From Faecalibacterium sp. I4-3-84 (lineage in GTDB: Bacteria > Bacillota > Clostridia > Oscillospirales > Ruminococcaceae): DNA of 64,000 bases. Where the stretch lies: NCBI RefSeq assembly GCF_023347255.1, contig NZ_CP094466.1:2914001-2978000 (forward strand). The letters run 5' to 3'. The translations under genes were made by a program, and so were the position numbers. Below, piece by piece: positions 1-64,000 of the stretch (position 1 is its first letter; every line of letters starts with the position of its first letter). A model generated the notes under the pieces. The model saw nothing but the letters and a program-made list of their open reading frames with translations, searched no databases and was not told the DNA's origin.

Positions 1-284
1 CCGTGGCTGGCTGCACCGTCAGCGCACTGGAACCCAGCGCAGCGGTCAGCGTCCTGTACAAGGAAGAGATCGATGCTTCCGACAACATCATTGCAGCCAC
101 CAACGCAAAGGCTGCTGCTTACACCGCCGAGGTGTGCAGCGCAGCAAATGCAGTTGCCTGCGGCGCTGCTGACCTGACCTGCGATGCAGCCAATGTGCGT
201 GCAAGCGTTGTTGCCGCACTGGAACTGCTGAGCACCAAGCGTGCTGCCCGCCTGCCCAAGAAGCACGGCAACATGGCTCTGTAA
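1..284 (+). CDS. Acyl-CoA carboxylase carboxyltransferase subunit, C-terminal end (5' end outside window)
   Basis: Only the last 93 or so codons are present; the reading frame is open from base 3 and enters from the left edge, ending in TAA at 282-284. The tail carries the pattern typical of the propionyl/methylmalonyl-CoA carboxyltransferase family (MmdA, PccB, 12S subunit): an ALE-LSTKR helix followed by the terminal PKKHGN motif. The family is normally about 510 residues and moves a carboxyl group between biotin and an acyl-CoA. It lies 49 bases before a biotin carrier gene, which is followed by an OadA-like gene, so it is one component of a soluble biotin complex. Whether the natural acyl-CoA is propionyl/methylmalonyl-CoA, glutaconyl-CoA or another cannot be told from the tail. 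Confidence 0.85.
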   Translation, partial: VAGCTVSALEPSAAVSVLYKEEIDASDNIIAATNAKAAAYTAEVCSAANAVACGAADLTCDAANVRASVVAALELLSTKRAARLPKKHGNMAL

Positions 285-333
285 TCGTCTGTATAAATCT
301 TTTTGATACGATTTTGATTTGGAGGATCCTTCC

Positions 334-714
334 ATGAAGTACTACAATATTACCGTCAATGGCGTTGCTTACAGCGTCTCCGTGGAGGAGACTGCCGCTG
401 GTGCTGCTCCGGTTGCTGCTGCAGCTCCTGCCGCACCCGCTGCTCCTAAGGCTGCTCCGGCTCCCGCTGCTGCTCCCAAGGCTGCTGCAGGCGCTGCTGG
501 TGCCGTTGCCGTCAAGGCTCCCATGCCCGGCAACATTCTGGATGTCAAGGTCAAGGCCGGTGCATCCGTGAAGGCTGGCGACGTGCTGGTGATCCTGGAG
601 GCCATGAAGATGGAGAACGAGATCGTTGCTCCGCAGGATGGCACTGTGGCTTCCATCAACGTCAACAAGGGCGACACCGTCAACTCCGGTGACGTTCTGG
701 TTTCCATGAACTAA
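334..714 (+). CDS. Biotin carboxyl carrier protein (1.3S/GcdC type), 126 aa
   Basis: The start is the ATG at 334, placed 8 bases after GGAGG (321-325). The protein has three parts: a short N-terminal strand region (residues 1-20), an Ala/Pro-rich flexible linker (about 21-58), and a C-terminal biotinyl domain (59-126) with the biotinylation motif EAMKMEN. Lys92 is the expected biotin attachment site, to be loaded by biotin ligase. It shuttles CO2 between the carboxyltransferase encoded just upstream and the OadA/5S-like subunit encoded 16 bases downstream. Length and linker resemble the 1.3S subunit of propionibacterial transcarboxylase and the carrier subunits of sodium-pumping decarboxylases. 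Which of these it serves is inferred from context only. Confidence 0.93.
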   Translation: MKYYNITVNGVAYSVSVEETAAGAAPVAAAAPAAPAAPKAAPAPAAAPKAAAGAAGAVAVKAPMPGNILDVKVKAGASVKAGDVLVILEAMKMENEIVAPQDGTVASINVNKGDTVNSGDVLVSMN

Positions 715-730
715 GGGAGAGGTGACAATC

Positions 731-2134
731 ATGGCCAAAAAGCCGATCAAGGTTACTGAGGTCGTCCTGCGCGATGCCCACCAGTCTCTGCTGGCCACCC
801 GCATGACCATGGATGAGATGCGTCCCATCCTGCCGGAAATGGATAAGATCAACTACTTCTCCGTGGAGTGCTGGGGCGGCGCTACGTTCGACAGCTGCAT
901 CCGCTTTCTGGACGAAGACCCGTGGGAGCGCCTGCGCATCCTGCGCAAGGAGCTGCCCCACCAGAAGCTGCAGATGCTGTTCCGCGGCCAGAACATGCTG
1001 GGCTACCGCCCCTACGCAGACGATGCCGTTGAGTACTTTGTGCAGAAGTCTGTTGCAAACGGCATCGACGTGATCCGTATTTTCGATGCACTGAACGATC
1101 CGCGCAACCTGCAGACCGCCATCAAGGCAGCCAACAAGGAAGGCGCTCATGTGCAGGGCTGCATCAGCTACACCCTCAGCCCCGTGCACAACAACGAGTA
1201 CTTTGCAGCCTACGCTAAGACCCTGGAGGAGATGGGCGCAAACTCCATCTGCATCAAGGATATGGCCGGTCTGCTGACCCCCTATACCTGCTACGATCTG
1301 GTGAAGAAGCTGAAGGAGACCGTCAGCATCCCTGTTGACATCCACAGCCACTACACCGCAGGTCTGGCTTCCATGTCCATCCTGAAGGGCATCGAGGCAG
1401 GTGCCGACATCATCGATACCGCCATGAGCCCCCTGAGCCTGGGCACCAGCCACATGCCCACCGAGAGTCTGGTCGCTGCCCTGCAGGGCACCGATTACGA
1501 CACCGGTCTGGATCTGAAGCAGCTGAACGTTGTGCGCGCATACTTTGCAAAGCTGCGCGAGAAGTACATTGCCAACGGCCAGATCAGCCCGAAGAGCCTG
1601 GGCGTGGATGCAAACACCCTGCTGTATCAGGTGCCGGGCGGCATGTTCTCCAACATGCTCAAACAGCTGAAGGATGCCGGCAAGGAAGATAAGCTGGACG
1701 AAGTGCTGGCAGAGATCCCCCGCGTCCGCGAGGATGCAGGCTATCCGCCGCTGGTCACCCCCACCAGCCAGATCGTTGGTACACAGGCTGTGTTCAACGT
1801 GATCCTGGGTGAGCGCTACAAGATGGTCACCAAGGAGTTCAAGGGTCTGGTCCACGGTGATTACGGCAAGACTCCCGCTCCCATCAAGCCCGAGTTCACC
1901 AAGAAGATCCTGGGCGACGAGCAGCCCATTACCTGCCGCTTTGCTGATACTCTGGCTCCTGAGATGGACAAGCTGAAGGCAGAAGCTGCCAAGTGGGCAA
2001 CGCAGGAAGAGGATGTGCTGACCTACGCAATGTTCCCGCAGGTGGCACCCAAGTTCTTTGAAAAGCGCAATGCCAAGAAGCAGGGCGTGGACGGCGACCA
2101 TGTGGACTACACCAATCAGTCTCATCCCGTCTGA
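731..2134 (+). CDS. OadA / transcarboxylase 5S-like carboxyltransferase subunit, 467 aa
   Basis: The ATG at 731 follows a GGGAGAGG site (715-722). The N-terminal TIM-barrel carries the HMGL-like family signatures: LRDAHQSLLATR near residue 13, the CIKDMAG segment holding the lysine expected to be carbamylated, and the HSHYTAG metal-binding motif. The remainder matches the PYC_OADA domain. The protein ends without a biotinyl domain, consistent with the separate carrier gene upstream. The family transfers CO2 between biotin and pyruvate/oxaloacetate in oxaloacetate decarboxylase, pyruvate carboxylase and transcarboxylase. At 467 residues it is slightly shorter than the usual 500 or so. No membrane decarboxylase beta subunit follows; a terminator comes directly after. 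Confidence 0.9.
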   Translation: MAKKPIKVTEVVLRDAHQSLLATRMTMDEMRPILPEMDKINYFSVECWGGATFDSCIRFLDEDPWERLRILRKELPHQKLQMLFRGQNMLGYRPYADDAVEYFVQKSVANGIDVIRIFDALNDPRNLQTAIKAANKEGAHVQGCISYTLSPVHNNEYFAAYAKTLEEMGANSICIKDMAGLLTPYTCYDLVKKLKETVSIPVDIHSHYTAGLASMSILKGIEAGADIIDTAMSPLSLGTSHMPTESLVAALQGTDYDTGLDLKQLNVVRAYFAKLREKYIANGQISPKSLGVDANTLLYQVPGGMFSNMLKQLKDAGKEDKLDEVLAEIPRVREDAGYPPLVTPTSQIVGTQAVFNVILGERYKMVTKEFKGLVHGDYGKTPAPIKPEFTKKILGDEQPITCRFADTLAPEMDKLKAEAAKWATQEEDVLTYAMFPQVAPKFFEKRNAKKQGVDGDHVDYTNQSHPV

Positions 2135-2151
2135 TCTTTCATAACGGATCC

Positions 2152-2189
2152 AGGAGCTTCCCGCTTTTGCGGCGGGAGGCTCCTTTTTG
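2152..2189 (+). terminator. Intrinsic terminator after the carboxyl-transfer operon
   Basis: A 13-bp stem (2152-2164 with 2172-2184, one G-T pair) with a 7-base loop is followed by a T run at 2184-2188. It ends the carboxyltransferase operon. Confidence 0.92.
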
Positions 2190-2231
2190 TGTTTTGCACC
2201 GGATCTGGCCCCAAAAATGGGCGGCGGCTCA

Positions 2232-2275
2232 TTGACATGAAAATCCATCCATTTTATAATGAATCAAAATGGATG
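2232..2275 (+). promoter_or_regulatory. Consensus promoter with perfect 10-bp inverted repeat (operator)
   Basis: TTGACA (2232-2237), a 17-base spacer and TATAAT (2255-2260) form a near-perfect sigma-A promoter. A perfect inverted repeat, CATCCATTTT (2246-2255) and AAAATGGATG (2266-2275), brackets the -10 and the expected start site. A repressor bound here would block transcription. The HTH protein encoded 45 bases downstream is the obvious candidate (inference). Confidence 0.85.
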
Positions 2276-2319
2276 CAGCCGACACCCGGGCATCCCCGGA
2301 AAAAGAAGAGGTGATCTGC

Positions 2320-2661
2320 ATGAGAAGCATCACGGTACAGCGCCTTGCGGAATTTACAGAGCAAGATTATGAATTTACCTTCGGCATCACTCGGAAGGAA
2401 TTTGCCCAGATGCTGGAAGCACTGAATGCGGCTTATTGCAAGGAACACCGGCGCAGGCCGCATTTTACCAAGATCACAATGCAGGATAAGCTGGTGCTGA
2501 CTTTGCTCTACCGCCGCGAGTACCGCAGCATGGAGAACATTGCGGCAGAATACGGTGTCTCCCGCGATACCATTGCGGACAATATCCACTGGGTGGAGCG
2601 CGCACTACTGAACGCAAATCTGCTGCAGAACAGCGTGACCTGCGTATATAAAACCAACTGA
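2320..2661 (+). CDS. Stand-alone transposase-type helix-turn-helix protein, 113 aa
   Basis: The ATG at 2320 follows AAGAAGAGGTG. The sequence resembles the N-terminal DNA-binding half of IS5-group transposases (HTH_Tnp_4 type): a first helix region around ITRKEFAQML, then LTLLYRREYRS followed by a second HTH around IAAEYGVSRDTIADNI. No DDE catalytic half exists in any frame downstream, where an intrinsic terminator follows within 6 bases of the stop. Either it is the decayed stump of an insertion sequence or a domesticated DNA-binding protein. The consensus promoter, the perfect operator-like repeat over it and the clean terminator favour a functional small regulator. No target other than its own promoter is visible. 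Confidence 0.65.
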   Translation: MRSITVQRLAEFTEQDYEFTFGITRKEFAQMLEALNAAYCKEHRRRPHFTKITMQDKLVLTLLYRREYRSMENIAAEYGVSRDTIADNIHWVERALLNANLLQNSVTCVYKTN

Positions 2662-2666
2662 AACAG

Positions 2667-2708
2667 GCTCTGATACAGGATCGGAAGATTTTGTATCAGA
2701 GCTTTTTT
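2667..2708 (+). terminator. Intrinsic terminator
   Basis: Perfect 11-bp stem GCTCTGATACA (2667-2677) with TGTATCAGAGC (2692-2702), followed by six T (2703-2708). It ends the HTH gene. Confidence 0.93.
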
Positions 2709-2761
2709 GCTTTGCACCGTGTATTGCGGCCGGTTTTGGCGGCGGCACGCAACAGTGCACC

Positions 2762-2790
2762 TTGAATTTTGGGCCGAAGAATAGTAAAAT
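2762..2790 (+). promoter_or_regulatory. Sigma-A promoter of the yicC-remA-gmk cluster
   Basis: TTGAAT (2762-2767), a 17-base spacer and TAAAAT (2785-2790). It leaves an untranslated leader of about 95 bases before yicC. Confidence 0.7.
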
Positions 2791-2892
2791 GGAACTATAT
2801 GTATCGTAACATGGGTTTGTGTACCCAAAGGCGGATACGTATACCGAAACTTGTAAGCTGAAACACTGAAAATGTAAGAACAGGAGAGCGTT

Positions 2893-3771
2893 ATGATCTT
2901 AAGCATGACCGGCTTTGGCCGGGGGACTGCTGTGCGCAATGGCCGTGAGATCACGGTGGAGCTGCGCAGCGTGAATTCCCGCTACTTTGAGTATTCTTCG
3001 CGCATCCCGCGCACCTGCAGTTATCTGGACAGCCGCCTGAAAAAGCAGCTCAACGAGCGCATTTCCCGCGGCAAGGTGGAGCTGAGCATGACTGTGCAGA
3101 ATGTGGACGCTGCCGATACGGTGGTGGCCGTCAACATGGAGCTGGCACGCAGCTACCAGCAGGCCATGCGGGATATTTCGGAACAGCTGGGTGTCAAGAA
3201 CGATATCTCTGCGGGCGTGCTGACCCGCTTCCCGGATGTGCTCACCACCCGCCACGCGGATGTGGACGAGGAACAGCTGTGGGAAGATGTTTCTGCCGTT
3301 ACCGCACAGGCGCTGGACCGCTTTGTGGAGATGCGCGCCGCCGAGGGTGCCAAGATGAAGGCAGATGTGGAAAACCGCCTGAACTTCCTCGAGGAGTGCG
3401 TGGGCAGGGTGGAGACTTTGAGTGCAGGCCGCGTGGAAGCCTACACCAACCGCCTGTATGAGAAGCTCAAGGTCATTCTGGAGGACCGCGATATCGACGA
3501 TGCCCGCGTGCTGACTGAGGCCGCTATTTTTGGTGATAAGACCGCTGTGGATGAAGAAACGGTGCGCCTGCGCAGCCACATTGCGCAGTACCGCGATATC
3601 CTCAAGCTGGACGAGCCGGTGGGCCGCAAGTTGGACTTTTTGACGCAGGAGCTGAACCGCGAGACCAATACCATCGGCTCCAAGTGTCAGGATCTGGATA
3701 TCACCCGCATCGTGGTGGATATGAAGGCGGAGATCGAAAAGATCCGCGAACAGATCCAGAATCTGGAGTGA
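2893..3771 (+). CDS. yicC: YicC/YloC family endoribonuclease, 292 aa
   Basis: The ATG at 2893 follows CAGGAGAGCG. It begins with the family hallmark MTGFGRG (from residue 5) and the [11 protein letters not shown] segment, and ends with the conserved C-terminal block [16 protein letters not shown] and an acidic helix. YicC/YloC proteins are about 290 residues and, as shown for E. coli YicC, are endoribonucleases involved in RNA turnover. It is first in a run with remA and gmk, the same order as B. subtilis yloC-remA-gmk. Nothing in the sequence is unusual. Confidence 0.93.
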
Positions 3772-3793
3772 TACAGAGAATTCGGAGGGGTTT

Positions 3794-4075
3794 ATGAAGC
3801 TCATCAACATCGGGTTTGGCAATATGGTCAGTGCAGGCCGTGTGGTGGCAGTGGTCAGCCCGGATTCCGCCCCGGTCAAGCGCCTTGTAAAGGAAGCACG
3901 GGAGCGCGGAATGCTGATCGATGCATCCTATGGCCGCAGTACCCGTGCAGTGCTTATCATGGACTCCGATCACGTGGTGCTCTCGGCGCTTCAGCCGGAA
4001 ACGGTGGCCAACCGTGCGGCAGGGCAGGAGGGCAAAACACCAGCAGAGGAGGAACAGACCCATGGCGAACGATAA
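3794..4075 (+). CDS. remA: RemA family regulator (DUF370), 93 aa
   Basis: The ATG at 3794 follows TTCGGAGGGG. It opens with [10 protein letters not shown] and has the conserved [24 protein letters not shown] core of the DUF370/RemA family. In B. subtilis, RemA is a DNA-binding activator of matrix and osmoprotection genes. Here it sits between yicC and gmk as in most Firmicutes, and its last 14 bases overlap the start of gmk, which suggests translational coupling. The final 20 residues are a less conserved polar tail. Its role in this organism is unknown, because no matrix operon lies in the window. Confidence 0.88.
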
Positions 4076-4634
4076 ATATTTGTTTGTGGTCTCCGGCGCG
4101 GCCGGTACCGGCAAGGACAGCGTGGTGAAGGCACTGCGCGAAGCACACCCGGAGATCGAAAAGACTGTTTCCGCCACTACCCGCGCACCGCGTCCCGGTG
4201 AGCAGGAGGGCGTGGACTATTATTACCGCACCCGGGAGCAGTTCCAGCAGCTGATCGAGAACGATCAGGTAGTGGAGCACAACTTCTACAATGGCAACTA
4301 CTACGGTACCCTGCGCGAGGAAGTGGACAAGCGCCTTGCAGCCCGGAAGGTGGTCGTTCTGGTCATCGATGTGCACGGCGCAGCGAACATCCGCCGCATG
4401 TTCCCGGGCGCGACCACCGTGTTCCTGCTGCCGCCGTCGGTGGAGGAGCTGGAGCGCCGTCTGCGCGGCCGCGGCACCGAGACCGAGGACAGCATTCAGG
4501 AACGTCTTGCCACCGCCCGGCAGGAGCTGGCCCAGCAGGATAAATTCACCCTGAAGCTGGTCAACGACCAGGTCGATACCTGCGCCGATGCACTGTATCA
4601 GGCCATCTGCCAGCGCATTGGTGCCGCAGAATAA
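4062..4634 (+). CDS. gmk: Guanylate kinase, 190 aa
   Basis: Phosphorylates GMP to GDP with ATP. The start is the ATG at 4062 behind AGAGGAGGAAC; it overlaps the end of remA. The P-loop [12 protein letters not shown] is near the N-terminus (canonical form GPSGAGKST), followed by the GMP-binding region [19 protein letters not shown] and the lid segment with RLRGRGTE. At 190 residues the length is normal. In many Firmicutes gmk is followed by rpoZ and coaBC; here both are missing and priA follows after 21 bases. Confidence 0.95.
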
Positions 4635-4655
4635 CATTTTGAAGGAGCTGGACGA

Positions 4656-6914
4656 ATGCTCAAAACGGTAGGCGTTGCCGTCAGCAATGCGACCTTCCAC
4701 TTTGATAAGCTTTATACCTATGCCGTCATGCCGGATCAGCAGAATGCGGTAAAACTTGGCAGCATGGTGCTGGTGCCCTTTGGCCGCGGCAGCCGCGCCC
4801 GCATGGGCGTGGTGCTGGCCTGCGATGCCGAACCGGAAAGTGCAAAGCTGAAATATCTTTTCGACGTGGCCCCGGCATCCGCCTGCCTGACCCCGGAACT
4901 GCTGCGGCTGGTGCACTTTTTGAAGGAGCGCACCTTCTGCACCTATTATGAAGCGGTCAAGGCGGTCATTCCCTATGGTGCACAGTACAAGCCTGCCGTG
5001 GCGGCGGACGGTGTAACGCCGGTGCTGCAAAAGCAGCTCACCCGCCACACCGAGAACTCCTACCGCCTTGTGGGCGGGCTGCCGCCAAAGCCGAAGCCGA
5101 CGGCCAAGCAATTGGCGGCAGTGGCGCTGCTGGGCGGCGGGCCGCGCACCCTGAACGAGCTGGAAGACAAGGGCATCAGCCGTGCCGTGCTGGATAACCT
5201 GTGCACCAAAGGCGTGCTGGAATGCAGCAAGGTGAATAAATCCATCGACCTGTATTCGTCCATTCCGCTGAAAAACGAGCCGATCACCCTCACGCAGGAG
5301 CAGCAGGCGGCTTACGATGCTCTGCTGCCAAAGCTGGAAGACGATGCACCCCACTCGGCGCTGCTCTACGGCGTGACCGGCAGCGGCAAAACGCTGGTGT
5401 TTTTAAAGCTCATTGCCCGCTGTCTGGAGCAGGGCAGGCGTGCGCTGGTGATGGTGCCGGAGATCAGCCTGACCCCGCAGATGATCCTGCGGCTCAAGAG
5501 TCAGTTTGGCCGCCGGGTGGCGGTGCAGCACTCTGCCCTCAACCACACCGAACGCCTTTTGCAGTGGCAGATGATCCAGGACGGCGGCGCAGACATCGTG
5601 GTGGGCACCCGCAGTGCCATCTTTTCGCCGCTGGAAAACATCGGGCTCATCATCATCGATGAGGAGCAGGAGCACACCTACCGCTCGGAATCCGCGCCCC
5701 GCTATTCTGCCCACGAGGTGGCCCGGCAGCGCGCGGCGGAAAACGGTGCATTGCTGCTGCTGGCAAGCGCCACCCCCAGCACCGAGAGCTTTTACGCGGC
5801 CCAGCATGGCCGCACCCAGCTGGTGCGGCTGACCCAGCGCTACGGCGGCAACCCGCTGCCCACGGTGCAGATCGTGGATATGCGCGCAGAGCTGGCGGCA
5901 GGCAACCCGCGGGAGATCAGTCTTGCGCTGGAGGATGCCATCCGCCGCAATCTGGATGCAGGCAAGCAGACCATTTTGCTGCTGAACCGCCGGGGCTACC
6001 AGACCATGGCCCAGTGCGAGGACTGCCGCGAGGTGCTCAAGTGCACAAAGTGCAGCGTGCCGATGGTGTACCACAAAGCGGCGCACAAGGTATTGTGCCA
6101 CTACTGCGGCAGCCAGATGGAACCGCCCACTGTGTGCCCCGCCTGCGGCGGCAAGCTGCAGTACCGGGGCTTCGGCACCCAGAAAGCCGAGGAAGAGCTG
6201 GCAAAGCTGTTCCCGGATGCGCGGGTGCTGCGCATGGATCAGGATTCCACTGCCGCAAAGGATGCCCACGAAAAGCTGCTGGCAAGGTTTGCGAACCACG
6301 AATATGACATCATGGTGGGCACCCAGATGGTGGCCAAGGGACTGGATTTTGAGGATGTGACCCTTGTGGGCGTGCTGGGCATCGACTCGCTGCTGTTTGC
6401 GCAGGGCTTCCGCGCGTATGAGAACGTGTTCAGCCTCATCACGCAGGTGGTGGGCCGCAGCGGACGGGCCAGAGACCCGGGCTTTGCCATCATCCAGACC
6501 ACCGACCCCGATAACCCGGTGCTGAACCTTGCCGCCGCGCAGGACTACGATGCCTTTTTTGAGCAGGAGATCGCCTACCGCAAGCTGGGCCTGTACCCGC
6601 CCTTCTGCGGGCTGTGCGTCATTGGCTTTGCAGGCGCAAAGGAGATCGAGGTGGCACGGGCGGCGGCGCGCTTTGCGGCCCTGCTGGGCCAGCAGGCGGC
6701 AAAACAGCCGGACCTGCCGCTGCGGGTGCTTGGCCCCACGCCCGGCAGCATTGAAAAGATCAACGACACCTACCGCTACAAACTTACCATCAAGTGCCGC
6801 AACGACCGCCGCTTCCGCGACCTCGTGCGCAGCACACTGGAAAGATACGAACAGGAAAAACTTCCGTCCAAGGCCACCGTTGCGGTGGACCTGCACTCGG
6901 ACGGTGACATCTGA
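4656..6914 (+). CDS. priA: Primosomal replication-restart helicase PriA, 752 aa
   Basis: PriA reloads the replicative helicase at stalled forks. Start ATG 4656 behind AAGGAGCTGG. Visible in order: a 3'-DNA-binding domain (about residues 1-110), a winged-helix region, the Walker A motif GVTGSGKT, the Walker B motif IIDEEQEHTY (DEEH in many homologues), the SATPSTE motif, a Cys-rich zinc-binding insertion (CEDC, CTKC, CHYC and CPAC pairs), and the helicase C motifs with GTQMVAKGLDF and QVVGRSGRA. The length is typical of Firmicutes PriA. It is followed by def after 16 bases, the conserved priA-def-fmt-rsmB order. Confidence 0.96.
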   Translation: MLKTVGVAVSNATFHFDKLYTYAVMPDQQNAVKLGSMVLVPFGRGSRARMGVVLACDAEPESAKLKYLFDVAPASACLTPELLRLVHFLKERTFCTYYEAVKAVIPYGAQYKPAVAADGVTPVLQKQLTRHTENSYRLVGGLPPKPKPTAKQLAAVALLGGGPRTLNELEDKGISRAVLDNLCTKGVLECSKVNKSIDLYSSIPLKNEPITLTQEQQAAYDALLPKLEDDAPHSALLYGVTGSGKTLVFLKLIARCLEQGRRALVMVPEISLTPQMILRLKSQFGRRVAVQHSALNHTERLLQWQMIQDGGADIVVGTRSAIFSPLENIGLIIIDEEQEHTYRSESAPRYSAHEVARQRAAENGALLLLASATPSTESFYAAQHGRTQLVRLTQRYGGNPLPTVQIVDMRAELAAGNPREISLALEDAIRRNLDAGKQTILLLNRRGYQTMAQCEDCREVLKCTKCSVPMVYHKAAHKVLCHYCGSQMEPPTVCPACGGKLQYRGFGTQKAEEELAKLFPDARVLRMDQDSTAAKDAHEKLLARFANHEYDIMVGTQMVAKGLDFEDVTLVGVLGIDSLLFAQGFRAYENVFSLITQVVGRSGRARDPGFAIIQTTDPDNPVLNLAAAQDYDAFFEQEIAYRKLGLYPPFCGLCVIGFAGAKEIEVARAAARFAALLGQQAAKQPDLPLRVLGPTPGSIEKINDTYRYKLTIKCRNDRRFRDLVRSTLERYEQEKLPSKATVAVDLHSDGDI

Positions 6915-6930
6915 TTTGGAGGTACCATAA

Positions 6931-7467
6931 ATGGCTATCCGTAACATTGTAAAAGAGGGCGACCCCATCCTGAACAAGGTCTGCCGCCCCGTCACCACCT
7001 TTGATGACCGTCTGGCTACCCTGCTGGACGACATGCACGAGACCATGATCGCCGCCGACGGCGTGGGTCTGGCCGGCCCGCAGGTGGGCATGCTGCGCCG
7101 TCTGTTCGTGGTGTGGGACACCACCGACGCGCCCGAGGAGATCCCCGAAGATTACGAATATAAGTTCATCGACTTCGTCAACCCGGAGATCCTGGCCGTA
7201 TCCGAGGAAGAGGAGACCGCCTACGAGGGCTGTCTGTCCTTCCCGGGCCACAACGGCGCTGTGACCCGCCCCGCCGCGGTCAAGGTGCGCGCACAGGACC
7301 GCCACGGTGAGTGGTTCGAGCTGGAAGCTGAGGATCTGCTGGGCCGCTGCATCCAGCACGAGAACGACCATCTGGACGGCATTACCATCATGCAGTCCAG
7401 CGAGTATTTCTATGAGGATACCGAAGAGGGCAAAAAAGCTGCCCGCGAAGCGAAAGGAAACAAGTAA
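6931..7467 (+). CDS. def: Peptide deformylase, 178 aa
   Basis: Removes the N-formyl group from nascent proteins. All three family motifs are present: GVGLAGPQ (I), EGCLSFPG (II, with the metal-ligand Cys) and QHENDHLDG (III, HExxH with two metal-ligand His). A C-terminal charged tail (EEGKKAAREAKGNK) extends slightly beyond the catalytic core. Start ATG 6931 behind TTTGGAGGTACC. Its TAA shares one base with the ATG of fmt, so the enzyme adding formyl to initiator tRNA and the enzyme removing it are translationally linked. Confidence 0.97.
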   Translation: MAIRNIVKEGDPILNKVCRPVTTFDDRLATLLDDMHETMIAADGVGLAGPQVGMLRRLFVVWDTTDAPEEIPEDYEYKFIDFVNPEILAVSEEEETAYEGCLSFPGHNGAVTRPAAVKVRAQDRHGEWFELEAEDLLGRCIQHENDHLDGITIMQSSEYFYEDTEEGKKAAREAKGNK

Positions 7468-8387
7468 TGCGCATTTTGTTCATGGGCACGCCGGATATTG
7501 CCGCAGAGTGCCTCAAAGCACTGTATGCCGCCGGGCATGACATCTGCGCGGTGTACACCCGGCGGGACAAGCCGGTTGGCCGCAAGCAGGTGCTTACCGC
7601 ACCCCCGGTCAAGGAAGTGGCCCTTGCCCACGGCACGCCGGTGTTCCAGCCCCGCACCCTGCGGGACGGCAGCGAGGACGAGAACATCCGCGCACTGGCC
7701 CCGGAACTGATCGTGGTGGTGGCTTACGGCTGCATCCTGCCGAAGTCTGTGCTGGAAGCGCCGAAGTACGGCTGCATCAACCTGCATGTCTCCCTGCTGC
7801 CCAAGTACCGCGGCAGCGCCCCGGTGCAGTGGGCCGTGCTGAACGGCGATGCCGAGACCGGCGTTTCCATCATGCAGATGGACGAGGGCCTTGACACCGG
7901 CGATGTGCTCTGCTGCGAGAAGATCGCCATTGACCCGGAGGAGACCAGCGGCCAGCTGTTTGACCGCGTGACTGCCGTAGGTGCACGGGTACTGTGCGAG
8001 GTGGTGCCCGCCATCGCCGCCGGAACGCTGAAACCCCAGCCGCAGGATCATGAGAACGCCTGCCTTGCACCTATGCTGAACAAGGAGATGGCAGAGTTCC
8101 GCCTGACCGAATCGGCTGCCCACATCCACAACTGGGTGCGCGGCATGAACCCGTGGCCCAGTGCATGGTTCGTCACCTCCGGCGGCAAAAAGCTCAAGGT
8201 GATGGAGTGCCGTGCCGTGGAAGCTCACGGCGAAGCGCCCGGCACCGTGCTGGCCACAAAGCCGCTCACGGTGGCTTGCGGTGAGGGGGCCGTCCAGCTG
8301 CTGAATGTGGTGCCGGAAGGCAAAAAGCCCATGGACGGCACCGCCTTTGCGGCCGGACAGCGCCTGAAAACGGGGGATATCCTCTGA
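7467..8387 (+). CDS. fmt: Methionyl-tRNA formyltransferase, 306 aa
   Basis: Transfers formyl from 10-formyl-THF to initiator Met-tRNA. The N-terminal Rossmann domain begins MRILFMGTPDIA; the formyl-folate and catalytic segment HVSLLPKYRGSAPVQWA and the following IMQMDEGLDTGD are intact. The C-terminal tRNA-binding beta-barrel covers roughly residues 205-306. It overlaps def by one base at its start and rsmB by one base at its end, so the three are likely co-translated. Normal length. Confidence 0.97.
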   Translation: MRILFMGTPDIAAECLKALYAAGHDICAVYTRRDKPVGRKQVLTAPPVKEVALAHGTPVFQPRTLRDGSEDENIRALAPELIVVVAYGCILPKSVLEAPKYGCINLHVSLLPKYRGSAPVQWAVLNGDAETGVSIMQMDEGLDTGDVLCCEKIAIDPEETSGQLFDRVTAVGARVLCEVVPAIAAGTLKPQPQDHENACLAPMLNKEMAEFRLTESAAHIHNWVRGMNPWPSAWFVTSGGKKLKVMECRAVEAHGEAPGTVLATKPLTVACGEGAVQLLNVVPEGKKPMDGTAFAAGQRLKTGDIL

Positions 8388-9721
8388 TGGCGGCGAATCC
8401 CCGCGCGGCGGCAGTGGCGGCGCTGGTGCGGCAGGAGCAGGATGGTTTTTCCAACCTTGTTCTGGATGCCGAACTCAAGCGCCAGCAGCTGGAAGGCCGC
8501 GATAAAGCTTTTGCCAGCGCCATCTTTTACACGGTGCTGGAACACCGGGGCACGCTGGACTACATCCTGTGCCAGTTCCTGCCCAAGGGCCTTGCCAAGC
8601 TGGATGCGCCGGTGCGCGAAATATTGCGTGCGGCGCTGGCGCAGGCCCGCTATATGCAGGTGCCGGTGTCCGCTGCGGTGAACGAAGCCGTCAAGCTGAC
8701 CCGTGCCTTCAAAAAATCCAGCGCATCCGGTCTGGTCAACGCCGTGCTGCGCAAGGCGTGCAGCTACGACCTGAGCACCGCAAGCTTCAAAAACGAAGTG
8801 GAGCGGCTCATGGTGCTTGGCTCTGCCGGGCAGGATGTGGCGGAATTTCTGCACAAAAACTACCCGGACGAGGCACTGGATATCCTTACCTACAAGGCCG
8901 ACGGCGGCATGACCAGCCTGCGGGCGAACCCGCTGAAAGGCAGTGCCGATGAGCTTTGTGCAAAGCTGCTGGCTTCCGGCGCAAAGGAAGCAAAGCGGGG
9001 CATTGTGCCCGGCAGTGTGCTGGCCCGCTTCGAGGGCAGCCCGGCGGAAAATGAGCTGTTCCGGCAGGGGTACTTCCATGTGGAAGGGCAGGCCAGCCAG
9101 CTGGCGGCGCTCTGCGTGGACGCACAGCCCGGAGAAACAGTCATCGACCTGTGCGCTGCGCCCGGCGGCAAGACCATCCTGCTGGCCGAGCAGATGCACA
9201 GCACCGGCAGGCTTTACAGCTGCGATGCCGCCGAGAACCGCGTGGGCCTGATCCGCACGGCAGTGCAGCGCATGGGCCTGACCAATGTGGAAGCCCTGTG
9301 CAACGATGCCACAAAGGTGAACCCGGCCCTGCCGCAGGCCGACCGCATTTTAGCGGATGTGCCCTGCAGCGGCCTTGGCATTCTGGCAAAAAAGCCGGAT
9401 CTGCGCTACAAAAAGCTGGAACCGGCCCGCGAAGCTGAATTATTGGCCACGCAGTCGGCCATCCTCGATACGGCGGCACAGCTGCTGAAAGCGGGCGGCA
9501 GGCTGGTGTACTCCACCTGCACCATCGACCCGGCAGAAAACCAGCGGCAGATCGCGGCATTTCTGGCCCGCCACCCGGAGTTTACGGTGGTGGAGCCTGC
9601 CGCAGCGCTGCCCGCCGGGATGGCGGCAGGGGAACACGGCGCGCTTTCGGTGCCCACCCGCACCGGCATGGACGGCTTTTTCCTGTGCGCCATGCAGAAA
9701 AACGGGGAAAAGCTGCAATGA
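8387..9721 (+). CDS. rsmB: 16S rRNA m5C967 methyltransferase, 444 aa
   Basis: Methylates a cytosine of 16S rRNA using SAM. The N-terminal NusB-like RNA-binding domain (about 1-140) is followed by the methyltransferase domain with SAM motif DLCAAPGGKT, the catalytic PCSGLG cysteine and the second cysteine in VYSTCT. Its ATG uses the last base of the fmt stop codon region, with no separate strong SD, which suggests coupling. Length matches the Sun/RsmB family. Confidence 0.95.
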   Translation: MAANPRAAAVAALVRQEQDGFSNLVLDAELKRQQLEGRDKAFASAIFYTVLEHRGTLDYILCQFLPKGLAKLDAPVREILRAALAQARYMQVPVSAAVNEAVKLTRAFKKSSASGLVNAVLRKACSYDLSTASFKNEVERLMVLGSAGQDVAEFLHKNYPDEALDILTYKADGGMTSLRANPLKGSADELCAKLLASGAKEAKRGIVPGSVLARFEGSPAENELFRQGYFHVEGQASQLAALCVDAQPGETVIDLCAAPGGKTILLAEQMHSTGRLYSCDAAENRVGLIRTAVQRMGLTNVEALCNDATKVNPALPQADRILADVPCSGLGILAKKPDLRYKKLEPAREAELLATQSAILDTAAQLLKAGGRLVYSTCTIDPAENQRQIAAFLARHPEFTVVEPAAALPAGMAAGEHGALSVPTRTGMDGFFLCAMQKNGEKLQ

Positions 9722-9760
9722 AACGGGCGGCTTGTTCGTAAAAAACAATAGGAGAACACA

Positions 9761-10801
9761 ATGGAACAAAAACGCTGTATCTCTTCCTTTACGCTGGCAG
9801 AGCTGACCGCTGAACTGAAAGCGATGGGTCAGCCGGGCTTCCGGGCAAAGCAGATCTTCCACTGGGTGCATCAGAAGCTGGTCACCGAGTTTTCTGCCAT
9901 GACCGACCAGCCCAAGACCCTGCTGGCAAAGCTGGAAGAAAGCTTCTACATTGCCGCGCCCAAGATCGAGCGCAGGCAGGAAGCAAAGGACGGCACGGTA
10001 AAATATCTGCTGCGCATGGCGGACGGCAACTGCATCGAGACTGTCGTGATGCGCTACCACTACGGCAACACGGTGTGTGTGTCCACGCAGGTGGGCTGCC
10101 GCATGGGCTGCCGCTTCTGTGCGTCCACCCAGGCGGGCCGCGTGCGCGATCTGGAAGCAGGCGAGATCTGCTCTGAGATCTACACCGCCCAGAAGGATAT
10201 CGGGGAGCGCATTTCCCACATCGTGCTCATGGGCATTGGCGAACCGCTGGATAACTTTGACGAAGTGATGAAGTTTCTGGAGAACATCACCTCGCCCGAG
10301 GGCGTGAACATCGGGATGCGCAACATCAGCCTTTCTACCTGCGGTCTGGTGCCCAAAATCGACCAGCTGGCCGAGAAAAAGCTGCAGCTGACCCTCTCGG
10401 TGTCGCTGCACGCACCCAACAATGAAATTCGCAGCGGCATGATGCCGGTGAACGATGCCTATCCTGTGGAAGTGCTGATGCAGGCCGTGCGCCGCTATCA
10501 GGATACCACCGGCCGCCGCGTGAGCTTTGAATATTCCATGGTGCGCGGTGTCAATGATTCCGATGCCTGCGCCAGACAGCTGGCAAACCTGATCCGGGGC
10601 ATGGGTGCCCATGTGAACCTGATCCCCATCAACCCGGTGGACGGCAGCCCGTACTCGGCCACCGATGCAGCCAACGTGCACCGCTTCCAGCAGAAGCTGG
10701 AGAGCCTTGGCGTGAACGCTACGGTGCGCCGCCGCCTTGGCAGCGAGATCAGCGCCGCATGCGGCCAGCTGCGCCGTGACGAAATGAACGGGAAAGCGTA
10801 A
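9761..10801 (+). CDS. rlmN: Dual-specificity 23S rRNA/tRNA C2-adenine methyltransferase RlmN, 346 aa
   Basis: A radical-SAM enzyme that makes m2A2503 in 23S rRNA and m2A37 in some tRNAs. The 4Fe-4S motif CRMGCRFC lies in STQVGCRMGCRFCAST, followed by GIGEPLDN and the N-terminal HhH-like region typical of RlmN. The C-terminal LIPINPVDGSPY and the late region carrying the second mechanistic Cys (near ISAACGQLR) are present. Start ATG 9761 behind ATAGGAGAACAC. Normal length. Confidence 0.95.
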   Translation: MEQKRCISSFTLAELTAELKAMGQPGFRAKQIFHWVHQKLVTEFSAMTDQPKTLLAKLEESFYIAAPKIERRQEAKDGTVKYLLRMADGNCIETVVMRYHYGNTVCVSTQVGCRMGCRFCASTQAGRVRDLEAGEICSEIYTAQKDIGERISHIVLMGIGEPLDNFDEVMKFLENITSPEGVNIGMRNISLSTCGLVPKIDQLAEKKLQLTLSVSLHAPNNEIRSGMMPVNDAYPVEVLMQAVRRYQDTTGRRVSFEYSMVRGVNDSDACARQLANLIRGMGAHVNLIPINPVDGSPYSATDAANVHRFQQKLESLGVNATVRRRLGSEISAACGQLRRDEMNGKA

Positions 10802-10820
10802 ATATTAAAGGGAGAAGCCT

Positions 10821-11561
10821 ATGAAACTTGCAGGAAAAACGGATGTCGGCAGGGTCCGGCAGGATAATCAGGACGATTATCGCGCAGGAGAACTGCCCGG
10901 CGATGCCGCATGGCTGCTGGTATGCGACGGCATGGGCGGTGCACGCGGCGGCAGGGAAGCCAGCCAGAGCGCGTGCGATGTGATCGAGCGCTGCTTTCAG
11001 GAGCAGTATGCTTCCAAGTGCCTGCCCGGCGAAGAGGAGACCTTTTTGAAAAAGAGCCTGCTCAGCGCCAACCGCTTTGTGTTCCAGAAGGCCCTGCGTG
11101 AGGAATCGCTGGCGGGCATGGGCACCACGGCTGTGTGCGCACTGGTGCGCGGCGGCAAGGTGTTCCTGTGTCATGCAGGCGACTCGCGGGCGTACCTGTA
11201 CCGGGACGGCAGGCTTGCCCAGCTCACCCACGACCATTCCTATGTGCAGGAGCTGGTGGACTGCGGCACCATTACCGTGGAGGAAGCCGAGCACCACCCT
11301 CAGAAGAACATCATCACCAAGGCGCTGGGCGTGGACTACCGGCTGGACTCGGAGTTCACCACCGCACCGCTGCAGAAAGGGGATATCCTGCTGCTGTGCT
11401 CGGACGGCCTGACCAATGCCGTGCCCAGAGAACAGCTGGAACAGCTGCTGCGCACCGGCAGGTTCTACGACCTGCCGGACCTTCTGATCCGCACGGCCAA
11501 CGAGAACGGCGGCCCGGATAACATCACCGCGCTGCTGCTGTGTGTGGAGGAGGTGCGCTGA
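10821..11561 (+). CDS. prpC: PP2C-type protein serine/threonine phosphatase, 246 aa
   Basis: Removes phosphate from targets of the PASTA kinase encoded immediately downstream. Metal-binding PP2C motifs are intact: VRQDNQDDY near the N-terminus, LVCDGMGGARGG, CHAGDSRAYLYRDG, and the C-terminal GGPDNITALLL. Start ATG 10821 behind AAAGGGAGAAG. Its TGA overlaps the ATG of prkC (ATGA arrangement), the coupling seen in B. subtilis prpC-prkC. No membrane segment, so it is cytoplasmic. Confidence 0.95.
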   Translation: MKLAGKTDVGRVRQDNQDDYRAGELPGDAAWLLVCDGMGGARGGREASQSACDVIERCFQEQYASKCLPGEEETFLKKSLLSANRFVFQKALREESLAGMGTTAVCALVRGGKVFLCHAGDSRAYLYRDGRLAQLTHDHSYVQELVDCGTITVEEAEHHPQKNIITKALGVDYRLDSEFTTAPLQKGDILLLCSDGLTNAVPREQLEQLLRTGRFYDLPDLLIRTANENGGPDNITALLLCVEEVR

Positions 11562-13459
11562 TGGACAACCTGATCGGCAAAAAGCTGGACGGCCTGTATG
11601 AGGTGCGGGAGCTGATCGGTTCCGGCGGCATGGCAAACGTCTACAAGGCGGTCATGCTGGGGCACAACGGCCCGGTGCCTGCCGGTACCGTGGTGGCGGT
11701 AAAGGTGCTGCGGCAGGAGTATATGCACGACCCGGACCTTGTGCGCCGCTTTAAAAATGAATCCAAGGCCATCTCGCTGCTGAACCACCCCAACATCGTA
11801 AAAGTGTACGATGTATCGGTGAATGATGATCTGCAGTATATCGTGATGGAATATGTGGACGGCATGACATTGCGCGAGTACCTTAACCAGCGCGGCGGCA
11901 GGCTGACCAACCGGGAGACCGTGCACTTCATCTCCCAGATCTTAAAGGCGCTGGAACATGCCCACGCCAACGGTGTGGTGCACCGGGACATCAAGCCCCA
12001 GAACATCATGCTTTTGGACAACGGCCAGCTGCGCATGATGGATTTTGGCATTGCGCGCATCTCCCGTGCCGAGAACCAGCTGCTGAGCGGCAAGGCCATG
12101 GGCAGCGTGCACTATATCAGCCCGGAGCAGGCCAAGGGCGATGAGACCGACTGCACCAGCGATATCTACTCGGTGGGCGTGATGATGTACGAGATGCTCA
12201 GCGGTCATCTGCCCTTTGATGCAGACGACATGGTGGAAGTTGCCATCAAGCAGATCTCCGATCAGCCGAAGTCTTTGCACGAGATCGCACCGGAGGTGCC
12301 GAATGCACTGGTGGAGATCACCGAAAAGGCCATGGCAAAGCTGCCGCAGAACCGCTACGCATCCGCCCGCGAAATGCTGGATGCGCTGGACACCTACGTG
12401 CACAACCCCTCCGTGATGTTCGAGTACAAGTATATTACAGAAGATGCTCCCGAAAAGGTGGTGAAACGTACCATGAACCAGAACCGTGCAAACCGTCAGG
12501 CCGAAAAGCCTGCGCCCCGCGGCAAAAAGGCCGCACCGCGCAAGAAAAAGCGCACCATCTTCCTGCCGGCACTGTTCGGCGTTACCATTGCATTTGCACT
12601 GGCGTGCCTTGCGCTGTGCTGGATGATCCTGAACGATTCCTCCAACCTGATGAACAACAAGGCCGATATCACGCTGGGCGATTATATCGGTATGACGCAG
12701 GACGAGGCTGCTGCCACCGAGCAGGTGGTCTCCGGCCAGATCAGCGTTACCTGGGAGCAGGAGTACAACAGTAACTATGCGGCGGGCTATATCTATAAGC
12801 AGTCGCCGGTGTCCGGCCGCACGGTGCGCGAGGGCCAGAATGTGACCCTGACTGTGAGCCTTGGCACCCAGTACGTTACCGTGCCGGACCTGACCAACTA
12901 TGTGCAGGCCGATGCAGAGCAGCAGCTCAAGGAGCTGGGTGTCTCGGTGCTGGTAACGCAGGCTGTGGATACCTCTGTGGCATCCGGCGCGGTGATCCGC
13001 ACCGACCCGGCGGCGGGCAGTCAGGTGGCTGCAGGCAGCACTGTGGTGATGTATATCAGCCGCCCGCAGGTGGCAACCACCACCAAGGTGCCCTCGCTGA
13101 CCGGCATGAGCACCGCTGATGCCCGCACCCTGCTGGTGCAGAACCATCTGGGCCTTGGCAGCCAGACCGAGCAGTACAGCGACCAGCCGGTGGGCACTGT
13201 CATCAGTCAGAACCCGGCGGCAGGCTCTACCACAAAGCTGAACGGCCGCGTGAACATTGTGGTAAGCGCAGGGCCGGAGCCTGCACCGGAACCGGAAGCA
13301 CCCAGCGACAGCACCACCGGCGGCGACTGGTGGAGCGGCCTGTTTGGCAGCAGCTCCTCTTCTTCCAGCACCGAGACTGGCACCGAACAGGGCACAGCGG
13401 GCAGCGGCGAGCCTTCGCAGAAACCGCTGACCGACTGGTGGTCCTCGCTGCTGAGCTGA
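11561..13459 (+). CDS. prkC: PASTA-domain Ser/Thr protein kinase, 632 aa
   Basis: A transmembrane kinase sensing cell-wall fragments. The start chosen is ATG 11561, behind GTGGAGGAGG and overlapping the phosphatase stop. The kinase domain (about 10-275) has the glycine loop IGSGGMANVYKA, the ATP lysine in VAVKVL (K48), the catalytic HRDIKPQN (from 141) and DFG (161). A basic juxtamembrane stretch precedes a single membrane helix at about 332-358. Outside are three PASTA repeats (about 365-435, 437-505, 508-575), then a Pro/Glu- and Ser-rich tail. B. subtilis PrkC also has three PASTA repeats and responds to muropeptides. Confidence 0.96.
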   Translation: MDNLIGKKLDGLYEVRELIGSGGMANVYKAVMLGHNGPVPAGTVVAVKVLRQEYMHDPDLVRRFKNESKAISLLNHPNIVKVYDVSVNDDLQYIVMEYVDGMTLREYLNQRGGRLTNRETVHFISQILKALEHAHANGVVHRDIKPQNIMLLDNGQLRMMDFGIARISRAENQLLSGKAMGSVHYISPEQAKGDETDCTSDIYSVGVMMYEMLSGHLPFDADDMVEVAIKQISDQPKSLHEIAPEVPNALVEITEKAMAKLPQNRYASAREMLDALDTYVHNPSVMFEYKYITEDAPEKVVKRTMNQNRANRQAEKPAPRGKKAAPRKKKRTIFLPALFGVTIAFALACLALCWMILNDSSNLMNNKADITLGDYIGMTQDEAAATEQVVSGQISVTWEQEYNSNYAAGYIYKQSPVSGRTVREGQNVTLTVSLGTQYVTVPDLTNYVQADAEQQLKELGVSVLVTQAVDTSVASGAVIRTDPAAGSQVAAGSTVVMYISRPQVATTTKVPSLTGMSTADARTLLVQNHLGLGSQTEQYSDQPVGTVISQNPAAGSTTKLNGRVNIVVSAGPEPAPEPEAPSDSTTGGDWWSGLFGSSSSSSSTETGTEQGTAGSGEPSQKPLTDWWSSLLS

Positions 13460-13470
13460 CGGAGGCGTGC

Positions 13471-14349
13471 ATGAAGGGATATATCACAAAGGGCATCGGC
13501 GGCTTTTACTATGTAAAAACGCCGGAGGGCATTGTGGAGTGCAAGCCCCGCGGCATTTTCCGCAAACAGAAGATCACGCCGGTGGCGGGCGATGAGGTGA
13601 CGCTGGAGACCGAGAACGGTGCAGCCGTCATTGCCGAGATCGCACCGCGCAAAAATGTGTTCGTGCGGCCTCCGGTGGCAAATCTGGATGTGCTGTTCCT
13701 TGTGGCCAGCACCACCCAGCCCACGCCCAGCACGCTGGTGCTGGATAAGCTTGCCGCCATTGCGGTGGACAAGGGCGTGCAGCCGGTGATCGTGTGCACC
13801 AAGGGCGACTTGGCCGAGGCGGAATTCCTGCGTAAGGCCTACGAAAAATCGACCCTGCCGTTCATCCGCATCGATTACAAGACCGGCGGCGGGCTGGACG
13901 AGGTGAAGCAGTGGATCAGCGGCAGGCTGTGTGCGTTCTGCGGCAACTCCGGCGTGGGAAAATCCACCCTTTTGAACCATCTGCTGCCGGAAGCAGAGCG
14001 CGAGACCAGTGCCATCAGCCAGAAGCTGGGCCGTGGCCGCCACACCACCCGTGAGGTGACGATCTTTGAAGCCTTTGGCGGGCGCATTGCGGATACGCCG
14101 GGCTTTGCCAGTCTGGAAGCGAACCGCGCCGGGTTCATCCCCAAGGAAAATCTGGAGCATGCGTTCCCGGAGTTCGGGCCTTATCTGGGCCAGTGCCAGT
14201 TCACCGGCTGCTCCCACCGCAGCGAAAAAGGCTGTGCCGTGCGCGCCGCACTGGCCGAGGGCAGGCTCTCCCAGACCCGGTACGACAGCTACTGCGCCAT
14301 GTACGAGGAAGTCAAGGACGTGAAGGATTGGCAGCGCCCGAAAGTATAA
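13471..14349 (+). CDS. rsgA: Ribosome small-subunit-dependent GTPase RsgA, 292 aa
   Basis: A circularly permuted GTPase that helps mature the 30S subunit. The chosen start is ATG 13471, with GGAGG directly upstream; earlier in-frame starts would lie inside prkC. The OB-fold covers the first 70 residues, then the G4-like VIVCTKGD, the G1 motif GNSGVGKSTL, the DTPGF motif, and a C-terminal zinc site formed by C-TGCSH-KGC. The permuted motif order (G4-G1-G3) is characteristic. Position after prpC-prkC is conserved in Firmicutes. Confidence 0.95.
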   Translation: MKGYITKGIGGFYYVKTPEGIVECKPRGIFRKQKITPVAGDEVTLETENGAAVIAEIAPRKNVFVRPPVANLDVLFLVASTTQPTPSTLVLDKLAAIAVDKGVQPVIVCTKGDLAEAEFLRKAYEKSTLPFIRIDYKTGGGLDEVKQWISGRLCAFCGNSGVGKSTLLNHLLPEAERETSAISQKLGRGRHTTREVTIFEAFGGRIADTPGFASLEANRAGFIPKENLEHAFPEFGPYLGQCQFTGCSHRSEKGCAVRAALAEGRLSQTRYDSYCAMYEEVKDVKDWQRPKV

Positions 14350-14367
14350 AGGATAAGGAAGAGATTC

Positions 14368-15003
14368 ATGTCACGCTGTGTGATCATTTCGGCCTGCCCG
14401 GTTTCTCCGGAGCTGGCAGAGGCCCTGCGGCCGGACGACTTTATCATTGCCTGTGATGCAGGCTACCGCAACTGCGCACCTCTGGGGCGTAGACCCAACA
14501 TCATCGTGGGTGACTTTGACACCGCCCCCTGCCCGGAACAGCAGGACGACGATATCATCGTCCTGCCCCATGTGAAGGACGATACCGACACCGAGTATGC
14601 CGCAAAGCTGGTCTCGGAAAAGGGCTTTGACGAGGTGCTGCTGCTGGGCGGCCTTGGCGGCAGACGGGTGGAGCACACCCTTGCAAACCTGTGCACCGGC
14701 CTTGGGCTGGAACAGCGCGGTGTGCGCACCACCCTGCTGGATGAGCGCAGCCGCATCACCTACGTGATGCCCGGCGAGACCCGCCGCTACCCGAAGGAGA
14801 AGTACTTCTTCTTCTCGGCCTTCCCGATGGAGGGCAGGGCGCAGGGCGTGTGCGAGCGCGGCTCCTACTATGAACTGACCGATGCGGAGCTGACCGCCAG
14901 CTACCCGCTGGGCGTCAGCAACGAGTACGCTGCCGGGTCGGACTGCATCACCATCTCCACCCGCAGCGGTGCGCTGGTGGTGGTGGAGACCATCGCAGAC
15001 TGA
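14368..15003 (+). CDS. thiN: Thiamine pyrophosphokinase, 211 aa
   Basis: Converts thiamine to thiamine diphosphate with ATP. Recognised by the catalytic-domain motifs IIVGDFDT, KDDTDTEYA, LLGGLGGRRVEHTLANL, and the C-terminal beta-domain with GVSNEY. Start ATG 14368 behind GGATAAGGAAGAGA. In B. subtilis the order is rsgA-rpe-thiN-spoVM; here rpe (ribulose-phosphate epimerase) is absent from the cluster and spoVM follows directly. Confidence 0.93.
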   Translation: MSRCVIISACPVSPELAEALRPDDFIIACDAGYRNCAPLGRRPNIIVGDFDTAPCPEQQDDDIIVLPHVKDDTDTEYAAKLVSEKGFDEVLLLGGLGGRRVEHTLANLCTGLGLEQRGVRTTLLDERSRITYVMPGETRRYPKEKYFFFSAFPMEGRAQGVCERGSYYELTDAELTASYPLGVSNEYAAGSDCITISTRSGALVVVETIAD

Positions 15004-15079
15004 GCGCTGCTGCCCTTGCCGGAACGTTCCGGCCCCTGCCTGCATAGGATGGGCCAGAAAACGGAAAGGCGGGGAGCAT

Positions 15080-15157
15080 ATGCAGGTAGTTGTGATCCGA
15101 AGCCCCAAGGCGCTGCGCGGCATTCTGCGCAGACTGTTCGGCATTCAAAAACAGTAA
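15080..15157 (+). CDS. spoVM: SpoVM-like sporulation peptide, 25 aa
   Basis: A 25-codon gene from ATG 15080, behind AAAGGCGGGGAGC, to TAA 15155-15157. The peptide starts MQVVVIRSPKALRG and ends RRLFGIQKQ. It shows the SpoVM plan: a short N-terminal strand, a helix-breaking Pro (position 9), then an amphipathic basic helix. The B. subtilis protein is 26 residues, binds convex forespore membrane and anchors SpoIVA. Its place directly after thiN is exactly the B. subtilis location, which makes the assignment strong despite its size. It is easily missed by gene callers. Whether a spore coat is ever made in this organism is unknown. Confidence 0.88.
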   Translation: MQVVVIRSPKALRGILRRLFGIQKQ

Positions 15158-15160
15158 AAA

Positions 15161-15193
15161 AGATCCCCTCGCTGCTGGTCGGCGGGGGGATCT
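15161..15193 (-). terminator. Intrinsic terminator between spoVM and the cysteine desulfurase gene
   Basis: Stem AGATCCCC (15161-15168) with GGGGATCT (15186-15193). On the minus strand it is followed by a long T run (complement of 15155-15161), so it mainly ends the desulfurase gene; it probably also stops the plus-strand operon. Confidence 0.8.
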
Positions 15194-15212
15194 TGCTTCA
15201 TAATACTCCTTT

Positions 15213-16334
15213 TTATTGCGTCAGGGCGTTGTAACAGGCATCGAACGCCTGCATAAAATCAGTGATCTCCTGTTCCGTGGTCAGGTGGCTCAGGCTGATG
15301 CGCCACGAGGACAGCGCGTTGCGCCGGTCATGGCTCACGGCAAACACGGCGCGGGAGGGCAGGCCGTCCGAAGAGCAGGCCGATTTGACCGAGACGCATA
15401 CGCCCCTGGCATCCAGCTCCCGCTGGAACACGGTGCCCTTCACGTTCTGTACGCTCAGGTTTAAAATCTGCGGCACGGCGGTGTCCGGGCTGTTGATGCG
15501 CACCTTGGGGTATTGGGCAAGCCCGGTGCGCAGGCGGGCGTTCAGGGCGCGGATGTGCTCCACCCGGGCGGGCAGCTCGGTGACGGCCTTTTCCAGTGCC
15601 AGCGCCAGCGAACAGGCCAGCGCCACGGTGGGGGTGCCGCTGCGGTAGAGGGTGGTGCTCTCGCCGCCATGGATGAGCGGCTCCAGCGCAAGGCCGCGCC
15701 GCTTGACCAGCACACCGATGCCGTTCAGCCCGTAGAATTTGTGGGCGGTCAGGCTCATGGTGTCGATGCCCGCAAAGCTGACCGGCAGCTTGCCCACGGC
15801 CTGTGTGGCATCCACATGGAAGTGGCAGTGGGGGCAGGCCTTCAACATTTCCGCGATCTCGGCCACCGGCTGCACCACGCCCAGCTCACTGTCCACGGCA
15901 GTGACGGCCACCAGAATGGTGTCCGGGCGCAGCAGTTCTTTCAGGTGGGCAAGGTCCACCGTGCCGTCCTGCCGGATGTCCACAAGGTCGATCTCGTATC
16001 CCTGCTCCTGCAGGGCGGTCAGGCTGCCGCTCACCGAGGAGTGCTCCAGCGGGGTGGAAATGATGTGTCTGCCATGGTGGCGCTCCAGCCGGGCGATGCT
16101 CTTGATGGCAAAGTTGTTGGCCTCGCTGGCACCGGATGTATAGATGATCTCGGCGGGCTGCACATTCAGACTGCGGGCAATGCTCCGGGTGGCGGCATCG
16201 ATGGCGGCTTTTGCGGCAGTGCCTGCTGCATGGCGGGAGTTGGCATTGCCCGGGCAATTGCGATCCACCTCGCAAAAGCGCTGTAAAACCGCTTCGTCTA
16301 CCGGGGTATTGGCGGAATAATCCAGATAGATCAT
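15213..16334 (-). CDS. Cysteine desulfurase (NifS/IscS family), 373 aa
   Basis: A PLP enzyme that takes sulfur from cysteine for Fe-S clusters, thio-tRNA or cofactors. The N-terminus MIYLDYSANTP is the family start (IYLDNAATTP). The PLP lysine is in SLTAHKFYGLNG, and the mobile sulfur-carrying loop has the active-site Cys in SACSSDGLPS. Start ATG on the minus strand at 16334 behind CAGGAGAG. It stands alone between convergent spoVM and divergent uraA, without a scaffold gene, so its sulfur acceptor is not indicated. IscS, NifS or a ThiI partner are all possible. Confidence 0.92.
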   Translation of the reverse strand: MIYLDYSANTPVDEAVLQRFCEVDRNCPGNANSRHAAGTAAKAAIDAATRSIARSLNVQPAEIIYTSGASEANNFAIKSIARLERHHGRHIISTPLEHSSVSGSLTALQEQGYEIDLVDIRQDGTVDLAHLKELLRPDTILVAVTAVDSELGVVQPVAEIAEMLKACPHCHFHVDATQAVGKLPVSFAGIDTMSLTAHKFYGLNGIGVLVKRRGLALEPLIHGGESTTLYRSGTPTVALACSLALALEKAVTELPARVEHIRALNARLRTGLAQYPKVRINSPDTAVPQILNLSVQNVKGTVFQRELDARGVCVSVKSACSSDGLPSRAVFAVSHDRRNALSSWRISLSHLTTEQEITDFMQAFDACYNALTQ

Positions 16335-16465
16335 AAACTCTCCTGATAATTCTCTTATAATACAGATTACAATGGTAGGTTATATTATAGTGCGCTTTGG
16401 GCCGGATTGCAAGAGAAGCGGCGCAAACTTCCGGGCTGGAAATACAGGAGAATTAAGCAAAATAG

Positions 16466-16494
16466 TTGCACGGCGGCAAAAAGTCTGCTATAAT
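16466..16494 (+). promoter_or_regulatory. Promoter of the uracil permease leader
   Basis: TTGCAC (16466-16471), a 17-base spacer, TATAAT (16489-16494). The predicted start near 16501 gives a leader of about 230 bases that contains a small ORF and an intrinsic terminator before the permease. Confidence 0.88.
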
Positions 16495-16578
16495 CTCTTG
16501 AAGGACTGCCCGCTGCGGCCTTTTGCGGGGCTTTTGGCGGCGGTTTGGAAAGAGCCTGAATGAAAGGGGGAGCGCACC

Positions 16579-16674
16579 ATGCTGCACAAGAATCATCGAC
16601 TGCGCTGTATTGCACTTCTCATTTCCGGGCGGGATCATTGTTCCCAAATTTCAGGGGCATTGCCGTTTTGCTGA
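16579..16674 (+). CDS. Candidate leader peptide of the uracil permease gene, 31 aa
   Basis: An ATG at 16579 behind AAAGGGGGAGCG opens a 31-codon frame, starting MLHKNHRLRC and ending GALPFC, whose TGA (16672-16674) falls exactly in the loop of the terminator hairpin at 16653-16687. A ribosome translating to the stop codon would disrupt the hairpin, the arrangement used by translation-coupled attenuators such as E. coli pyrBI. The peptide has no known relatives that I recognise and may have no function of its own. Confidence rests on the strong SD and the stop-in-loop geometry. Confidence 0.55.
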   Translation: MLHKNHRLRCIALLISGRDHCSQISGALPFC

Positions 16675-16693
16675 CGGCGGTGCCTCTTTTTTT
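16653..16693 (+). terminator. Attenuator in the uraA leader
   Basis: A 13-bp stem, AGGGGCATTGCCG (16653-16665) with CGGCGGTGCCTCT (16675-16687), followed by a T run to 16693, lies 35 bases before the permease ATG. It must be read through for uraA expression. No PyrR-binding consensus was found in the leader, so coupling to translation of the leader ORF is the more likely control. Confidence 0.85.
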
Positions 16694-16728
16694 GGGGCTG
16701 CGAGTTCTGTAGGAGGCAGAAAAACTTC

Positions 16729-18090
16729 ATGAGCGAAAAGATCGATTACTCCAAAGGCATTTACGACGCGCGCCAGCTGGGCGCAGGCCGCATGTTCATT
16801 CTGGGCGTGCAGCACATGTTTGCCATGTTCGGCGCAACGGTGCTGGTGCCGCTGCTCACCGGCCTGAGCGTTTCCACCACCCTGCTGTGCGCAGGTCTGG
16901 GCACCCTGCTGTTCCACCTCATTACCAAAAAGAAGGTGCCTGCATTCCTCGGCTCCTCCTTTGCGTATCTGGGCGGCTTCTCCATCGTGGCCCCCATGCT
17001 GGCAGATGCAGACGGCAACCTGACCGTGGCCAATACCAAGATGCTGCCCTACGCCTGTGCAGCCGTCGCATTTTCCGGTCTGGTGTATCTGGTGGCCAGC
17101 CTGCTGATCTCCACCTTTGGCATCCGCCGCATCATGCGGTTCTTCCCGCCGGTGGTTACTGGCCCCATTATCATTTCTATCGGCCTGATCCTGGCCCCCT
17201 CTGCTATCAAAAACTGCCAGTCCAACTGGATCCTGGCCTTTGTGGCACTGGGTGTCGTGATCGTGTGCAACATCTGGGGCAAGGGCATGGTCAAGATCCT
17301 GCCCATCCTCATCGGTGTGCTGGTGTCCTACGCAGTGGCACTGGTGACCGGTGCAGTGGACTTCCAGCGCATTTCTGAGGCTGCATGGGTGGGCATCCCT
17401 CTGCACAAGGAGGCCATGGGCCTGTTTGCCATCGACGGCAGCCCTGAGTTCATCAGCGCACTGTTCACCATCATCCCCATTGCACTGGCAACCATGATGG
17501 AGCATGTGGGCGATATCGCCGCCATCAGCGCAACCGTGGGCCACAACTATATCAACGACCCCGGCCTGAACCGCACCCTGCTGGGCGACGGCCTTGCAAC
17601 CACCATGGCCGGCCTGCTGGGCGGCCCGGCCAATACCACCTACGGCGAGAACACCGGCGTGCTGGCTCTGAGCAAGATCTACGATCCGCTGGTCATCCGC
17701 ATTGCTGCCGTGCTGGCCATCATCCTGAGCTTCAGCCCCAAGTTTGAGGCTGTCATCAACACTATCCCCACCGGCATCATCGGCGGCATCAGCTTTGTGC
17801 TGTATGGCATGATCTCCGCCATCGGTGTGCGCAACGTGGTGGAGAACCGCGTGGACTTTACCAACAGCCGCAACCTGATCGTGGCTGCTGTCATTCTGGT
17901 GTGCGCACTGGGCTTCAACTCTGTGGGCGGTGTCAGCTTTGCCGTTGCAGGTGTCACCATCAACCTGTCCGGTCTGGCTGTGGCCGCGATCGCAGGCATC
18001 CTGCTGAACGCTATCCTGCCCGGCAACGACTACGAGTTTGATGCTGCCGACGGCTCCGAAGCCGCTACCAGCAGCAACCTGCAGGTCTGA
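16729..18090 (+). CDS. uraA: Uracil/xanthine permease, NCS2 family, 453 aa
   Basis: A proton-coupled nucleobase importer with about 14 membrane segments. The family signatures are visible: QHMFAMFGATVLVP in the first helix region, SIGLILAP, the motif MMEHVGDIAAI that carries the substrate-contacting Glu, and GGPANTTYGENTGVLAL. This pattern matches uracil permeases (UraA/PyrP) better than xanthine carriers. Start ATG 16729 behind AGGAGGCAG. It is a single-gene unit behind an attenuated leader and ended by a terminator, so control by pyrimidine supply is likely, though this is inferred. Confidence 0.92.
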   Translation: MSEKIDYSKGIYDARQLGAGRMFILGVQHMFAMFGATVLVPLLTGLSVSTTLLCAGLGTLLFHLITKKKVPAFLGSSFAYLGGFSIVAPMLADADGNLTVANTKMLPYACAAVAFSGLVYLVASLLISTFGIRRIMRFFPPVVTGPIIISIGLILAPSAIKNCQSNWILAFVALGVVIVCNIWGKGMVKILPILIGVLVSYAVALVTGAVDFQRISEAAWVGIPLHKEAMGLFAIDGSPEFISALFTIIPIALATMMEHVGDIAAISATVGHNYINDPGLNRTLLGDGLATTMAGLLGGPANTTYGENTGVLALSKIYDPLVIRIAAVLAIILSFSPKFEAVINTIPTGIIGGISFVLYGMISAIGVRNVVENRVDFTNSRNLIVAAVILVCALGFNSVGGVSFAVAGVTINLSGLAVAAIAGILLNAILPGNDYEFDAADGSEAATSSNLQV

Positions 18091-18120
18091 TCTCCCATAG
18101 AAGAAGGAAGAACAAGGCAG

Positions 18121-18157
18121 AAGCCGTCCTGTGTGTGCAGGGCGGCTTTGCTGTTTT
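18121..18157 (+). terminator. Intrinsic terminator after uraA
   Basis: Stem AAGCCGTCCTG (18121-18131) with CAGGGCGGCTT (18138-18148, one G-T pair), then TGCTGTTTTT. Confidence 0.85.
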
Positions 18158-18241
18158 TAAGGTGCACAGGGCAAAGCACACAGTTTTTGAGGATGGTTTT
18201 TAGTGACCCTGCCGGAATTTATCTGTAAGACAAAATAAATA

Positions 18242-18292
18242 GGAATTATTCTTAAAATTATCCTTGACTAACTAGGAACTATTCGCTATAAT
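18242..18292 (+). promoter_or_regulatory. Promoter and candidate peroxide/iron operator of the rubrerythrin gene
   Basis: TTGACT (18264-18269), a 17-base spacer, TATAAT (18287-18292). Just upstream, GGAATTATT (18242-18250) and AAATTATCC (18255-18263) form an imperfect AT-rich palindrome abutting the -35, of the general look of PerR/Fur boxes. The promoter call is strong; the operator is a suggestion. Confidence 0.8.
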
Positions 18293-18377
18293 AGAGCCAT
18301 GACAAGGGCCGGTGAGTACCAACACCGCCCAGCCTGTTTTCTAACTGATATAAAAAGAATGATGGAGGTCTATTCTT

Positions 18378-18929
18378 ATGAAGAAGTACGTTTGCACCGT
18401 TTGTGGTTATATTGCTGAAGGCGAGATCCCGGCACAGTGCCCCGTCTGCAAGGCTCCTGCTTCCGCTTTTGTGGAGAAGACCGGCAACACCTACGTCACC
18501 GAGCATGTTGTGGGCATCGGCAAGGCCGAGGGCGTGCCGCAGGAGATCGTGGATGGCCTGCGCGCAAACTTTGAGGGTGAGTGCAGCGAGGTCGGCATGT
18601 ATCTGGCAATGGCTCGTGTGGCTGAGCGCGAGGGCTACCCCGAGATCGCTGAGGCTTACAAGCGTTATGCCTACGAGGAAGCAGACCACGCATCCCGCTT
18701 TGCAGAGCTGCTGGGCGAAGTTGTCACCGACAGCACCAAGAAGAACCTGATGATGCGTGCCGAGGCCGAGTGCGGCGCATGTGCAGGCAAGATGGATCTG
18801 GCCAAGAAGGCAAAGGCCCTGAATCTGGATGCCATCCACGACACCGTTCACGAGATGGCAAAGGACGAGGCCCGTCACGGCCGCGGCTTTGAGGGCCTGC
18901 TGAAGCGCTACTTCAACACCGAAGTCTGA
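18378..18929 (+). CDS. Reverse rubrerythrin (rubredoxin domain first), 183 aa
   Basis: A non-haem iron protein reducing hydrogen peroxide (and often O2) in anaerobes. Domain order is inverted compared with classical rubrerythrin: the rubredoxin-like iron site, YVCTVCGY and CPVCKAP, lies at residues 4-26, and the ferritin-like di-iron domain follows with [12 protein letters not shown] and [13 protein letters not shown] motifs supplying Glu/His ligands. This layout matches clostridial reverse rubrerythrins, which are strongly induced by air. Start ATG 18378 behind ATGGAGG. It is a single-gene unit with its own promoter and terminator. Confidence 0.93.
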
Positions 18930-18955
18930 TAAGGTTTCCCCGGTTATCCATTCTG

Positions 18956-18992
18956 ACCGCTGCATGGCTTTGCCGCTGTGCAGCGGTTTTTT
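18956..18992 (+). terminator. Intrinsic terminator after rubrerythrin
   Basis: Stem ACCGCTGCA (18956-18964) with TGCAGCGGT (18979-18987) followed by TTTTTT. Confidence 0.92.
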
Positions 18993-19093
18993 GCTGCCTT
19001 CAACCCCCTGAGATGTCTGGTTGACAGGTGCCGCAGTGCGGTTTATAATTTGTCATATCGTATTGCGAAACACAGCAAAGGGGAATATGGATA

Positions 19094-19864
19094 ATGGAAA
19101 ACGAACGACGAGTGCAGCAAAAGGCCCCGGCGAGCCGCTACGCCCTGCTGGACGAGCTGCGCGGGCTGGATCTGGTCAGCATGATGCTGTACCATGCCTG
19201 CTGGGACATGATGTTCCTGTTCGGCATCTGGATGGACTAGTATATCGGCTGGCCGGGGCGGCTGTGGCAGCAGAGCATCTGCTGGGTGTTCATCCTGCTG
19301 TCCGGCTTCTGCGTGCCGCTGGGACACCGCACCCTGAAGCGCGGCGCACAGGTGTTTGCTGCCGGGGCACTGGTCACGGTGGTGACGCTGGTCTTCATGC
19401 CGGAGGACCGGGTGGTGTTCGGTGTGCTGACCTTTCTGGGCAGCGCCATGCTGCTCACCGGTGTGCTGGAACCGCTGCTGAAAAAGATCCCGCCCGCCGC
19501 AGGGCTGGCGGTTTCGGCGGTGCTGTTTGCACTGACTTATCATCTGGACGAGCGTTGGCTCGGCTTCGGCGGGCTGCGCCTTGCGTTGCCGGATGCATGG
19601 TACGCGAATTACTTTACAGCGTTTTTCGGCTTTCTGCCCTTCGATTTTTATTCCACCGATTATTTTGCCCTGCTGCCGTGGCTGTTTTTGTTCTGGGCAG
19701 GGTACTTCCTGCATTTCTGCATGGGGCGGCAGCGCATGGAGCCCTTGCGCCGCTCGGTCTGCCCGGCGCTGGGCTGGATGGGCCGCCACTCGCTTTTGCT
19801 GTATCTGCTGCACCAGCCGGTGATCTACGGCGTGCTTTCAGCCGCGGCAGTTCTTTTTGCATAA
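19094..19864 (+). pseudogene. DUF1624 (HGSNAT-like) membrane protein gene broken by an in-frame TAG
   Basis: From ATG 19094 the frame reads MENERRVQQK..., with RYALLDELRGLDLVSMMLYHACWD typical of the start of DUF1624 membrane proteins. It then hits TAG at 19238-19240 (codon 49), and continues open in the same frame to TAA 19862-19864. The second part (IGWPGRLWQQ..., LLSGFCVPLGHR, GRHSLLLYLLHQP) is the rest of the family, with about six membrane helices. A single base change (TGG Trp to TAG) would explain the break. No good SD precedes the GTG at 19286, so a separate downstream protein is unlikely. The family is related to acyltransferases of unknown substrate. Confidence 0.82.
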
Positions 19865-19869
19865 AAGGC

Positions 19870-19898
19870 TTGACACAGCCGGGAAGCTGTGGTATTCT
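19870..19898 (+). promoter_or_regulatory. Promoter of the flavodoxin gene
   Basis: TTGACA (19870-19875), a 17-base spacer, TATTCT (19893-19898). The predicted start is at about 19905, which is the first base of the dyad listed next. Confidence 0.9.
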
Positions 19899-19904
19899 AT
19901 CGGT

Positions 19905-19922
19905 GGTTAGAAGATACTAACC
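19905..19922 (+). promoter_or_regulatory. Operator 1: GGTTAG-N6-CTAACC dyad at the flavodoxin transcription start
   Basis: A perfect inverted repeat with 6-bp arms and a 6-base spacer, sitting on the start site. The GTTAG-N6-CTAAC core recurs at 19971-19986 and 20518-20533. Its shape resembles DtxR/IdeR-type iron boxes, and flavodoxin is a classic iron-starvation gene. The regulator assignment is an inference. Confidence 0.75.
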
Positions 19923-19969
19923 AAATGAGGATGCGTCTGCGTGGTTGGACGCATTTTCACGGAACATAA

Positions 19970-19987
19970 AGTTAGATACATCTAACT
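19970..19987 (+). promoter_or_regulatory. Operator 2: AGTTAG-N6-CTAACT dyad in the flavodoxin leader
   Basis: Second copy of the same dyad, 65 bases downstream of the first and 28 bases before the flavodoxin ATG. Between them, ATGCGTC and GACGCAT form a short hairpin with a weak T tract (about 19931-19957). Confidence 0.75.
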
Positions 19988-20015
19988 AATATTGATTTGA
20001 GAGAGGACGATCTTT

Positions 20016-20432
20016 ATGAGCAAAGTAGCAGTCGTATTCTGGAGCGCAACCGGCAACACTGAGACCATGGCAAACTGCGTGGCAGAGGGTGCAAACGGCA
20101 CCATCGTGCCCTGCAGCGAGATGAACGCCGCAAAGCTGGCTGAGTTTGATGCAGTGGCTTTTGGCTGCCCCGCAATGGGTGCGGAGCAGCTGGAGGAGAG
20201 CGAGTTCGAGCCGATGTTCTCTGATCTGGAGGGTTCTCTGAACGGCAAGAAGATCGCCCTGTTCGGCTCCTACGGCTGGGGCGACGGCCAGTGGATGCGT
20301 GACTGGGTGGAGCGTGCTCAGGGCGACGGCGCACAGGTGCTGAACGGTGAGGGCCTGATCTGCAACGAGGCCCCGGACGATGATGTTCAGGCTGCATGCC
20401 GCAAGCTGGGTGCAGATCTGGCTGCATGGTAA
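20016..20432 (+). CDS. Flavodoxin, 138 aa
   Basis: A small FMN electron carrier that replaces ferredoxin when iron is short. The phosphate-binding loop WSATGNTETMA is at residues 9-19; the aromatic FMN-stacking region is around GCPAMGAEQLEE and FGSYGWGDGQWM. Length and motifs match short-chain clostridial flavodoxins. Start ATG 20016 behind GAGAGAGGACG. Two GTTAG-N6-CTAAC dyads lie between its promoter and start codon, so it is probably repressed when iron is plentiful. Confidence 0.94.
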   Translation: MSKVAVVFWSATGNTETMANCVAEGANGTIVPCSEMNAAKLAEFDAVAFGCPAMGAEQLEESEFEPMFSDLEGSLNGKKIALFGSYGWGDGQWMRDWVERAQGDGAQVLNGEGLICNEAPDDDVQAACRKLGADLAAW

Positions 20433-20448
20433 ACAGGAGAAGCTTCTC

Positions 20449-20505
20449 TTGACAAACAGAGACGGGTGCGATAAACTATGAGAACACCGGAAAAACGGTG
20501 TTTTT
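20449..20505 (+). promoter_or_regulatory. Promoter of the YgbA region, with a hairpin at its start site
   Basis: TTGACA (20449-20454), a 17-base spacer, TAAACT (20472-20477). Immediately after, AACACCG (20483-20489) and CGGTGTT (20496-20502) plus TTTT form a terminator-like hairpin. It could end the flavodoxin transcript while also forming the 5' end of the next one. Confidence 0.75.
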
Positions 20506-20516
20506 GCAGAGCTGGA

Positions 20517-20534
20517 AGTTAGCAAATACTAACT
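20517..20534 (+). promoter_or_regulatory. Operator 3: AGTTAG-N6-CTAACT dyad before the YgbA region
   Basis: Third copy of the dyad, about 33 bases downstream of the predicted transcription start. Shared operators make flavodoxin and the ygbA unit candidate members of one regulon. Confidence 0.75.
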
Positions 20535-20642
20535 TTCACGCAAAAACAACAGCCTCTGTACAGAATGCATCAAAACTGCGGCAGGGGACAGCAGACGGAA
20601 AGGTCTGCGCTCCTGCCGCTTTGGTTTCAGAAGGCGGTGTAT

Positions 20643-20741
20643 ATGGCAGCGGCTGCAGCAATTGGTGTTACGGTAGGCTTTGCATTTTTGCGCCGTGCGG
20701 TGCGCCGCGCTGCAATGCGGTCGGACCGTAGAAAAAAATAA
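20643..20741 (+). CDS. Small hydrophobic-basic protein, 32 aa
   Basis: ATG 20643 behind AAGGCGG opens a 32-codon frame: an Ala/Gly/Val/Phe-rich hydrophobic segment (residues 2-15) followed by an Arg/Lys-rich tail ending DRRKK, and TAA at 20739-20741. This is the layout of a single-pass membrane micropeptide with a positive cytoplasmic end. An in-frame ATG at 20565 would extend it by 26 residues but has no SD. It precedes ygbA by 21 bases and probably shares its iron-box promoter. Small membrane proteins are common in iron-uptake operons, but no family is recognised. Confidence 0.4.
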   Translation: MAAAAAIGVTVGFAFLRRAVRRAAMRSDRRKK

Positions 20742-20762
20742 GGCAGCAGGAGGCCCCGTCCC

Positions 20763-21119
20763 ATGCAGGATACCCCGAAGAACTTGGATCAGAAGCGCGC
20801 AGATGAAAAGATGCTGGTGAGCGAGATGATCGCTCTTTACTGCCGCAGGCAGCACAAAACACCCAAAGGCAGCCTGTGCCCGGAGTGCCGGCAGCTGCAC
20901 GATTACGCCCTGACCCGCATTGACAAATGCCCGTTCATGGAGACCAAGACCTTCTGCTCGGCCTGCAAAGTGCACTGCTACAAGCCGGAAATGCGGGAGA
21001 AGATCCGCGCGGTGATGCGCTGGGCAGGCCCGCGGATGCTGCCGGTGCACCCGGTGCTTTCCATCCGGCATGCGGCAGTCACACTTTGGTCTAAGCGCGA
21101 AGCGAAAAAGGCTGGCTGA
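20763..21119 (+). CDS. ygbA: YgbA family protein (nitrous-oxide-stimulated-promoter domain), 118 aa
   Basis: ATG 20763 behind GCAGGAGGCC. The family signature is visible: an N-terminal helix (EKMLVSEMIALYCRRQH), four Cys in CPECRQLHDYALTRIDKCPF and CSACKVHCYKPEMREKIR, and MRWAGPRMLPVHPVLSIRH. YgbA in enteric bacteria is induced by nitric oxide and supports growth during combined iron limitation and nitrosative stress; its biochemistry is unresolved. The GTTAG-N6-CTAAC box before this unit and its flavodoxin neighbour fit an iron-stress role. Confidence 0.85.
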   Translation: MQDTPKNLDQKRADEKMLVSEMIALYCRRQHKTPKGSLCPECRQLHDYALTRIDKCPFMETKTFCSACKVHCYKPEMREKIRAVMRWAGPRMLPVHPVLSIRHAAVTLWSKREAKKAG

Positions 21120-21177
21120 GTTTTCCAGAATAAACATCCTGCCCGCAGGCCATACTGTGGACAGAGAGGTGATAAAT

Positions 21178-21336
21178 ATGGAAAACATCGGCGTTACCTG
21201 TGATGTCTGCGAGTGCAGCCACAATGTGAGCGGCTGCAAGTGCGACCTGCCCCAGATCAAAGTGACCGAGCAGTGCACCTGCGATACGCAGCAGGTGGAG
21301 ACCCCGCACTACTGCCAGAGCTACGAGAAAAAGTAA
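21178..21336 (+). CDS. DUF1540 cysteine-rich small protein, 52 aa
   Basis: ATG 21178 behind AGAGAGGTGAT. Eight Cys and two His are spread over 52 residues (CDVCECSHN, GCKCDL, QCTCD, HYCQSYE), matching the DUF1540 pattern of small proteins in clostridia, probably metal-binding. It follows ygbA by 58 bases without a terminator and may be co-transcribed with it. A strong bidirectional terminator follows. Function unknown. Confidence 0.8.
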   Translation: MENIGVTCDVCECSHNVSGCKCDLPQIKVTEQCTCDTQQVETPHYCQSYEKK

Positions 21337-21349
21337 TTCCTAAAGCAGC

Positions 21350-21390
21350 AAAACAGCTCCTGCCAGAGCATTTCCGGCAGGAGCTGTTTT
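21350..21390 (+). terminator. Bidirectional intrinsic terminator
   Basis: Perfect 15-bp stem AAAACAGCTCCTGCC (21350-21364) with GGCAGGAGCTGTTTT (21376-21390). It separates the converging DUF1540 and HAD genes. Confidence 0.93.
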
Positions 21391-21402
21391 GGGTCACGGA
21401 GG

Positions 21403-22017
21403 TCAGCGCAGGGCCACATTGCAGGTGGCAAGGCTGCGGATCAGGGTGCCCACGCTCTCCTTCATCCGGATGCCCACGAAGCCCAGCGTGAATGCGGCCT
21501 GCACATTGGCCAGATTGTCGTCGATGAACACGCACTCGCTGGCCTTCAGGCCGTATTGATCCAGCAGGGCCTGATAGATGCGGGGGTCGGGCTTGTTGAT
21601 GTGCACCTCGCAGGAGGCTACGCCGCCGTCAAAGCGGTCCAGCACGCCGCGCTCCTTGAGCAGGGCCAGCACGTCCTCCGGGATGTTGCTGAGATAGTAC
21701 ACGCTGTAGCCATGGTTCTTCAGGCGGCGCACCAGCTCCTGCATCCGGCGGCGCGGGCGCAGGATGTGCAGCCAGTCGTCCAGCACGCCCTGCACCTCAA
21801 ACTCGCGCCCGGCGGCTTTGGCGTTGCGCAGCATGGCCTGATTGCCGTCAAAGCGGGAGACAAGCCCCGCATCCAGCTGCTTCCACTCCTCGCTGCCAAA
21901 GGTCAGGTCGTACACCTGCTCCTCGATCTCTTCATTGCAAATGCGGTCTACCAGATAGGCGCGGGGGGCAAAATCCACCATGACACCGCCCAGATCAAAC
22001 ACGATGCTTTTATACAT
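21403..22017 (-). CDS. HAD-superfamily phosphatase, 204 aa
   Basis: A cytoplasmic HAD-IA hydrolase. Motif I is FDLGGVMVDF (a Gly replaces the second Asp of the usual DxD, as in the YihX-like subgroup), motif II YYLSNI, motif III lysine in HINKPDPRIY, motif IV FIDDNLANV. The all-helical cap lies between motifs I and II. Substrate is not predictable; YihX-like members act on sugar phosphates such as glucose-1-phosphate. Start ATG at 22017 on the minus strand, with an SD-like GAGGAAATT upstream. Single-gene unit. Confidence 0.85.
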   Translation of the reverse strand: MYKSIVFDLGGVMVDFAPRAYLVDRICNEEIEEQVYDLTFGSEEWKQLDAGLVSRFDGNQAMLRNAKAAGREFEVQGVLDDWLHILRPRRRMQELVRRLKNHGYSVYYLSNIPEDVLALLKERGVLDRFDGGVASCEVHINKPDPRIYQALLDQYGLKASECVFIDDNLANVQAAFTLGFVGIRMKESVGTLIRSLATCNVALR

Positions 22018-22147
22018 TTAAAATTTCCTCTGTTTCTCATGGAATGCTCTGCCCACAGTATACCACAATCTGCCATGCGGTTTCCACTGCTTTTTGCATG
22101 ATGCGCCCGGCGGCTGCATAAGCTGTGGCAGAAAGGGGAGAAGGGCA

Positions 22148-22447
22148 TTGACCATCCGGGAACTGTGTGAAAAAGAGGTGGTGCAGCTGGAGCAGGGGGT
22201 CTGCCTTGGCCGGGCCGACGACCTGACCTTTGACCCTGCCACCGCCCGGCTGCAGAGCCTGATCCTGCTGGGGCGGCCAAGGCTGTTCGGATTGCTTGGC
22301 CGGGACGATAGCCTGACCATTCCATGGCAGGAGATCGAGACCATTGGCACGGATGCGGTGCTGGTGCACACGGCCCTGCCGGAAGCACCGCCGCAGCCGG
22401 AACAGCTCAAATGGTGGCAAAAGCTGCGCGTGAAGCTGGGTTTGTAA
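22148..22447 (+). CDS. YlmC/YmxH family PRC-barrel protein, 99 aa
   Basis: The start chosen is TTG 22148 (MTIRELCEKEVV), directly behind GGGGAGAAGGG; the ATG at 22094 lacks an SD and would add a non-conserved Cys/Gly-rich stretch. The pattern LCEKEVVQLEQGVCLGRADDLTFD-LQSLILLG is that of the YlmC/YmxH PRC-barrel family, a small protein class conserved in endospore formers and linked by expression to sporulation in Bacillus. Its last 25 residues are variable. Function unknown. Confidence 0.75.
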   Translation: MTIRELCEKEVVQLEQGVCLGRADDLTFDPATARLQSLILLGRPRLFGLLGRDDSLTIPWQEIETIGTDAVLVHTALPEAPPQPEQLKWWQKLRVKLGL

Positions 22448-22466
22448 ATTTTTTGCAAAAACAGGG

Positions 22467-22494
22467 TGGACTTTTTTGTGGAAGTGACTATAAT
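22467..22494 (+). promoter_or_regulatory. Promoter of the LTA-synthase-like gene
   Basis: TGGACT (22467-22472), a 16-base spacer, TATAAT (22489-22494). The start region is about 85 bases before the gene. Confidence 0.6.
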
Positions 22495-22582
22495 AATCGC
22501 AGAAGCTTTGTGCAAAAAGCGTAAAGAAATGTGCTTTTGCGTATGATCTGAGGTTTCACGGATGAGGAAAGGAACAGGAATT

Positions 22583-24520
22583 ATGAAAACTCCCAAACCG
22601 CTTTTGGCGCTGCGGATGGTATTCCCGCTGGCGGCATCGCTGATCGTGCTGCTGCTGGGCGAGGGGATCGCCCGCGGGAGCCTGAGCGCAGACGTTTTTG
22701 CAAGTTTTATCTTCCCGCACATCGGGGCTTATCTGCTGGCGTGGCTGCTGCTGTTTCTGGTGTGGCTGCTGCTGGACTGGGTGTTCCGCTGCCCGCCGCT
22801 GTCCACGCTGGGCATGGCGGTGCTGGGCTGTGCGCCCTGCGCGGTGAACTTTTACACCCTGCAGCTGCGCGGCGAGCCGTTCCTGCCATGGGATCTGACA
22901 CAGGTGTCGGAGGCTGCCGGTGTGGCATCCGCTGCGGGCCTCAAGATCCAGCCCAGCATGGTCGTGACCATCATCGTGGTGCTGGCACTGACGGTGGGCA
23001 GCTTCTTCCTGTTCCGCGGCCGCCACAAACAGCGCTGGCTGCCCCGGCTGGCGGGCAGTGCCGCCACCGCAGCGGCCCTCTGCCTGCTGGTGTTCGGCGT
23101 GTACCTGCAGCCCGCTGTCACGCAGGTGCTGGGCATTACGCCGGATGCATGGATGCAGGACCGCTACTACCGCTACTACGGCGTGATCACCGGCTTTATG
23201 ACCAACCTCACCAATCTGGAGATCTCGAAGCCCGAGGAATACTCGCAGGAAGCGGTGGATGCCCTGCTGGACAATGCGGACGAGAGCCAGAAGTTTGCCA
23301 CCAGCCCGCTGTACTCCACCAGCTACAGCGCCGTGACCCCCAAGGACGAGCAGGTGAAGCAGCCCACCATCATCTATGTGATGGACGAGTCCTACTGGGA
23401 TGTCTCGGAGCTGGAACAGTACGGCATCACCTTTGATACCGATGTCTCCAAGAACCTGCACGCCTTGCAGCAGACCAGCGCCTATGGCCGGGCCTACAGC
23501 CCCAGCTTTGGCGGCGGTACCTGCGATGTGGAGTTTGAAGCCCTTACCGGCTACTCGGTATCCTTCCTGCCCAGCGGCAGCAAGCCCTACCAGCAGCATG
23601 TGACCAAGCCCATGTTCGCCATGCCCAATTACCTCAAGCTCAAGGGCTACCAGACCGCAGCCGTGCACTGCTTCTGGGCAAAATACTGGAGCCGCGACAA
23701 GGCTTACCCCAACCTCGGCTTTGACGATTTTATCAGCCTTGAGGATATGCATGACGTGACCAAGGTGCGCAAGCACTACTGGACCAGCGGCCTTGTCACC
23801 GATGATTCCATGGCCGACCAGATCATCCAGCAGTACGAGAGCATGAAGTCCAGCTCGGACAAGCCCATCTTCCTGCACGCTGTCACCATGCAGAACCATA
23901 CCAATTATAACAAGGACAACTACCCGGACGACGAGCGGGTGAAGGTGCTGTCCCACCCGGCGGGCCTCAAGCCCAGCACCGTGGGCGCGCTGGAAGATTT
24001 TGCTACCGGTATCCGGGATGCAGATGCCATGATGGGCAAACTGACCGAATACTTCTCGCAGGTGGACGAGCCGGTCATTCTGGTGTTCTGGGGCGACCAC
24101 TATAACCCCATCGATTCCAATTACGATGTCTACACCACTACCGGCTATGCCAGCGATTCCAGCGCAGACCCCCGCCTGCACCAGACCACGCTGCTGATGT
24201 GGTCCAACTACAGCCAGCAGCAGGTGGACCTTGGCACCATTGCCGCTTACGATATCTCGCCGGTGATGATGGATATTTACGGTCTGGAAGAGCCGCTCTA
24301 CTTCCAGTTCCTGAACCGTCAGCTGCGCGTGGCCAGCCGCACCAATACCCGCGGAACCACCATGAATCTGGACGGCACCACCACGCAGGAGCCTACCGAG
24401 TTCCAGCAGCGGTGGAGCGCAGAGCACTGGCTTTTGCAGTACGACCTGATGTTCGGCAGGGGATACGCCCTGCAGCGCATGGGCCTTGCGGGCCTGAGCG
24501 GCGTGGACACAGGCAAATGA
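22583..24520 (+). CDS. LTA-synthase-family membrane phosphotransferase, 645 aa
   Basis: Probably transfers glycerol-phosphate or a similar group from phospholipid to a surface polymer. The start preferred is ATG 22583 behind GGAACAGGAA; ATG 22562 would add seven residues. Several membrane helices lie in the first 180 residues. The extracytoplasmic sulfatase-fold domain has VMDESYWD (metal ligand region), FGGGTCDVEFEALTGYS with the predicted Thr nucleophile, HAVTMQNHTNYN, and FWGDHYNP. This matches LtaS/OpgB-like enzymes, but the true acceptor (lipoteichoic acid, glycan or lipid) is unknown. It stands alone with no glycolipid synthase beside it. Confidence 0.87.
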   Translation: MKTPKPLLALRMVFPLAASLIVLLLGEGIARGSLSADVFASFIFPHIGAYLLAWLLLFLVWLLLDWVFRCPPLSTLGMAVLGCAPCAVNFYTLQLRGEPFLPWDLTQVSEAAGVASAAGLKIQPSMVVTIIVVLALTVGSFFLFRGRHKQRWLPRLAGSAATAAALCLLVFGVYLQPAVTQVLGITPDAWMQDRYYRYYGVITGFMTNLTNLEISKPEEYSQEAVDALLDNADESQKFATSPLYSTSYSAVTPKDEQVKQPTIIYVMDESYWDVSELEQYGITFDTDVSKNLHALQQTSAYGRAYSPSFGGGTCDVEFEALTGYSVSFLPSGSKPYQQHVTKPMFAMPNYLKLKGYQTAAVHCFWAKYWSRDKAYPNLGFDDFISLEDMHDVTKVRKHYWTSGLVTDDSMADQIIQQYESMKSSSDKPIFLHAVTMQNHTNYNKDNYPDDERVKVLSHPAGLKPSTVGALEDFATGIRDADAMMGKLTEYFSQVDEPVILVFWGDHYNPIDSNYDVYTTTGYASDSSADPRLHQTTLLMWSNYSQQQVDLGTIAAYDISPVMMDIYGLEEPLYFQFLNRQLRVASRTNTRGTTMNLDGTTTQEPTEFQQRWSAEHWLLQYDLMFGRGYALQRMGLAGLSGVDTGK

Positions 24521-24563
24521 GCGAAAAACAGACGATTTCTTTGTAAAAAACAGAGAAAAACTC

Positions 24564-24592
24564 TTGCAACCGGCGTTTGTTTGTGATATTAT
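24564..24592 (+). promoter_or_regulatory. Promoter of rpsB-tsf
   Basis: TTGCAA (24564-24569), a 17-base spacer, TATTAT (24587-24592). It gives a leader of about 120 bases before rpsB, long enough for autogenous control by S2, although no known leader motif was recognised. Confidence 0.85.
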
Positions 24593-24721
24593 AACAAGGC
24601 ATTACACACGCATCACTATGCCCTTTTGTGCCCAAATGGGTGGAGGGCAGTCCCGAACCGTCCGATACGGCCCGGGATCACGGTGTGCGGAGGCAAAACA
24701 ATATCTGGAGGTATTTTTACT

Positions 24722-25444
24722 ATGGCAGTCGTTTCTATGAAGCAGCTTCTCGAAGCAGGTGTGCACTTCGGTCACCAGACCCGCCGCTGGAACCCCAAGA
24801 TGGCAAAGTACATCTTCACCGAGCGCAACGGCATCTATATCATCGATCTGCAGAAGACCGTGAAGAAGCTGGACGAGGCTTACAACTACGTGAAGGAAGT
24901 TGCAGCTGAGGGCGGCGACATCCTGTTCGTCGGCACCAAGAAGCAGGCTCAGGAGTCCATCCGTGACGAGGCTCTGCGCTGCGGCATGCACTATGTCAAT
25001 GCTCGCTGGCTGGGCGGTATGCTGACCAACTTCCGCACCATCCGCAAGCGCATCGACCGTATGGATCAGCTGGCTAAGATGAAGGAGAACGGCACCTTCG
25101 AGCTGCTGCCCAAGAAGGAAGTTGCCAAGCTGGAGCTGGAGATGGAGAAGCTGGACAAGTACCTGGGCGGTGTCAAGAACATGAAGACCCTGCCGAAGGC
25201 TATGTTCATCGTTGATCCTCACAAGGAGCGCATCGCTGTTGCTGAGGCCCGCAAGCTGAACATCCCCATCGTGGCTATCGTTGATACCAACTGCAACCCC
25301 GACGAGATCGATTACGTGATCCCCGGCAACGACGACGCAATCCGCGCTGTCAAGCTGATCGCTGGCGCTATGGCTGACGCTGTGCTGGAAGGCAAGCAGG
25401 GCAACCAGGAGGCCGCTCCCGCTGAGGATGCAGCAAACGCCTGA
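24722..25444 (+). CDS. rpsB: 30S ribosomal protein S2, 240 aa
   Basis: A clear S2: [22 protein letters not shown] at the N-terminus, [33 protein letters not shown], and [22 protein letters not shown]. The start is ATG 24722 behind TCTGGAGGTA. Codon use is biased toward preferred codons (for example GCT, GTT, AAG), as expected for a highly expressed gene. It is co-transcribed with tsf, 48 bases downstream, the usual bacterial pair. Confidence 0.98.
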
Positions 25445-25492
25445 TTTCCCATCCCACAAACAACAAAATAACGTGTAAGGGAGAATACGAAA

Positions 25493-26416
25493 ATGGCTAT
25501 TTCTGCAAAGGACGTTATGGAACTGCGCAAGCAGACCGACTGCGGCATGATGGAGTGCAAGAAGGCTCTGACCGAGGCTGACGGCAACTTCGAGAAGGCA
25601 ATCGAGATCCTGCGTGAGCGTGGTCTGGCTACCGCTGCCAAGAAGGCAAGCCGTACCGCTGCCGAGGGCATGGTCTACGCTGACTACTGCCCCGAGTGCA
25701 AGGTGGGTGTTGTCATCGAGGTCAACGCTGAGACCGACTTCGTCGCCAAGAACGACAAGTTCGTTGCTTTCGTCAAGGAGGCTACTCAGGTCATCATGAA
25801 GCAGAACCCTGCTGATGTTGAGGCTCTGATGGCTTGCAAGACCGAGAACGGCGAGACCGTGGACGAGGCTCTGAAGAACCTGATCCTGGTCATCAAGGAG
25901 AACATCAAGGTTCGCCGTTTCGTCCGTTACGAGGGCGTTTGCTCTGCATACGTCCACGGCGGCGGCACCCACGGCATTCTGGTCAACTTCGAGACCACCA
26001 ACGGCATCGAGGCTAAGGACGAGTTCGTTACCTACGGCAAGGACATCGCTATGCAGGTCGCAGCTGCTAACCCCGGCTATGTCGATGAGGCTTCTGTCCC
26101 CGCTGAGGTCGTGGCCAAGGAGAAGGAGATCATGCTGGCTCAGATGGCTGGCGATCCCAAGACCGCTAACAAGCCCGAGGCTGTGAAGCAGAAGATGATC
26201 GAGGGCAAGATCAAGAAGTTCTTCAAGGAGAACTGCCTGGTCGATCAGGAGTTCGTCAAGGACGGCGACCTGACCGTTGCTCAGTACACCGCTAAGGTCG
26301 CTAAGGATCTGGGCGGCGACATCAAGATCGTCAAGTTCACCCGCTTCCAGAAGGGCGAAGGCCTGGAGAAGCGTGCTGACGACTTCGCTGCTGAAGTTGC
26401 AAGCATGGTGAAGTAA
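25493..26416 (+). CDS. tsf: Elongation factor Ts, 307 aa
   Basis: Guanine nucleotide exchange factor for EF-Tu. The UBA-like N-terminus contains [17 protein letters not shown] (family motif LRxxTGAGMMDCKKAL) and the core has [14 protein letters not shown], which contacts EF-Tu. The C-terminal part includes [17 protein letters not shown]. Start ATG 25493 behind AAGGGAGAATAC. It shows the same strong codon bias as rpsB. Confidence 0.98.
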
Positions 26417-26438
26417 TTTAACTTCCAAAGTTGAATTG

Positions 26439-26479
26439 GGAGCTGCAGTACCCGTAACAGGGCGCTGCGGCTCCTTTTT
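26439..26479 (+). terminator. Intrinsic terminator after tsf
   Basis: Stem GGAGCTGCAG (26439-26448) with CTGCGGCTCC (26465-26474, one T-G pair), then TTTTT. Confidence 0.88.
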
Positions 26480-26543
26480 GTTTGTGTTTGCCGGGCGGAT
26501 GTGCTATCATAGAGAAAACGGAAAGAAGGGAGGACGAAAAGCA

Positions 26544-26594
26544 ATGCGCAGTGTAAACAAAACGTCTCTCCGAATGGAGAGCATGATCGGATAA
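26544..26594 (+). CDS. Candidate upstream ORF, 16 aa
   Basis: ATG 26544 behind a strong GGGAGG opens a 16-codon frame ([11 protein letters not shown]...MIG) ending TAA 26592-26594. The stop codon touches the AAGGAG ribosome site of the alpha/beta-hydrolase gene (ATG 26607), so terminating ribosomes could feed its translation. Nothing else supports it. Confidence 0.35.
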
Positions 26595-26606
26595 GGAGAA
26601 TCCCTT

Positions 26607-27299
26607 ATGAAAAAACAAACCATGACTCTTGCGGGCATCCCGGCCATCCTGTACGGCAGCCGGAGCCGGAATGTTTACCTCTATCTCCATGGCAAGAACG
26701 GCTGCAAGGAAGAGGCAGAACGTTTTGCCGCTACAGCCTGTGAAGCGGGCTGGCAGGTGCTGGCTATCGACCTGCCCGAGCATGGCGCACGGAAAAACAG
26801 CCCGGAACGGCTTCTGCCGTGGGTGGCTGTGCCGGAGATAGAAGCCGTATACGCCCGCATGAAGCCGGTGTGGGCGCATATCCGGCTGTATGGCGTGAGC
26901 ATCGGCGCGTGGCTTGCCATGCAGGCGCTGCAGGGAGACGCGTCGGAACAGGCCCTTCTGGTCTCTCCGGTGGTGGATATGGAAGCTCTCATCACGAATA
27001 TGATGCAATATGCCCATGTGACCGAGGAACAGCTGCAGCGGGCAGGGGAGATCCCCACGGATCTTGGGGAGACCCTCTCATGGCCGTATCTGTGCTGGGT
27101 GCGGGAACATCCGCTGCACTGGCATGGCCGCACGCAGGTGCTGTATGGTGACAGGGATGCCCTGACCAGCCGCACCATGATCGAGCGCTTCCGTCAGGAA
27201 AGCGGGGCGCATCTGACGATCATGGAAGGCGGGGAGCACTGGTTCCACACCCCAGTGCAGATGGCGGTCCTTCAAACGTGGGAAGAAGCAAACCTTTGA
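26607..27299 (+). CDS. Alpha/beta-fold hydrolase, 230 aa
   Basis: A small cytoplasmic serine hydrolase of unknown substrate. The nucleophile elbow is GVSIG (Ser about residue 98); the oxyanion strand YLYLHGKNG is near residue 27; the acid is likely in YGDRDALT and the base in GGEHWFHT. No signal peptide. The start is ATG 26607 behind ATAAGGAGAATCC. Similar short hydrolases include carboxylesterases and peptidase-like lipases; the sequence does not decide. It ends just before a repeat-rich spacer. Confidence 0.82.
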   Translation: MKKQTMTLAGIPAILYGSRSRNVYLYLHGKNGCKEEAERFAATACEAGWQVLAIDLPEHGARKNSPERLLPWVAVPEIEAVYARMKPVWAHIRLYGVSIGAWLAMQALQGDASEQALLVSPVVDMEALITNMMQYAHVTEEQLQRAGEIPTDLGETLSWPYLCWVREHPLHWHGRTQVLYGDRDALTSRTMIERFRQESGAHLTIMEGGEHWFHTPVQMAVLQTWEEANL

Positions 27300-27333
27300 T
27301 TCTTGTGCTTTGCAACTGGGCAGAAGATTTAGA

Positions 27334-27359
27334 ATGGCCTCCGCGTGCGCTCTGGCCAT
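27334..27359 (+). repeat. 26-bp repeat, copy A (inverted partner at 27570-27595)
   Basis: The 26 bases, beginning ATGGCCTCCGCG and ending CTCTGGCCAT, are present as an exact reverse complement at 27570-27595. Flanking bases are also partly conserved (GATTT before, AGCGGAA / AGAGGAA after), so the unit is longer than 26 bp. Confidence 0.9.
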
Positions 27360-27388
27360 TTCCAGCGGAAGTATTATTTTTATATTTG

Positions 27389-27428
27389 CAAACCAGCAAA
27401 GCCTGCGGGCTTTGCTGGTTTGTTTTTT
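27389..27428 (+). terminator. Strong intrinsic terminator after the hydrolase gene
   Basis: Perfect 15-bp stem CAAACCAGCAAAGCC (27389-27403) with GGCTTTGCTGGTTTG (27408-27422), then TTTTTT. Confidence 0.95.
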
Positions 27429-27509
27429 CACGGGAAAGGTCGTGACCGTACACTGCATTTTTTGTGGTGACTATGCATTTTATCTTTGGGACTCTTTCTG
27501 TGAAAAAAT

Positions 27510-27541
27510 GGTTTGAAAACGACCGCAGTCGTTTCCAAACC
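27510..27541. repeat. Long hairpin in the repeat-rich spacer
   Basis: GGTTTGAAAACGAC (27510-27523) and GTCGTTTCCAAACC (27528-27541) pair with a single mismatch around a CGCA loop. No T run follows, so it is not a classical terminator. It lies between the two 26-bp repeats, within 27300-27697, which holds no gene. Confidence 0.8.
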
Positions 27542-27569
27542 ACAATATCAAATAAATTTTCCTCTGCTT

Positions 27570-27595
27570 ATGGCCAGAGCGCACGCGGAGGCCAT
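27570..27595 (-). repeat. 26-bp repeat, copy B (inverted relative to copy A)
   Basis: Exact reverse complement of 27334-27359; the two copies are separated by 210 bp containing a terminator and a hairpin. Confidence 0.9.
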
Positions 27596-27620
27596 TTCAA
27601 ATCATAGAAGCTTACAGCAA

Positions 27621-27661
27621 CAAAAACTACCGCTGACGGTTTTTACGCCGTCAGCGGCAGT
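27621..27661 (-). terminator. Intrinsic terminator of cstA
   Basis: Stem 27626-27639 with 27648-27661 (ACTACCGCTGACGG against CCGTCAGCGGCAGT, one G-T pair); on the minus strand it ends in TTTTTG. Confidence 0.92.
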
Positions 27662-27697
27662 TTGCATTTACAGATTCAGTTCAGCAGGATCTGAAAC

Positions 27698-29425
27698 TCA
27701 GACCTTTGCTTCGCTGTTGTGCTCAGCATTCTTATAGGCCTTGAAGGAGTGGAACACGATGTTCAGGCCCAGAACGATCAGCAGCACGGCCAGGATCAGC
27801 TGCAGGCCGTTTGCAATGAACACAGCACCCCAAGTGGTCTCGCCAGCGGGGATGGTGACAGCAGCGGCATTGCTGATGGCCTTGACCATGGCGATCAGGC
27901 GCTGCACCAGAGCGGTGAAGGTGACGCACAGCATGATGACCAGCGGAGGGAAGATCATCTTGTTGCTGCGGCCGGTGACCTTCAGGAACACGCACAGGGT
28001 GGCCAGAACCAGAGCGCTCAGCAGCTGGTTTGCAGAACCGAACAGGGGCCAGATGTTGGCGTAGCCGATCTTGGTCAGCAGGAAGCCGAAAGCCAGAGTC
28101 AGGAAGGTGGAGAAGTACACGTTGCACAGCAGCTTGCGCCAGCCCTCAGCATGCTCCATGTCGTCCACGCTGAACAGCTCCTGGAAGCTCATGCGGCCGA
28201 TACGGGCCACAGCATCCAGACTGGTCAGGGCCAGTGCGGAAACGCACATGGTCATAAACACAGAGGCAAAGTGCTGGTCCAGGCCAAAGCCCACGAAGAA
28301 GCTGGCAACGCCGCGGCTGAAGACCTGGAACGGGGTGCCGTCTGCGGGGGTGCCGTCTGCAGCAGCAGAAGCACCGGCCACGCACAGGGCGATGACAGCC
28401 AGCAGGCTTTCCAGCACCATGGCACCGTAGCCGACCTTCAGCATATCCTTCTCATTGGTAACGGTCTTGGAGGAAGTGCCGGAAGACACCAGACTGTGGA
28501 AACCGGAAACAGCGCCGCAGGCAACGGTAACGAACAGGATGGGGAACATGGTGCCCAGCTTGGCGTTGGTAAAGCCGGTGAACACCGGCAGGTTCATGAC
28601 GGGATGGTTGACGATCAGGCCCAGAACAGCACCCACGATCATGGCCACGAACATAAAGGTGGTCATGTGGTCACGGGGCTGCTTCAGCAGCCACATGGGC
28701 AGGACAGCAGCAAAGAAGATGTACACAAAGGTGATGTAGCTCCATGCAGCCTTGCCCAGAATGATGGGGAAGTTTGCACCCACCACAAAGGACAGCACGA
28801 TGAATACGATGCTGATCACATTCTCTTTCCAGCCGGTGAAGTGCAGGTTCTTCTGCAGCAGGCCAAAGATCACGGCAAACACCATGAACATGATGGAGAC
28901 CATGCCGGCAGCACCGTTGGTCTGGGCAGCCTCCACCAGAGCACCGTCAGCACCGTAGGCATTGAAGGTGCCGGCCACCATGTCGGCAAAGGCGGCAATG
29001 ACGATGCCGCAGAACAGCCAGCAGAACAGCAGGAACAGCTTGCGGCCGGTCTTGCCGATGTACTTTTCGATCAGCATGCCCATGCTCTTGCCGTCGTTCT
29101 TAACGGAAGCATACAGAGCGCCGAAGTCGGTGACAGCACCGAAGAAGATGCCGCCCAGCAGCACCCACAGCAGCACCGGCAGCCAGCCGAAAGCAGCGGC
29201 CTGGATCGCACCGGTAACAGGGCCTGCACCGGCAATGGAGCTGAACTGGTGTGCAAACACGGTCCAGCCGTCGGTGGGAACGTAGTCCCGGCCGTCCTCA
29301 TGGACAACTGCCGGGGTCTTGGCAGAGGGGTCGATGCCCCACTTGTTTGCCAGCCAGCGGCCGTAAAGCATATAAGCGCCAAACAGACACACGGCTGCGA
29401 TCAATACGATGACCAGCGTATTCAT
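27698..29425 (-). CDS. cstA: CstA family carbon-starvation / peptide or pyruvate transporter, 575 aa
   Basis: A membrane carrier with about 15 helices. The start chosen is the minus-strand ATG at 29425 (MNTLVIVLIA) behind AAAGAGG. Family signatures are present: GWTVFAHQFSSIAGAGPVTGAIQAA near residue 60, GALYASVKNDGKSMG, AVSGFHSLVSSGTSSKTV and the LTSLDAVARIGRM segment. E. coli CstA and BtsT import peptides or pyruvate. The gene is a single-gene unit behind a T-box leader, so expression is expected to rise when one amino acid is short, which favours a peptide/amino-acid role here (inference). Confidence 0.93.
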   Translation of the reverse strand: MNTLVIVLIAAVCLFGAYMLYGRWLANKWGIDPSAKTPAVVHEDGRDYVPTDGWTVFAHQFSSIAGAGPVTGAIQAAAFGWLPVLLWVLLGGIFFGAVTDFGALYASVKNDGKSMGMLIEKYIGKTGRKLFLLFCWLFCGIVIAAFADMVAGTFNAYGADGALVEAAQTNGAAGMVSIMFMVFAVIFGLLQKNLHFTGWKENVISIVFIVLSFVVGANFPIILGKAAWSYITFVYIFFAAVLPMWLLKQPRDHMTTFMFVAMIVGAVLGLIVNHPVMNLPVFTGFTNAKLGTMFPILFVTVACGAVSGFHSLVSSGTSSKTVTNEKDMLKVGYGAMVLESLLAVIALCVAGASAAADGTPADGTPFQVFSRGVASFFVGFGLDQHFASVFMTMCVSALALTSLDAVARIGRMSFQELFSVDDMEHAEGWRKLLCNVYFSTFLTLAFGFLLTKIGYANIWPLFGSANQLLSALVLATLCVFLKVTGRSNKMIFPPLVIMLCVTFTALVQRLIAMVKAISNAAAVTIPAGETTWGAVFIANGLQLILAVLLIVLGLNIVFHSFKAYKNAEHNSEAKV

Positions 29426-29489
29426 TGTTTTTACCTCTTTCCTTTTTTGGCATCCGGCAAATGTCAGCGACATGGGGGCGGCAGGGTGT

Positions 29490-29827
29490 AAAAAAGGCCC
29501 CGTCCTCCTGCGTTCGTTCCATTTGGGACGAACCATCGAAGACGAAGGCCTTCACATACACTGCACATCGTGTATAGAATACTCCGCGATACCACTTCGT
29601 TTGCTGCACAGGGCAGCCACTCCCAGCGTACATACATACGCAGCCCCGTAACGTGGGCAAAACGGCCATGCATTACTGGAAGGCGGGGTCAGCGCCTTTG
29701 TTCACACAGGCTGCTCGCAGGGGAGAACGCTTTGCTCCTGACTGCTGCCCTTGCATCAGATGGGCGGCTCTCTGGGAGAGGGTGCTGCAAAGAATCATGT
29801 CCTGTTCATCGCATTTGCCGAATGATT
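29490..29827 (-). promoter_or_regulatory. T-box riboswitch controlling cstA
   Basis: Read on the minus strand, the leader of about 400 nt contains GTGGTATCGCGG (complement of 29584-29595), matching the T-box consensus (GTGGNACCGCG, one change). This is followed by a terminator formed by AAGGCC...GGCCTTTTTT (29490-29552). Upstream, CCCAGAGAGCCG (complement of about 29766-29777) matches the AGAGAG-containing distal part of Stem I. The UGGU of the T-box would pair with an ACCA tRNA end. The specifier codon could not be assigned safely. Confidence 0.83.
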
Positions 29828-29833
29828 GTCCGT

Positions 29834-29862
29834 ATTTTAGTGCGGGATTCACAAATTGTCAA
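29834..29862 (-). promoter_or_regulatory. Promoter of the cstA T-box leader
   Basis: Minus strand TTGACA (29857-29862), a 17-base spacer and TAAAAT (29834-29839); predicted start near 29827. Confidence 0.9.
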
Positions 29863-29996
29863 TATCTTTGGCACAAGTTCGGAGGATGCACTAATTCAGA
29901 AAAGCGTTCTGCAAGAATTTTTAGATGATTTTTGTTCATGCGTGAAACGAAGAAAACTATACACACAAACGGATGAAAAGAGTTCACGCCAAGGAC

Positions 29997-30025
29997 TTGA
30001 CTTTCACACTTTGATGTGCTAAAGT
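29997..30025 (+). promoter_or_regulatory. Promoter of the yerC gene
   Basis: TTGACT (29997-30002), a 17-base spacer, TAAAGT (30020-30025). A leader of about 90 bases precedes yerC. Confidence 0.82.
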
Positions 30026-30121
30026 GGTGATGCAAGAAAGAACCTGAACATTTCCGGAACATTTAAAAGAGGGAACGCTCCCAAAACCGGACAGGCCGCT
30101 GCGGCGGCAAGGAGAACATTC

Positions 30122-30439
30122 ATGGCAGATAAAAATTCCAGAAGAAACCAGACCACCGATGCACTGTTTGATGCCATCCTCAGTCTGGAAACGCGGGAGG
30201 AGTGCTACAACTTCTTTGAAGACCTGTGCACTGTAAAGGAGATCTCGGATATGGCGCAGCGGCTGGAAGCGGCAAAAATGCTGCTGGACGGCAGGACCTA
30301 CGATCAGATCGTGAAGGCAGTGGAGATCAGCACGGCCACCATCAGCCGCATCAACCGCTGCATCCAGTACGGCTCCGGCGGCTACCGCGAGACTATCGAA
30401 AAGGTGCGCGGCACCCAGAACCCTAAAAAGCAGGAGTAA
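30122..30439 (+). CDS. YerC/YecD TrpR-related DNA-binding protein, 105 aa
   Basis: A Trp-repressor-fold protein. The helix-turn-helix is MAQRLEAAKMLLDGRTYDQIVKAVEISTATISRINRCIQYG, with the family-typical YGSGGYRE tail. YerC is present in most Firmicutes as a small cytoplasmic protein of uncertain target. Start ATG 30122 behind CAAGGAGAACATTC. No tryptophan genes lie nearby, so a role in trp regulation is not implied. Confidence 0.9.
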   Translation: MADKNSRRNQTTDALFDAILSLETREECYNFFEDLCTVKEISDMAQRLEAAKMLLDGRTYDQIVKAVEISTATISRINRCIQYGSGGYRETIEKVRGTQNPKKQE

Positions 30440-30513
30440 CACCGGCGTACCCGGCAGACATAGAATGGGGCGTACACCGCCCCTGACCGGATGAACGAAA
30501 GGAAGGTTTTATC

Positions 30514-30837
30514 ATGTCTGCTGAGAACTGTATCGATACCACCCGCTGCCCCTGCCCCTGCCTGCCCAAGGTGACGCTGGAGCAGGCGGTCGTTGACCTT
30601 GTGGAGAGCATCGCTCTGCAGGAAAATGCCCTGAGCCACATCCTGTGTGCCGAAAGCCGGAAGATGGATGCCGCCATGAAACTGGACGGTCTGGACCTGT
30701 GCAAGCTGCTGGAAGTAAACGATTCGGCCACCAACATGGTGCACGCCGTGGCAAACCTGGAGCTGGTGCTCAAGGATAAGCTGGAGTTCGTCTCCAACAA
30801 CCTGTACTATCCGCCTGCGGATGCCGCAGCGAAGTAA
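30514..30837 (+). CDS. Small Cys-containing helical protein, 107 aa, function unknown
   Basis: ATG 30514 behind GAAAGGAAGG. The N-terminus has a RCPCPCLPK cluster. A helical body follows with LEQAVVDLVESIALQENALSHILCAESRKMDAAM and a second half LLEVNDSATNMVHAVANLELVLKDKLE. This resembles a loose family of about 100-residue clostridial proteins (motif SIALxExALSHI, then EVNxS) that are frequent in spore-forming species and sometimes sit by exosporium-type genes. That link is from memory of the family and not shown here. It has its own terminator. Confidence 0.6.
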   Translation: MSAENCIDTTRCPCPCLPKVTLEQAVVDLVESIALQENALSHILCAESRKMDAAMKLDGLDLCKLLEVNDSATNMVHAVANLELVLKDKLEFVSNNLYYPPADAAAK

Positions 30838-30846
30838 GAAGATGCG

Positions 30847-30882
30847 GAAAGGCCTGTCCGGATGCCGGGCGGGCCTTTTCTC
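30847..30882 (+). terminator. Intrinsic terminator
   Basis: AAGGCCTGTCCGG pairs with CCGGGCGGGCCTT (one G-T pair) around ATG, followed by TTC-rich sequence; it lies just after the small helical protein gene. Confidence 0.82.
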
Positions 30883-30922
30883 TGCTTGAATGCATAATTT
30901 TTGTAAAAACCATTTGTTGGAA

Positions 30923-30951
30923 TTGCTGATAACGGGATTCTGTGCTATACT
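30923..30951 (+). promoter_or_regulatory. Promoter of the HAD phosphatase gene
   Basis: TTGCTG (30923-30928), a 17-base spacer, TATACT (30946-30951). The predicted start near 30958 lies after the earliest in-frame start codons and so favours the TTG start at 30990. Confidence 0.75.
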
Positions 30952-30989
30952 ATACAATGTATCACCATGAAAGTGAGGAAATTTACAAA

Positions 30990-31643
30990 TTGCTGAACTA
31001 CGATGCGATCCTGTTTGATGTGGACGGGACCCTGATCGATTCCGCTCCCGGTATCATAAATACATTAAAAGAAGTCTTTGCCAGGATGGGCGTGGACACC
31101 ACAAATGTGAACCTGCGCCGCTACCTTGGCCCGCCGCTGCGCAAGAGCTTTGGTGAGCACTTTACCGACCCGGCCCTCATTGAAAAGGCCACCGACCTGT
31201 ACCGCGACAGCTACGCCGTCAAGGGCAGCCACGAGTGCGCCGCCTACCCCGGTGCAGCAGAGATGCTGCAGCGCCTGAAGGACGCGGGCCTTGTGCTGTG
31301 CACCGCTACCTCCAAGCCCACGCAGGTCGTCACGCCCATTCTGGAAGAAAAGGGCCTTGCAGGCTATTTTGATTTTATCGGCGGCGCGTCCATGGACGAG
31401 AGCCGCGACACCAAGACCGACGTGGTGCGCCATGTGCTGGCCCAGCCCATGATGCAGGGCAGGCGGGTGCTGATGGTGGGCGACCGCAACGACGACATGC
31501 GCGGCGCTGCGGACTGCGGGCTGGATGCCGCCGGTGCGCTGTACGGCTACGGCAGCAGGGAAGAGCTGGAACCCTTCCACCCGGTGCTGCTGGCCGAAAG
31601 CTGCGCCAGCCTTGCAGACCAGATCCTGAACGGACAGGCATGA
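30990..31643 (+). CDS. HAD hydrolase of the phosphoglycolate phosphatase / PpaX type, 217 aa
   Basis: The start TTG 30990 (MLNYDAILFDVDGT) is preferred because it follows GTGAGGAAA and the promoter start maps just upstream; ATG 30957 is at the transcript edge. Motif I DVDGTLIDS, motif II TATSKP, motif III lysine about KTDVVRH, motif IV VGDRNDDMRGA, and a helical cap between I and II. Gph-like enzymes remove phosphate from 2-phosphoglycolate or pyrophosphate. The true substrate is open. The following SGNH hydrolase gene starts 42 bases later and may be co-transcribed. Confidence 0.87.
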   Translation: MLNYDAILFDVDGTLIDSAPGIINTLKEVFARMGVDTTNVNLRRYLGPPLRKSFGEHFTDPALIEKATDLYRDSYAVKGSHECAAYPGAAEMLQRLKDAGLVLCTATSKPTQVVTPILEEKGLAGYFDFIGGASMDESRDTKTDVVRHVLAQPMMQGRRVLMVGDRNDDMRGAADCGLDAAGALYGYGSREELEPFHPVLLAESCASLADQILNGQA

Positions 31644-31685
31644 CCGGAAGGCCCTGTGCCGGAAACGAAGTGAATGGTGAGAGAT

Positions 31686-33551
31686 ATGAGAAATACACGA
31701 CCGGAAAAGCAATCGCTTACTCCTATGCAGAAGCAGGCTGTGCTGGTGTGCAGTGTGTGCGCGCTGGCAGCCATTCTGACCATTGCCATTACCATGACGC
31801 TGCTCAAGCGCGGCAAGAACCCTGCGGCCCCGGTGGAACAGCCCTCCAGCGAGGTGCTGGTGCCGGGCGAAGAGGATATCTCGGATCACTACCAGATCAG
31901 CGAGACCTCTGCCGCCCTGCTGCCGGAGACCGCCGACGCGGGCGAGAGCTACCAGAAGGAAACGCTGTTCCTCGGCGATTCCAACACGGTGCGCCTGTAC
32001 GCCAACGGCCTGATCAGCCTGCAGCAGTTCTGCGCCAAGGAGGGCATTGGCACCCATGCCGCCCTGAACGAGGGCATCGTTACCTTTAAAAAGGACAGCA
32101 GCACCTACACCATCGCGCAGGCCGTGGCCAAAATGAAGCCCCGCCGCGTGGTCATCATGCTGGGCACCAATGATACCGGCATGAGCGTGGACGAGTTCAT
32201 CAAGAACTACACCGCGCTGGTGCAGGCCATTCAGGAAAGCTACCCCTACACCGACATCATTGTGAACACGGTGCCGCCGGTGCCTGCAAACCACGCAAAC
32301 TACCCCCACATGGACCAGACCAAGATCGACGACTTCAACATGGCCCTGCTGTCCATGTGTGAGCAGATGGGCCTGAAGTTCCTCAACAGTGCCGAAGCGC
32401 TGAAGGATGCCAACGGCTATGGCCGCGAGGATTACTACCAGACCGGCGATATCCACCTGAAGCCCGTGGGCCTGAAGGCCATGCTGAGCTATCTGCGCAC
32501 CCACGCTTACCAGACCGACGACCGCCGCCCGGACACCGCCAACATCCCCACCCGCGCCGAGTATACCCCGAACCCCAGCTCTGCGGTGACAGCACCCAGC
32601 AGCTCGGAGGCTGCAGGCTCTTCCGAAGAGCAGGGCGTGCTGTATCAGGCCAGCTACCGGGTGGACAAGACCGGCGGCACCCTTTCCAGCGGCAGCGACA
32701 GCGGCAAGACATCCCTCTCCTATGAAGTGACCAGCGCCGCCCAGTCCATCAGCGTGACGGCTGTGCCGCAGGACGGCTATGTGTTCGTCAAGTGGAGCGA
32801 CGGTGTGACCCAGAAGACCCGCACCGATACGAACTTCAAGCAGAACGTGGACGTGACCGCCGTGTTTGCAGCGGCTTCCGTGCATATCAGCAGCACCGGC
32901 AAGGCCGTGCTGGGCGATTCCTACACCTTTACCGCAAAGCTGAGCGGCAAGCACCTCACTGCCGACAGCATCCGCTGGTACGCCAACGGTGTGGAAGTGC
33001 CGCAGGCGGCGGGCAAGACCACCGTCAAGGTACAGATCGACCCCTCCATGCTCGATGCGACCTTTAAGGTGTACGCAGTGGCAAGCTACAACGGCTGCAC
33101 CGTTACCAGCAACACCCTGAATGTGACGGTCAGCGGCGTAAGCTCCGGCAGCTCTTCGTCCGGCTCCGGCAGCAGTTCCGGCTCGTCCGGCAGCACGTCG
33201 GGCAGCAGTTCTTCCGGCAGCACCAGTTCTTCCGGTGCATCGTCCGGCACCACCTCCGGGGCATCCTCCGGGGCTACATCCACCTCCGGCAGCTCGTCTC
33301 ACAGCTCTTCCAGCAGTGAGAGCACGGCTTCCCCGGCAGGCTCGGCTTCTGCTTCCAACGGAACAGCCAGCTCTTCCCATAGCACCAGCTCGTCCCACGC
33401 GGACTCTGGTGAGAGCAGCTCGGCTTCCCATAGCAGCTCCAGCAGCGAGAGCAGCTCTGCAAGCTCTGGCAGCTCCCATGCGGCTTCGGAATCCAATGCC
33501 AGCAAGGAAGCCGCCAACGAGCAGTCCGCATCCACGGACTCCGCGTCCTGA
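31686..33551 (+). CDS. Membrane-anchored SGNH/GDSL hydrolase with Ser-rich tail, 621 aa
   Basis: An extracellular lipase/esterase-type protein. One membrane anchor near residues 16-40 is followed by an SGNH domain: the catalytic block LFLGDSNTVRLY, GTND, and the D-x-x-H pair in GDIHLKPVG. Next comes a region with VTAVPQDGYVFVKWSDG, typical of InlB-type (Listeria-Bacteroides) repeats, and an Ig-like stretch. The last 140 or so residues are almost purely Ser with Gly/Thr/Ala, without an LPxTG motif. This looks like a cell-wall-spanning or glycosylated stalk. SGNH enzymes often deacetylate glycans or peptidoglycan; the substrate is unknown. Start ATG 31686 behind GGTGAGAG. Confidence 0.83.
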   Translation: MRNTRPEKQSLTPMQKQAVLVCSVCALAAILTIAITMTLLKRGKNPAAPVEQPSSEVLVPGEEDISDHYQISETSAALLPETADAGESYQKETLFLGDSNTVRLYANGLISLQQFCAKEGIGTHAALNEGIVTFKKDSSTYTIAQAVAKMKPRRVVIMLGTNDTGMSVDEFIKNYTALVQAIQESYPYTDIIVNTVPPVPANHANYPHMDQTKIDDFNMALLSMCEQMGLKFLNSAEALKDANGYGREDYYQTGDIHLKPVGLKAMLSYLRTHAYQTDDRRPDTANIPTRAEYTPNPSSAVTAPSSSEAAGSSEEQGVLYQASYRVDKTGGTLSSGSDSGKTSLSYEVTSAAQSISVTAVPQDGYVFVKWSDGVTQKTRTDTNFKQNVDVTAVFAAASVHISSTGKAVLGDSYTFTAKLSGKHLTADSIRWYANGVEVPQAAGKTTVKVQIDPSMLDATFKVYAVASYNGCTVTSNTLNVTVSGVSSGSSSSGSGSSSGSSGSTSGSSSSGSTSSSGASSGTTSGASSGATSTSGSSSHSSSSSESTASPAGSASASNGTASSSHSTSSSHADSGESSSASHSSSSSESSSASSGSSHAASESNASKEAANEQSASTDSAS

Positions 33552-33606
33552 GGCTGTCACCCCGGCCTGCTGTGCCGCATAGGCTGGCAGGAAGGGAGGC
33601 GTTTGC

Positions 33607-33828
33607 ATGTACTACGAGGAACCCCGCATCCCGGCGCTGCCCGGGGAAGAGAACGTGACCGACGGCAGCGTGGACGATTACGGCACCGACTGGGAGAACG
33701 TGGACAACGGCGCGCTGGAAGAGGAAATGGCAAAGTGTGCTGCCACCCCCTGTGATGTCAAAACCACCTGCCCGGACAACGACCCGGAGCAGACGGACGT
33801 ACCACCGTACGAAATTGTAACAGAATGA
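33607..33828 (+). CDS. Small acidic protein, 73 aa, function unknown
   Basis: ATG 33607 lies 13 bases after GGAAGGGAGG. The protein is very acidic (many Asp/Glu) with two Cys pairs spread over KCAATPCDVKTTCPD. No signal peptide, no membrane segment and no family recognised. It follows the SGNH hydrolase gene by 55 bases without a terminator and may be co-expressed with it. Codon use is similar to neighbours, which supports it as a real gene. Confidence 0.5.
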   Translation: MYYEEPRIPALPGEENVTDGSVDDYGTDWENVDNGALEEEMAKCAATPCDVKTTCPDNDPEQTDVPPYEIVTE

Positions 33829-33831
33829 TGT

Positions 33832-33867
33832 GAAGCCAGCTCTGTTTACGGCAGGGCTGGCTTCTGC
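33832..33867 (+). terminator. Hairpin after the acidic-protein gene
   Basis: GAAGCCAGCTCTG pairs with CAGGGCTGGCTTC (one T-G pair) around TTTACGG. The T tract is poor (TTCTGCC), so it may be a weak terminator. Confidence 0.6.
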
Positions 33868-33923
33868 CTGTTGTTGAGCGCATGGCAGCTGAGGCCATGG
33901 CAGAAGGAAAAGAGGGAAGGTTT

Positions 33924-34664
33924 ATGGCAAAATATTATTGCGTGCTGTTCGATGCAGACAACACCCTGCTGAACTTTGACGCAGCCGAAAGCAAGGCACT
34001 GGCCGAAACGCTGGTGAACTACGGCATTGAGCCGGACGCAGAAACGGTGCAGACCTACCGCACCATCAACTCGGAGCTGTGGCGGCAGCTGGAAAAAGGC
34101 CAGATCAAGCGGGAAAAGCTCATGGCGGAGCGGTTCACCCGCTTTCTCAAGGCCATTGATGCCGCCGGTGACGGCGTGGAAATGAACCGCTTCTATCTGG
34201 AACAGCTCTCCACCCACCCGGATCTGATGGGGCCGGAAGTGCTGGATGTGCTGCGGGAGCTCTCCGAGGTGGCGACGCTGGCCGTTGTGACCAACGGCTT
34301 CCAGAAGGTGCAGACCCGCCGTCTGGCAGAAAGCGGCATCCTGAACTTTATGGAGGATGTATTCGTCTCCGAGAAGATGGACGCCGAAAAGCCCAACCGG
34401 AAGATCTTTGACGCAGCCCTGCGCGCCCTTGGCGTGGAGAACCGGGAGCATGTGCTGATGGTGGGCGACGGCCTGAGCAGCGACATTCAGGGCGGCGCGA
34501 ATGCAGGTCTGGACACCTGCTGGTATAATCCCAATCACGCTGAGAATCCCGGCAAGGTGGTGCCCACCTACGAGATCGCAGACCTGAAGGAGCTGTATCC
34601 TCTGGTGATGGAGCAGGAAGAGCTGGCCAATGTGGGCCTGAAAAACCGCCGCCACCAGTGTTGA
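33924..34664 (+). CDS. yjjG: YjjG-type pyrimidine 5'-nucleotidase (HAD family), 246 aa
   Basis: A HAD phosphatase that dephosphorylates non-canonical pyrimidine nucleotides and dUMP in characterised homologues. The start is ATG 33924 (MAKYYCVLFDADNT) behind GAGGGAAGG. Motif I FDADNTLLNFD, motif II VVTNG, motif III lysine in EKPNRKIFD, motif IV MVGDGLSSDIQGG, then TCWYNP and an acidic C-terminus; this matches YjjG closely. The following ABC-F gene starts 35 bases after its stop. Confidence 0.85.
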   Translation: MAKYYCVLFDADNTLLNFDAAESKALAETLVNYGIEPDAETVQTYRTINSELWRQLEKGQIKREKLMAERFTRFLKAIDAAGDGVEMNRFYLEQLSTHPDLMGPEVLDVLRELSEVATLAVVTNGFQKVQTRRLAESGILNFMEDVFVSEKMDAEKPNRKIFDAALRALGVENREHVLMVGDGLSSDIQGGANAGLDTCWYNPNHAENPGKVVPTYEIADLKELYPLVMEQEELANVGLKNRRHQC

Positions 34665-34699
34665 GCCAACAAGTGGATAGAGAACGGGATCATAAAACT

Positions 34700-36595
34700 A
34701 TGCTGATACATTTGGAAAAACTAGGCAAGAGCTTTGGCGAAAAGATCGTCCTGCATGATGTGACCGCCAGCGTCGAGCGGGAGGACCGCATTGGCATCGT
34801 GGGCCAGAACGGCGCGGGCAAGACCACCCTGCTCAAGATTTTGACCGGCGAGTACCAGGACTACGAAGGTGAGTTCAGCGTGACCCACGGCGTGACGCTG
34901 GGCTATCTGGAACAGAACGCAAAGCTGGATGCCACGCTGGATCTCTACGGCGAGATGCGCTCCACCTTTGCCCCTGTGCTGGATGCCATGGCCCAGATGC
35001 AGGTGCTGGAACGCAAAATGGCCGCAAACCCGGAGGATGCCAGCCTGCTGGCCCGGCACGACCAGCTGCAGAACATCGTGGATGCCGCCGACGGCTACAA
35101 CATGGATGTGAACATCAAAAAGGTGCTGTCCGGCATGGGCTTTGCGCAGGATACATGGCAGAAGAACATTGCGGTGCTCTCCGGCGGCGAGCTGACGAGA
35201 CTGCGGCTGGCCAAGCTGCTTTTGAAAAAGCCGGATGTGCTCATTCTGGACGAGCCCACCAACCATCTGGACTTTGCCACCATGGAATGGCTGGAAAACT
35301 ACCTCAAAAGCTATTCCGGTGCGGTGCTGGTGGTCAGCCACGACCGCTACTTCCTCGATAACGTGTGTACGAAGATCTGGGAGGTCTCCTTCCAGACCAT
35401 GACCACCTACAAGGGCAACTTCTCGGCCTACCTGCCCCAGAAGGAAGCCGCCGATGCCCTGCGCCAGAAGCAGCACGATGCAGATGTGGCACTGGCCGAA
35501 AAGCTGCAGGACTATGTGGACCGCAACCTTGTGCGCGCCTCCACCACCAAAATGGCCCAGAGCCGCCGCAGGCAGCTGGAAAAGCTGGAGATCACCGAAG
35601 CGCCCAAGGACGAGACCAACCAGCTCAAGTTCCGGTTTGAATATGACGTAGAACCGTGGAACGAACTGGTGCTGCTCAAGAACCTGACCATCAAAATAGG
35701 GGAGCGCACCCTGCTGGAACCCTTTACCTACACGGTGTGCCGCGGCCAGCGGCTGGTGATCGCAGGCCCCAACGGCGCGGGCAAGTCCACCCTGATGCAG
35801 GTGCTGGATGGCAAGCGCCGCCCCTCCGGCGGCATGGTGCGGCTGGGCACCGGCGCACGGCCCAGCATCTTTGCCCAGCAGCAGAACCGTCTGGGACAGG
35901 GCCGGGTCATCGATGTGATCTGGAACAAGTACCCCCGCATGACCGAGCTGGAGGTGCGCAGCCATCTGGCAAAGCTGGGCTTCCGGGGCGAGACGGTGTT
36001 CAAGCCCTGCGAGGCGCTTTCCGGTGGCGAGCTGGCCCGCCTGCGCTTTGCGGAGATCGTGCTGGAACGGCCCAACCTGCTGTTTCTGGATGAGCCCACC
36101 AACCATCTGGACATCTACACCCGCGAAAATCTTACCGAGGCCCTCATGGCCTACACCGGCACGCTGCTGCTGGTCACCCATGACCGCCACCTGATGAACA
36201 GTCTGGCCTGCCCCATTCTCTACCTTGAGGACGGCAAGGCCACCCTCTACCCCAGCTACGATGCCCTGATGGGCCGCAGCGCCCCGGCCCCTGCCGTGCA
36301 GAAGGCCGCCGAACCGGCCAAGACCGGCTACGGCAGGGAGCAGCGCCGCCGCCGCGCAGAGCTGCGGGCCAAGATCAAGGCCTGCGAGGACGAGATGGAA
36401 GCCTGCGGTGCACGCGAAGTGGAGCTGGACAACGAGATCAACTCCCCGGAGGTGTACAACGACCCCGACCTGCTGCGCCAGAAGAGCGACGAGCTGAGCG
36501 ACCTGCGCTTCCATCAGGAAGAGCTGTTTGCCGCGTGGGAAGCTGCCATGGAAGAGCAGGAAAGCTACGAGCAGAGCCAGCAGACCGAAGAGTAA
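34700..36595 (+). CDS. ABC-F family ATPase (ribosome-associated), 631 aa
   Basis: Two ATP-binding cassettes on one chain and no membrane domain. Domain 1 has Walker A GQNGAGKTT, signature LSGGELTRLRLAKLL and Walker B LILDEPTNHLD; domain 2 has GPNGAGKST, LSGGELARLRFAEI and LFLDEPTNHLD. The inter-domain linker contains Arg-rich TTKMAQSRRRQLEKL (P-site tRNA interaction motif in this family), and the C-terminal 90 residues form a charged coiled coil (from REQRRRRAELR). This fits the Uup/YdiF/YheS group of translation factors. Antibiotic protection cannot be predicted. Start ATG 34700. Confidence 0.93.
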   Translation: MLIHLEKLGKSFGEKIVLHDVTASVEREDRIGIVGQNGAGKTTLLKILTGEYQDYEGEFSVTHGVTLGYLEQNAKLDATLDLYGEMRSTFAPVLDAMAQMQVLERKMAANPEDASLLARHDQLQNIVDAADGYNMDVNIKKVLSGMGFAQDTWQKNIAVLSGGELTRLRLAKLLLKKPDVLILDEPTNHLDFATMEWLENYLKSYSGAVLVVSHDRYFLDNVCTKIWEVSFQTMTTYKGNFSAYLPQKEAADALRQKQHDADVALAEKLQDYVDRNLVRASTTKMAQSRRRQLEKLEITEAPKDETNQLKFRFEYDVEPWNELVLLKNLTIKIGERTLLEPFTYTVCRGQRLVIAGPNGAGKSTLMQVLDGKRRPSGGMVRLGTGARPSIFAQQQNRLGQGRVIDVIWNKYPRMTELEVRSHLAKLGFRGETVFKPCEALSGGELARLRFAEIVLERPNLLFLDEPTNHLDIYTRENLTEALMAYTGTLLLVTHDRHLMNSLACPILYLEDGKATLYPSYDALMGRSAPAPAVQKAAEPAKTGYGREQRRRRAELRAKIKACEDEMEACGAREVELDNEINSPEVYNDPDLLRQKSDELSDLRFHQEELFAAWEAAMEEQESYEQSQQTEE

Positions 36596-36608
36596 AGGAG
36601 GGTGCAGC

Positions 36609-37154
36609 ATGCCCCAAAACAGACGCAGTTACGAAAAAACGCGCCGCATCGCCCTTTCCGGCCTGCTGTTTGCGCTGGCCATGGCACTTTCGTTCATTGA
36701 GGGCACGCTCACCATCCCGGGCCTTTTGCCGGGCATGAAGCTGGGCCTTGCCAACATCGTGGTGATGTACGCGCTGTTTTTCATGGGGCCGAGGCAGGCG
36801 CTGGTGCTGGATGTGCTCAAGGCACTGTTCGTGTTTCTGGTGTCCGGCTTCACGGCGGGCTTTCTCTCGCTGTGCGGCGGCCTTTTGTCCCTGCTGGTGA
36901 TGTGGGTGCTGTACTATCTGCTGCCGGTGCGGCCCACCTGGTTCATCCTGTCCGTATGCGGCGCACTGGCCCACAACATCGGCCAGCTGCTGGGTGCAGG
37001 CGTGATCATCTCGTCCTCGCTCTCGTTCTACTATGCGCCGGTCATGCTGGTGCTGGGCCTTGTGATGGGCGCACTGACCTCCATCACCCTCAAGGCCCTG
37101 CTGCCGGCTCTTGGCAAAATGGGCTTCTCCACGCAGGAAAAGCGGGGGGAATAA
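36609..37154 (+). CDS. Gx transporter family membrane protein, 181 aa
   Basis: A five- or six-helix protein of the family annotated as heptaprenyl diphosphate synthase component I-like or Gx transporter (ECF S-component-like). The signatures ALSGLLFALAMALSFIEG, LPGMKLGLANIVVMYALF and AHNIGQLLGA are intact. The start is ATG 36609 behind AAAGGAGGGTGC. It follows the ABC-F gene by 13 bases. In other Firmicutes it sits beside NusG_II-domain or ApbE proteins; neither is here. Substrate unknown. Confidence 0.8.
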   Translation: MPQNRRSYEKTRRIALSGLLFALAMALSFIEGTLTIPGLLPGMKLGLANIVVMYALFFMGPRQALVLDVLKALFVFLVSGFTAGFLSLCGGLLSLLVMWVLYYLLPVRPTWFILSVCGALAHNIGQLLGAGVIISSSLSFYYAPVMLVLGLVMGALTSITLKALLPALGKMGFSTQEKRGE

Positions 37155-37175
37155 CCAACCGTCCATGCATCACAG

Positions 37176-37203
37176 TTGCATTTTGGCCGGAAATCAGTAT
37201 AAT
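37176..37203 (+). promoter_or_regulatory. Promoter of lon
   Basis: TTGCAT (37176-37181), a 16-base spacer, TATAAT (37198-37203). The predicted leader is about 85 bases. No clear CIRCE or CtsR box was seen. Confidence 0.78.
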
Positions 37204-37295
37204 AAGGAAACAACCTGCTATTTTAAAGATAAAATCTCTTGCATACAGCGCTGCCGCCGTGGGAAAGTGCGCGGCAGCCGGGAGGTGTTTGCACT

Positions 37296-39755
37296 ATGAG
37301 TGAAAAAGTTACCATCAAGGTGGAGCGCAAAAAGCTGCATCTGCCCACCATCGCCCTGCGGGGGCTGGTGGTGTTCCCCAACAATCTCGTCCACTTTGAG
37401 GTGGGCCGCGAAAAGAGCATTGCCGCCGTGGAGTGGGCAATGGCAAATAATTCCAACGTGTTTCTGGTGGCACAGAAGTCCATGGACACCACCGAGCCGC
37501 AGCAGGCAGACCTGTTCAGCTACGGCGTGGTGGCCGAGGTCAAGCAGGTGCTGCGCGTCTCCGGGGACCTTGTAAAGGTCCTGGTGGAGGGCAAGTACCG
37601 CGCAAAGCTCAGTGCACTGGATGCCAGCGGCGATTTTCTGCTTTCGGAGGTGCGCCCGGCCCCGGTGCGCGCAGGCAAGGCCGACGATGCCGTGGAGACC
37701 GAAGCGCTGCTGCGCGCCCTCAAGGCCGGGTTTGACGAGTACCTTGGTATGAACCCGCGCCTTGGCAAGGACGTGGTGTTTGCCATCGTTTCCAGCGACG
37801 ACCCCGCCTTCCTCAGCGAGTACATGCCTGCAAACCTGCTGTTCCGCTACGAGGACAAGCAGGCCGTGATGGACGAGGGCACCCTGAACGGACGGCTGAA
37901 AAAGCTCATCGAGATGCTGCGCCGTGAGTGTCAGGTAATGAAAATTGAAAAGGAGATCGCGGAAAAGGTCAACGAGTCCATGGACAAGAACCAGCGCGAT
38001 TACTACCTGCACGAACAGCTGCACATCATCAGCGACGAGCTGGGCGAGGGCGACGACACCCACGCCGAGGCCGACGAGTACCGCCGCAGGATCACCGGGC
38101 TGCACCTTGCCGAGGACAGCGAGAAGAAACTGCTCAAGGAAGTGGACCGCCTTGCCAAGATGCAGGGCTCCAATCAGGAGGCAACGGTCATCCGCACCTA
38201 TCTGGACACCTGTCTGGACCTGCCGTGGAACACCTTTACGGTGGACGACCTTGATATCAGCCGCGCACAGCAGATTCTGGACCGCGACCACTACGGCCTG
38301 AAAAAGGTGAAGGACCGCATTCTGGAAACGCTGGCCGTGCGCAAGCTGGCACCGGACGTGAAGGCACAGATCATCTGCCTTGTAGGCCCTCCGGGCGTGG
38401 GCAAGACCAGTATTGCACGCTCCATCGCCGAAAGTCTGGGCCGCAAGTATGTGCGCATCAGCCTTGGCGGCGTGCGGGATGAAGCCGAGATCCGCGGCCA
38501 CCGCCGCACCTATATCGGCGCGATGCCCGGCAAGATCATCACTGCCATGATCTCTGCCAAGAGCGCGAACCCCCTCATGCTGCTGGACGAGATCGACAAG
38601 CTGGCAGGCGACTTCCGCGGCGACCCGGCCGCAGCCCTGCTGGAAGCGCTGGACCCGGAGCAGAACAGCACCTTCAACGACCATTTCATCGATATCCCGT
38701 TCGATTTGAGCCATGTGCTCTTTATCACCACCGCCAACGATCTGGGCAGCATCCCCGGCCCCCTGCGCGACCGCATGGACGTGATCGAGCTGCCCAGCTA
38801 CACCCGCGTGGAAAAATACAACATTGCCCGCAAGCACCTGCTGCCCAAGCAGCTCAAGGCCTGCGGCCTGACCGGCAAGGTCACGCTGAGCCAGAGCGCG
38901 CTGTACGGCATCATCGACGGCTACACCCGCGAGGCCGGTGTGCGCAATCTGGAACGCACCATCACCAGCGTGCTGCGCAAGTGCGCCCGCAAGATCGCCG
39001 CAGGCGAGGTGGAAAGCGTCTCCGTTACCGGCACCATGCTGGAACAGCTGCTTGGCCCCCGCTTTGTCAAGCCCGACTTCCTCAACCGCACCAACGCGGT
39101 GGGCATCGCCAACGGTCTGGCATGGACCAGCGTGGGCGGCGAGACGTTGCCCATCGAGGTGCAGGTGATGGACAACGGCAGCGGCAAGATCACCGTCACC
39201 GGTTCGCTGGGCGACGTGATGAAGGAGAGCGCTCAGCTGGCCGTTACGTGGGTGCGCGTGCACGCCGCCGAGTACGGCATCGACCCGGAAAAGCTCAAAA
39301 AGTGCGACCTGCACATCCACGCCCCGGAGGGCGCAGTGCCCAAGGACGGCCCTTCTGCCGGTGTCACCCTGACCACGGCGCTGGTGTCCTGCCTGTCCGG
39401 CATCCCGGTGCGCGGTGATGTGGCCATGACCGGCGAGATCACCCTGCACGGCAACGTGCTGCCCATCGGCGGCCTGCGGGAAAAGAGCATGGCGGCCTAC
39501 CGCGAGGGCATGAAAACGGTGCTCATCCCCAAGGACAACGAACCCGACCTGTATGAGGTGGACGACGAGGTGAAGAAGAACCTCACCTTCCTGCCCATGC
39601 AGAGCCTGACGCAGGTGCTGAACGCGGCCCTGCTCAAGCCCCAGAACGCAAAGAAGGCCAAGGCTCCCAGCCGCACCCATGCAAAGAAAAAGGCGGCAGA
39701 CGCCGCCATCGTGCCGCCCACCGCAGAAAAGCCCCAGCCCGGCGCGGTGTGCTGA
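37296..39755 (+). CDS. lon: ATP-dependent protease Lon, 819 aa
   Basis: Degrades misfolded and regulatory proteins. The chosen start is ATG 37296 ([23 protein letters not shown]) behind CCGGGAGGTG. The LAN substrate-binding domain (about 1-210), coiled linker, AAA+ domain with Walker [10 protein letters not shown] and Walker [11 protein letters not shown], and the C-terminal protease with the Ser-Lys dyad (KDGPSAGVT and downstream Lys in [10 protein letters not shown]) are intact. A basic tail, [18 protein letters not shown], extends past the protease. The lon-engB order is common in Firmicutes. Confidence 0.97.
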
Positions 39756-39771
39756 GAATAGGGCAGGGCGG

Positions 39772-39870
39772 CAGATAGCTTTCTCCGCGAACAGCCCGGG
39801 ACTCCAGTCCCGCCCCAACGCTTGCGCGCCGGGGCCCCACCCCCAGGACATTCGCTGGAGAAACTATCTG
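39772..39870. repeat. 99-bp imperfect inverted repeat element
   Basis: The ends CAGATAGCTTTCTCCGCGAA (39772-39791) and TTCGCTGGAGAAACTATCTG (39851-39870) are near-perfect inverted repeats. The middle is GC-rich with internal dyads (GGGACTCCAGTCCC, GCGCGCC). No ORF. It sits between lon and engB and looks like a small dispersed palindromic element. Confidence 0.75.
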
Positions 39871-39909
39871 ACGATCCTCCGATCCCCTTATCAAAGAAAG
39901 GAAAGCTCC

Positions 39910-40509
39910 ATGAATTACAACAAAGCTGATTTCATTGCCAGCTACGGCATTTCCAGCCAGCTGCCCGAGAGCGACCGCCCGGAACTGAGCTTTTCGGGGC
40001 GGTCCAACGTGGGTAAATCCAGCCTCATCAATAAGCTGTGCAGCCGCAAAAACCTTGCCCGTGTGTCCAGTACGCCGGGCAAAACGGCCACCATCAATTT
40101 CTATTCGGTGGACGACTGCTACTTTGTGGACCTGCCCGGCTACGGCTACGCCAAGGTGAGCAACGCCGACCGTGAGCGCTGGGACGACCTGATCAACAGC
40201 TACTTTGAAGCACCCCGCCACCACACCCTGCTGGTGCAGCTGCTGGACTGCCGCCACGCCCCCAGCGCCGACGATGAGCAGATGCTGCGCTATCTGCATT
40301 ATCACCAGATCCCCTACGTGGTGGCCCTGACCAAGGCCGACAAGCTCAAAAAGAGCCAGCTGGCCAAAACGCTGGAAGACTTTGAGAACTTCTGCCGCCC
40401 CTATGGCTGCCAGAAGGTGGTGCTGACCAGCGGCGAGAACGGCTACGGCATCCCGGAGCTGCAGGCGGTGCTCAATGCCGCTGTGGCCGGGGAACAGGAA
40501 GCGGAGTAA
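39910..40509 (+). CDS. engB: Ribosome-biogenesis GTPase EngB/YsxC, 199 aa
   Basis: Needed for 50S subunit assembly. The start is ATG 39910 (MNYNKADFIASYG) behind AAAGGAAAG. G1 SGRSNVGKSSLI, G2 region SSTPGKTATINFY, G3 DLPGYGYAKV, G4 ALTKADKL and G5 LTSGENG are all present, with the TRmE/Era-like length of about 200. It follows lon after a 154-base spacer occupied by the palindromic element, and is 3 bases before the next gene. Confidence 0.96.
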   Translation: MNYNKADFIASYGISSQLPESDRPELSFSGRSNVGKSSLINKLCSRKNLARVSSTPGKTATINFYSVDDCYFVDLPGYGYAKVSNADRERWDDLINSYFEAPRHHTLLVQLLDCRHAPSADDEQMLRYLHYHQIPYVVALTKADKLKKSQLAKTLEDFENFCRPYGCQKVVLTSGENGYGIPELQAVLNAAVAGEQEAE

Positions 40510-40512
40510 ACC

Positions 40513-41262
40513 ATGGCCTACAACGAATTTGCCTATTTCTACGATGAATTCAACGGCGAGGCCGATTACGATGCCCTGTATGCCCACATCCATGCAAAGC
40601 TCAAGGAGCACGGCATCCACGACGGCATCCTTGCCGACCTTGGCTGCGGCACAGGTGAGCTGACGTTGATGCTCACGCAGGCGGGCTATGATATGATCGG
40701 CATTGACCAGTCCGAGGAGATGCTCTGCGTTGTGCGCGATAAGGCCGAACAGCTGGGCCTTTCCGGCAGGCTGCTGCTGCTCCGGCAGGATCTGCTCAAG
40801 CTGGATCTGTACGGCACCATCCGGGGCGCGGTGTCCACCTTTGACACCTTCAACCACATCCCGGATCTCGACACCGCCATTGCCAACGCGGGCTTTTTCA
40901 TGGAGAAGGGCGGGGTGTTCCTGTTCGATATGAACACGCCCTACAAGCACCGGAACGTGCTGGGCGACAACGCGTTCACCTTTGAGGAAGAGGATGCCGC
41001 CTGTGTGTGGCGCAACCACTACGATGCCGCCAACCGCCGCGTGGAGATCACCGTGGACATCGACTACCACGAGACCGGCGAGCACTTCCACGAGCAGTTC
41101 TGCGAGTACACCTATGACCTTGACACCATCCGCACCGCGCTGGAAAAGCACGGCTTTGCGCTGGAAAGCGTCTGCGACGGCGAGACCTTCGGCCCGCTGA
41201 CCGAGGACAGCCAGCGCTATTTCTTCTGCGCAGTCAAGCAGTATACACAATTGGAGGGATAA
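40513..41262 (+). CDS. Class I SAM-dependent methyltransferase, 249 aa
   Basis: SAM-binding motif I is LADLGCGTGELT (about residue 42), motif II GIDQSEEML, motif IV region STFDTFNHI. The C-terminal half folds as a beta-sheet cap (EEEDAACVWRNHYDAANRRVE). It resembles bacterial small-molecule methyltransferases often found beside engB or hslO, but no substrate can be assigned. The ATG is 3 bases after the engB stop and 4 bases before the hslO start, so the three are translated from one message. Confidence 0.87.
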   Translation: MAYNEFAYFYDEFNGEADYDALYAHIHAKLKEHGIHDGILADLGCGTGELTLMLTQAGYDMIGIDQSEEMLCVVRDKAEQLGLSGRLLLLRQDLLKLDLYGTIRGAVSTFDTFNHIPDLDTAIANAGFFMEKGGVFLFDMNTPYKHRNVLGDNAFTFEEEDAACVWRNHYDAANRRVEITVDIDYHETGEHFHEQFCEYTYDLDTIRTALEKHGFALESVCDGETFGPLTEDSQRYFFCAVKQYTQLEG

Positions 41263-41266
41263 CTTT

Positions 41267-42178
41267 ATGGCAAATCTGATCCGCGGCCTGTCGGAGAACG
41301 GCGGGGTCGTGTTCTGCGGCGTGGATTCCACCCAGATCGTCCGCAAGGCCGAAAAGCTGCACACCACCAGCGCCACCTGCAGCGCGGCACTGGGCCGTCT
41401 GCTCACCGGCGCGGCCCTGATGGGCTCCATGCTCAAGGACGACCGTGACCAGATCACCCTGCGTGTGTCCGGCGGCGGCCCGGCGGGCGTGGTCATTGCC
41501 TGCACCGACGGCACCGGCAACGTGAAGGGCTGCATCGATCACCCCTTGGTGGAGCTGCCCGCAAAGCCGAACGGCCACCTGGATGTGGGCGGCGCTGTGG
41601 GCAAAGACGGTGTGCTCACCGTCATCCGGGATAACCGTCTGCAGAAGGAGCCTACCGTGGGGCAGGTGCCGCTGGTCTCCGGCGAGATCGCCGAGGACCT
41701 GACCGCCTACTACGCCTACAGCGAGCAGGTGCCCACCGTCATGGCGCTGGGCGTGCTGGTGGACAAGGACCTGTCCATCCTGTGCGCAGGCGGCTTTATG
41801 GTGCAGCTGCTGCCCGGTGCCACCGATGCGGAGATCGATCAGCTGGAAAAGAATATCGCGGCCATGCCGTCCGTCACCACCCTGCTGCACGAGGGCAAGA
41901 CCCCCGAGGACATGATGCAGCTGGCGCTGGCGGGTTTTGCCCCCAATGTGCTGGACGAGCGCGATGTGCACTACCAGTGCGACTGCAGCGCCGAGCGCAC
42001 CAAGGAGATGCTGTTCAGCCTTGGCCGCAAGGAGCTGGTGAGGATGCGCGACGAGGACCCCGCCTGCGAGGTGGTGTGCCACTTCTGCCACAGCAAGTAC
42101 CAGTACGACCTCGACGACCTGCTTGCCGAGTACGACGCACAGGCGGCGGAACGTGCCGCTGCAGAGCAGGGGACTTGA
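41267..42178 (+). CDS. hslO: Redox-regulated chaperone Hsp33, 303 aa
   Basis: An oxidation-activated holdase. The N-terminal substrate-binding region starts MANLIRGLSENG, with VRGYVEHP-like segment VKGCIDHP. The C-terminal redox switch has the CxC and CxxC zinc ligands as CDCS and CHFC. Start ATG 41267 behind TTGGAGGGATAAC. Its TGA (42176-42178) lies inside the -35 box (42175-42180) of the antisense RNA promoter of the adjacent type I cassette. Confidence 0.95.
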   Translation: MANLIRGLSENGGVVFCGVDSTQIVRKAEKLHTTSATCSAALGRLLTGAALMGSMLKDDRDQITLRVSGGGPAGVVIACTDGTGNVKGCIDHPLVELPAKPNGHLDVGGAVGKDGVLTVIRDNRLQKEPTVGQVPLVSGEIAEDLTAYYAYSEQVPTVMALGVLVDKDLSILCAGGFMVQLLPGATDAEIDQLEKNIAAMPSVTTLLHEGKTPEDMMQLALAGFAPNVLDERDVHYQCDCSAERTKEMLFSLGRKELVRMRDEDPACEVVCHFCHSKYQYDLDDLLAEYDAQAAERAAAEQGT

Positions 42179-42203
42179 CAAACCGCTAAAAAACAACTAT
42201 ACT
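42175..42203 (+). promoter_or_regulatory. Antisense RNA promoter, copy 1
   Basis: TTGACA (42175-42180), a 17-base spacer, TATACT (42198-42203): stronger than the opposing toxin promoter, as expected for an antitoxin RNA. Confidence 0.9.
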
Positions 42204-42209
42204 ACAAAT

Positions 42210-42305
42210 AGAAAAGGCGCTGTCCGCAATGGTCAGCTTCCCTTCGGCTAAGGAGTCAATAAGAATGACCGCTCAGGTTTGGGAGTCTGGGGCGGTCATT
42301 TCTTA
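42210..42305 (+). ncRNA. Antisense antitoxin RNA, copy 1 (about 95 nt)
   Basis: It runs from the predicted start near 42210 to the terminator hairpin AATGACCGC (42264-42272) / GCGGTCATT (42292-42300) with a TTTCTTATTGTT tail. A short hairpin (GCTGTCC...GGTCAGC) lies near its 5' end. Its 3' part is complementary to the end of the toxin ORF and mRNA, the geometry of RatA/TxpA-type pairs. It contains no ORF with an SD. Confidence 0.75.
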
Positions 42306-42406
42306 TTGTTATGGATCTCTTTGAAGATTGCCCATGCGATCTGAAATGTAATCCCAACTGTGCCGCCAACAATGACGAACAGCTGCAGAACATCGTTCAA
42401 CACCAT
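42296..42406 (-). CDS. Holin-like type I toxin peptide, 36 aa, copy 1
   Basis: ATG at 42406 (minus strand), behind a GGGGGG Shine-Dalgarno stretch (complement of 42414-42419). The peptide has a hydrophobic helix (LQLFVIVGGTVGITFQIAWAI) and a polar tail FKEIHNNKK. This is the layout of the putative holin-like toxin family (Hol_Tox; TxpA/BsrG-like), which damages the membrane. The SD is locked in a hairpin: CCCCCGTTCGC pairs with GCGGAAGGGGG (complement of 42414-42440). The leader is about 130 nt. The stop codon lies within the shared terminator hairpin region. Toxicity is inferred, not shown. Confidence 0.82.
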   Translation of the reverse strand: MVLNDVLQLFVIVGGTVGITFQIAWAIFKEIHNNKK

Positions 42407-42521
42407 GATGCATCCCCCCTTCCGCGTTTGCGAACGGGGGAACAAACAATAAGCTTTTACGTCCCCCGGACGCTTGCCGGAGGGAAGCATGACCACCTGC
42501 GCTTGCAGATAGCACCTTAAC

Positions 42522-42574
42522 GCCACCCTTCGGGGTGGCATTTTTAGTTTAGCATACTTTTTGACGAATTACAA
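42522..42574 (-). promoter_or_regulatory. Toxin promoter and 5' hairpin, copy 1
   Basis: Minus strand TTGTAA (42569-42574), a 17-base spacer, TAAACT (42546-42551). The mRNA would begin at about 42539 with GCCACCC-CGAA-GGGTGGC, a hairpin whose sequence changes but pairing is kept in the other copies. Confidence 0.85.
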
Positions 42575-42585
42575 CGGGAATCCTT

Positions 42586-43728
42586 TCACCCGCAGATGTC
42601 CGCCGCCACGGTGTAGGTGACGGTATAGTCCAGTACATTGCCGTTCACGGTGCAGTCCTCTTTGCGGGCGATGTGCTCCGCGTCCGGCCATGCGGCGTAC
42701 AGCGCCTGCAGGCTTTGCAGCCGGGCCAGCGCGGCGGCCTGCGCTTCGGTGCGGTGCAGCGTTTCCGGCTGCTGCACATAGCGGCAGGTCTCCTCCACAG
42801 AGCAGGGCAGGGCAAGGCCCAGCAGCGGCACCTCCGGCTGGAAGTGCCGGAGGATCACCGCCGCATGTTCCGGCGCAGGCGCGGCGGGCAGGGAGAAGGT
42901 GTGCCCGAACGCTGTCACCCGGTATGCGCGGGTGCACGCGCCGGTGTACTGCTGCACCGTCTCTTCCAAGGGCACGGTGCGGGTGTCGCTCCACTCAAAC
43001 TGCGCAACCACCGTTCCGGCGGCGGGCGCAAAGATCAGGGTGCCGTCCCGCTCGGCGCGGGCTGTGCCAATGAGGCCCTGCCCGGCTTCCACCTGCTGGC
43101 CCGGCTGCACCAGCATGGTGCCGCTGGTAAGGTTCGTGCGCAGAACAGTGCCGCTGCATTTTGCCCGGATGCCATGCAGCGTTCCGGCGGCAATGTCCGG
43201 CTTGGGCCTGGCCGCGGCGGCTTCCACCACCAGCCGCCCTTTGGCAAAATTCAGGCTGGCCCAGGAGAACTCGCCGCTGTGCAAAAGGGCGTACTCCCCG
43301 GCGGTGAGCTTTGCCTCGGTCACAGCCGCACCGGGCTGCAGGCCCGCTTCCCGCAGGACGGCGCAGGCCCGCGCAGCCTGTCCGGTGGTGAGGGAAGAGG
43401 TGTCCGCATACCAGACGAACTGCTGTGCAAAGAGCAGCAGCGGCACAAACACCGCCAGCCCCGCCCAAAGCCCGGCCCGGCGCAGCAAGGGGCGCAGACG
43501 GAAATACAGCCCCAGCTTCCGGCGGATGCGCAGCCGCACCCGGTGCTTGCGGGCCAGCGCGGCAAGGCGCGGATACTGCCACGCGGCGCACCGCCCGCCA
43601 AACCCTCCCGGCAGGGCCGTTACCCCGTAGGGATGCAGCCCGGCCCGGGCGGCAGCGGTAAGCAGGGCTTCGGTGCTGCCATTGCATGCGGTGAACTCCA
43701 CCGCGGCCCAAAGGCTTACCGGTTCCAT
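42586..43728 (-). CDS. yqfD: Sporulation protein YqfD, 380 aa
   Basis: The start is ATG 43728 on the minus strand (MEPVSLWAAVEF) behind TAGGAGGTGCCC. There is a membrane helix near residue 90-110 (LWAGLAVFVPLLLFAQQFVW), followed by a long extracytoplasmic domain with the YqfD features WASLNFAKGRLVVEAAA and GTVLRTNLTSGTMLVQPGQQVEAGQGLI (a barrel-sandwich-like stretch). YqfD is a conserved endosporulation membrane protein of unclear biochemistry, normally paired with YqfC, as here: yqfC ends 9 bases before yqfD starts. Confidence 0.85.
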   Translation of the reverse strand: MEPVSLWAAVEFTACNGSTEALLTAAARAGLHPYGVTALPGGFGGRCAAWQYPRLAALARKHRVRLRIRRKLGLYFRLRPLLRRAGLWAGLAVFVPLLLFAQQFVWYADTSSLTTGQAARACAVLREAGLQPGAAVTEAKLTAGEYALLHSGEFSWASLNFAKGRLVVEAAAARPKPDIAAGTLHGIRAKCSGTVLRTNLTSGTMLVQPGQQVEAGQGLIGTARAERDGTLIFAPAAGTVVAQFEWSDTRTVPLEETVQQYTGACTRAYRVTAFGHTFSLPAAPAPEHAAVILRHFQPEVPLLGLALPCSVEETCRYVQQPETLHRTEAQAAALARLQSLQALYAAWPDAEHIARKEDCTVNGNVLDYTVTYTVAADICG

Positions 43729-43737
43729 GGGCACCTC

Positions 43738-44025
43738 CTAGTCATCCGCAAAGTCCGTGCGCACGAACCGCCCCCGCAGGGTCAGGCGGCTGGCGGTAAG
43801 GGTGACGATCTTCAGCCCGTCGCCGTAGATGGTCAACCGGCCATGGGGCATCTGCAGGCACAGCCGGTCGGGGCTGTAGGCCAGAATGCGGCAAAAGTGC
43901 TCCACCTCCATGCGGCCCCCGCTCAGGTAGACGGCAGGGGCGTGGTAAAAGCCCTGCGGCGGCTGACGGAACAGCAGGGCCAGCCAGCTTTGCGGCAAAA
44001 GCCGCTTTTTGCGCTTGGCACACAT
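43738..44025 (-). CDS. yqfC: Sporulation protein YqfC, 95 aa
   Basis: Start ATG 44025 (minus; MCAKRKKRLL) behind GGGAGGGAATGGG. The body has the YqfC pattern YHAPAVYLSGGRMEVEHFCRILAYSPDRL and IYGDGLKIVTLTASRLTLRGRF. The family lies beside yqfD in endospore formers and is under sporulation control in Bacillus; its function is unknown. It is divergent from the ylbJ-like gene, 72 bases apart, so a shared regulatory region may drive three sporulation-type genes. Confidence 0.83.
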   Translation of the reverse strand: MCAKRKKRLLPQSWLALLFRQPPQGFYHAPAVYLSGGRMEVEHFCRILAYSPDRLCLQMPHGRLTIYGDGLKIVTLTASRLTLRGRFVRTDFADD

Positions 44026-44097
44026 CCCATTCCCTCCCATCCCGCAGTTCTGCCCGCGGCGCGCTGCTACATATATATGGATGCGGAGGGCTGAGTT

Positions 44098-45135
44098 ATG
44101 AATCGAAGCTGGAATTTCCGGCGGGGCGTGCTGCTGGCGCTGGCAGGGTACACGGCGTTTCTGGTGTTTGCCGCGCCGCAGCGCTGTGCCGATGCCCTGC
44201 AGGCGGGGCTGCGGCTGTGCGGCGGGCCGCTGCTGGTATCGCTGTTTCCGTTCCTCATCGTATCGGCGCTGGCGGCAGGCTGCGGGGCCGGGCAGTGGCT
44301 GGGCTTTGTGTTCCGGCCTGCGGCGCGGCTCATGGGCATCCGGGCAAAGGGCGCGGGCGGCGTGCTGCTCATTGGGGCCTTGGGGGGCTTTGCACCGGCG
44401 GCGGTGGCTGCGTCCGAAGCCGTGCGCACCGGTCAGCTCACTTCCCGGCAGGCCTCGGCGCTGCTGCCCGCCTGTGTGTGCAGCGGGCCGTCCTTTGTCA
44501 TCCTCACGGTAGGGCAGCAGATGCTGGGCAGCCGCGCGGTGGGGGTGCGGCTGTTTGCGGCCCAGCTGCTGGCGGGATACCTCACGGCGGCGCTGCTGTG
44601 CCGGATGCAGGGCGGGGCCGGGCAGGCTCCACCCGCGCAGGGGGAAACCATTCAGCTGCCCGCACTGGACGCGGTGATCGCGCAGGCGGCAGTGACCTAT
44701 CTGAAGCTCTGCGGCTTTGTGCTGTACTTCCGGCTGCTGGCGGCAGGGTGCGGGGCATTGCTGCCACAGCCGTGGGCGGCGCTGCCCGCCATGCTGCTGG
44801 AAGTGTGTTCCGGCTGCGATCAGGCCGCCCGCACCGGGCTGTGGGCCAGCACGCTGTGCTGTGCGGCGCTCAGTGTGCAGGGGGTGTCGGTGCTTTTGCA
44901 GGTGCGCACCATCTGCCCGGCCGAGATCTCGCTGCGGCCTTTGCTGGCAGCGCGGGCGGTGCATCTGCCGCTTTCGGTGGCGCTGTTCTGGCTGGGCAGC
45001 ACCGTGCCGGTGCAGGCCGTGCAGACCTTTACCACCCTGACCGAACGGGTGGTGGTGCTGCGCCGCGTGCCGCTGGACTGCGCCCTGCTGGCCTTTGCCG
45101 TGTGCTGCATCACGGTGGAGGAGTTGGCACGTTAA
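44098..45135 (+). CDS. YlbJ-like sporulation integral membrane protein, 345 aa
   Basis: ATG 44098 behind GCGGAGGGCTGAG. About eight to ten hydrophobic helices with the nucleoside-recognition/GATE-like pattern of YlbJ: GPLLVSLFPFLIVSALAAGCGAG, LIGALGGFAPAAVAASEAVRTGQLT, and SALLPACVCSGPSFVI. YlbJ is conserved in endospore formers and is needed for heat-resistant spores in B. subtilis. The gene is unusually GC-rich and rich in Ala/Arg/Leu. It is divergent from yqfC, keeping three sporulation-type genes together. Confidence 0.77.
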   Translation: MNRSWNFRRGVLLALAGYTAFLVFAAPQRCADALQAGLRLCGGPLLVSLFPFLIVSALAAGCGAGQWLGFVFRPAARLMGIRAKGAGGVLLIGALGGFAPAAVAASEAVRTGQLTSRQASALLPACVCSGPSFVILTVGQQMLGSRAVGVRLFAAQLLAGYLTAALLCRMQGGAGQAPPAQGETIQLPALDAVIAQAAVTYLKLCGFVLYFRLLAAGCGALLPQPWAALPAMLLEVCSGCDQAARTGLWASTLCCAALSVQGVSVLLQVRTICPAEISLRPLLAARAVHLPLSVALFWLGSTVPVQAVQTFTTLTERVVVLRRVPLDCALLAFAVCCITVEELAR

Positions 45136-45232
45136 GGCGCAGCCTGCGGTTTCGGGGAACTTTATCAGGTGCTACTGTAGGAGCGTTATCTGAGCAAGTG
45201 ACTGATTTTTGACGAATGAGCGTGAAAAAAGA

Positions 45233-45361
45233 CACTTTGTCAAGCTGATAAACTGACAACAGCGTGGCAAACAGAGTCACTTTGTCAGCAAGGGTCACTT
45301 TGTCAAATTGACAAACAGACAATTATAAACATAGATGCGTTATAATTTCGCCACTTTGTCA
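45233..45361. repeat. Four direct repeats of CACTTTGTCA (iteron-like)
   Basis: CACTTTGTCA occurs exactly at 45233-45242, 45278-45287, 45296-45305 and 45352-45361, all in the same orientation, with TGACAA-type half sites between (for example 45308-45314). The array spans an AT-rich spacer and the 3' end of the RepA-like ATPase gene, whose last codons contain the fourth copy. Such repeats can be replication iterons or binding sites for a DNA-binding protein. Confidence 0.8.
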
Positions 45362-46707
45362 CTTGTTTCTCCACGGTAGGGCATGGCAGTGAACCAACTA
45401 CGTACGTTGCCGCCCTGATTGATCTGGTGCTTTGCGATCTCACCGGATTTTACAAGCTCACTGTACACACGGTTGTATGTACTGTCGCTGCACCCGATCT
45501 CCCGCAGGACGGCGGCGCGCAGCTCGTTGCTGGGCATCGACCCAAGGCGGCTCTCGGACAGAACATTCAGGATGGCGCTGCGGGTGTCCTGCCGGGTCTC
45601 CGCCGTGCGCACCCGCCGCTCCTCAATGAAGTCGGCATCCTTCTTGTCGGTGTAGCCGTCAAACACGGCCCGTGCAGTCTTTACGCCCTCCACCTCCACA
45701 TCGTCGATGTGCAGCAGCACCGTCTGCTGGGGGCGGGCGTAGCTGTTTTTCTCGTGGCTGAGATAAATTTTGCCGTCGTTCTTGGCGCGGCCCATCATCA
45801 GCACGCTGCGGGCCATGTCCCAGATATCCGAGCTGTCGGCCAGACGTGCGCGGCCGGAAACGCCCTGCTTTTTGTTGGAGTGCATCACGATGAGCACCGC
45901 GCAGCCCTGCTTTGCGGCAATGGCGCGCAGCGGCAGCAGGGCACCGCGCATCTGGTTGCGGCTTGCCATCTCCACATCGGCGGGCAGAAAGCTCTGCAGC
46001 GGGTCCACGATGAGCAGCAGCGGCCCGGCCTTGGCGGCAAAATCCGCCAGTGCCTGATCCTTGAGGGTAAGGGGCTGGCCGGTCTTGCCAAAGTAGTCGT
46101 CGGCAGTCAGCACCAGCACCCGGTTCATGTCGGCCCCGGCCGCCAGCAGACGGGCCTTGAGCACCTTGCCGGGGTCGTCCTCGCCCGCAAGCAGCAGCAC
46201 CTTGCCGGTCTGCTGCGGCGGCAGCGGAAAAAAGCCGGAGGTCTTGCCCGCCGTCACATAGGCAATGAGCTGTGCCTGCCAGATGCCCTTGCCGGTGCCG
46301 CCGTCGGCACCCAGCAGCGACACCTCGCCCAGCGGCAGCAGCTGCGGCACCAGCCACGCCACGCTCTGCATGGGCACATCGGCCAGCAGGCCGGGCTGCG
46401 CCGCGCTGCCCTCCAGCGCAAGCTTGCGCTGCTTTGCGTCCGCGTTCACGGCTGCCATAAAGGCTGCGGGGTCGGCCTGCCACGCCTGCTTGCAGGTGTT
46501 GAGCCATTGATCGATCTTGTAATTGACGGCGGGCAGCTGCATGTTGCAGGCTGCGCCGCGCACGTCGTCCAGCAGGTCTTCCCGTGCATCCGGGTCGGTC
46601 TGGTGGAACATTACCGCAAAGGTCAGGCGGCTGAACAGCTGCTGCTCGGTCCTGCAGGCATCCAGCATGTTCAGAAAGTCTGTGCGGTCCTGAGTGGATA
46701 CTCCCAA
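45340..46707 (-). CDS. RepA-like AAA ATPase of mobile-element type, 455 aa
   Basis: Resembles the RSF1010 RepA / AAA_25 helicase-like ATPases of plasmids, phages and integrative elements. The start chosen is the minus-strand TTG at 46707 (MGVSTQDRTDFLNML), 8 bases after AAAGGAG. The ATP loop is GADGGTGKG (Gly replaces the usual Ser/Thr after Lys), Walker B LLLIVDPLQSFL, and sensor-like VLIVMHSNKKQG. The C-terminal 75 residues form a winged HTH (SAILNVLSESR...CSDSTYNRVYSELVKSG). It is likely a replication-helicase remnant of an integrated element; no integrase or primase remains nearby. Confidence 0.75.
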   Translation of the reverse strand: MGVSTQDRTDFLNMLDACRTEQQLFSRLTFAVMFHQTDPDAREDLLDDVRGAACNMQLPAVNYKIDQWLNTCKQAWQADPAAFMAAVNADAKQRKLALEGSAAQPGLLADVPMQSVAWLVPQLLPLGEVSLLGADGGTGKGIWQAQLIAYVTAGKTSGFFPLPPQQTGKVLLLAGEDDPGKVLKARLLAAGADMNRVLVLTADDYFGKTGQPLTLKDQALADFAAKAGPLLLIVDPLQSFLPADVEMASRNQMRGALLPLRAIAAKQGCAVLIVMHSNKKQGVSGRARLADSSDIWDMARSVLMMGRAKNDGKIYLSHEKNSYARPQQTVLLHIDDVEVEGVKTARAVFDGYTDKKDADFIEERRVRTAETRQDTRSAILNVLSESRLGSMPSNELRAAVLREIGCSDSTYNRVYSELVKSGEIAKHQINQGGNVRSWFTAMPYRGETSDKVAKL

Positions 46708-46768
46708 AATACATTTCTCCTTTCGCTGTGGTTTATGACTGGAAGCAAAACCAAATGTTGTTGCTATA

Positions 46769-46797
46769 AGTATAACTCTGAAAAAACAACGTGTCAA
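46769..46797 (-). promoter_or_regulatory. Promoter of the RepA-like ATPase gene
   Basis: Minus strand TTGACA (46792-46797), a 17-base spacer, TATACT (46769-46774). Confidence 0.88.
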
Positions 46798-46886
46798 CAA
46801 ATAGTTTTTGCGCAAAAAGCCACAGCTTCCGGGGCGAAAATGCACAGGAAAATGGGGAAAGAAAAAGAGAAGGCGGGCACCTTCTC

Positions 46887-46915
46887 TTGACAAAACGGCA
46901 AAAAATAACTATACT
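46887..46915 (+). promoter_or_regulatory. Antisense RNA promoter, copy 2
   Basis: TTGACA (46887-46892), a 17-base spacer, TATACT (46910-46915). Confidence 0.9.
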
Positions 46916-46921
46916 ATAAAT

Positions 46922-47012
46922 AGAAAAGGTGCTGTCCGCAATGGTCAGCTCCTTCCGGTTAGATCAATAAGAATGACCGCTTACCGTTTGGAGACAGGGG
47001 CGGTCATTTCTT
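46922..47012 (+). ncRNA. Antisense antitoxin RNA, copy 2 (about 90 nt)
   Basis: It starts near 46922 and ends in AATGACCGC (46972-46980) / GCGGTCATT (47000-47008) followed by TCTTATTG. The loop TTACCGTTTGGAGACAGGG differs from copy 1, which could set cognate specificity. Confidence 0.75.
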
Positions 47013-47114
47013 ATTGTTATGGATCTCTTTGAAGATTGCCCATGCGATCTGAAATGTAATTCCAACTGTACCGCCAACAATGACGAACAGCTGCAGAACA
47101 TCGTTCAACACCAT
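47004..47114 (-). CDS. Holin-like type I toxin peptide, 36 aa, copy 2
   Basis: ATG 47114 (minus) behind the same GGGGGG site, with the same SD-sequestering hairpin. The peptide is identical in sequence to copies 1 and 3 although a few codons differ (for example GTA for GTG-type positions around 47068), so it is kept by selection at protein level or recently copied. It has one hydrophobic helix and a basic tail. Confidence 0.82.
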   Translation of the reverse strand: MVLNDVLQLFVIVGGTVGITFQIAWAIFKEIHNNKK

Positions 47115-47229
47115 GATGCATCCCCCCTTCCGCGTTTGCGAACGGGGGAACAAACAATAAGCTTTTACGTCCCCCGGACGCTTGCCGGAGGGGAGCATGA
47201 CCACATGCGCTTGCAGACAGCACCTAATC

Positions 47230-47282
47230 ACCGCCTTTTTAGGCGGCATTTTTAGTTTAGCATACTTTCTGACGAAATACAA
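47230..47282 (-). promoter_or_regulatory. Toxin promoter and 5' hairpin, copy 2
   Basis: Minus strand TTGTAT (47277-47282), a 17-base spacer, TAAACT (47254-47259). The 5' hairpin here is GCCGCCT...AGGCGG, with compensatory changes relative to copy 1. Confidence 0.83.
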
Positions 47283-47328
47283 TAAGAACCCACAGAAACG
47301 ACGCTTTGTAAAATTTTATGGTGCATGG

Positions 47329-47376
47329 TTGCTTTTTGAAAAAAGCAGAGTATAATAAAAGTGAGAAAGTGAGAAA
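47329..47376 (+). promoter_or_regulatory. Promoter and tandem repeat of the AbrB/RelE operon
   Basis: TTGCTT (47329-47334), a 16-base spacer, TATAAT (47351-47356). Two tandem copies of GTGAGAAA (47361-47368, 47369-47376) sit at the predicted start and may bind the antitoxin for autorepression. Confidence 0.75.
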
Positions 47377-47398
47377 ATCGCACAAAGGAGGATGAAGG

Positions 47399-47665
47399 AT
47401 GCTGACGGAATTGAGGACAAAATCCCAGATCACCATTCCAAAGGATATTGTAATGAAGATGGGCCTGCGTGAGGGCGACAAGCTGGAGATCGTGGAGAAG
47501 GATGGCGTGATCGAGCTGATGCCGGTAGCCGTTTACCCCAAAAAGTATCTGGACGAGCTGCGCAGCGAGATCAACGAAGCAAAGGCCAAAATTGCGGCAG
47601 GGGAGCAGCCGGTGTTCGACACTGTGGACGCACTGTTTGAAGCGCTGGACGGTGCGGACGAATGA
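47399..47665 (+). CDS. AbrB/MazE-type antitoxin, 88 aa
   Basis: ATG 47399 behind AAAGGAGGATGAAGG. The N-terminal SpoVT/AbrB swapped-hairpin DNA-binding domain is clear (LRTKSQITIPKDIVMKMGLREGDKLEIVEKDGVIEL, residues 4-40). The acidic C-terminal half (EINEAKAKIAAGEQPVFDTVDALFEALDGADE) is the expected toxin-neutralising tail. Its stop overlaps the toxin start by 4 bases (ATGA). It probably represses its own promoter through the tandem GTGAGAAA repeats. Confidence 0.88.
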   Translation: MLTELRTKSQITIPKDIVMKMGLREGDKLEIVEKDGVIELMPVAVYPKKYLDELRSEINEAKAKIAAGEQPVFDTVDALFEALDGADE

Positions 47666-47928
47666 ATTATAAGATCACCTACACCAAACGATTCATAAAG
47701 AACCTGAAGCGTTTGAACGCAGCGGAGCGGGCGCAGCTGAAAAAGAAGCTGGAAATTCTGGAAATGGACCCGCTGTATCCGTCGCTGCGCACAAAGCGTA
47801 TTCAAGGCACGGTAGACTTGTTCGAGTTCAGCGTAAACATGGATGTGCGGGTTATCTGGCAGTACGACGGTGATACGATCATTCTGCTGTTGGACATCGG
47901 ACACCATGATATTCTGAATCAATTTTAA
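47662..47928 (+). CDS. RelE/ParE-superfamily toxin, 88 aa
   Basis: ATG 47662 overlaps the antitoxin stop. The pattern is YKITYTKRFIKNLKRLNAAERAQLKKKLEIL, then SLRTKRIQGTVDLFEFSVNMDVRVIWQYDGDTIILLLDIGHHDIL; it fits the RelE/ParE fold, with the basic helix, the conserved Arg in RVIW and the C-terminal His-His region. RelE members cut mRNA in the ribosome; ParE members act on gyrase. The GHHDI ending is common in mRNA interferases of this family. AbrB-type antitoxins paired with RelE-fold toxins are less common than RelB/RelE. Confidence 0.86.
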   Translation: MNYKITYTKRFIKNLKRLNAAERAQLKKKLEILEMDPLYPSLRTKRIQGTVDLFEFSVNMDVRVIWQYDGDTIILLLDIGHHDILNQF

Positions 47929-47945
47929 AAGCCTGTAAACACGAT

Positions 47946-47980
47946 AAAAAGGCCGCTGCGTTCACATGCAGCGGCCTTTC
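47946..47980 (-). terminator. Bidirectional terminator between relE-like gene and copA
   Basis: Stem AAAGGCCGCTGC (47948-47959) with GCAGCGGCCTTT (47968-47979), and a T run on the minus strand. It serves the copA transcript and probably the toxin operon. Confidence 0.9.
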
Positions 47981-48008
47981 CATTTGATGGGGAGTATTCA
48001 GCGGCGGT

Positions 48009-48218
48009 TTACTGGATGCCGGTCACAGGGTAGTCCTGATCCTCAACGGCCTTCTTCAGCACGTCGTCGGCGACCTCGGCGTTCAGGGTGACGATGGCGG
48101 TGCCGGCCTCGTGGCTCACCACGGCCTCGTCCACCTCGGGCAGGGCTTCCAGAGCCTTCTTCACGCGGGCTTCGCAGTGGCCGCACATCATGCCTTCCAC
48201 TTTCAGGGTCTTTTTCAT
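48009..48218 (-). CDS. copZ: CopZ copper chaperone made by internal initiation within copA, 69 aa
   Basis: Nested in frame at the 3' end of copA. The minus-strand ATG at 48218 is preceded by AAGGAGG (48227-48233) at the ideal 8-base spacing. From it, [20 protein letters not shown]... reads as a complete 69-residue CopZ with the standard MxCxxC copper site and full ferredoxin-like length. Its start is therefore exactly that of a free chaperone. The reading frame is not broken between CopA and CopZ, so readthrough fusion and free CopZ can both form. Free production is inferred from the SD, not shown. Confidence 0.7.
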
Positions 48219-50573
48219 AGCAGTGTCCTCCTTGGTACTCTCTTTATTTGCAATCGCTGCGGGCTGTGCGGAGACAGCGGGCAGGGAAGCAGCATTTTTT
48301 GCCGCACGATCGTGCTTTGTGCTGTGCACGTCGAACAGGTTCAGGCGCAGGGCGTTGCTTACCACGCAGAAGCTGGAAAGGCTCATGGCAGCAGCACCGA
48401 ACATGGGGTTCAGCGTCAGGCCGAAGGGGATGAACACACCTGCGGCCAGCGGGATGCCGATGATGTTGTAGATGAACGCCCAGAACAGGTTTTCGTGGAT
48501 GTTGCGCAGGGCAGCGCGGCTCAGGCGGATGGCGGCGGGCACGTCCGACAGCTTGGAGTTCATCAGCACCACGTCTGCCGCGTCGATGGCAACGTCGGTG
48601 CCTGCGCCGATGGCGATGCCGGTGTCGGCACGGGTCAGGGCCGGGGCATCGTTGATGCCGTCGCCCACCATGGCCACCTTGCCGGATGCCTGCAGCTGGC
48701 GGATGACCGCTTCCTTGCCGTCGGGCAGCACGCCTGCGATCACCTCGTCCACGCCTGCCTGCCTGCCAATGGCATCGGCAGTGCGCTGGTTGTCACCGGT
48801 GAGCATGACCACGCGGATGCCCATGGCCTGCAGCTCCCGGATGGCGCGGGGGCTGTCTTCCTTGATGGTATCGGCCACCGCGATGATGCCCAGCAGACGG
48901 CCTGCTCCGCCGAAGAACAGGGGCGTTTTGCCCTGTGCGGAAAGGGCCGCGGCCTTCTCCTGCAGCTGTGCGGGCACGGTGACTTTGGTGCCGATAAAAG
49001 ACGCATTGCCGCCAAAGATCTCCACGCCGTCCAGCTTTGCGGCCAGACCGTTGCCTGGCAGGGCGGCAAAGCCGGATACCTCGGGGGCGGTGAGCTTCTG
49101 CGCGTCGGTGCAGGCCAGCACGGCCTTTGCCAGCGGGTGCTCGCTCTTGCGCTCCAGTGCGGCGGCAAGGGTGAGCAGCTCCGCCTCGGAAACGCCCTCG
49201 GCGGGCAGAATGTCGGTCACTTTTGGTTCACCGCTGGTGATGGTGCCGGTCTTATCCAGCGCCACGATCTGGGTGCGGCCTGCAGCTTCCAGCGAAGCGG
49301 CGGTTTTGAACAGGATGCCGTTCTTGGCACCCAGACCGTTGCCCACCATGATGGCCACCGGCGTTGCCAGACCCAGCGCACAGGGGCAGCTGATGACCAG
49401 CACGGAGATGCCGCGGGCCAGCGCATAGCCCAGCTCCCGGCCCAGCAGCAGCCACACGATGGTGGTGACCACCGCAATGGTAATGACCGCAGGCACGAAG
49501 AAACCGGACACCGTATCGGCGATTTTTGCAATGGGAGCCTTGGTGGCGGCGGCATCGCTGACCATCCGGATGATCTGAGCAAGGGTGGTGTCCTCGCCCA
49601 CGCGGGTGGCCCGGCACTGCAGGAAACCGGACTGGTTGGTGGTGGCAGCGCTCACCTTATCGCCCGCAGCCTTGTCCACGGGGATGCTCTCGCCGGTCAG
49701 GGCGCTCTCGTTCACGGCGCTGGTGCCTTCCAGCACGATGCCGTCCACGGGGATGTTCTCGCCCGGGCGTACCACAAAGATGTCCCCCTTCTGCACCTGC
49801 TCGATGGGCACGGTCACTTCGGCACCGTCCCGCAGCAGGGTGGCGGTCTTGGGGGCCAGCTTCATCAGGCTCTTGAGCGCGTCGGTGGTCTTGCCCTTGG
49901 AGCGGGCCTCCAGCATCTTGCCCACCGTGATGAGGGTCAAGATCATGGCAGCGGACTCAAAGTAGAACTCCATCATATAATGCATGACCAGCTCACTGTT
50001 GCCGTCCACCTGCGCGCGGGTCATGGCGAACAGGGCGTAGGTGCTCCACACAAAGCTTGCCATGGAACCCATGGCCACCAGCGTGTCCATGTTGGGTGAG
50101 CCGTGGAGGAGGCCCTTGAAGCCGTTGATGAAGAACTTCTGGTTGATGACCATGACGATGCCCGCCAGCAGCAGCTGCACAAGGCCCATGGCGATGTGGT
50201 TGCCGTCGAACCAGCGGGGCAGGGGCCAGCCCCACATCATGTGGCCCATGGAGAAGTACATCAGCACCAGCAGAAAGCCCAGCGACGCAATGAGCCGCCG
50301 CTTGAGTTTGGGGGTCTCGTGGTCGGCCAGCGCGTCAAGGTCGGCGCTGGTGGCGCTGGCAGCCGCCGCGCCCGCACGCTTGGGGCTGGCACCGTAACCG
50401 GCATCCTGCACGGCCTTGATGATCTCGGCAGAGCTGGCGGTGCCCTCCACGCCCATGGAGTTGGTCAGCAGGCTCACCGAACAGCTGGCAACGCCGGGCA
50501 CCTTGCTCACGGCCTTCTCCACCCGGGCGGAGCAGGCTGCGCAGCTCATGCCGGTAACGTTGTATTGTTCCAT
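48009..50573 (-). CDS. copA: Copper-exporting P-type ATPase CopA with fused C-terminal CopZ domain, 854 aa
   Basis: Pumps Cu(I) out of the cell. The N-terminal metal-binding domain has GMSCAAC (residues 8-14). The P1B-ATPase core has TGES, CPC (about 396-398), DKTGT (about 440), HP in SEHPLAKA, and the [10 protein letters not shown] hinge; about eight membrane helices. After the last helices and a linker (about 755-785), a second complete heavy-metal domain with [11 protein letters not shown] follows. The linker DNA contains an AAGGAGG site 8 bases before an in-frame ATG (48218), so that part can also be made on its own. Start ATG 50573, with GGAGTGATATTTT upstream. It is 42 bases after csoR. 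Confidence 0.95.
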
Positions 50574-50615
50574 AAAATATCACTCCTACGTTGAGTATGC
50601 ACGGGAAAGGGCTTC

Positions 50616-51011
50616 TTATTTCATGAGCTTGGGCAGCAGATTCATCAGCTCGTCCAGCTTTGCCTCGCTGCCCGCGCGCAGGTCGTCCGCTACGCAGGTG
50701 GAGATGTGCTGTGCCAGCAGCTCCTTGGAAAAGCTGTTCAGCGCCGAGTTCGCCGCCGCCACCTGCACAAGGATGTCCACGCAGTAGGCATCCTTTTCCA
50801 GCATGCCGCGGATGCCGCGCACCTGCCCCTCGATACGGCTGAGCCGGTTCAGCAGGGCCTTGTGTTCCTCAGGGGTGCGGTCCTTGTGGCGGCAGCAGGA
50901 GGGGGTGACGCTTTCGGTGGGCACAGCGGATGCGTCAACGGCCGGAGCCGTGGCAGCTTCGGGCTGGGCGGGCGTGCCGCAACAGCAGCAGGGCTTTTTC
51001 TCGTTATCCAT
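50616..51011 (-). CDS. csoR: CsoR-family copper-sensing repressor with Cys-rich N-terminus, 131 aa
   Basis: Represses copper efflux genes until Cu(I) binds. The C-terminal 90 residues are the CsoR/DUF156 helical domain (EEHKALLNRLSRIEGQVRGIRGML). It keeps the Cu(I) ligand set: Cys in DAYCVDIL, then His and Cys in HISTC. The N-terminal 40 residues are unusual: a CCCCG run and CCRHKD, Ala/Pro-rich between. Start ATG 51011 behind AAAGGAGATATTTT. It is first gene of csoR-copA, with an operator just upstream, so the operon is autoregulated. Confidence 0.92.
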   Translation of the reverse strand: MDNEKKPCCCCGTPAQPEAATAPAVDASAVPTESVTPSCCRHKDRTPEEHKALLNRLSRIEGQVRGIRGMLEKDAYCVDILVQVAAANSALNSFSKELLAQHISTCVADDLRAGSEAKLDELMNLLPKLMK

Positions 51012-51024
51012 AAAATATCTCCTT

Positions 51025-51040
51025 TACCCATAGGGGGTAT
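51025..51040 (-). promoter_or_regulatory. CsoR operator
   Basis: On the minus strand ATACCCCCTATGGGTA (51025-51040) matches the known CsoR box pattern (TACCC-N-GGGTA). It lies just downstream of the predicted start site (about 51049), well placed to repress csoR-copA. Confidence 0.88.
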
Positions 51041-51055
51041 GTGTCTTACAGCATG

Positions 51056-51084
51056 AGTATAGCACAGCAAACCCGATAAATCAA
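51056..51084 (-). promoter_or_regulatory. Promoter of csoR-copA
   Basis: Minus strand TTGATT (51079-51084), a 17-base spacer, TATACT (51056-51061). Confidence 0.82.
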
Positions 51085-51104
51085 GTAGGAAATTGAAAAA
51101 TACA

Positions 51105-51142
51105 AACAAAAAGAGGGAAGGCACTGCAAATGCCTTCCCTCT
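51105..51142 (-). terminator. Intrinsic terminator of the esterase-like gene
   Basis: Perfect 12-bp stem AGAGGGAAGGCA (51112-51123) with TGCCTTCCCTCT (51131-51142); minus-strand T run TTTTTG. Confidence 0.92.
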
Positions 51143-51154
51143 ATCAAATCACTT

Positions 51155-51910
51155 TTACTTCTCCAGAATCCGCGGCACAAACAGGCCCAGCATCTTGCCC
51201 CACCAGTACCACTCGTGGGAGACATCGCCGCCCCAGACCTCGAGGTGGGCGGGCAGGCCCTGTGCGGCCAGCACATCGGCCAGCGCCTGCGTGTCGGCTT
51301 TGGCGTCGTCCTCGTAGGCACCCTGACCGGCGCAGAGCATCAGGCTGTTCTCCTCGGCCTTGGCCAGAGCCAGCTTGTCGGCGATGCCGTTCTCGGCCAG
51401 ATACTGCAGGGGAGAGCCGCGCAGCACCAGATCGTCGGCTTCACTGCCCCAGAAGCGGGCCAGATCGTAGATGCCGGAAAGGCCGATGGCACCGGCAAAA
51501 AGCTTGGGACGGCGCAGGCGGCAGTTGACGGCGTGCACAGCGCCAAGGTCGATGCCCACACACCACAGCTTAGCATCCTTTGCGGCACCGTTCAGGGCCA
51601 GCACCCGGGGAGCCAGCTCGGCGGTAAGGTAGACGAAGTACTTTTCCTCCATCTCGGCGCGGCGGCGCACCGGGATGTCGCCGTTCAGTACGGCCTCGCC
51701 GTCAATGCTGTCGGCACAGAACAGCTGCACCTTGCCCTCGTTCAGCAGCTGGGCAATGGCATCGGGCATGCCGTTGTTCTCCCAATCATAAAAGCGGCCG
51801 CCGCGGGCAGGCAGGGCCAGCACCGGCACACCGGCGCTGCCATACACCTTGAACTCCATCTCGCGGTTCAGCACGCTGCTCCACTCTTTGTAATAGGTAC
51901 CCTGGATCAT
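51155..51910 (-). CDS. Esterase-family (PF00756-like) protein lacking the serine nucleophile, 251 aa
   Basis: Fold and motifs follow a clostridial esterase group with N-terminus YYKEWSSVLNREMEFKVYG, oxyanion region PARGGRFYDWENNGM, and C-terminal GGDVSHEWYWWGKML. In the nucleophile elbow, where relatives have G-C-S-M-G, this protein reads CVGIDLGAVHA: Asp121 (codon 51548-51550) replaces Ser. The acid (GQGAYEDD region) and His (SHEW) remain. It may be a non-catalytic or altered protein. Start ATG 51910 (minus) behind a weak SD (CAAGGAGTGCTTGATTT). Confidence 0.72.
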   Translation of the reverse strand: MIQGTYYKEWSSVLNREMEFKVYGSAGVPVLALPARGGRFYDWENNGMPDAIAQLLNEGKVQLFCADSIDGEAVLNGDIPVRRRAEMEEKYFVYLTAELAPRVLALNGAAKDAKLWCVGIDLGAVHAVNCRLRRPKLFAGAIGLSGIYDLARFWGSEADDLVLRGSPLQYLAENGIADKLALAKAEENSLMLCAGQGAYEDDAKADTQALADVLAAQGLPAHLEVWGGDVSHEWYWWGKMLGLFVPRILEK

Positions 51911-52010
51911 AAATCAAGCACTCCTTGTTTCTATATTCACCGGCCCGGGCGCAGTCGCTGCACGTCGGTGCCGGTCGTCAGCGATCAAAAGAAAGCTTTC
52001 TCTGGAAATA

Positions 52011-52187
52011 TCACACGAACTGGTTGCGCTGGGCATCGTACTCGTAGCCCACGGCCCGGAGCTTTGCGCAAAGGTCGGCCTTGTCGGCATCCATGTCTTC
52101 GCACAGAGCATCGAGGTTTTTGTAAAAATCACGCAGCTTCAGGTTCACCACGCTCAGCAGCATGATGGGATCGTTAGGCAGAGCCAT
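52011..52187 (-). CDS. DUF4250 protein, 58 aa
   Basis: ATG 52187 (minus) behind AAGGAGGCAAAACAC. The sequence MALPNDPIMLLSVVNLKLRDFYKNLDALCEDMD, ending YEYDAQRNQFV, is the DUF4250 pattern: a small helical protein of gut clostridia and Bacteroidetes with unknown role. The gene lies downstream of rpmB on the same strand beyond a strong terminator, so it may be transcribed separately. Confidence 0.83.
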   Translation of the reverse strand: MALPNDPIMLLSVVNLKLRDFYKNLDALCEDMDADKADLCAKLRAVGYEYDAQRNQFV

Positions 52188-52210
52188 GTGTTTTGCCTCC
52201 TTACAGCAAC

Positions 52211-52243
52211 AAAAAAAGCCGGCCACTCGACAAAGTGGCCGGC
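52211..52243 (-). terminator. Intrinsic terminator of rpmB
   Basis: Stem GCCGGCCACT (52218-52227) with AGTGGCCGGC (52234-52243); minus-strand run of seven T. Confidence 0.94.
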
Positions 52244-52256
52244 CACATACACCAAA

Positions 52257-52445
52257 TTAGACAGCGCGGGTAACTTTGCCAGCGCGCAGGCAACGGGAGC
52301 ATGCGTAGACGTACTTGGGAGAACCCTCAACGACCGCCTTGACACGACGGACATTCGGCTTCCAGGTACGGTTGGAACGACGATGAGAGTGAGAAACCTT
52401 GATACCAAAGGCAACACCCTTGCCGCAGCATTCACATTTAGCCAT
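52257..52445 (-). CDS. rpmB: 50S ribosomal protein L28, zinc-binding form, 62 aa
   Basis: ATG 52445 (minus) behind CAGGAGGTGCAAGTACC. MAKCECCGKGVAFGIKVSHSHRRSNRTW is the L28 N-terminus. Two Cys pairs, CECC and CSRC, make the zinc ribbon of the C+ form, so it is expected to be the zinc-requiring paralogue. The C-terminus VCSRCLRAGKV-type segment YACSRCLRAGKVTRAV is complete. In B. subtilis rpmB lies next to spoVM; here it is about 37 kb away. Confidence 0.96.
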   Translation of the reverse strand: MAKCECCGKGVAFGIKVSHSHRRSNRTWKPNVRRVKAVVEGSPKYVYACSRCLRAGKVTRAV

Positions 52446-52657
52446 GGTACTTGCACCTCCTGCAGTGAAGTAAGGAATCAAAATAATCAGCTTGACTATT
52501 GTAGCAGATTGCCGGGCAAAATGCAAGCCTTTTTTCAAAAAATATTGCGTTTTTTGGAAAACAGGCAAGCATGCTCGCCCTCTCCGAATACCCCCTTGTC
52601 TAAAACCTCAAAAAATAGTATTATATATGGTATACTGAAAAAAGGCAGGAATATCGA

Positions 52658-53332
52658 ATGACCTCTCAGGGCATCTATTATCTCATCCGCGCGCTGGTGG
52701 CGCTGGTGGCCATCCCCTTCCACGAGTGCGGCCACGCGCTGGCAGCATGGCTGCTGGGCGACGACACCGCAAAGCGGCAGGGGCGGCTTTCGCTGAACCC
52801 CTTTGCCCACTTTGACCTGCTGGGCACGCTGTGCATGGTGTTTGCGGGCGTGGGCTGGGCAAAGCCCGTCTCCACCGACCCCCGCAATTTCAAAAACCCC
52901 AAGTGGGGCATGGCCCTTACCGCGCTGGCAGGCCCTGCGGCAAACATGATCCTTGCCTATGTGGGCATGGTGGCGTGGAAGCTCATGTACTACTGGGCAC
53001 CGGTGAACGATGCCACCATCTACATTGCCATGTTCCTGCAGTACCTTGTGCTGATGAACGTGAGCCTTGCCGTGTTCAACTTGATCCCGGTGCCGCCGCT
53101 GGACGGCAGCCGCATCCTGCTGGTGCTGCTGCCCCGGCGCATCTACTTTGGCCTGATGAAGTACGAGCGCTATATCATGATCGCCCTGCTGGCGGCAGTG
53201 TGGTTCGGCGCACTGGATACCCCCCTGTACTACCTGAACAACATTGTGTGGGAGCTGCTGGGCAAGGGCACCGGCTACATTGATAAGATCGCGTATTCCG
53301 TCTACTATGCCGGCCTTGGGACGGTGGTGTGA
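52658..53332 (+). CDS. Site-2-protease (M50) family zinc metalloprotease, 224 aa
   Basis: Integral membrane protease. HECGH (metal ligands and catalytic Glu, about residues 23-27) lies in the first helix; the third ligand motif NLIPVPPLDGSRIL is in a later helix. About five to six helices, with no PDZ domain. This short form is found next to scpA-scpB in many Firmicutes. Its TGA overlaps the GTG start of scpA by two bases, so they are coupled. Substrate unknown. Confidence 0.92.
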   Translation: MTSQGIYYLIRALVALVAIPFHECGHALAAWLLGDDTAKRQGRLSLNPFAHFDLLGTLCMVFAGVGWAKPVSTDPRNFKNPKWGMALTALAGPAANMILAYVGMVAWKLMYYWAPVNDATIYIAMFLQYLVLMNVSLAVFNLIPVPPLDGSRILLVLLPRRIYFGLMKYERYIMIALLAAVWFGALDTPLYYLNNIVWELLGKGTGYIDKIAYSVYYAGLGTVV

Positions 53333-54057
53333 GCGTGGCAGAAGAACTGACCTTCCATCTGGAAGATTTTGACGGCCCGCTGGAATTATTGCTGGCGCTT
53401 GTGGCCAAACATAAGATGGACCTGCACAACATCCCCATTCTGGAGCTGATCGACCAGTACACCGCCACTGTGGCGCGGGCCGACCCGGACCCGGAAGCCG
53501 CCAGCGCCTTCATCGAGATGGCCGCGCGGCTGGTGGAGATGAAAAGCTACCTGCTTTTGCCCCGCAGCGAAGAGGGCGAGCGCATGAAGCAGGAGTTCAC
53601 CGGCCAGCTGATCGAGTACGACCAGTGCCGCCGCATGGCTGCGCTTTTGCGCCAAAAGGCCGAAGCTGCGCCGGTTTTTGTGCGTCCGCCCATGGAGATG
53701 GAGTTCGATAACACCTACGACCTGCACCATGCGCCGCAGGTGCTGGCGGATTACTGGGCCGCGCTTTCCGGCCGCACCAAGCTGCACCGGGAGCCTACCC
53801 AGCAGCAGTTCGAGCCGCTGGTCACAGCGCCCATGGTGTCGGTGACGAGCCGGGTGGTGTACATTCTGCGGCACCTGATCAGCGGCACAGCGGCAAAAAT
53901 GAGCCAGCTGTTCAGCCGCCAGCAGACCCGCAGCACCAACGTGGCCACCTTTCTGGCCTTGCTGGAGCTGGTGCGCGGCGGCCGCGTAAAGCTGGACGAC
54001 GAGGGCCGGCTGACCATGCAGCGGGGCCGCATCCAACGTGATAAGGAGAAGGAATGA
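53329..54057 (+). CDS. scpA: Segregation and condensation protein ScpA, 242 aa
   Basis: Kleisin subunit bridging SMC heads. The GTG start at 53329 overlaps the protease stop; GTG 53335 is an alternative. N-terminal FHLEDFDGPLELLLALVAKHKMDLHNIPILELIDQY is the family hallmark, followed by AARLVEMKSYLLLP; the C-terminal winged helix (ATFLALLELVRGGRVKL) is present. Its stop overlaps the scpB start by 4 bases. Confidence 0.95.
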   Translation: MSVAEELTFHLEDFDGPLELLLALVAKHKMDLHNIPILELIDQYTATVARADPDPEAASAFIEMAARLVEMKSYLLLPRSEEGERMKQEFTGQLIEYDQCRRMAALLRQKAEAAPVFVRPPMEMEFDNTYDLHHAPQVLADYWAALSGRTKLHREPTQQQFEPLVTAPMVSVTSRVVYILRHLISGTAAKMSQLFSRQQTRSTNVATFLALLELVRGGRVKLDDEGRLTMQRGRIQRDKEKE

Positions 54058-54605
54058 ACCAGAAACAGATCCGTGCAGCCGTGGAAGCCATGCTGTTTGC
54101 CAGCGGCGACCCCATTGGTGCCGACAAGCTGGCCCAGGCGGTGCAGCTGCCGCAGCTCAGCGTGGAAGCCGCGCTGGAAGCCCTGCGGGAGCGCTACGCC
54201 CGGGAGGACAGCGGCCTGTGCCTGCTGCACCTGAACACCCGCTGGCAGCTTGCCACCAAGACCGAGTGGGCCGACTGCATCCGCCGCCTGCTGGACAGCC
54301 GCCGCGCAGTGCCCCTTGGCCCCGCCGCCATGGAGACCCTGACCGTGATCGCCTACAACCAGCCGGTGTCCCGCGCCTTCATCGAGCAGGTGCGCGGCGT
54401 GGATTCCTCGTCCAGCGTGTCGGGCCTGCTGGAAAAGGGCCTCATTGAGGAAGCCGGCCGCCTTGACCTGCCGGGCAGGCCGGTGAGCTTCCGCACCACC
54501 GACACCTTTTTGCGGGTGTTCGGCCTTTCTTCTCTGGCCGACCTGCCGCCGGTGCACGGACAAGAGACGGAAACGAACGCATCACCGACAGAAAGTGAGG
54601 GGTAA
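54054..54605 (+). CDS. scpB: Segregation and condensation protein ScpB, 183 aa
   Basis: Dimeric partner of ScpA in the Smc complex. Two winged-helix domains: the first begins QIRAAVEAMLFASGDPI; the second contains PAAMETLTVIAYNQPVSRAFIEQVRGVDSSSSVSGLLEKGLIEEAGR, the best-conserved ScpB block, and YRTTDxFL-like FRTTDTFLRVFGL. The last 20 residues are an acidic/polar tail. Start ATG overlaps scpA, and a DUF2953 gene follows 3 bases later. Confidence 0.95.
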   Translation: MNQKQIRAAVEAMLFASGDPIGADKLAQAVQLPQLSVEAALEALRERYAREDSGLCLLHLNTRWQLATKTEWADCIRRLLDSRRAVPLGPAAMETLTVIAYNQPVSRAFIEQVRGVDSSSSVSGLLEKGLIEEAGRLDLPGRPVSFRTTDTFLRVFGLSSLADLPPVHGQETETNASPTESEG

Positions 54606-54608
54606 CGC

Positions 54609-55358
54609 ATGGGAGCATTCCTCGCCGCGCTGGGCGCAGTGCTGCTGTTCATCCTCCGGGTGGTCGGCATTCTGCTGCTGGTGGTGCTGATCTTACTGGT
54701 GCTGTTGCTGCTGTGCCCCTTCTGCGCAGACCTGTGCTGGGAGCACGGTGTGCTCACCGTAAAGGCCGGTGCGCTGGGCATCACCTTCCCGGTGTTCCAG
54801 TACCCGAAGCCGGAGCCGCCGCCCGCACCGGAAAACCCGGCCCCACCCAAAGGCTTTGGCAAAGTGAAAGCAAAATTTGCTGCATGGCGCGCTGAGCGCA
54901 AGCGGAAAAAGGCAGAGGAGAAGGCCCGCAAAAAGGCCGCCGCCGCTGCCGCCAAGGCAAACAAGCCCGCCCAGCCCCGCAAAAAAGCAAAGATCACGCT
55001 GGAGATCCTCTGCACCATGCTCAAAGGTGCGGGCACTTTGACCAAAGCTGTGTTCGGTGCGCTGCGCATCACAAAAATACAGGTGCGCCTTGGTGTGCGC
55101 GGGGAGGACCCCGCCGCCGCTGCCCGCAGCTACGGCAAGCTGCAGGCGTGGCTGTACCCGGTGCTGGGCGTGCTGGACCGCTTTCTCTGGCTGCAGTTCG
55201 ATGAGCTGCGCATCCTGCCGGACTTTGGCAGCGGGCAGCCCACCGTGGAGGACCGGGTGTCCTGCCGGGTGAGCGCGCAGGCACTGTTCATCGTCCTTGC
55301 GGCGGTGCGGGTGCTGTACGAGTTCTGGCGCAAAAAAGTATTGGACATCTTCCTATAA
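54609..55358 (+). CDS. DUF2953 membrane-anchored protein (YtfI-like), 249 aa
   Basis: N-terminal membrane helix (LFILRVVGILLLVVLILLVLLLL), a Pro/Glu segment, a Lys/Ala-rich central linker (AERKRKKAEEKARKKAAAAAA), and a C-terminal conserved region with RSYGKLQAWLYPVLGVL and ILPDF. This matches DUF2953 proteins, which in Bacillus (YtfI) are encoded next to the spore germination-type protein YtfJ (GerW family). Here the gene is also followed by a ytfJ, which supports the family call. Function unknown; linked to sporulation by gene context. Confidence 0.78.
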   Translation: MGAFLAALGAVLLFILRVVGILLLVVLILLVLLLLCPFCADLCWEHGVLTVKAGALGITFPVFQYPKPEPPPAPENPAPPKGFGKVKAKFAAWRAERKRKKAEEKARKKAAAAAAKANKPAQPRKKAKITLEILCTMLKGAGTLTKAVFGALRITKIQVRLGVRGEDPAAAARSYGKLQAWLYPVLGVLDRFLWLQFDELRILPDFGSGQPTVEDRVSCRVSAQALFIVLAAVRVLYEFWRKKVLDIFL

Positions 55359-55369
55359 TGTGGTACACT
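55341..55369 (+). promoter_or_regulatory. Promoter of ytfJ
   Basis: TTGGAC (55341-55346), a 17-base spacer, TACACT (55364-55369), located at the end of the DUF2953 gene. Confidence 0.65.
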
Positions 55370-55437
55370 ATAAGGGTATCCGGATCTGCAGACAACGGGC
55401 CTTTGCCCGAATCAAACCGATAAAGGAGAGCTGTTTT

Positions 55438-55842
55438 ATGGCTGAGCATCCCATTCAGGGCCTGATGAACGTTACCATGGAGAAGATCCACCAGATGGTG
55501 GACTCCAACACCATCATTGGCAAGCCCATCATCACCGAGGACGGCACCACCATCCTGCCGGTTTCCAAGGTGAGCTTTGGCTTTGCCTCCGGCGGCACCG
55601 ACTTTGACGGCAAGAACGCCGCCAACAAGGACCTGTTCGGCGGCGGCTCCGGTGCGGGTGTGAACATCCAGCCGGTGGCCTTCCTCGTGGTAAAGGACGG
55701 CTGCGTGCGCACCATCCAGCTGTCGGACAACGCCGACACCATCAACCGTGCCCTGACCATGCTGCCGGAGCTGGTGGACAAGGTTGCCGCCCTCATCAAG
55801 AAGGACGAAAAGGCCCCGGAAGCCGCACCTGCTGAAAAGTGA
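55438..55842 (+). CDS. ytfJ: GerW family sporulation protein YtfJ, 134 aa
   Basis: ATG 55438 (MAEHPIQGLMNVTMEKIHQMVDSN) behind AAAGGAGAGC. The family features are clear: IIGKPIITEDGTTILPVSKVSFGFASGGTDF, a Gly-rich loop LFGGGSGAGVNIQPVAFLVVKDG, and a lysine/Ala/Glu-rich end. YtfJ/GerW is made in the forespore of Bacillus and aids lysozyme-dependent germination. Upstream DUF2953 plus ytfJ mirrors B. subtilis ytfI-ytfJ. Confidence 0.9.
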   Translation: MAEHPIQGLMNVTMEKIHQMVDSNTIIGKPIITEDGTTILPVSKVSFGFASGGTDFDGKNAANKDLFGGGSGAGVNIQPVAFLVVKDGCVRTIQLSDNADTINRALTMLPELVDKVAALIKKDEKAPEAAPAEK

Positions 55843-55878
55843 TACGGTGCGCTAGGACTTCTCCAAAGGACTGACGAG

Positions 55879-56016
55879 CTCGCCCTCTCAGGCTCACTTT
55901 GTTCGCCAGCTCCCCCAAAGGGGGAGCCTTTGGCAAAACCGGAAAGTTTACCGTACTGCCAAGGCCTCTCACTTTGGGAGAGGTGGCACGGCATAAGCCG
56001 TGACGGAGAGGGCGAG
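55879..56016. repeat. MITE-like palindromic element, about 138 bp
   Basis: Ends CTCGCCCTCTC (55879-55889) and GAGAGGGCGAG (56006-56016) are perfect 11-bp inverted repeats. Inside are three hairpins: GCTCCCCC/GGGGGAGC (55909-55927), CCTCTC/GAGAGG (about 55966-55982) and CACGGC/GCCGTG (55987-56002). No ORF. The sequence GCTCCCCCAAAGGGGGAGC is of the type dispersed many times in Faecalibacterium-group genomes (from memory). Confidence 0.78.
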
Positions 56017-56068
56017 GCTGTTCTGTCGGTCTATTACCTATCCCTTTTTATACAAGCCGTAACTGTGA

Positions 56069-56096
56069 GCTTCCAACTCACAGTTTTGATACAGGC
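56069..56096 (+). terminator. Intrinsic terminator upstream of rluB
   Basis: AACTGTGAG (about 56069-56077) pairs with CTCACAGTT (about 56085-56093), followed by TTG. It separates the ytfJ/MITE region from rluB. Confidence 0.7.
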
Positions 56097-56165
56097 GCAC
56101 CCGCACCCCAAAACAGGGGAGAGGTGCGCATTTTGAGCGCCGGGAGGCGCACAAGGAGTTTTATT

Positions 56166-56996
56166 ATGGCAGAAGAACGTATTCAAAAGATCATGGCTGA
56201 ACAGGGTCTGTGCTCCCGCCGTGCGGCAGAACAGATCATTGCCGAGGGCCGCGTGAAGGTCAACGGCCACCCCGTCAAGGTGGGCGACAAGATGGACCCC
56301 AACCGCGACGTGCTGCACGTGGACGACGAGCGCATCTATATCCGCAAGGATCAGCAGATGTACTATCTGGCCCTGTACAAGCCCCGCGGCTATGTGACCA
56401 CCGCCAGCGACGAGCTGGGCCGCAAGACCGTGATGGAGCTGGTGAGCGATATCCCCGCCCGCCTGTACCCGGTGGGCCGTCTGGATAAGGACAGCGAGGG
56501 CCTGCTGCTCATGACCAACGACGGCGCGTTTGCGCAGGCCGTCACCCATCCGTCGGGCGGCATCTCCAAGCTGTACCGCGTCACCGTGCAGCCCCGCGCC
56601 GATGAAAGCCAGATCCTGAAGCTGAGCAGCGGCGTTGTGCTGGACGACGGCACCAAGACCATGCCCTGTGCCATCAACGTTGTTACCGACGAGCCGGGCC
56701 GCACCGTGATGGAAATGACCCTGAAAGAGGGCAAGAACCGCGAGATCCGCCGCATGTGCGAGACCGTGGGCCTTGAGGTGGTGCGCCTGAAGCGCAACGC
56801 CGAGGGCGTGGTGAAGCTGGGAATGCTCAAGCCCGGCACCTACCGTGAGCTGACCAAGGCAGAGATCAACGGTCTGCGTGCCGCTGCCGCCAAGGGCCGC
56901 GCCCAGACCCGCAGCGCCGCAGTGCAGTCCAAGGCTGCCGAGCGCCGCCCCCGCGGCCCGGTGGGCAAGGGTACTGCCCCCAAAAAGCGGAAGTAA
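56166..56996 (+). CDS. rluB: 23S rRNA pseudouridine synthase, RluB family, 276 aa
   Basis: ATG 56166 (MAEERIQKIMAEQG) behind ACAAGGAGTTTT. N-terminal S4 RNA-binding domain (about 1-65: GLCSRRAAEQIIAEGRVKVNG), then the RsuA/RluB catalytic domain with the active-site Asp in GRLDKDSEGLLLMTNDG and the closing KEGKNREIRRM. The C-terminal basic tail (RAAAAKGRAQTRSA..., PKKRK) is lineage specific. Position downstream of scpA-scpB is common in Firmicutes. Confidence 0.94.
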   Translation: MAEERIQKIMAEQGLCSRRAAEQIIAEGRVKVNGHPVKVGDKMDPNRDVLHVDDERIYIRKDQQMYYLALYKPRGYVTTASDELGRKTVMELVSDIPARLYPVGRLDKDSEGLLLMTNDGAFAQAVTHPSGGISKLYRVTVQPRADESQILKLSSGVVLDDGTKTMPCAINVVTDEPGRTVMEMTLKEGKNREIRRMCETVGLEVVRLKRNAEGVVKLGMLKPGTYRELTKAEINGLRAAAAKGRAQTRSAAVQSKAAERRPRGPVGKGTAPKKRK

Positions 56997-57021
56997 GCCT
57001 ATATACCTATATAAACGAAAA

Positions 57022-57056
57022 GAAAGCACCTGTACAGCGGGTGCTTTCTTTATTGT
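57022..57056 (+). terminator. Intrinsic terminator after rluB
   Basis: GAAAGCACC (57022-57030) pairs with GGTGCTTTC (57040-57048), then TTTATTG. The -35 of the next toxin cassette starts at 57053. Confidence 0.9.
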
Positions 57057-57081
57057 AAAATGTTATTTTTTATGATATCAT
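57053..57081 (+). promoter_or_regulatory. Toxin promoter, copy 3
   Basis: TTGTAA (57053-57058), a 17-base spacer, TATCAT (57076-57081). The mRNA begins near the 5' hairpin GCCGCC-CGAAAA-GGCGGT (57088-57105). Confidence 0.8.
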
Positions 57082-57220
57082 AAAGATGCCGCCCGAAAAG
57101 GCGGTGATTCGGTGCTGTCTGCAAGCGCAGGTGGTCATGCTTTCCTCCGGCAAGCGTCCGGGGGACGTAAAAGCTTATTGTTTGTTCCCCCGTTCGCAAA
57201 CGCGGAAGGGGGGATGCATC

Positions 57221-57331
57221 ATGGTGTTGAACGATGTTCTGCAGCTGTTCGTCATTGTTGGCGGCACAGTTGGGATTACATTTCAGATCGCATGGGCAAT
57301 CTTCAAAGAGATCCATAACAATAAGAAATGA
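57221..57331 (+). CDS. Holin-like type I toxin peptide, 36 aa, copy 3
   Basis: ATG 57221 behind GGAAGGGGGGATGCATC. The SD lies in the hairpin CCCCCGTTCGC / GCGGAAGGGGG (57187-57213). The peptide is identical to copies 1 and 2: MVLNDVLQLFVIVGG, then a hydrophobic stretch and the FKEIHNNKK tail. The upstream leader contains a second stable hairpin, CCTCCGG...CCGGGGG (about 57134-57163), that may keep the mRNA inactive until processed. Toxic action on the membrane is inferred from family resemblance. Confidence 0.82.
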   Translation: MVLNDVLQLFVIVGGTVGITFQIAWAIFKEIHNNKK

Positions 57332-57420
57332 CCGCCCCAGTCTCCAAACGGTGAGCGGTCATTCTTCTTATTGACCAATTAGCCGGAGGAAGCTGACCAT
57401 TGCGGACAGCACCTTCTCTA
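57322..57420 (-). ncRNA. Antisense antitoxin RNA, copy 3 (about 100 nt)
   Basis: Minus-strand RNA from about 57419 to the terminator GCGGTCATT/AATGACCGC (57327-57335 with 57355-57363). As in the other copies it overlaps the toxin stop codon and mRNA 3' end. Confidence 0.75.
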
Positions 57421-57425
57421 TTTGT

Positions 57426-57454
57426 AGTATAGTTTCTTTTTGTTGGTTTGTCAA
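57426..57454 (-). promoter_or_regulatory. Antisense RNA promoter, copy 3
   Basis: Minus strand TTGACA (57449-57454), a 17-base spacer, TATACT (57426-57431). Confidence 0.9.
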
Positions 57455-57690
57455 GAGATGGTTCTCGGCTGTTATGCAAGGCATTTTTATATAAGTGAAT
57501 AACTGTCAGCTCTTCACCTTTCAGGTGAGAAAAATTTCAGCCCGCCGCAAATACACCGAAAACGGACGCATCTGCAACGAAAATTGCGGTACGGCCCTGC
57601 GGCAGGACGGGCTGTGCACGCGGGAAAGACAAAGAACACTTTTGACAACAAAAGTTCATCTCGCTGAAGCGCCCCTGTTCTTCGACCAAA
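57455..57690. other. Non-coding spacer with no recognised element
   Basis: Between the third cassette and the NSS transporter promoter. I see no ORF with a ribosome site, no terminator and no repeat beyond a short AT-rich stretch. Confidence 0.5.
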
Positions 57691-57693
57691 TTT

Positions 57694-57703
57694 GTGCTAT
57701 AAT
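57694..57703 (+). promoter_or_regulatory. Extended -10 promoter of the NSS transporter gene
   Basis: GTGCTATAAT: TATAAT at 57698-57703 with an upstream TG (extended -10). No good -35 box is present at 17 bases, in keeping with an extended -10 promoter. The leader is about 65 bases. Confidence 0.65.
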
Positions 57704-57775
57704 ACAAAAGCAACGCTTCGCCCGGCCCCGCAAAGGGCAGGGCAGAGCAGAACGGAAAACAAGGAGTTTGGAATC

Positions 57776-59143
57776 ATGGAAAGAGAAAAACTGAAGTCCC
57801 GTCTGGGCTTCATTCTGCTTTCGGCGGGCTGTGCCATCGGCATTGGCAACGTGTGGAAGTTCCCTTATATTGCCGGTCAGGGCGGCGGCGGCGCATTCGT
57901 GCTGTTCTACCTGATCTTCCTCATCATTCTGGGCCTGCCCATCATGACCATGGAGTTTGCAGTGGGCCGCGCTTCCCGCAAAAGCCCGGTGCGGGCCTAT
58001 CAGGCACTGGAAAAGCCGGGCCAGAAGTGGCACATCCACGGCTACCTCACCCTCATTGGCTGCTATCTGCTCATGATGTTCTACACCACCGTGGCAGGCT
58101 GGATGCTGCACTATTTCTACATGACCGCCACCGGTAAGCTGGCAGGCCTGAACGCCGATCAGGTGGCTGGCAAGTTTACCGAAATGCTGGCAGACCCCGG
58201 CGTGATGACCTTCTGGATGGTGTTCGTGGTGGCACTGGGCATCTTTGTATGCGCCAAGGGCCTGCAGAACGGCCTTGAGCGCGTGACCAAGGCCATGATG
58301 ATCGCCCTGCTGGTGATCATGGTGGTGCTGGCCGTCAACAGCCTGTTCATGCCCGGCGCAAAGGAAGGCCTGAGCTTCTTCCTCGTGCCCGACTTCGGGC
58401 GCATGAAAGAGGTGGGCGTGGTCAACACGCTGGTGTCCGCCATGAATCAGGCCTTCTTCACCCTGAGCCTTGGCATTGGCGCAATGTCCATCTTTGGCAG
58501 CTACATCGGCAAGGAGCACTCCCTGCTGGGCGAGTCCGCCCGCATCGTGGTGCTGGATACCTTCGTGGCCATCACCGCCGGTCTCATCATCTTCCCGGCC
58601 TGCTTCACCTACGGTGTAGACCAGACCAGCGGCCCCAGCCTGATCTTCATTACCCTGCCCAACATCTTTGCCAACATGGCCATGGGCCGGTTGTGGGGCT
58701 CCCTGTTCTTCCTGTTCATGGCCTTTGCGGCGCTTTCCACCGTGCTGGCCGTGTTCGAGAACATCATCTGCTGCGGCATGGAGCTGACCGGCTGCAGCCG
58801 CAAGAAGTCCAGTCTGGTGAACTTCGTGCTCATCACTCTGCTTTCGCTGCCCTGCGTGCTGGGCTACAACGTGTGGGCATGGGACGGCTTTGCCGTGTTC
58901 GGCGGCGCTGTGCTGGATTTGGAGGACTTCCTCGTGAGCAACCTGTTCCTGCCGCTGGGCAGCTTGGTGTACCTGCTGTTCTGCGTTACCAAGTACGGCT
59001 GGGGCTGGGACAACTATAAAAAGGAAGTCAACACCGGCAAGGGCCTCAAGATGCACGACTGGATGCGCGGTTACCTGACCTGCGTGCTGCCGGTGATCGT
59101 GCTGTTCATCTTTGCCTTTGGCCTCTACGATAAATTTCTCTGA
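57776..59143 (+). CDS. Sodium-dependent amino acid transporter, NSS (SNF) family, 455 aa
   Basis: A LeuT-fold importer. The start is ATG 57776 (MEREKLKSRLGFILLSAGCAIGIGNVWKFPYIAGQGGGGAF carries the unwound helix 1 substrate and Na+ site GxGNVWKFPY) behind ACAAGGAGTTTGG. Eleven to twelve helices. The helix 6 region and the S-L-G-I-G-A pattern in FFTLSLGIGAMSIFGSY follow. Tryptophan, tyrosine and alanine/glycine carriers all fall in this family; the sequence does not tell which. Single-gene unit ended by a terminator. Confidence 0.93.
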   Translation: MEREKLKSRLGFILLSAGCAIGIGNVWKFPYIAGQGGGGAFVLFYLIFLIILGLPIMTMEFAVGRASRKSPVRAYQALEKPGQKWHIHGYLTLIGCYLLMMFYTTVAGWMLHYFYMTATGKLAGLNADQVAGKFTEMLADPGVMTFWMVFVVALGIFVCAKGLQNGLERVTKAMMIALLVIMVVLAVNSLFMPGAKEGLSFFLVPDFGRMKEVGVVNTLVSAMNQAFFTLSLGIGAMSIFGSYIGKEHSLLGESARIVVLDTFVAITAGLIIFPACFTYGVDQTSGPSLIFITLPNIFANMAMGRLWGSLFFLFMAFAALSTVLAVFENIICCGMELTGCSRKKSSLVNFVLITLLSLPCVLGYNVWAWDGFAVFGGAVLDLEDFLVSNLFLPLGSLVYLLFCVTKYGWGWDNYKKEVNTGKGLKMHDWMRGYLTCVLPVIVLFIFAFGLYDKFL

Positions 59144-59153
59144 TAGTTACTTT

Positions 59154-59182
59154 GGCCCCTCTTACTGCAAGAGGGGCCTTTT
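59154..59182 (+). terminator. Intrinsic terminator after the NSS transporter gene
   Basis: GGCCCCTC (59154-59161) pairs with GAGGGGCC (59171-59178), then TTTT. Confidence 0.9.
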
Positions 59183-59202
59183 GCGGCAGAAAGGAACCTT
59201 CC

Positions 59203-59925
59203 ATGCATATCCTGATCTGTGACGACGATGCGGCGTTCGGCGCGCGCATGGCAGAATATGTCACCGTCTACTTTACCGCCCGCAGCGTGCAGGTGCACAC
59301 CGCCGTCTGCACCAGCGCAGCCGAGGTGCTTGCAACGCCGGGGCTGGAGCTGTATCAGCTGGCGTTTCTGGACGTGGACATGCCCGGTGCAAACGGCATG
59401 GTGCTGGGCCGTCAGCTCAAGCAGAAGTGCCCCGGCCTGATGCTGGTGTATGTTTCGGCCTATCTGGAATTTGCGCTGGAAGGCTACACGGTGAACGCCT
59501 ACCGCTACCTGCTCAAGCGGGACATTGCGCGCACCCTGCCCAAGTGTCTGGACGACCTGCTTGCCGCCCTGACCGACCAGCGCAAGACCCTGACGGTGCA
59601 CCACAACCGCACCGAAACGGAAATTCCGCTGGATCAGATCTATTATCTGGAAAGCGACCTGCGCCAGATCAACGTCTACGGCGACATTGCCCGCCGGCCC
59701 ATCTGCACCTACTACGGCAAGATCGCCGACCTGCCGCCCATGCTCTACGAGAACGGCTTTTTGCAGGTGAGCCGCAGCGATGTGGTGAACATGAAATATG
59801 TGCGCAGCATCCGCAGCTACCGCGCCCTGCTGAAAAACGGGGTGGAGCTGAGCGTGAGCCGCGCAGGCTATGCGGCCATCCAGAACGCATATCTGGAATG
59901 GAAGGGGCAGTATGTGGATGAGTGA
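59203..59925 (+). CDS. LytTR-type response regulator (AgrA-like), 240 aa
   Basis: ATG 59203 (MHILICDDDAAFGARM) behind GAAAGGAACC. N-terminal receiver domain: acidic pocket CDDD and the phospho-acceptor Asp in FLDVDMPG, KRD region at YLLKRDI. The C-terminal LytTR DNA-binding domain (about 140-240) has IYYLESDLRQINVYG and GFLQVSRSDVVNMKYVRSI. The architecture matches AgrA/ComE regulators, often of peptide quorum sensing. It is coupled to the GHKL kinase gene, which overlaps its 3' end. Confidence 0.93.
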   Translation: MHILICDDDAAFGARMAEYVTVYFTARSVQVHTAVCTSAAEVLATPGLELYQLAFLDVDMPGANGMVLGRQLKQKCPGLMLVYVSAYLEFALEGYTVNAYRYLLKRDIARTLPKCLDDLLAALTDQRKTLTVHHNRTETEIPLDQIYYLESDLRQINVYGDIARRPICTYYGKIADLPPMLYENGFLQVSRSDVVNMKYVRSIRSYRALLKNGVELSVSRAGYAAIQNAYLEWKGQYVDE

Positions 59926-61225
59926 TGCATTTGCGGAAATGATGCTGGGGCATCTGGTGTGTCTGGTCCAGGGGAACGCCTTTATTCTGGTGGAGTGGGC
60001 CTATCTGGGCAGGGGAAAACTGCGCTGGCCGGTTCTGTGGGCAGAGCTGCTGTGTATGGGGCAGCTGGGCCTGTCACTCGCAACAGGAATGTCATTTTTC
60101 AATGTGCAGAGCGTCCTGCTCAATGTGCTGTACCTTTTTGTTACGGCGCAGCTGTTTGGCGGAACCTTTGCCGATAAGCTCACCGCCTGCCTGATCAACG
60201 GCACCATGTGCCTGCTGGTGGAGAACACGGTCAACTATACCTACTCCTGGTTCACCGGAGTACGCACCGGCGAAGCATGGCAGCACCCCGGCTGCCTGAT
60301 CGCGCTGTGCGCCGCGAACCTTATCGTGGGTGCAGCAGTTGCGCATTCCCTGTACAGCTGGAACCAGAAGTGTGCTCTGCAGCCGCTGCAGGCGCTGGTG
60401 ATGTCCTTTTTCCCCGGGGTGGCTGTGGTGCTGAACATTGTGCTGATGGTCACAGGGACCCAGCAGCCCGCTACCCGGATGACCATGCTGCTCACCTTTG
60501 GCATGAGCGTGGCGGTGCTGGTGCATATCGCCATCGTGCAGATGTTCAACGATCAGGTGGTGCAGCGGCAGAACTCCCGCTACCGTGCTCAGCTGGAACA
60601 GCAGCGTGCCGAAGCCCTGCTGGATTCCTACACGGAACAGCGCCGCCTGACCCACGAGTTCACCAACCACATGACAGCCCTTACCGCCCTGCTGGATCAG
60701 GGAGATCTGAAAGGCGCACAGGCCTACATTGCCAGCGTGAGCAAAACGGTGGCGGCGGGCACCACCATCATGGATACCCACAACCCGCTGCTGGATTCCA
60801 TTCTGAGCAAAAAATACGAAGAAGCGGCAAAAGTTGGCGTGAACATTTACTTTGACCTGTGCGATCTCAAGCGGATGCCCTTCGACAGCATGGATATGGT
60901 CATCGTGCTCTCCAACCTTCTGGACAACGCCACCCGCGCCGCAGCGCAGGCCCTGCCGCCGGAGGTGCATGTGCGCATCCGCAAAACGCCGGAAGAATAC
61001 CTGATCTCGGTGCGCAACCGCGTGCAGGAAGACCTGCTGCTGGAGGAGGGCAAGCTGCCCGGCACCACCAAAAAGGAGAGCGGCCACGGCATGGGCCTTG
61101 CCAACGTGCAGGACGTGCTGCGCAAGTACGGTGCCGAGTACACCGTGAGCTGCCGCGACCGGTGGTTCCGGTTTACCTGCGCCATCCCGTGCGCAGTTCA
61201 TGACATGAGCACCGACAATTTATGA
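59912..61225 (+). CDS. GHKL sensor histidine kinase (AgrC-like), 437 aa
   Basis: The start chosen is ATG 59912 (MWMSDAFAEM), overlapping the response-regulator stop by 14 bases; ATG 59918 is a close alternative. About six membrane helices fill residues 1-210. The H-box is EQRRLTHEFTNHMTAL, with N-box VLSNLLDNATRAA and G-box GHGMGLANV. This is the AgrC/ComD class. No AgrB-type processing protease or signal-peptide gene is seen next to it, so its ligand is unknown; it may respond to a peptide made elsewhere. Confidence 0.92.
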   Translation: MWMSDAFAEMMLGHLVCLVQGNAFILVEWAYLGRGKLRWPVLWAELLCMGQLGLSLATGMSFFNVQSVLLNVLYLFVTAQLFGGTFADKLTACLINGTMCLLVENTVNYTYSWFTGVRTGEAWQHPGCLIALCAANLIVGAAVAHSLYSWNQKCALQPLQALVMSFFPGVAVVLNIVLMVTGTQQPATRMTMLLTFGMSVAVLVHIAIVQMFNDQVVQRQNSRYRAQLEQQRAEALLDSYTEQRRLTHEFTNHMTALTALLDQGDLKGAQAYIASVSKTVAAGTTIMDTHNPLLDSILSKKYEEAAKVGVNIYFDLCDLKRMPFDSMDMVIVLSNLLDNATRAAAQALPPEVHVRIRKTPEEYLISVRNRVQEDLLLEEGKLPGTTKKESGHGMGLANVQDVLRKYGAEYTVSCRDRWFRFTCAIPCAVHDMSTDNL

Positions 61226-61589
61226 CATGTTCTGTGCAACAGGCACGCAACAATGCTATACTAAGGCCAGTAAAGGTGACCTCCTGCCGGGGCAGGGCGG
61301 ATTTGCGGCCAAAGGAAACCTTGGTGATGCTTTGCCCCCTGTGCAGTGATCCGGGCAGCGGTGCGTGTTAAGCTGCCCTGCTTTCCCTTTGCTCTTCGCT
61401 GTGCAGTCCTTGTGCGCTGCGCAGCTCATCTGGCGGGGCTTTCAACGGCGAACTTTGGGGTTTGCTGCTGATAAAGTCACTCGGTACGTCGCATTTCTGT
61501 CCGGCAGGTGCTGCTTGTGGGAATGGAGCATCTGCCGCACAGGGCATTTGCGTCGGTGAGAGTTCCGTCAGATTTTTTTATTGCAAAAA
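61226..61589 (+). ncRNA. Possible structured non-coding RNA (weak)
   Basis: A 364-base interval without a supported protein gene. GTGCAA (61235-61240), a 17-base spacer and TATACT (61258-61263) resemble a promoter. Several self-complementary segments follow, such as CCTGCCGGGGCAGG, CCAAAGGAAACCTTGG, and GCGCTGCGCAGC. The interval ends in a strong terminator (61591-61634). None of the RNase P, tmRNA, SRP or 6S signature motifs was recognised. Confidence 0.3.
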
Positions 61590-61590
61590 A

Positions 61591-61634
61591 AGAGCTGCTG
61601 TACGGCAAAATTGCCTGATACAGCAGCTCTTTTT
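61591..61634. terminator. Bidirectional intrinsic terminator next to pyrI
   Basis: Perfect 12-bp stem AGAGCTGCTGTA (61591-61602) with TACAGCAGCTCT (61619-61630), T-rich on both strands. It ends pyrI on the minus strand and any transcript from the left. Confidence 0.93.
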
Positions 61635-61642
61635 CTGTGTCG

Positions 61643-62080
61643 TTATTCCGGCTTTACCTGCAGCTCCTGCTCGCAGTAGATGCAGCGGTATTTGCCGTTG
61701 GAGCTCAGCTCAAAGATCTGGTCGCACTCTTCCTCAATGGAGGAGATGCAGCGGGGGTTGCGGCATTTTACAATGTTCACAAGGCGCTTGGGGGGCATCG
61801 GCTTTTCCTTGCGCACGGCCTTGCCGTTTTCAATGATGGTCACGCTGATGCCCGGGTCAAGGTAGGCCAGCACATCCAGGTTCAGCCAGGAAGCATCGCC
61901 CTCCACCTTGATGATGTCCTTGCGGCCGCTGGCGGTCTTGCTGCTGCGTGCATTCTGGATCAGCGCCACGCTGGCGGTGCGGTTGCCCGCAATGCCCAGC
62001 AGGTCCATCAGGCCAATGGCAGTGCCTGCCTTGATGTGGTCGATCACGATACCGTTCTGAATTTCATCGATGTTCAGCAT
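61643..62080 (-). CDS. pyrI: Aspartate carbamoyltransferase regulatory subunit, 145 aa
   Basis: Binds CTP/ATP and sets the activity of PyrB. N-terminal allosteric domain starts MLNIDEIQNGIVIDHIKAGTA; the C-terminal zinc domain has four Cys in CRNPRCISS and CIYCEQE. ATG 62080 (minus), two bases after the pyrB stop, with the AAGGAGG SD inside the last codons of pyrB. Length is that of E. coli PyrI, implying an allosteric ATCase. Confidence 0.95.
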   Translation of the reverse strand: MLNIDEIQNGIVIDHIKAGTAIGLMDLLGIAGNRTASVALIQNARSSKTASGRKDIIKVEGDASWLNLDVLAYLDPGISVTIIENGKAVRKEKPMPPKRLVNIVKCRNPRCISSIEEECDQIFELSSNGKYRCIYCEQELQVKPE

Positions 62081-62081
62081 A

Positions 62082-63023
62082 TCAGTTTTCCTCCTTAGGT
62101 GCCTTGGGGTCGCGCAGGCCCAGCAGGGTCATGATCAGTGCCATACGCACATACACGCCGTTCTGCACCTGCTCAAAGTAGGCGGCACGCGGGTCGTCGT
62201 CCACGTCCAGTGCGATCTCGTTGACGCGGGGCAGGGGATGCAGCACAGCCATATCCGGCTTTGCAAGGCCCATCTTTTCCTTGGTGAGGATGTAGCTGTT
62301 CTTCAGGCGGATGTAGTCCTCCTCGTTGAAGAAGCGCTCCTTCTGCACGCGGGTCATGTACAGGATGTCCAGCTCCGACATGGATTCCTCCAGACTGCGG
62401 GTCTCCTTGTAGGGGATGCCGTTGGCCTCCAGCACGTCCTTTACGATGTAGTCCGGCACGCGCAGCTCTTCCGGGCTGATAAGCACGAACCGGATGTTCT
62501 TGCAGCGGGCCATGGTCTTGATGAGGGAGTGCACGGTGCGGCCGAATTTCAGGTCGCCGCACAGGCCGATGGTCAGGTCATCCAGCCGTCCCATGCGGCG
62601 GCGGATGGTCATGAGGTCCGTCAGGGTCTGGGTGGGGTGCTGGTGGCCGCCGTCGCCCGCGTTGATCACCGGGATGCGGGAGTAGCGGGAAGCGCGCAGC
62701 GGTGCGCCCTCTTTGGGGTGGCGCATGGCCACGATGTCCGCATAGCAGGACACCACGCGGATGGTGTCGGCAACGCTTTCGCCCTTGCTTGCGCTGGACA
62801 CGTTCTCACTGGGAAAGCCCAGAACATGGCCGCCAAGGTTCAGCATGGCTGCCTCAAAGGAGAGGCGGGTGCGGGTGGAAGGCTCGTAGAACAGGGTAGC
62901 CAGCTTTTTATGCCGGGCCACCTCCTGATACGCGGCCGGGTCGTCATGGATGCGGTCGGCCAGGTCGAGCAGAGTGGAAATTTCCTGCTGGGTAAAATCC
63001 AACGGGTCGATCAGATGTCGCAT
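62082..63023 (-). CDS. pyrB: Aspartate carbamoyltransferase catalytic subunit, 313 aa
   Basis: First committed step of pyrimidine synthesis: carbamoyl phosphate plus aspartate gives carbamoyl aspartate. Motifs: carbamoyl-phosphate site [23 protein letters not shown], and aspartate-site HPLPRVNEI. Start ATG 63023 (minus), behind GGAGGTATGCACCC. It pairs with pyrI, forming the regulated enteric-type enzyme. The gene is 28 bases after a GntR-type regulator on the same strand, which is unusual for pyrBI. Confidence 0.96.
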
Positions 63024-63051
63024 GGGTGCATACCTCCGTCAGTTTTTTGGT

Positions 63052-63807
63052 TTAGAGCAGCTTGCGTAAAATGGAAAAATCAAAGAAGTTTGTGTAGTAG
63101 CTCAGCGAGCGCATCACCGGGCGGCACAAACGATTGAAACACACTTCGTCCAGCAGCAGCATGGCCTCGCCCGGAGCAAGGCGCATGGCGGAGCGGATGG
63201 CATCGTCGCCGCAGCTTGCCTTCAGGTGGGCGACGTTGGAGGAGATCTGCTGGTGGCACTCCCGTTCCAGAATATCGAACACGCCGCCGGTCAGGTCGAT
63301 GCGGGTGTAGTCTCTGGCACCGAACAGTGCTCTGGGCAGGTAGTCGATGGAGTAGATCACCGGGGTGGTATCGGCCAGAATGCGCTTTTTGATGCAGATC
63401 ACGTCGTCGCCCGGCTCAATTTCCAGATCGCGGGCCAGCTCTTCACCGGCACGGATGGGAAATACCTGAATGCCGTCGGCGTGGGGGTAGCTGCCAAAGC
63501 TGCGGATCAGCGGGTAGTATTCCAGCTTCTGGTCCAGCCGGCTGCGCAGGCCCAGCACAGCGCGGTTCACCACCGTGCCAATGCCGCGCACGCGCTCCAC
63601 ATAGCCTGCGCGCTCCATCTCGCTCAAAGCATCGCGGATGACGGTGCGGCTCACGCCCAGCTCAGCGGCAAGATCTACCTCGGCGGGCAGACGGTCGGCC
63701 CGGGCATAGCGTCCGGTGCGCAGCTCTTCCAGCAGACTGGCAACGATGCGGTCGCTGATCACAGCACCGCCCAATCGGTTGGAAGAGGTAAGTGCAGATT
63801 CCTTCAT
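63052..63807 (-). CDS. GntR/HutC-family transcriptional regulator (UTRA), 251 aa
   Basis: The start chosen is minus-strand ATG 63807 (MKESALTSSNRLGG) behind CGGAGGAACCGAACC. N-terminal winged helix: LPAEVDLAAELGVSRTVIRDALSEMERAGYVERVRGIGTVV. The C-terminal half is a UTRA-type ligand domain (ARDLEIEPGDDVICIKKRILADTTPVIYSIDYLP). Ligands of such regulators are small metabolites. It is followed by pyrB and may be co-transcribed, or may control the divergent gene beyond 64000. Confidence 0.88.
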   Translation of the reverse strand: MKESALTSSNRLGGAVISDRIVASLLEELRTGRYARADRLPAEVDLAAELGVSRTVIRDALSEMERAGYVERVRGIGTVVNRAVLGLRSRLDQKLEYYPLIRSFGSYPHADGIQVFPIRAGEELARDLEIEPGDDVICIKKRILADTTPVIYSIDYLPRALFGARDYTRIDLTGGVFDILERECHQQISSNVAHLKASCGDDAIRSAMRLAPGEAMLLLDEVCFNRLCRPVMRSLSYYTNFFDFSILRKLL

Positions 63808-63925
63808 GGTTCGGTTCCTCCGTTCACGGGCAGGGGATGCTCCCCGCCGGGACTTGAAGCCTGCGCCGCACGGCACCTTTGTGACCACGCCATACGCCGC
63901 AGACCCCTTTATACTTTATTATAAC

Positions 63926-63959
63926 ATAAATTGACATTTATAAAAGCGGCATTTATACT
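63926..63959 (+). promoter_or_regulatory. Divergent promoter with a GntR-type palindrome
   Basis: Plus strand TTGACA (63931-63936), a 17-base spacer, TATACT (63954-63959), followed by GGAGGG (63991-63996) for a gene starting past the window. ATAAAT-TGAC-ATTTAT (63926-63941) overlaps the -35 and is a plausible operator of the adjacent GntR protein. Confidence 0.8.
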
Positions 63960-64000
63960 GGAAACAGCGAAAAAGTATGATTTTATTTTGGAGGGAAACG

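Follow-up and report, generated by a model that had tools for sequence, protein, structure and literature searches.

Putative DtxR-type iron operators and terminator-like hairpins at a fixed distance from them in Faecalibacterium

The Flavodoxin–YgbA Locus

The DNA analyzed, referred to here as the window, is a 64-kb stretch (positions 2914001-2978000 of a 3.12-Mb single-contig Faecalibacterium genome), and the locus in question carries genes for a flavodoxin, a small membrane peptide, a YgbA_NO family protein and a DUF1540 cysteine-rich small protein, together with three exact copies of the dyad GTTAG-N6-CTAAC and several promoter-like and hairpin-forming sequences. The features, in window coordinates, are as follows:

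19870-19898, + strand: promoter P1 of the flavodoxin gene, TTGACA-17-TATTCT (consensus scan)
19906-19921, no strand: dyad A (dyad 1), putative operator at the transcription start, GTTAGAAGATACTAAC, exact match, 7 nt after the -10 hexamer
19926-19957, + strand: proposed attenuator, hairpin and TTTT, with the stem ending 17 nt and the T-run 13 nt before dyad B
19971-19986, no strand: dyad B (dyad 2), proposed roadblock operator, GTTAGATACATCTAAC, exact match
20016-20432, + strand: flavodoxin, 138 aa (PF00258, E 1.4e-15; TIGR01753 over the cut-off)
20449-20477, + strand: promoter P3, TTGACA-17-TAAACT (consensus scan)
20484-20505, + strand: proposed attenuator between P3 and dyad 3, hairpin and TTTT, with the T-run ending 12 nt before the dyad
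20518-20533, no strand: dyad 3, proposed roadblock operator, GTTAGCAAATACTAAC, exact match
20578-20630, + strand: second hairpin of the YgbA leader, with a T-rich tail, with counterparts in G003 and G006, whose tail reads TTTTT
20643-20741, + strand: small membrane peptide, conserved part of ~32 aa, frame kept in G003 and G006
20763-21119, + strand: YgbA_NO family protein, 118 aa (PF11756, E 1.2e-42; NF007714 over the cut-off)
21178-21336, + strand: DUF1540 cysteine-rich small protein (PF07561 over the cut-off)

No further exact copies of the dyad exist in the window, and none arose in 100 dinucleotide-preserving shuffles of it, so the three dyads named in the original prediction are real, each having been drawn one base too long on either side. 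With up to two mismatches allowed, the motif was not enriched in the window (7 found vs. 9.7 expected), which indicates that the dyad signal resides in the exact sites. All three sites present the DtxR/IdeR-type half-sites TTAG and CTAA at the spacing of a single dimer (N6) and are very likely to be operators, no binding data being at hand. The accompanying claim of a strong promoter near each dyad held in part: promoter-like sequences end 7 nt before dyad 1 (P1) and 40 nt before dyad 3 (P3), and the consensus scan yielded no promoter of its own for dyad 2. A TTGACA promoter resembling P1 also precedes fld in the other fld leaders compared, and there is no exact dyad at the ygbA promoter P3. 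Absent from the original prediction were the hairpins with a T-run 12-13 nt upstream of both dyad 2 and dyad 3. Its gene identities (flavodoxin and YgbA) held, and its small membrane peptide is supported as far as the C-terminal part is concerned (MAAAAAIGVTVGFAFLRRAVRRAA... from ~20643, recognizable in both other Faecalibacterium genomes compared), the N-terminal part not being recognizable in those two genomes; the peptide had no Pfam match.

The hairpin between the two fld dyads folded in all nine of the fld leaders examined (-11.4 to -20.0 kcal/mol), with a differing stem sequence in two genomes (G021 and G016), and one half of dyad B is degenerate in three of the nine (G003, G006 and G023). 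A strong hairpin with a T-rich tail is also found between dyad 3 and the peptide gene (20578-20640), and might possibly represent a second attenuator of the YgbA leader or a short RNA. The DUF1540 gene may belong to the YgbA transcript, co-transcription being an inference. At the gathering score, neither the window nor any of nine loci matched an Rfam family (no permissive E-value search was performed). Upstream of the flavodoxin gene, an acyltransferase-like gene (PF07786, 19094-19864) seems to be interrupted by an in-frame TAG near 19238, with both parts matching the family, and is itself preceded by a perfect TTGACA-17-TATAAT promoter-like sequence.

Dyad Enrichment and the Genes Behind the Dyads

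Exact GTTAG-N6-CTAAC was found 12 times in the genome harboring the window vs. 2 times for the reversed control, whereas the shorter TTAG-N6-CTAA (17 vs. 32 for the controls) is not enriched on its own. At the genus level, exact dyads are present in 25 of 26 genomes (174 in sum vs. 24 for the controls), and at the family level in 54 of 60 (300 vs. 104), with 17 of these 60 showing a dyad count no higher than the controls; the dyad is in use in many of the family genomes, not in all of them. The genes behind the dyads of the genome itself, as called by a simple codon-usage script, are the following:

DUF3793-feoA-feoA-feoB operon, which also comprises a FeoB_associated-like gene (below the cut-off) and a winged-helix gene: two exact dyads upstream
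operon encoding a Tp47-domain protein, FMN_bind proteins and a Fer4_5 membrane protein: one exact dyad and one TTAG-N6-CTAA
264-aa secreted protein (no Pfam match) adjoining the Tp47/FMN_bind/Fer4_5 operon: one exact dyad and one TTAG-N6-CTAA
methyltransferase gene behind a ZIP transporter gene: one exact dyad
pflB with an activase-like gene (by eye): two exact dyads
HMA-domain protein: one exact dyad
short open frame behind a ferritin gene: one exact dyad
fld: two exact dyads
YgbA operon: one exact dyad

In the family loci, the genes behind dyads include feoA, feoB, DUF3793, HMA, FecCD-like and ABC genes (identified by eye and with tblastn). Three TTAG-N6-CTAA sites of the genome itself, lacking one or both of the outer G/C (L029, L031 and L035), were set aside; the first lies near a gene resembling an FMN-binding oxidoreductase (by eye), and there is no iron gene among the gene calls at the other two. 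As for the ferritin gene (L033:4568-5254), the start of its frame is weakly Fur-like (PF01475, below the cut-off) and is possibly a remnant of a Fur/PerR gene. Dyads in other genera are often paired 33-34 bp apart (L104:3707/3741, L113:6816/6850, L153, L159 and L169), a spacing that the exact dyads did not show in the Faecalibacterium loci compared.

A Short DtxR Ortholog as the Candidate Regulator

Three PF01325-like loci are found in the genome, two of them over the cut-off. One encodes a DtxR ortholog (L036, C1:1320365-1320754) matching both PF01325 (42.4 bits, cut-off 26) and PF02742 (56.8 bits, cut-off 27), which is present in 23 of the 26 genus genomes, including all 17 of the good ones. 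The motif is linked to dtxR in related Oscillospirales, where feoA and a dtxR homolog (at least 50% identity) stand in divergent orientation: in 20 of 26 such pairs, the region between the two genes contains an exact TTAG-N6-CTAA, vs. 0.085 expected from shuffles and 0 for a control motif, and 25 of the 26 have one when a single mismatch is tolerated. Many of these loci stem from related rumen MAGs, so they do not amount to 26 independent cases. In two genomes with few or no dyads, G009 (0) and G019 (3), the copies of the ortholog have diverged (65% and 61% identity, respectively); comparing the recognition helices of these two provided no clear explanation.

The TTAG-N6-CTAA unit is shared with the classical IdeR/DtxR box, as described for the Saccharopolyspora erythraea IdeR, of which one dimer contacts repeats 1 and 3 of TTAGGTTAGSCTAACCTAA, i.e., the TTAG-N6-CTAA spacing, and which binds the half site with a KD of 78 nM, one-dimer binding having been shown for IdeR (PMC8464063). 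Unlike the classical box, the Faecalibacterium sites are single units, often two separate ones per leader, and the full 19-bp box (with the second unit offset by 5 bp) was found at none of the 127 Faecalibacterium dyads, the best case matching 6 of 8 bases, once. The Faecalibacterium DtxR ortholog also differs from IdeR in being a short form (~130 aa). The dyads are likely to be one-dimer operators of this short DtxR-family repressor, its binding being inferred.

An early candidate for the regulator was the winged-helix protein (137 aa) whose gene lies last in the feo operon (L030:1908-2321). It matches MarR_2 and Fe_dep_repress without having a metal-binding domain and shows 76-88% identity to copies in seven named Faecalibacterium records, which assigns the genome to Faecalibacterium. 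Its being the reader of the dyads instead of the DtxR ortholog would be in line with its position in the feo operon and with its PF12802 and PF01325 matches, which are just over the cut-off. However, the protein was found in merely 15 of the 26 genus genomes, 14 of the 17 good ones among them, the search of G020 (99% complete, nine dyads) yielding none, Pfam assigns it DNA-binding domains only, without PF02742, and the dyad-linked gene outside the genus is dtxR in the loci compared; owing to its not having been found in G020 and to its Pfam domains, it was ranked lower, and this alternative seems very unlikely.

Iron Response and the feo Loci

In the healthy human gut, few butyrate producers are more abundant than Faecalibacterium, whose iron response has already been measured. 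For F. duncaniae A2-165, the published data show repression of the feoA1A2BC operon by ferrous sulphate, a log2FC for feoB of 6.0 in the early stationary vs. exponential phase (high acetate, no added iron) and a ratio of -2.0 with ferrous sulphate, an upward change of a flavodoxin gene together with feoAABC, and no iron response of a second feoAB (PMC10781979). The strain was not identified among the genomes compared here; what is shared, within the same genus, is an iron-repressed feo operon with a co-induced flavodoxin. Of the two long FeoB genes in the genome analyzed, only that at 866363 belongs to an operon with dyads, and none of the 12 exact dyads lies near the second one (C1:1673624). 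All 13 Faecalibacterium feo loci inspected (from at most 11 genomes, as at least two pairs share a genome) possess one or two TTAG-N6-CTAA sites, five of them only one, and the distance from the site to the DUF3793 start is 63-166 nt in 12 of these loci, the start not having been recognized in L079. That iron is the co-repressor acting at the dyads is an inference. The word “DtxR” does not occur in the main text of the F. duncaniae study, the relevant sections of which name neither repressor nor operator and describe no mechanism (PMC10781979), whereas the present analysis proposes both a repressor and an operator and lists the genes behind the latter.

A manganese-sensing, MntR-like regulator has to be considered, since MntR provides the closest solved relatives of the DtxR ortholog (closest PDB entry 1on1, E 1.4e-13) and sequence does not exclude manganese sensing; the closest NCBIfam models are likewise those of MntR, all of them below the cut-off, and membership in an MntR/DtxR equivalog was not met (best score 81.9 vs. 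a cut-off of 153). Of the six MntR ligand positions, five are kept (alignment by eye). Against such a regulator, the position of MntR Glu99 is Cys in the alignment, as in DtxR (Cys102), feoAAB and flavodoxin are among the genes behind the dyads, and FeSO4 represses feoAABC in F. duncaniae (PMC10781979); manganese is regarded as a very improbable signal. The ligand roles and residue numbers used here are general background.

The DtxR-family iron repressor inferred in the original prediction is supported, albeit without binding data: the genome-wide enrichment of the dyad, its presence upstream of feoAAB, flavodoxin, YgbA and other metal-related genes, and its link to dtxR are all in favor of it, and the published F. 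duncaniae feo and flavodoxin data agree with it. The prediction lacked, however, a second layer, namely the terminator-like hairpin at a fixed distance upstream of many of the dyads. A DtxR-type iron regulon is of an already known kind; the coupling of operator and attenuator is what is new, its mechanism being inferred.

A Fixed Distance Between Hairpin and Dyad

The recurring order of elements in the leaders is promoter, dyad A, hairpin with a T-run, 12-13 nt, dyad B and gene. Hairpins were searched for with a simple script accepting stems with at most one mismatch, a loop of 3-18 and TTTT within 2 nt. In a first set, comprising the genome analyzed and six others (70 dyads, 140 sides), a hairpin with TTTT was found within 30 nt on 44 of the 140 sides, and on 38 of them the stem ended 14-20 nt before GTTAG, vs. 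1.75 in mononucleotide shuffles; the T-run ended most often 13 nt upstream of GTTAG (24 of the 44 matches). In a family set (65 dyads, 130 sides), 21 sides had a hairpin, of which 14 lay in range, vs. 1.5 in shuffles, with two or more of these (L151 and L153, - side) formed by a neighboring dyad. Five further genus genomes, fetched after the spacing rule had been set, showed a stem end 14-19 nt upstream for 28 of 57 dyads (30 of 114 sides), vs. 1.75 in dinucleotide shuffles (maximum 4). Across 254 Faecalibacterium sides, 72 hairpin ends fall at 12-23 nt (46 and 26 in two 6-nt bins), vs. at most 11 in any other 6-nt bin out to ~290 nt.

As the five further genomes belong to one genus with the first set and many of their leaders are orthologs of those in that set, only a count with similar leaders merged allows for relatedness: the modal spacing is 14-19 nt in 21 of 44 distinct leaders (17-18 nt in 13 of them), vs. 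4.8 of 44 expected if it were uniform over 55 nt. The fixed hairpin-dyad spacing is shown at the level of sequence. It has its exceptions, with 29 of the 57 dyads in the five genomes lacking an in-range hairpin; many of these are dyad A sites adjoining the -10 hexamer, some belong to feo leaders, the hairpin of which falls outside the limits of the script, and two (L220 and L225) resemble chance matches within a coding region. Among the 30 in-range sides there are, in turn, at least three that resemble chance hits (L192 +, L200 + and L210 +). Both attenuators of the window were missed by a consensus scan requiring 5 T in 8 bases. When feo leaders were folded, five of six had a stem ending at or near the T-run, the fold being less clear for the genome analyzed. 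Units of hairpin, T-run and dyad are also found close to the second of two ABC-like genes (by eye; L078:2046, L148:1708 and L173:1827) in genomes of three genera, with no obvious promoter.

The simplest alternative is that DtxR represses initiation only, and that the hairpins are terminators of upstream genes or stabilizing 5' hairpins whose distance to the dyad has no function. In favor of it, 24 of 46 promoter-dyad pairs (by pattern) have a dyad beginning 6-9 nt past the -10 hexamer, which would suffice for repression, and intergenic terminators are common. This reading is, however, unlikely, as the distance is fixed across dissimilar leaders, the hairpin lies downstream of a promoter-like sequence of the same orientation at the fld, ygbA, feo, Tp47 and methyltransferase leaders, and leaders with dyad B only, such as that of ygbA, lack an exact dyad where transcription would start. 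The possibility of a second promoter that overlaps dyad B, with the T-run serving as its -35 element, was also considered and rejected, no consistent -10 having been seen in the leaders compared by eye.

Another alternative has dyad B acting in RNA, as a hairpin or antiterminator, and not as a DNA operator, since GTTAG-N6-CTAAC could, as inferred from its sequence, make a 5-bp RNA stem beside the attenuator. Against this, the identical dyad is found at promoters (dyad A) and in the divergent feoA-dtxR regions, the only constant trait of its six inner bases is A/T richness, and no consistent competing pairing was seen by eye (no systematic search was undertaken), so that an RNA role can be regarded as very unlikely.

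Proposed Roadblock Attenuation

Dyads 2 and 3, as well as the dyads of the same genes elsewhere, lie downstream of the promoter and therefore in the path of the polymerase (the promoters being consensus matches). When E. coli polymerase is halted by EcoRI Gln111, the RNA ends 14 nt upstream of the site (PMC5499547), and, with the T-run mostly ending 13 nt upstream of the dyad, a repressor on dyad B should stall the polymerase on or near the T-run. The exact stall point would depend on the footprint of the repressor, the geometry being borrowed from E. coli polymerase and EcoRI.

The explanation favored here, with moderate confidence, combines DtxR-family operators with an initiation block at dyad A and roadblock attenuation at dyad B. 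The short DtxR-family repressor, with iron bound, would have two points of action: on dyad A, which overlaps the transcription start, it would block initiation, and on dyad B it would be a roadblock to polymerase that has already left the promoter. The stalled polymerase would have the 3' end of its RNA on the T-run of the intrinsic attenuator, and the pause there would give the hairpin the chance to release the transcript. In the absence of iron, the repressor would come off the DNA, polymerase would read through the attenuator often enough, and expression of feoAAB, flavodoxin, the YgbA operon and the remaining genes would follow. In leaders with dyad B alone (YgbA, methyltransferase and HMA), the attenuator roadblock would be the main switch. 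Protein binding, stalling and termination are inferred throughout, as opposed to the motif and the identity of the genes behind it, which are shown.

Parts of this proposal have precedents. The repressors CcpA, CodY and LacI (PMC10310618, PMC4132739) likewise halt RNA polymerase from sites beyond the transcription start. In E. coli, it is chiefly Mfd that clears polymerase held up at LacI, the fitted half-life being ~11 s (PMC4132739), whereas in Faecalibacterium there is a terminator-like hairpin at the predicted stall point, and a terminator in that position could possibly release the stalled polymerase directly. The nearest experimental precedent found in the open-license literature searched is YtgR of Chlamydia trachomatis, a DtxR-homologous iron repressor reported to promote the termination of upstream-promoter transcripts at trpRBA (PMC6504234). 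That case, however, concerns one operon, and no hairpin and T-run at a fixed distance are described in the sections bearing on the mechanism, whereas the Faecalibacterium arrangement is repeated throughout the regulon and extends to further genera of the family. The open-license literature searched yielded no account of an operator paired with a terminator at a fixed spacing. If the proposal is true, it would provide a regulon-wide case of a DNA-bound repressor and an intrinsic terminator working as one device, with a spacing rule testable base by base, a route besides Mfd for freeing polymerase stalled at a roadblock, and a repressor-terminator device that could be built into synthetic circuits.

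A Candidate Small RNA Near pflB

The second pflB dyad (L032:8767) lies in a promoter-like sequence reading away from pflB, and divergently from that gene there is a candidate small RNA (sRNA) locus at L032:8728-9209 (G000:C1 ~2038727-2039208). In the 12 genomes compared, TTGACA precedes the dyad by 41-44 nt, and beyond the dyad lies a conserved non-coding stretch containing CTCCATTC, a hairpin whose loop is GTTTGC and a strong terminator with the loop TGACCA, a motif that also served to find the last of the 12 genomes; the second hairpin is present in nine of them. RNAalifold gave 25 pairs, 10 of them with changes on both sides, and the single-sequence z-scores (n = 4) were -5.9, -3.4, -5.35 and -3.45. 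No Rfam family was matched at the gathering score. A covariance model of the RNA found strong matches (E < 1e-7) in 26 of 31 genus genomes, 12 of which had been used to build it, with two more matched weakly and three not at all; among 97 other genomes of the family, 11 gave matches, all of them weak (E 2.6e-6 or worse). Wherever both positions were listed (17 genomes), a dyad lies upstream of the RNA, at 10-65 nt and, in the genome analyzed, 266 nt (hand-derived values). The candidate possesses its own promoter and operator (the promoters being sequence matches), structure, its own terminator and no conserved reading frame, the frames having been judged by eye on the alignment.

This RNA is best regarded as a candidate iron-responsive sRNA, its iron response being inferred from the dyad and its expression and targets being inferred as well. 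The iron-responsive sRNAs of other bacteria include RyhB, FsrA and IsrR. Like these, the candidate is non-coding and structured, lies at a putative iron-repressor operator and carries a C/U-rich stretch with complementarity to ribosome-binding-site-like sequences; unlike these, it has a DtxR-type and not a Fur-type operator, matches no Rfam family and is strongly matched only within the genus in the genomes searched. A target search with the C/U motif (12 bases, at most one mismatch) returned 34 places, one of which is the complement of the sRNA itself and six of which are copies of a leader before a transposase-like gene (by eye); the 30 places read showed no Fe-S enzyme start or iron theme by eye, and the search was set aside as having produced nothing convincing.

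A bolder reading, for which the arguments on either side seem evenly balanced, is that roadblock-gated attenuators operate regulon-wide in gut Oscillospirales, the dimer stalling polymerase on the T-run and thereby turning a weak terminator into a strong one when iron is present, and that the same repressor would control the Faecalibacterium sRNA family, which would pass the iron signal on. The candidate sRNA would then be a possible iron-sparing regulator for the genus.

From the dyad to the terminator end, the sRNA locus spans 182-240 nt in the other genomes and 443 nt in the genome analyzed, where a tandem repeat of ~100-nt units (L032:8785-9048), absent from nine other genomes aligned, is inserted between the operator and the sRNA core and accounts for the longer span.
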